The notes under the pieces: generated by a model | What the model was told of the DNA's origin: nothing | The model's input: the letters and a program-made list of their open reading frames with translations, nothing else | Databases searched by the model: none | Source of the DNA: an uncultured Pseudodesulfovibrio sp. | Lineage (GTDB): Bacteria; Desulfobacterota; Desulfovibrionia; Desulfovibrionales; Desulfovibrionaceae | Assembly: GCA_947259235.1 (NCBI GenBank) | Contig: CAMYLL010000021.1 | Coordinates: 1 to 15,524 of the forward strand | Length of the DNA stretch: 15,524 bases | Direction of reading: 5' to 3' | In this document: in pieces, positions 1 to 15,524 of the stretch | Layout of the letters: every line of letters begins with the position of its first letter | Numbering within the stretch: position 1 is the stretch's first letter | Translations under genes and position numbers: made by a program

Positions 1-1
1 G

Positions 2-814
2 CGGGTCATGACCCTGTCCATGGCCACGGCCGTCCTGGCCGAGACCGTCTGCGACAGGTGCATGGAACGCACAACCGAGATCGCCGACCTGCACGCCCTG
101 TTCGTCGGCCTGTGCTTCGCCTTCCTGCTTCCTGCCTCGGCTCCCTGGTGGATGGTGGTCACGGGCAGCGCGGCCTCCATCGTGCTGGGCAAGATGATGT
201 TCGGCGGGCTGGGCGGCAGCCCGTTCTGCGCGCCGCTCATCGGCTGGGCCGTGTGCCGGCTTTCCTGGCCCGCCCACATGGACATAGACGCCACCATGCT
301 CAACCTCGACATGACCTATCCCCTGGCCCAGCTCAAGAACTTCGGCCTGGACGCGGTCACCGTCACCAACATGCGCGAGCTCTTCCTGGGCAAGCAGCTC
401 GGCGGCCTGGGCGCGGTCCAGATCGCGGGCGTGCTCGTCGGCGGAGTGTTCCTCGTCCTGCGCAGGCATATCTCCTCCATCATCCCGGTGGGCGTCATCG
501 CGGGCGTGGCCGTCACGGCATGGCTGTTCCACAGGGCGGACCCCGCCGCGCACCCCACGGCCATGTTCCACCTGATGACCGGCTCCGCACTGTTCGGCGC
601 GTTCTTCCTGGCCACCGACGGCCCGTCCTCGCCCAACAGGAACATCCCCATGCTCCTGTTCGGCCTGATGGCCGGGGCGCTCATCGTCGTCATCCGCGTC
701 TACGGCATCTACCCCGACGGGGTTCCCTTCGCCATCCTGCTCGCCAACCTCTTCACCCCGGTCTTCGAGCGCATCCGCCCAAAACCCTTCGGCCACCGCC
801 GTACAGCGAGGTAA
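2..814 (+). CDS. rnfD: RnfD, membrane flavoprotein subunit of Rnf complex (5' end cut by window)
   Basis: RnfD is a polytopic inner-membrane subunit of the ion-translocating Rnf complex and normally carries a covalent FMN. The reading frame is open to the left edge, so the first ~50 residues of a usual ~310-350 residue protein are outside the window; the ATG at 8 is internal. Family signatures seen are K-x-x-FGGLG near residue 60 (counting from the ATG at 8), the A-F-F-L-A-T-D-G-P segment near residue 200, and IRVYGIYPDGVPFAILLAN near the end. Several hydrophobic membrane segments are evident. Two oddities: the usual SGATPL flavin-attachment motif reads DMTYPL here (bases ~328-345), and the usual NPFNPA after the FGGLG motif reads SPFCAP. 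Only 3 bases separate it from rnfG, so they are cotranscribed. Identity is secure from sequence and gene order. Confidence 0.93.
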   Translation, partial: RVMTLSMATAVLAETVCDRCMERTTEIADLHALFVGLCFAFLLPASAPWWMVVTGSAASIVLGKMMFGGLGGSPFCAPLIGWAVCRLSWPAHMDIDATMLNLDMTYPLAQLKNFGLDAVTVTNMRELFLGKQLGGLGAVQIAGVLVGGVFLVLRRHISSIIPVGVIAGVAVTAWLFHRADPAAHPTAMFHLMTGSALFGAFFLATDGPSSPNRNIPMLLFGLMAGALIVVIRVYGIYPDGVPFAILLANLFTPVFERIRPKPFGHRRTAR

Positions 815-817
815 TCC

Positions 818-1393
818 ATGAAGGAAATGATACGAATGATGGTCGTCCTCTCGCTCATCTGCGGGCTGTCCGGGGTCACCCTGGCCGCCCTGAAGCAGGC
901 GACCGCCCCCATAATCGAGGAACAGGTGCTGACCTTTGTCCAGGCCCCGGCCATAGAATCGGTCCTGGCCGGGCATGACAACAACCCCATCAAGGACCGC
1001 AGGACCTTCGAGGTGGACGGGACCACCGTCACCCTCTTCCCGGCCATCCGGGACGGCAGGCTCGCGGGCGTGGCCTTCGAGACATCGGGCAAGGGATACG
1101 GCGGCAGCATCGGGGTCATGGTCGGCTTCGACATGGCCACGGACACCCTCTCGGGCATCGGCATCACCACGCTCAAGGAGACACCTGGCCTCGGCTCCCG
1201 CGTGGCCGACCACGGCTTCACCGCGCAGTTCAGGGGCCACCCCATCGACTCCATGGAGCTGAAGAAGAACGGCGGCGACGTTGAGGCGGTGGCCGGAGCC
1301 ACCATCTCGTCCACGGGCACGGTGACGGCCGTGCGCAAGGCCGTGGCCCTCTTCAACGCGCTCAAACCCCGGCTGGCCGACGCCTGGTCATAG
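818..1393 (+). CDS. rnfG: RnfG, periplasmic FMN-binding subunit of Rnf complex
   Basis: RnfG is anchored by one N-terminal membrane helix (residues ~6-25) and carries a covalently bound FMN in its FMN-binding domain outside the cytoplasmic membrane. The 191-residue length is normal. ETPGLGS at 121-127 is the conserved FMN_bind signature. The flavinylation motif, consensus Dx4(S/T)GA(S/T), is present at 154-162 as D-VEAV-A-G-A-T, with Thr162 the expected FMN attachment site; the first position of the core is Ala rather than Ser/Thr. Attachment requires an ApbE flavin transferase, which is not encoded in this window although apbE often accompanies rnf genes. The start at 818 is preceded by a purine-rich GCGAGG stretch inside the end of rnfD. 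A small gap of 32 bases separates it from rnfE. Confidence 0.95.
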   Translation: MKEMIRMMVVLSLICGLSGVTLAALKQATAPIIEEQVLTFVQAPAIESVLAGHDNNPIKDRRTFEVDGTTVTLFPAIRDGRLAGVAFETSGKGYGGSIGVMVGFDMATDTLSGIGITTLKETPGLGSRVADHGFTAQFRGHPIDSMELKKNGGDVEAVAGATISSTGTVTAVRKAVALFNALKPRLADAWS

Positions 1394-1425
1394 CCGCACC
1401 GACGAACCAGCAACTACCGGAGCAT

Positions 1426-2109
1426 ATGATGAACAGATTATGGAAAGAATTTTCCAAGGGATTGTGGACCGACCTGCCGCCGTTCAAGCTGGTGCTGGGC
1501 CTGTGTCCCGTGCTGGCCGTGACCAACACGGCGAGCAACGGGCTGGGCATGGGCATGGCCGTGGTCTTTGTCCTCACCCTGTCCAACCTGCTGATCTCAC
1601 TGGTGCGCAATCTCATCCCGGCCAAGGTGCGCATCGCCTGCTTCATCGCCATCTCCGCCTCGCTGGTGGTGGCCGTGGAGCTGCTCATGCAGGCCTTTGC
1701 CTACCCGCTCTACCAGCAACTGGGCATCTTCGTGCCGCTCATCGTGGTCAACTGCATCATCCTCGGCCGGGCCGAGGCCTTCGCCTCCAAGAACCCGCCC
1801 CTGCTGGCCGTGGCGGACGGCCTGGGCATGGGCCTTGGCTTCACCATGTCGCTGACCTTCCTGGGCAGCCTGCGCGAGGTGCTGGGCGCGGGGCAGCTCT
1901 TCGGCGTCAACGTGACCTGGCAGGGATTCGAACCCTTCGGCTTCATGGTCCAGGCCCCCGGCGCCTTCGTCAGCCTGGGCGTGCTGCTGTCCATAATGAA
2001 CTTTTCCGAAAACATCCGGCGCAGGCGCAAGGGACTGGCCGCCGTCCAGGGCCCCACCCACGACTGCGGCTCCTGCGGCGGCTGCGGGCAGTCCTCAAAC
2101 CCGGCTTAA
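1426..2109 (+). CDS. rnfE: RnfE, integral membrane subunit of Rnf complex, with Cys-rich tail
   Basis: RnfE and RnfA are homologous six-helix membrane proteins of opposite orientation that form the core of the Rnf ion pump and together hold an iron-sulfur centre within the membrane. This protein has 227 residues and about six hydrophobic segments. The two intramembrane cysteines expected of the family are Cys27 (in GLCPVLAVTN) and Cys110 (in VVNCIILGRAEAFA). The NLIP segment near residue 62 and the REVLGAG segment near 150 are also typical. The C-terminus is odd: after the last helix and an Arg/Lys-rich turn (198-202) comes DCGSCGGCG, giving Cys214, Cys217 and Cys220 in a CxxCxxC pattern. The start at 1426 follows a CCGGAG ribosome site; a second ATG follows directly at 1429. 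It sits 15 bases before rnfA, in the standard D-G-E-A-B order. Confidence 0.95.
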   Translation: MMNRLWKEFSKGLWTDLPPFKLVLGLCPVLAVTNTASNGLGMGMAVVFVLTLSNLLISLVRNLIPAKVRIACFIAISASLVVAVELLMQAFAYPLYQQLGIFVPLIVVNCIILGRAEAFASKNPPLLAVADGLGMGLGFTMSLTFLGSLREVLGAGQLFGVNVTWQGFEPFGFMVQAPGAFVSLGVLLSIMNFSENIRRRRKGLAAVQGPTHDCGSCGGCGQSSNPA

Positions 2110-2124
2110 CAAGGGAATACGATC

Positions 2125-2700
2125 ATGCAGGAATACTTCCTTCTCTTCATGGGCGCGATGTTCGTCAACAACATCGTCCTGGCACAGTATCTCGGCAACT
2201 GCCCGTTCATCGGCACGTCCAAGGATACGGGCGTGGCCATCGGCATGGGCGGGGCCGTGGTCTTCGTGGCCGTCATGGCCGCAGGCATCACCTGGCTGGT
2301 GCAGGCATACATCCTGGCCCCCTTCGGCCTCGCCTATCTCCAGACCCTGGCCTTCATCCTGGTCATCGCGGCCCTGGTCCAGTTCGTCGAGATGTTCCTC
2401 AAGAAGATGGTCCCGCCGCTGTACAAGTCGCTGGGCATCTTCCTGCCGCTCATCACCACCAACTGCGCGGTCATGGGTATCGCCCTCATCTGTCAGCGCG
2501 AGGAGTTCGGCCTGCTCAAGACGGTGCTCTTCGCCTTTGCCTCGGGCCTTGGCTTCATGATCGCCCTGGTCCTGTTGGCCGGCATCCGCGAGCGACTGGC
2601 CGTGCGCCGTCTGCCCATAGCCATGCGCGGCACGCCCATCGGCCTGGTCATGGCCGGGCTCATGTCCCTGGCCTTCTTCGCCTTCAAGGGCATGATCTAA
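2125..2700 (+). CDS. rnfA: RnfA, integral membrane subunit of Rnf complex
   Basis: RnfA partners RnfE in the membrane core of the Rnf complex. The protein has 191 residues, typical of the family, and six hydrophobic segments. Hallmark sequences are FVNNIVLAQYLGNCPF at 13-28, with the cluster-binding Cys26, and SLGIFLPLITTNCAVMG at 102-118, with the second conserved Cys114. REEFG and the long GLGFMIALVLLAGIRERL stretch near residues 135-155 also match. The start is supported by the N-terminal consensus of RnfA and by an AAGGGAA ribosome-binding sequence ending about 8 bases upstream. It lies between rnfE (15-base gap) and the rnfB fusion (27-base gap), so it is a mid-operon gene. Nothing in it departs from the family. 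Confidence 0.96.
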   Translation: MQEYFLLFMGAMFVNNIVLAQYLGNCPFIGTSKDTGVAIGMGGAVVFVAVMAAGITWLVQAYILAPFGLAYLQTLAFILVIAALVQFVEMFLKKMVPPLYKSLGIFLPLITTNCAVMGIALICQREEFGLLKTVLFAFASGLGFMIALVLLAGIRERLAVRRLPIAMRGTPIGLVMAGLMSLAFFAFKGMI

Positions 2701-2727
2701 CCAGCACACGCAACGGGGAACAGCCAC

Positions 2728-4824
2728 ATGATACTGACATCAGGACTGACACTTTTCGGCATAGGACTGGGAGCCGCGGCAATTCTGGGCGTGGCCTCCA
2801 AACTGCTCTACGTCAAGGAAGACCCGCGCATCGGGCTCATCGAGGGCAGCCTGCCCGGAGCCAACTGCGGTGGCTGCGGCTTTCCCGGCTGCTCCGGCGC
2901 GGCGGCGGCCATCGTAGCGGGCAAGGCCCCGGCCTCGGTCTGCATCGTGGCCGACGCCGAGACCGCTGCCGTGGTGGCGGCCGTCATGGGCCAGGAGGTC
3001 ATCGAGCGCGAGCCGGAGCTGGCCCTGCGCGACTGTACCGGCGGCAACCGGGCCTCCGAATCGTTCAACTACGAGGGCGTGCTGGACTGCCGGGCCGCCC
3101 ACCTGCTCTACGGCGGGTCCAAGACCTGCCCCGAGGGCTGCCTGGGCCTTGGCACATGCGCCCGCGCCTGTCCCTTCGAGGCCATCCAGATGGGCCCGGA
3201 CGGACTGCCTGTCATCGACCCGGAACAGTGCAAGGCGTGCGGCAACTGCGTGGACGCCTGCCCGCGCGGCGTCATTGCCGTGTCCGGCATGTCCGCCCGC
3301 CTGCTCCACCTGAACCAGACCACGGACTGCCTCGCCCCCTGCCGTCAGAAGTGCCCGGGGCAAATCAACATACCAAAATATATCGAACAGATAAAAGCTG
3401 GAGACTACGACGGAGCCGTCCTCACAATCAAGGAGAGGAACCCCCTGCTGGTGACTTGTGGCCGGGTCTGCCCGCGCCCCTGCGAGACAGAGTGCCGCCG
3501 CCAGCACGTGGACTCCCCGGTGGGCATCAACATGCTCAAGCGGTTCGTGGCCGACAGGGAGCTCTACTCCGGAAAACGGCTGTCCATCCCCTGCGCCAAG
3601 GACACCGGCAGGAAGGTGGCCGTCATCGGCGGCGGCCCGGCCGGGCTCTCCTGCGCCTATTTCCTGCGCCGTCTGGGCCACAACCCCACCATCTTCGAGG
3701 CCATGCCCTACCTGGGCGGCCAAGTCCGATACGGCATCCCGGAATACAGGCTGCCCAAGGCAGACCTCGACTGGGAGATCCAGGGCATCCTCGACCTCGG
3801 CGTCGAGGCCAGGGTGAACACCAAGTTCGGCGTGGACTTCACTATCGAGTCCCTCAAGGCCGAGGGATACGAGACCGTCTTCATCGGCATCGGCGCGTGG
3901 CAGGCCAGCGGCATGTATGCCGAGGGCGAAGACCTCGACGGCGTCATGGGCGGCATCGAATTCCTCACGGCCCACGCCATGGGCAAGGGCCCGGACGTCG
4001 GCAAACACGTCATCGTCGTGGGCGGCGGCAACACCGCCATCGACGCGGCCCGTACCTGCATCCGGCTGGGCGCGAAGGTGACCCTCATGTACCGCCGCAC
4101 CCGGGCCGAGATGCCCGCCAACATGGAGGAGATCATCGGCGCGGAGGAAGAGGGCGTCGCCTTCCGCTTCCTGGCCGCCCCGGCCCGCGTGGTGGGCGAC
4201 GAATCCGGCAGGGCCACCCACCTCGAATACTACGAGATGGAGCTTGGCGAGCCTGACGAATCCGGCAGACGCAGGCCCATCAAGAAGGAAGGCTCCGAGG
4301 CGCGCATGGCCGCAGACCTGATCATCCCGGCCATCGGCCAGAAGCCGGACCTGACCTGCCTCTACGACGAGAACTCCGGCGAGTGTCCGCTGGAAACCAC
4401 CAAGTGGCAGACCATCGTGGCCGACGAAAACACCTTCGAGACCATCATCCCCGGCGTGTTCACCGCGGGCGACGTCTACACCGGCCCGGACCTGGTCATC
4501 TCGGCCATCGGCGACGGCAGAAAGGCCGCCCGGTCCATGCACTATTACATGACGCGCGGCGAAATCCCCGTACCGGAAACCACGCAGAAGGACATGATTC
4601 CCTACTCCCTCTTCAAGGAGATCGATTCCGTGGAGCGCAAGGAGCGGGCCGTCATGCCCCACCTGTGCCACGACGACGAGCGCAACTGCACCTTCAGCGA
4701 GGTCGAAGGCGCCCTGACAGAGGGCGAGGCGCTGACCGAGGCCGACCGCTGCCTGCGCTGCGGCCTGGTCTGCTACGACAGGGACATGGCCGAGGACAGG
4801 CCAGCCCCGACAACCAACGCATAA
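2728..4824 (+). CDS. rnfB: RnfB fused to a GltD-like FAD/NAD(P)H oxidoreductase
   Basis: This 698-residue protein joins two complete modules. Residues 1-190 are RnfB, the ferredoxin-facing subunit: a membrane helix (~5-25), a four-cysteine Fes cluster (Cys47, 50, 55, 72), then two ferredoxin sets (Cys134/138/144/148 and Cys168/171/174/178). Residues ~195-690 resemble GltD, the small glutamate synthase subunit, and related NfnB-type flavoproteins: an N-terminal cysteine domain (Cys201, 205, 209; Cys244, 248, 252, 256), an FAD Rossmann motif GGGPAG at 301-306, an NAD(P) motif GGGNTA at 432-437, YRRTRAEMPA at 455-464 as in NADPH-using relatives, and an FAD-contacting TAGDVYTGP segment at 579-587. 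The tail adds RCLRCGLVC (Cys675, 678, 682). Ordinary RnfB is only ~180-330 residues. There is no stop or frameshift at the join, so one polypeptide is made. I infer it passes electrons between ferredoxin, the Rnf core and pyridine nucleotide. No glutamate synthase large subunit is nearby. Confidence 0.93.
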   Translation: MILTSGLTLFGIGLGAAAILGVASKLLYVKEDPRIGLIEGSLPGANCGGCGFPGCSGAAAAIVAGKAPASVCIVADAETAAVVAAVMGQEVIEREPELALRDCTGGNRASESFNYEGVLDCRAAHLLYGGSKTCPEGCLGLGTCARACPFEAIQMGPDGLPVIDPEQCKACGNCVDACPRGVIAVSGMSARLLHLNQTTDCLAPCRQKCPGQINIPKYIEQIKAGDYDGAVLTIKERNPLLVTCGRVCPRPCETECRRQHVDSPVGINMLKRFVADRELYSGKRLSIPCAKDTGRKVAVIGGGPAGLSCAYFLRRLGHNPTIFEAMPYLGGQVRYGIPEYRLPKADLDWEIQGILDLGVEARVNTKFGVDFTIESLKAEGYETVFIGIGAWQASGMYAEGEDLDGVMGGIEFLTAHAMGKGPDVGKHVIVVGGGNTAIDAARTCIRLGAKVTLMYRRTRAEMPANMEEIIGAEEEGVAFRFLAAPARVVGDESGRATHLEYYEMELGEPDESGRRRPIKKEGSEARMAADLIIPAIGQKPDLTCLYDENSGECPLETTKWQTIVADENTFETIIPGVFTAGDVYTGPDLVISAIGDGRKAARSMHYYMTRGEIPVPETTQKDMIPYSLFKEIDSVERKERAVMPHLCHDDERNCTFSEVEGALTEGEALTEADRCLRCGLVCYDRDMAEDRPAPTTNA

Positions 4825-4901
4825 CAACGAGAACACCATACCCCATCCTCGGAGTGGTCAAGCCGCCAGTTCACCTCGACAGCAATGACGGCTCATGACT
4901 C

Positions 4902-4934
4902 GGGAGGGTCGCCGACACACCCGGCGACCCTCCC
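4902..4934 (+). terminator. Perfect 12-bp hairpin between rnfB and pta
   Basis: GGGAGGGTCGCC (4902-4913) is exactly complementary in reverse to GGCGACCCTCCC (4923-4934), with a 9-base loop. It lies 77 bases after the rnfB stop and 29 bases before the pta start. No T-run follows, so it is not a textbook intrinsic terminator; it may be a Rho-assisted or leaky terminator, an RNA-stability element, or an attenuator separating rnf from pta-ackA-por expression. The rest of the 139-base gap shows no convincing promoter hexamers. Confidence 0.5.
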
Positions 4935-4950
4935 AGCTCCCAGGGAAAAC

Positions 4951-4959
4951 AAAGGAAAG
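4951..4959 (+). promoter_or_regulatory. Ribosome-binding site that fixes the pta start
   Basis: AAAGGAAAG lies 4 bases before the ATG at 4964. The in-frame ATG at 4895 has no comparable site, would place the hairpin at 4902-4934 inside coding sequence, and would add 23 Arg/Pro-rich residues with no family match. The start at 4964 gives MSKSLYIAATEARTGKSA, the normal N-terminus of long phosphotransacetylases. Confidence 0.75.
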
Positions 4960-4963
4960 CGGT

Positions 4964-7099
4964 ATGTCAAAAAGCCTCTACATAGCAGCCACGGAAGCAC
5001 GCACGGGCAAATCCGCCATCGTCCTTGGCGTCATGCAGCTCCTGCGCGCCCACGTGCAGCGGGTGGCCATCTTCCGGCCCATCATCAGCGACCACGTTGA
5101 CGGCGGCATTGATCACGACATCGACCTGATGCTCCGCCACTTCAAGCTCGACATGACCTACGACCAGGCCTACGCCTATACTCTCAACGAGGCGCGCCGC
5201 CTGCTCAACGAGGGCCAGCAATCCCTGCTGCTGGAGAACACCCTGAACAAATTCAAGGAGCTGGAGCGCGACTACGACTTCGTGCTCTGCGAAGGCACGG
5301 ACTACATCGGCGGCAACGCGGCCCTGGAGTACGAGATCAACGTCTCCATCGTCTCCAACCTCGGCTGCCCGGTGCTCCTGGTGGTCAACGGCCAGGACAA
5401 GGGCGCGCCGGAGATCACCAGCGCGGCCCAGCGCACCATCGAAACCTTTGAGGAAAAGGGGCTGGAAGTCCTCGGCCTGATCATCAACCGCGCCCGGGCG
5501 GACCTCCCCGCCGCCCTGCTCGCGGACATCACCGCCAGGACACACGCCTCCCACCCCCTGCTGGGCTACGTCATCCCCGACGACAAACGGCTGGGCAATC
5601 CCACCATCCACGACGTCATCAAGTGGCTCGACGCCCGCGTCCTTTACGGCCACGGCAGGCTCGACACCCAGGTGGACAACTTCGTCACCGCGGCCATGCA
5701 CATCAGCAATTTCCTGCGCTACATCAAGGACGGCAGCCTGATCATCACCCCGGGCGACCGCTCGGACATCATCCTGGCCTCCATCACCTCGCGCCAGTCG
5801 TCGTCCTACGGCGACATAGCGGGCATCGTCCTCACGGGCGGGCTCCAGCCCTCGGACACCGTCCACAGGCTCATAGAGGGATGGACCGGCGTGCCCCTGC
5901 CCATCATCAGCGTGGAAGACCATACCTTCCGGGCCACCCAGGTGCTCCAGGGGCTGCACGGAACCATCGACCCCGAGCACCCGGCCAAGATAGCCTCGGC
6001 CATCGGCCTGTTCGAGTCCTGCGTGGACACCGAGGAGCTGCGCAAGCGGCTGGTCACCACCCAGTCGCGCAAGATCACCCCGTTCATGTTCGAGTACAAC
6101 CTCATCGAAAAGGCCAAGGCATCACGCCAGCACATCGTCCTGCCCGAGGGCACGAGCGACCGCGTGCTCCAGGCCGCAGAGATCATCCAGCGGCGCGGCG
6201 TGGTGGAGATAACCCTGCTCGGCGACCCGGAAAAGATCACGGCCCAGGCCTCGGCCCTGGGCGTCACGCTCAACGGGACGAACATCGTCGACCCGGCAGG
6301 CTCGACCCGGTTCGAGGACTACGCCACGCGCTACTTCGAGGCGCGCAAGCACAAGGGCATCCGCATGGAGGACGCCCGCGACAGGATGACCGACCCCACC
6401 TATTTCGGCACGATGATGGTCAAGACCGGCGACGCCGACGGCATGGTCTCCGGCTCGGTGACCACCACGGCCCAGACCATCCGCCCCGCCTTCGAGTTCA
6501 TCAAGACCAAGCCCGGAGCGTCCATCGTCTCCAGCGTCTTCCTGATGTGCATGGGCGACAGGGTGCTCGTGTTCGGCGATTGCGCCGTGAATCCCAACCC
6601 GGACGCGCGCCAGTTGGCGGAGATCGCCCTCAGCTCGGCCGAGACGGCCCGCATCTTCGGCATTGATCCCTATGTGGCCATGCTCTCCTACTCCACGGGC
6701 GAGTCCGGCACGGGCGAGGACGTCCAGAAGGTGGCCGAGGCCACGCGCATCGCCCGGCAGCTGGCCGCCGAGCGCGGCCTTGCCCTGCCCATCGAAGGCC
6801 CGCTCCAGTACGACGCCGCCGTGGACCCGGAGGTCGCAAGGACCAAGATGCCCGACAGCGAGGTGGCGGGCCGGGCCACGGTCTTCATCTTCCCGGACCT
6901 GAACACCGGCAACAACACGTACAAGGCCGTGCAGCGGGCCGTGCCCGGCTCCACAGCCATCGGGCCGGTGCTCCAGGGGCTGAACAAACCGGTCAACGAC
7001 CTGAGCCGGGGCTGCCGCATCCGGGACATCGTCAACACAGTGGCCATCACCGCCATCCAGGCCCAGGCGGAAAAAGCCGCGGAATCCGATCCGCAATAG
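4964..7099 (+). CDS. pta: Phosphate acetyltransferase (long, three-domain form)
   Basis: Pta converts acetyl-CoA and phosphate to acetyl phosphate and CoA in the cytoplasm, the first step of acetate formation. From the start at 4964 it has 711 residues, the usual length of the long, enterobacterial-type enzyme. Residues 1-~215 form a dethiobiotin synthetase/CobQ-like P-loop domain (ATEARTGKSA at 9-18), which in homologues is regulatory rather than catalytic. Residues ~220-335 are the DRTGG domain. Residues ~375-705 form the catalytic PTA/PTB domain, with LPEGTSDR at 393-400, DGMVSGSVTTT at 492-501, YSTGESGTG at 576-584, and FPDLNTGNNTYK at 643-654. The catalytic Ser and Arg motifs look intact. 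It leads a tightly spaced set with ackA (22-base gap) and por, supplying ATP from pyruvate-derived acetyl-CoA. Confidence 0.97.
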   Translation: MSKSLYIAATEARTGKSAIVLGVMQLLRAHVQRVAIFRPIISDHVDGGIDHDIDLMLRHFKLDMTYDQAYAYTLNEARRLLNEGQQSLLLENTLNKFKELERDYDFVLCEGTDYIGGNAALEYEINVSIVSNLGCPVLLVVNGQDKGAPEITSAAQRTIETFEEKGLEVLGLIINRARADLPAALLADITARTHASHPLLGYVIPDDKRLGNPTIHDVIKWLDARVLYGHGRLDTQVDNFVTAAMHISNFLRYIKDGSLIITPGDRSDIILASITSRQSSSYGDIAGIVLTGGLQPSDTVHRLIEGWTGVPLPIISVEDHTFRATQVLQGLHGTIDPEHPAKIASAIGLFESCVDTEELRKRLVTTQSRKITPFMFEYNLIEKAKASRQHIVLPEGTSDRVLQAAEIIQRRGVVEITLLGDPEKITAQASALGVTLNGTNIVDPAGSTRFEDYATRYFEARKHKGIRMEDARDRMTDPTYFGTMMVKTGDADGMVSGSVTTTAQTIRPAFEFIKTKPGASIVSSVFLMCMGDRVLVFGDCAVNPNPDARQLAEIALSSAETARIFGIDPYVAMLSYSTGESGTGEDVQKVAEATRIARQLAAERGLALPIEGPLQYDAAVDPEVARTKMPDSEVAGRATVFIFPDLNTGNNTYKAVQRAVPGSTAIGPVLQGLNKPVNDLSRGCRIRDIVNTVAITAIQAQAEKAAESDPQ

Positions 7100-7121
7100 G
7101 CAAGACTGACAGGAACACGCC

Positions 7122-11973
<4,852 letters not shown>

Positions 11974-11975
11974 GC

Positions 11976-12005
11976 AAAAAAATGGAGCGCGGGAAACCGC
12001 GCTCC
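11976..12005 (-). terminator. Intrinsic terminator reading leftward, for the rhodanese-YceI gene
   Basis: GGAGCGCGG (11984-11992) and CCGCGCTCC (11997-12005) form a perfect 9-bp stem closed by GAAA as read on the + strand. It is flanked on the left by an A-tract at 11976-11982, so on the - strand the stem is followed by a T-run: a classic Rho-independent terminator for transcripts from the right. On the + strand it lies just after the por stop without a T-run. Confidence 0.8.
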
Positions 12006-12019
12006 GATCAGACAAACAA

Positions 12020-12081
12020 GAGACCTGGCCTTTATGACCGCAACATAAAGGTATCTGAACTCCCTTGGACCGCCAGGTCTC
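12020..12081 (+). ncRNA. Candidate structured RNA: two perfect stems in por 3' region
   Basis: GAGACCTGG (12020-12028) pairs perfectly with CCAGGTCTC (12073-12081), closing a domain. Inside it CCTTTATG (12029-12036) pairs perfectly with CATAAAGG (12044-12051) around a 7-base loop, stacked directly on the left arm. The remaining 21 bases (12052-12072) are an unpaired one-sided bulge. A terminator-like hairpin begins 5 bases later at 12087. I see no start codon with a ribosome site and no known riboswitch consensus. It could be a 3'-UTR-derived small RNA, an mRNA 3'-end stabiliser, or the counterpart on the - strand. The base pairing is directly seen; its function is unknown. Confidence 0.5.
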
Positions 12082-12086
12082 ATGTA

Positions 12087-12124
12087 GGGCCTCCCACACG
12101 GTGTGGGAGGCCCATTGCATTTCT
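12087..12124 (+). terminator. Strong hairpin with T-rich tail, likely terminator for por operon
   Basis: GGGCCTCCCACAC (12087-12099) and GTGTGGGAGGCCC (12101-12113) are perfect inverted repeats; allowing a real loop gives 11-12 bp around ACGGT or CGG. On the + strand it is followed by ATTGCATTTCTT, a broken T-tract. On the - strand no T-run follows. It is therefore best read as the rightward terminator of pta-ackA-por and of the structured RNA just upstream. Confidence 0.72.
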
Positions 12125-12172
12125 TACCCGTGCCGCCCCGCACAAGAGGCGCAGCGGCCGATTACGTCGCGG

Positions 12173-13093
12173 CTAGACGAGCACCAGCCGGAAATCAACC
12201 GAGATGAAATCGTACACCAGATGATAGCTCAGATGCCTGAAGAACCGCGACGAGCCATAGATCACGCCCCACTGGGTACGGTCGAAGTCGAGATTGGCGA
12301 TGACCGCCAGCCGCCCGTCGTCCAGGTTGCGGATATGAGCCGGGAAGGCGATCTCGCTGGAAACCCCGCGCAGGGAGAGCCTGCCCTGCATCATGGCGTT
12401 GGGCCGCGTGGCCGGTCCCTCCTCGGTCAGCCGCAGGGCCGTGGTGATGAAGGTGGCCTCGGGAAACATGGCCGTGAAGAAAAAATCGTCCGAGTGCAGG
12501 TGCTTTTCAAGGACAGGGTGCAGCTCGTCGCCTTCGAGATCCACGTCCCTGATGGTGGTCATGTCCATGGTGAACGACGCGGCCGGGTCCGTGGTGGCGT
12601 CCAGCTCGCCGTCCGAGAACATGAGGGTTCCGTGGTGGTGGCCGTTGTTGTTTCTCCCGGTCCAGCGGATGACGGACTCCGACGGCACGAGCCGGTAGAC
12701 CTTGCGCTCGAGAGCCAGGATGGGATGCGGCGGCTCAAGGCGCTTCGGGTCCGTCCCCTCCAGGGGGCGGCCGGACTCCATCCAGGCCTCCAGGCCGCCC
12801 GGAAACACCGCGACGTCCGTATAGCCGATCCGGGTCAGCTTCTCGGCCGCAGCCATGCAGTCCTGGGACTCGGTACCGGCTCCGTAGAGCACGATGGGCG
12901 TGCCCTTGCCCGGAACCAGGGTGGTCAGGATGTCGCAAAAAACCATCTCATAAACACAGGCATTGACCGCGCCGGGGATGTGGCGGGCCTCGAAATGTTC
13001 GGGTGGGAGGGTGTCGACGAGCACGCCGTCTCCCTTGTCGATGAACTCGACGACTTCCCCAATATCTAACCGTTCGACGAACTGGGTATCCAT
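12173..13093 (-). CDS. Rhodanese-like domain fused to YceI domain, degenerate rhodanese active site
   Basis: The 306-residue product has no signal peptide or membrane helix, so it should be cytoplasmic. Residues ~5-110 have a rhodanese fold: VDTLPPEHFEARHIPGAVN at 26-44 and VFPGGLEAW at 96-104. The loop after the VLY strand, where rhodaneses carry catalytic Cys (C-x4-R), reads GAGTESQDC; Gly71 sits at the Cys position and there is no matching Arg. Cys79 is displaced into the following helix, so sulfur transfer is unlikely in the usual way. Residues ~130-306 match the YceI lipocalin-like family, which binds long lipids such as polyprenyl chains: YRLVPSESVIRW at 133-144, GHHHG at 151-155, HLHSDDFF at 198-205, PEATF at 211-215 and GRLSLRGVS at 237-245. 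Most YceI proteins are secreted, so the cytoplasmic rhodanese fusion is unusual. AAGGAAG at 13099-13105, 5 bases from the ATG, supports the start. Partner and substrate are unknown. Confidence 0.85.
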   Translation of the reverse strand: MDTQFVERLDIGEVVEFIDKGDGVLVDTLPPEHFEARHIPGAVNACVYEMVFCDILTTLVPGKGTPIVLYGAGTESQDCMAAAEKLTRIGYTDVAVFPGGLEAWMESGRPLEGTDPKRLEPPHPILALERKVYRLVPSESVIRWTGRNNNGHHHGTLMFSDGELDATTDPAASFTMDMTTIRDVDLEGDELHPVLEKHLHSDDFFFTAMFPEATFITTALRLTEEGPATRPNAMMQGRLSLRGVSSEIAFPAHIRNLDDGRLAVIANLDFDRTQWGVIYGSSRFFRHLSYHLVYDFISVDFRLVLV

Positions 13094-13111
13094 GGCGCCT
13101 TCCTTTTCCAG

Positions 13112-13128
13112 CCCGGCAAGGGGCCGGG
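13112..13128 (-). other. Short GC-rich hairpin in the leader of the rhodanese-YceI gene
   Basis: CCCGGC (13112-13117) and GCCGGG (13123-13128) form a 6-bp stem with a 5-base loop, 18 bases upstream of the start and just ahead of the ribosome-binding site. It has no T-run on either side. It could modulate translation, but a stem this short is common by chance in GC-rich DNA. Confidence 0.3.
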
Positions 13129-13174
13129 TCGTTTGGCTCCACCTTAGCAGGATTCAGGCGCGAATCAACCGCAA

Positions 13175-13211
13175 CCGGAAGGAACGCACCGTGTCGTTGC
13201 GTCCCTTCCGG
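13175..13211 (-). terminator. Terminator hairpin of the chemoreceptor gene
   Basis: Arms 13175-13188 and 13198-13211 form a 14-bp stem with a 9-base loop, 7 bases after the chemoreceptor stop codon. In the - strand RNA every position pairs, with one G-U wobble (bases 13203 and 13083+100=13183). On the + strand the same position would be an A-C mismatch. This shows that the functional RNA is the - strand one. The following bases on the - strand, TTGCGGTTGATT, are moderately T-rich. Downstream, TTGATT (13163-13168) and TAAGGT (13141-13146) with 16-base spacing could be a weak promoter for the rhodanese-YceI gene. Confidence 0.72.
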
Positions 13212-13218
13212 GCGGAAA

Positions 13219-15393
13219 TCAGAATTTCTCCAGGTCGTCGTCCATGTTCAGGTCTATGCCCGAGCCCTGCGGCTTCTTGATGACGCCGTCGTCCTCCAGC
13301 GCCTTCTTGAGGAAGGGGACGTACTTGCGGTCCGTACCATTGATGTGGTTGACCAGCCAGCCACGGAGGAACTCCATGACCTCGGTCCCAAGAGCCAGGG
13401 TCCCGGCCTGGAACTTCCGGTCTATGTCCTTGACCGTCTCGATGAGTTCGACATGCTGGCGCTTATGGTTTTCGGTCTCGGGATAGCCGTACTTGTCGAA
13501 GAGCTTCTCCTCGTTGCCGAAGTGGGTGACGGTGTAGTCCTTGAGCTTCTCGATGACCCGGCCGACGGCCTTGCCGCCTTCGCCCCTGGCCATGAACTCG
13601 TTGAGTTCGTTGAGGTAGTCCACCAGGACCTTGTGCTGGTCGTCGATCAGGTCGATGCCGATCTTGACGTCGTCGTTCCAGGTTATGAGCGGCTTGACCT
13701 TGCGCCCGGACGCGGCGGCGATGGGCTGTCTCGCGGGCTTGGCGGCGGGCATGGCGCGCTGCGGGGCGGGCCGGGAAGCCGGGGGTGACACGACGCGGGC
13801 CTGGGTGCGCCGGGGCTGTTCAGCCCGGGCCTTGCGTTCCTTGCCGAGATCGAAGAACTCCATGCTCTGCTGGAGTTGGGACGCCTGCTCGGTGAACTCC
13901 TGGGCGGTGGCGGCCAGCTCCTCCGAGGCGGCCGCATTCTGCTGGATGACCGTATCAAGCTCCTGAATGGCCTTGTTGATCTCCTGGGCTCCGGCGTTCT
14001 GCTCTATGCTCGCCACCGATATTTCCTGGACAAGGTCCGCTGTCTCGCGGATGTCGGGAACCATCTTGGCGAGCATTGACCCGGCCTCGTCCGCCTTGGT
14101 CAGGGTCGACGAGGACAGCTCGCCGATCTCCGCCGCGGCCGCGCCGCTGCGCTCCGCCAGCTTGCGCACCTCGCTGGCCACCACGGCAAACCCCTTGCCC
14201 GCCTCTCCGGCCCGCGCCGCCTCGATGGCCGCGTTAAGCGCCAGGAGATTGGTCTGGCGGGCTATCTCGCCGATGATGGAAATCTTCTCCGCGATATGCT
14301 TGATCGAATCCACGGCCTCCATGACCGTGTCGCCGCCCTTTTGCGCATCAAGGGCGGTCTGGGAGGCCATGCGCTCGGTCTGTTTGGCGTTTTCCGTATT
14401 GCGGCTGATCTGGGCTATCATTTCCTCCATGGCCGAGGAGACTTCCTCCACGGAGGCGGCCTGGCGGCTGGCTCCGTCGGCCACGGTCTGGGCCGAGGTG
14501 GTCACCTCGGCACTGCCAGAGGACACACGCTCCGAACCGTCCTGGGCCGAGCCCACGATGTCGTGCAGGCGGTGGATCATGGCCGAGAGGGCCGCAGTCA
14601 GGCGACCCGGTTCGTCGTCGAAGTCGGTATTGATCTCCCGGGTCAGGTCGCCGCCAGCCACAAGGTCGGCCAGGTCAACGGCCTCCTTGATAGGCCGGAT
14701 GATGGACCGGGCGATGAGCAGGCACAGGGGCAGGACGACGAGCAGGAAAACGCCGAAGGCAACGCCGCCCACGCCATACACATAGGTGGTGACCAGTCTG
14801 TCGATGTCCGAGGTGATGGCCACCCGCTCCTCGTCCACGTTGTCAAGATAGACGCCCGTGCCGATCCACATCTGCGTGCCGGGGATCATCTCGGCATAGG
14901 AAAGCTTCGGCTGGTCGCCCTTCTCGGGCTTGGGCCAGATATAGGTAACGAAACCGCCGCCGGAGTGAGCCTTGGTGTTCAATTCGCTGACAAGGGCAAT
15001 CCCGTTCTTGTCCTTAAGCCCGGAAAGGTCCTTGCCCTGAAGCTTGGTATTTGTGGGCAGGGCCACAACCGTGGTCTTCTCATACACGAAGAAATATCCG
15101 GACTTGTCATCCTCGAAGCGGATGCCATCCACCATGGCGCGGATCATCTCCACCTTGGCATCGTGGTCCGGCAGGTCGGCGATGGCGGCTCCGACGGCCA
15201 CGGCCATGGAGTGGGTGGCTACCTGGAGCTTGCGGTTCTCGCCTTCAAGCATGGCCCCGGCAGACCGCTCGACGCCCATCTCCTTCACTTTGGATACGCC
15301 GTTGAGCGACGTCAAAGCGAAGCCCAAAGTGAAAAGCACGATGGTACAGATCAGGATTATCATTCGAACATTGATGGTCGTTCTTCTCAGCAT
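13219..15393 (-). CDS. Methyl-accepting chemotaxis protein with Cache sensor and C-terminal hemerythrin domain
   Basis: From the ATG at 15393 it has 724 residues. Membrane helix 1 (~11-29) and helix 2 (~204-228) bracket an extracytoplasmic sensor of single-Cache type ([10 protein letters not shown] at 96-105, [12 protein letters not shown] at 120-131). A HAMP segment follows (~228-282), then the chemoreceptor signalling domain, with the conserved hairpin tip around [20 protein letters not shown] at 377-396. A Pro/Ala/Arg-rich linker (~520-565) leads to a bacteriohemerythrin domain (~570-700) with the complete di-iron ligand set: His587, His624, Glu628, His643, His647, His683 and Asp688. Such domains bind O2 at a di-iron site; D. 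vulgaris DcrH has the same architecture and is regarded as an oxygen/redox sensor. It should signal to CheA/CheW, which are not in the window. The adjoining genes encode oxygen-sensitive Por and Rnf. There is no CheR-tethering pentapeptide with an aromatic pair. Confidence 0.95.
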
Positions 15394-15398
15394 TGGAA

Positions 15399-15403
15399 CC
15401 TCC
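15399..15403 (-). promoter_or_regulatory. Ribosome-binding site that fixes the chemoreceptor start
   Basis: GGAGG on the - strand lies 5 bases before the ATG at 15393. Three in-frame ATGs upstream (15420, 15510 and 15513) have no such site and would add up to 40 residues with no family match ahead of the first membrane helix. The start at 15393 gives [10 protein letters not shown] followed directly by the helix, the usual chemoreceptor layout. Confidence 0.8.
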
Positions 15404-15524
15404 GGGTTCACTTCGGTCATTCGAATATTTGAATTTTCATAGCATTGAAGCGATGATTTTTGAAGAGATCCGGTGGAATTTATAATGCCTCCAGCCGTGA
15501 GAGACGACATCACGAATAACGTGT
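15404..15524 (-). promoter_or_regulatory. AT-rich leader/promoter region of the chemoreceptor gene
   Basis: This stretch is markedly more AT-rich than the rest of the window, which suits a promoter region. It holds a near-perfect 14-base palindrome at 15420-15433 (TTCGAATATTTGAA on the + strand, one mismatched pair), an operator-like element or short RNA hairpin. TATAAA on the - strand (15479-15484) resembles a -10 box but lacks a good -35 partner. TATAAT on the + strand (15481-15486), with TTTTGA 17 bases before it, could instead serve a gene to the right of the window. No sigma-54 or FliA-type consensus is convincing. Confidence 0.35.

Follow-up and report, generated by a model that had tools for sequence, protein, structure and literature searches.

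In an uncultured Pseudodesulfovibrio sp., the RnfB subunit of an Rnf complex carries a GltD-type FAD and NAD(P)H module in the same polypeptide chain, and the subunits RnfC and RnfD are altered as well. The gene lies in the window, that is, the whole stretch of DNA analyzed here, 15,524 nucleotides in length. The complex is a member of a known, little-studied type of Rnf, the Tol2-type, to which it was matched by description rather than by sequence. Judging from the sequences compared, we consider it somewhat probable that this Tol2-type Rnf is rewired between cytoplasmic NADPH/ferredoxin and periplasmic cytochrome c, with a non-bifurcating module of the StnC type.

The fused gene and its distribution

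All features given below are on the plus strand. The fused rnfB-gltD gene (2728..4824) was identified by ORF and Pfam analyses, alignments with structure chains and a survey of the family. It begins with ATG and has 698 codons with no internal stop in the ORF analysis. The first-pass annotation had described an uninterrupted frame joining RnfB to a GltD module and suggested a domain search, and Pfam indeed matched domains of both parts. The RnfB part (residues 1–185; 2728..3282) is composed of an N-terminal helix (residues 2–26 in the predicted model), a Fes domain (FeS/PF04060 at residues 42–73) and two [4Fe-4S] cluster motifs (Fer4-type matches at 135–183), and is matched by the chain 9eri_B over residues 9–185. 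It had been called a complete RnfB, which holds for the Fes domain and the two clusters. However, ordinary RnfBs such as L107 have a second polyferredoxin region, which is absent here and has the GltD module in its place. The module consists of a Fer4_20 domain (PF14691, residues 201–279; 3328..3564) and an FAD/NAD(P)H domain (Pyr_redox_2, residues 296–597; 3613..4518), followed by a C-terminal CxxCxxxC motif (residues 675–682; 4750..4773), which aligns to the RCLxCG stretch in StnC/NfnC-type GltD domains and whose cysteines are probable cluster ligands of the module. In an alignment of 68 sequences, G301, G303 and G306 of the FAD motif, G432–G434, T436 and A437 of the NAD(P) motif, R456/R457 and Cys675/678/682 are invariant. 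The motifs are thus intact as first noted, including YRR and all Cys, and a loss of the FAD- and NAD(P)-contacting residues of the GltD/NfnB type is not what was found.

A survey across Desulfovibrionaceae, which had been proposed together with the domain search, revealed that the fusion is common. Counting the window's genome, the matches listed place full-length fusions in at least 69 of the family's 288 genomes and in 13 of its 44 genus codes; many of these genomes are single-contig. One further genome (G169), outside the 69, has only a 514-aa piece of the fusion, cut by a contig end. Among 119 listed relatives of the query, 118 have a length of 690–716 aa and one (P0083) has 519 aa; family fusions fall into identity classes of about 59–86% and 46–49%. 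Named carriers include Pseudodesulfovibrio, Maridesulfovibrio, Desulfocurvibacter, Salidesulfovibrio brasiliensis and Desulfocarbo indianensis, and one genome (G253) contains four fused rnf operons (L045–L048). No full-length fusion occurs among the matches listed for the large genus code g18, which holds Desulfovibrio records. Seven fusion genes (L133, L135, L136, L138, L145, L148, and L150) have no rnf neighbors in the flanks examined. Leaving the window's own genome aside, at least 42 of 395 genomes sampled from the phylum have the fusion, and these belong to 20 family codes. The window's genome is a fragmented draft of 474 contigs, which might suggest that a sequencing or assembly error has joined two genes. 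Such an artifact was rejected, with a probability that we regard as negligible, on account of the colinear full-length fusions in so many genomes of the family, single-contig ones among them, and across the phylum in 20 further family codes.

The rnf operon

The gene order in the window is rnfD', rnfG, rnfE, rnfA, rnfB-gltD, pta, ackA and the gene for pyruvate:ferredoxin oxidoreductase. The rnfD gene (2..814; PF03116, E 2e-75; alignments with 9eri_D and 7zc6_D) is cut at its 5' end by the contig start. It is followed by rnfG (818..1393; FMN_bind, PF04205; alignment with 8ahx_G), which keeps the flavinylation motif AGATISS, and by rnfE (1426..2109) and rnfA (2125..2700), both assigned by PF02508 and alignment and both with their Cys motifs kept. 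Downstream of the fusion are the neighbors pta (4961..7099; NF004167; a further upstream ATG is at 4895), ackA (7122..8327; TIGR00016) and por/nifJ (8374..11973; TIGR02176), whose pyruvate:ferredoxin oxidoreductase is a source of reduced ferredoxin. A second contig of this draft genome (C42) ends with an ORF for a cytochrome with ten CxxCH motifs, rnfC directly after it and the start of rnfD; this RnfC has 65% identity to that of a relative. No overlap joining C42 to the window contig was found. The two contigs may be adjacent in the genome, since relatives such as L042 and L045 have the gene order cytochrome-rnfC-D-G-E-A-B. If both are taken together, though not joined, the set rnfC D G E A B is complete. 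The N-terminus of the cytochrome is hydrophobic, which suggests a periplasmic location.

The RnfC subunits of solved Rnf complexes (7zc6_C and 9eri_C) contain the loop GMGGA(G/T)FPTHVK, with the pattern GxGGAxFPTxxK, which we take, recalling complex I, to hold FMN and NADH. The first-pass annotation had asked whether the RnfC of the same operon retains such a site. Read by eye, the loop is missing from the RnfC on C42. By the motif test, on which the loop state of all rows rests rather than on the alignment of 28 RnfC, it is also missing in all 32 fused operons with an assigned RnfC; the RnfC of L208, outside the 32 because none was assigned there in the test, lacks it too. The same is true of the fused named loci (11/11, where L285 is the same place as L219) and of RnfC from fused operons in other families (9/9). 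In the alignment of 28 RnfC, the Desulfovibrionaceae-type rows shown have a 13-residue gap at the loop, fused or not; the three canonical copies contain it. RnfC has been reported to resemble NuoF (PMC9588780); Complex1_51K gave weak matches, below its cut-off, in 8 of 8 relatives' RnfC scanned. Both [4Fe-4S] motifs are kept in the alignment, and some loop-less RnfC of fused operons exceed the rnfC family cut-off (e.g., in G619, G362, G514, and G479), which indicates that RnfC is altered, not gone. The pyridine-nucleotide site suggested for RnfB is supported, whereas the suggestion that it is a second one beside that of RnfC is not, and the loss of the loop suggests that the GltD module is probably the only such site of the complex.

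Fused RnfB was found in none of the 23 loop-intact operons, 20 of which (L181–L200) were picked by a high TIGR01945 score, so that their loop is intact by selection and only their unfused RnfB and their RnfD Thr are informative. There are also 21 unfused operons without the loop, and consequently the loss in RnfC was rejected as an exclusive companion of the fusion. Among them, 12 are from the window's family, and a cytochrome adjoins rnf in all 12; the others are L201–L204 and a separate group (L206, L207, L210, L212, and L218) that keeps the RnfD Thr.

This Thr binds FMN covalently in solved Rnf and has been reported as Thr156 in Acetobacterium woodii (PMC11889175) and Thr153 in Clostridium tetanomorphum (PMC9588780). 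It is the T of DAV(S/T)xATPL, and counting along 7zc6_D gives 153. According to phmmer and RnfD alignments, the window has Tyr104 here (317..319; ORF starting at 8). Among 85 RnfD rows, whose operons are related by descent and hence are not independent events, all 23 from loop-intact operons have the Thr, whereas none of the 41 from operons that have a cytochrome with at least four CxxCH does. Within the flanks examined, to which the cytochrome search was limited, no cytochrome was detected for 6 of the 32 fused operons with RnfC; two of these have the Thr and four another residue, and the electron acceptor in these six must differ. The Thr is also missing in two unfused operons without a detected cytochrome. 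The flavin motif of RnfG is present in all 34 fused rows (23 SGAT, 10 AGAT, and 1 SGAS), with variants in four non-fused rows (L105 TGST, L182 TAAT, L206 TAAT, and L218 SSAT). The Cys motifs of RnfA/E are kept in 23 aligned rows, save for one RnfE Cys missing in the canonical L104 and L105. Compared with canonical Rnf (ferredoxin:NAD+), the gene set, the RnfG Thr motif and the RnfA/RnfE Cys are present, whereas the RnfC loop and the RnfD Thr are missing. Since RnfG, RnfA and RnfE keep their motifs and RnfC and RnfD have lost theirs, the return limb from RnfG via RnfD and RnfC to NAD+ looks dismantled.

The GltD-type module

In the structure comparison, which covers mainly residues 200–645, the fold is closest to NfnC/StnC, in a class shared with NfnB; the rows listed include no RnfB chain, which has no bearing on the RnfB part. 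Lys271 (3538..3540) aligns with both StnC Lys170 and NfnL Glu126, the place of a ligand of the FAD-proximal cluster (PMC10482914; PMC9503767), and Arg341 aligns with NfnL Arg201 and StnC Arg239; neither residue varies in the 68-row alignment. Thus the Lys is common to the window, StnC of the Sporomusa Stn complex and the NfnC-type subunit of NfnABC (8oh5, 9bov, and 9n5u), whereas bifurcating NfnB/NfnL shares only the Arg and has Glu in place of the Lys. StnC is described with a NuoG domain (PMC10482914), and the window protein carries RnfB instead; it ends at residue 698, with no NuoG domain behind the GltD domain among the Pfam matches listed.

The first-pass annotation had also proposed that the site may be NADPH-linked. 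Two Arg are reported to bind the NADP phosphate in NfnB (PMC6405883), and by motif and alignment we infer that they correspond to Arg456-Arg457 of the YRR motif (4093..4098), whose conservation supports the proposal. The window's module would therefore belong to an intact, NADPH-like type. Of the 52 fused GltD domains compared, 30 have both Arg, each together with Lys271; over all 52, position 271 is Lys in 39, His in 6, Glu in 4 and Gln in 3. In the 46–49% class, YRR is missing, position 271 is Gln, His or Glu, and most rows have a motif resembling GDTNTA or GDSNTA; another class has Lys271 but not YRR. These different classes of the NAD(P) motif suggest that nucleotide use probably differs between paralogues.

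Phylogeny of the fusion

In the core tree (RnfA+E+D+G, 78 rows, 896 columns), 12 unfused Desulfovibrio-type operons form one clade (100/100), which nests with the family's fused operons in a clade of 30 (100/99) and, together with two more operons, in a clade of 32 (100/100). All 34 fused rows are within a clade of 48 (82/76, weaker), where four label changes are needed; it should be noted that L205, whose RnfB is truncated at a contig end, and L213, which has none, carry the label "unfused" in the core trees. In the tree of the RnfB N-terminal part (86 rows, excluding L197 and L205), all 43 fused RnfB form one clade (99/93; 98% of bootstraps), and the 12 unfused Desulfovibrio-type RnfB group with the canonical L103–L105 (98/95). 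The fusions are also together in the GltD tree, with two relatives of about 600 aa (L146 and L147) nested within; some deep branches of this tree are unstarred, two long outgroup branches meet, L056_other710 is a duplicate of L056 rather than an outgroup, and L060 is cut by a contig end.

As the core tree nests the Desulfovibrio-type operons in the fused clade and the RnfB tree does not, a single origin of the fusion is most likely, followed by replacement of the fused rnfB with an ordinary gene in the Desulfovibrio-type lineage, whose Rnf looks chimeric. Alternatively, rnf operons may have exchanged rnfB repeatedly. That the Desulfovibrio-type RnfB is a truncated fusion was rejected, for its C-terminus is an ordinary polyferredoxin and its N-terminus groups with canonical RnfB.

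Relation to known systems

Tol2-type Rnf (Rnf2) has been described for Desulfobacula toluolica, Desulfococcus multivorans and Desulfobacterium autotrophicum, and its proteins were detected in D. multivorans (PMC5109826, which cites Proteomics 2016, 16:973). The description gives an RnfB of about 700 aa with NAD-binding sites, an RnfC without the NADH domain and a cytochrome in the cluster, all of which the window's complex shares, and it leaves the acceptor to be identified. Consequently, the fusion and the loss in RnfC were already published in 2016 and are not new. The Tol2-type cytochrome is given as 15 kDa, whereas the window's genome has one with ten CxxCH motifs next to rnfC, and the available text of the description makes no mention of a change in RnfD. 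Nor was such a mention found in the literature searched, with subscription papers out of reach, which is not proof of absence. What appears to be new here is the Thr-to-Tyr change in RnfD, the way it goes along with the cytochrome gene, and the likeness of the module to StnC.

For many rnf operons of Desulfovibrionaceae, rnfB has been read as lost, with an FAD-dependent oxidoreductase in its place and a CbcC-like decahaem cytochrome drawn as cytoplasmic (PMC11434368). Those oxidoreductase genes are very probably the same genes as the fusion, and proteins of that name in the family contain RnfB as their N-terminal part. Thus rnfB is part of the gene rather than lost, and the cytochrome is suggested to be periplasmic rather than cytoplasmic.

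Two other systems can be counted as precedents for the wiring proposed below. In Na+-NQR, NqrF is reported to replace RnfB as the NADH input and NqrA to lose its cofactors (PMC12174285; PMC11889175). An NAD(P)H-FAD input on the subunit in the RnfB position and an RnfC/NqrA without flavin are therefore common to both. However, NqrF is FNR-type with [2Fe-2S], and the window's module is GltD-type with [4Fe-4S]; NqrB keeps covalent FMN (PMC12174285), and RnfC of the fused Rnf keeps its FeS motifs. The Rnf of Methanosarcina acetivorans is reported to be associated with cytochrome c, a partner also proposed for the window's complex, and not to react with NAD(P) (PMC4023990). A GltD module on RnfB is not mentioned in the available text of that report, and its RnfC, used as a control, exceeds the rnfC family cut-off.

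Proposed electron path and alternatives

In the simplest reading, no electrons return via RnfD and RnfC, and periplasmic RnfG would hand them to the cytochrome, so that the likely reaction runs from NADPH/ferredoxin to periplasmic cytochrome c, or the reverse. The sequences themselves show the fusion, the state of the motifs, the cytochrome gene next to rnfC and the phylogeny, from which we infer the reaction, its direction and ion coupling. NADPH would donate a hydride to the FAD of the module, whose [4Fe-4S] clusters would pass electrons to the ferredoxin domain of RnfB, where ferredoxin may also enter. From there, the [2Fe-2S] cluster of RnfA/E would lead to the periplasmic FMN of RnfG and then to the decahaem cytochrome, whose gene adjoins rnfC. 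The usual return limb (RnfD FMN, riboflavin, RnfC FMN, and NAD+) would be disabled, and the module would be a plain conduit of the StnC type from NADPH over FAD to FeS clusters, not bifurcating. In reverse, an ion gradient may drive the reduction of ferredoxin or NADP+ from periplasmic donors. In Desulfovibrio alaskensis, about whose sequences, as about those of Desulfovibrio vulgaris, we make no claim, tests of ferredoxin-to-NAD+ coupling in vesicles were reported as unsuccessful, in favor of this path, and mutants of the cytochrome before rnfC as unaffected in fitness with H2, formate or ethanol, which speaks against it (PMC4841214). RnfC keeps two [4Fe-4S] motifs that are needless in a pure dead end, and FMN on RnfD could be non-covalent; both points also tell against the path.

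Those motifs would find a use if ferredoxin entered at RnfB and electrons took the full U-turn to the clusters of RnfC, with the GltD module as a terminal NADP+ reductase replacing the lost FMN of RnfC. Such an ion-pumping ferredoxin:NADP+ oxidoreductase would fit the intact, NADPH-type module, the adjoining por gene, which supplies ferredoxin, and the 6 of 32 fused operons in which no cytochrome was found. We consider it unlikely, since the loss of the RnfD Thr, in the window and in all 41 cytochrome-bearing operons, would break the U-turn. In addition, the short link from C178, the last cluster Cys of RnfB, to C201, the first Cys of the module, would favor direct transfer, and RnfC is broken in the same way in the unfused Desulfovibrio-type Rnf, whose RnfB has no GltD module. 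Marginally less probable again is a tethered ferredoxin:NADP+ reductase, in which electrons would be exchanged between RnfB-docked ferredoxin and NADP(H), the pump would be unused and the fusion would merely channel electrons. The seven fusion genes without rnf neighbors and the report that isolated NfnL oxidizes ferredoxin with NADP+ (PMC9503767) agree with it; however, many genomes keep the fusion inside complete rnf operons, and RnfC and RnfD are altered too.

Flavin-based bifurcation, also raised in the first pass, would send one NADPH electron from the module FAD to ferredoxin and the other through Rnf. R341 corresponds to NfnL R201, the Arg near FAD N5, and the module and NfnB have a common fold class. 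However, Glu126 is reported to matter for coupling in bifurcating NfnL (PMC9503767), and Lys271 is in its place, invariant in the 68 rows, although 4 of the 52 fused domains elsewhere do have Glu. The GltD FAD of StnC, which shares this Lys and the Arg, is reported as non-bifurcating (PMC10482914), and no NfnA-type partner for the second branch was found within the window. Bifurcation is thus disfavored, and we regard it as very improbable.

The rewired path from NADPH/ferredoxin to periplasmic cytochrome c may also be extended to the phylum, tentatively and at a little under an even chance. In such a "half-Rnf", the return limb would have been dismantled, RnfB would have gained its NADPH module once, and RnfG would connect NADPH/ferredoxin with periplasmic multihaem cytochromes in either direction. 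The Desulfovibrio-type Rnf would be a later chimera, left without any pyridine-nucleotide site by the swap of the fused rnfB for an ordinary one, and the textbook ferredoxin:NAD+ schemes would not apply to these sulfate reducers.

Implications

The published reading of rnfB as lost from rnf operons of Desulfovibrionaceae is corrected here. The 2016 report left the electron partner open; taken together, the altered RnfD, its association with a cytochrome gene and a module resembling StnC offer a concrete, testable wiring. If it is true, the unsuccessful ferredoxin:NAD+ tests could be explained, a natural variant would be at hand for deciding which limb of Rnf pumps ions, and the energy schemes of many sulfate reducers would change.

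The fused RnfB-GltD proteins that are 46-49% identical to the one in the window (loci L044, L047, L048, L052 and L054-L057 of related genomes) have degenerate, GDTNTA-like NAD(P) motifs without YRR, the putative NADP-phosphate arginine pair, and the cytochrome adjoining them is a 5-haem and not a 10-haem one. A separate Rnf group (L206, L207, L210, L212 and L218) has lost the FMN loop of RnfC while keeping the FMN threonine of RnfD, and its RnfB is ordinary. The decay of RnfC in this group is apparently a second, independent event.

Elsewhere in the window, the reverse strand encodes a methyl-accepting chemotaxis protein whose C-terminal domain is a bacteriohemerythrin (13219-15513). It also encodes a protein (12173-13093) for which weak NCBIfam matches indicate a rhodanese-like N-terminus and a YceI-like C-terminus.

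For the RnfB-GltD fusion genes of L133, L135, L136, L138, L148 and L150, rnf genes were not found within the fetched flanks. The fusion gene of L145 is also without rnf neighbours, and adjoins a NuoF/HydB-like gene with 2Fe-2S, Complex1_51K and 4Fe-4S domains (8382-12383, reverse strand), which is reminiscent of the StnB-StnC pairing in Stn. Shorter relatives of the fusion, about 600 aa long and lacking both the membrane helix and the Fes domain, are found in L146 (surrounding stretch 193-9697) and L147 (601-10315). That of L146 is preceded by POR/KOR-type, FAD-binding and succinyl-CoA ligase-like genes, as identified by Pfam, and that of L147 by genes of similar size. The role of these short relatives is possibly 2-oxoglutarate-ferredoxin-NADP coupling.
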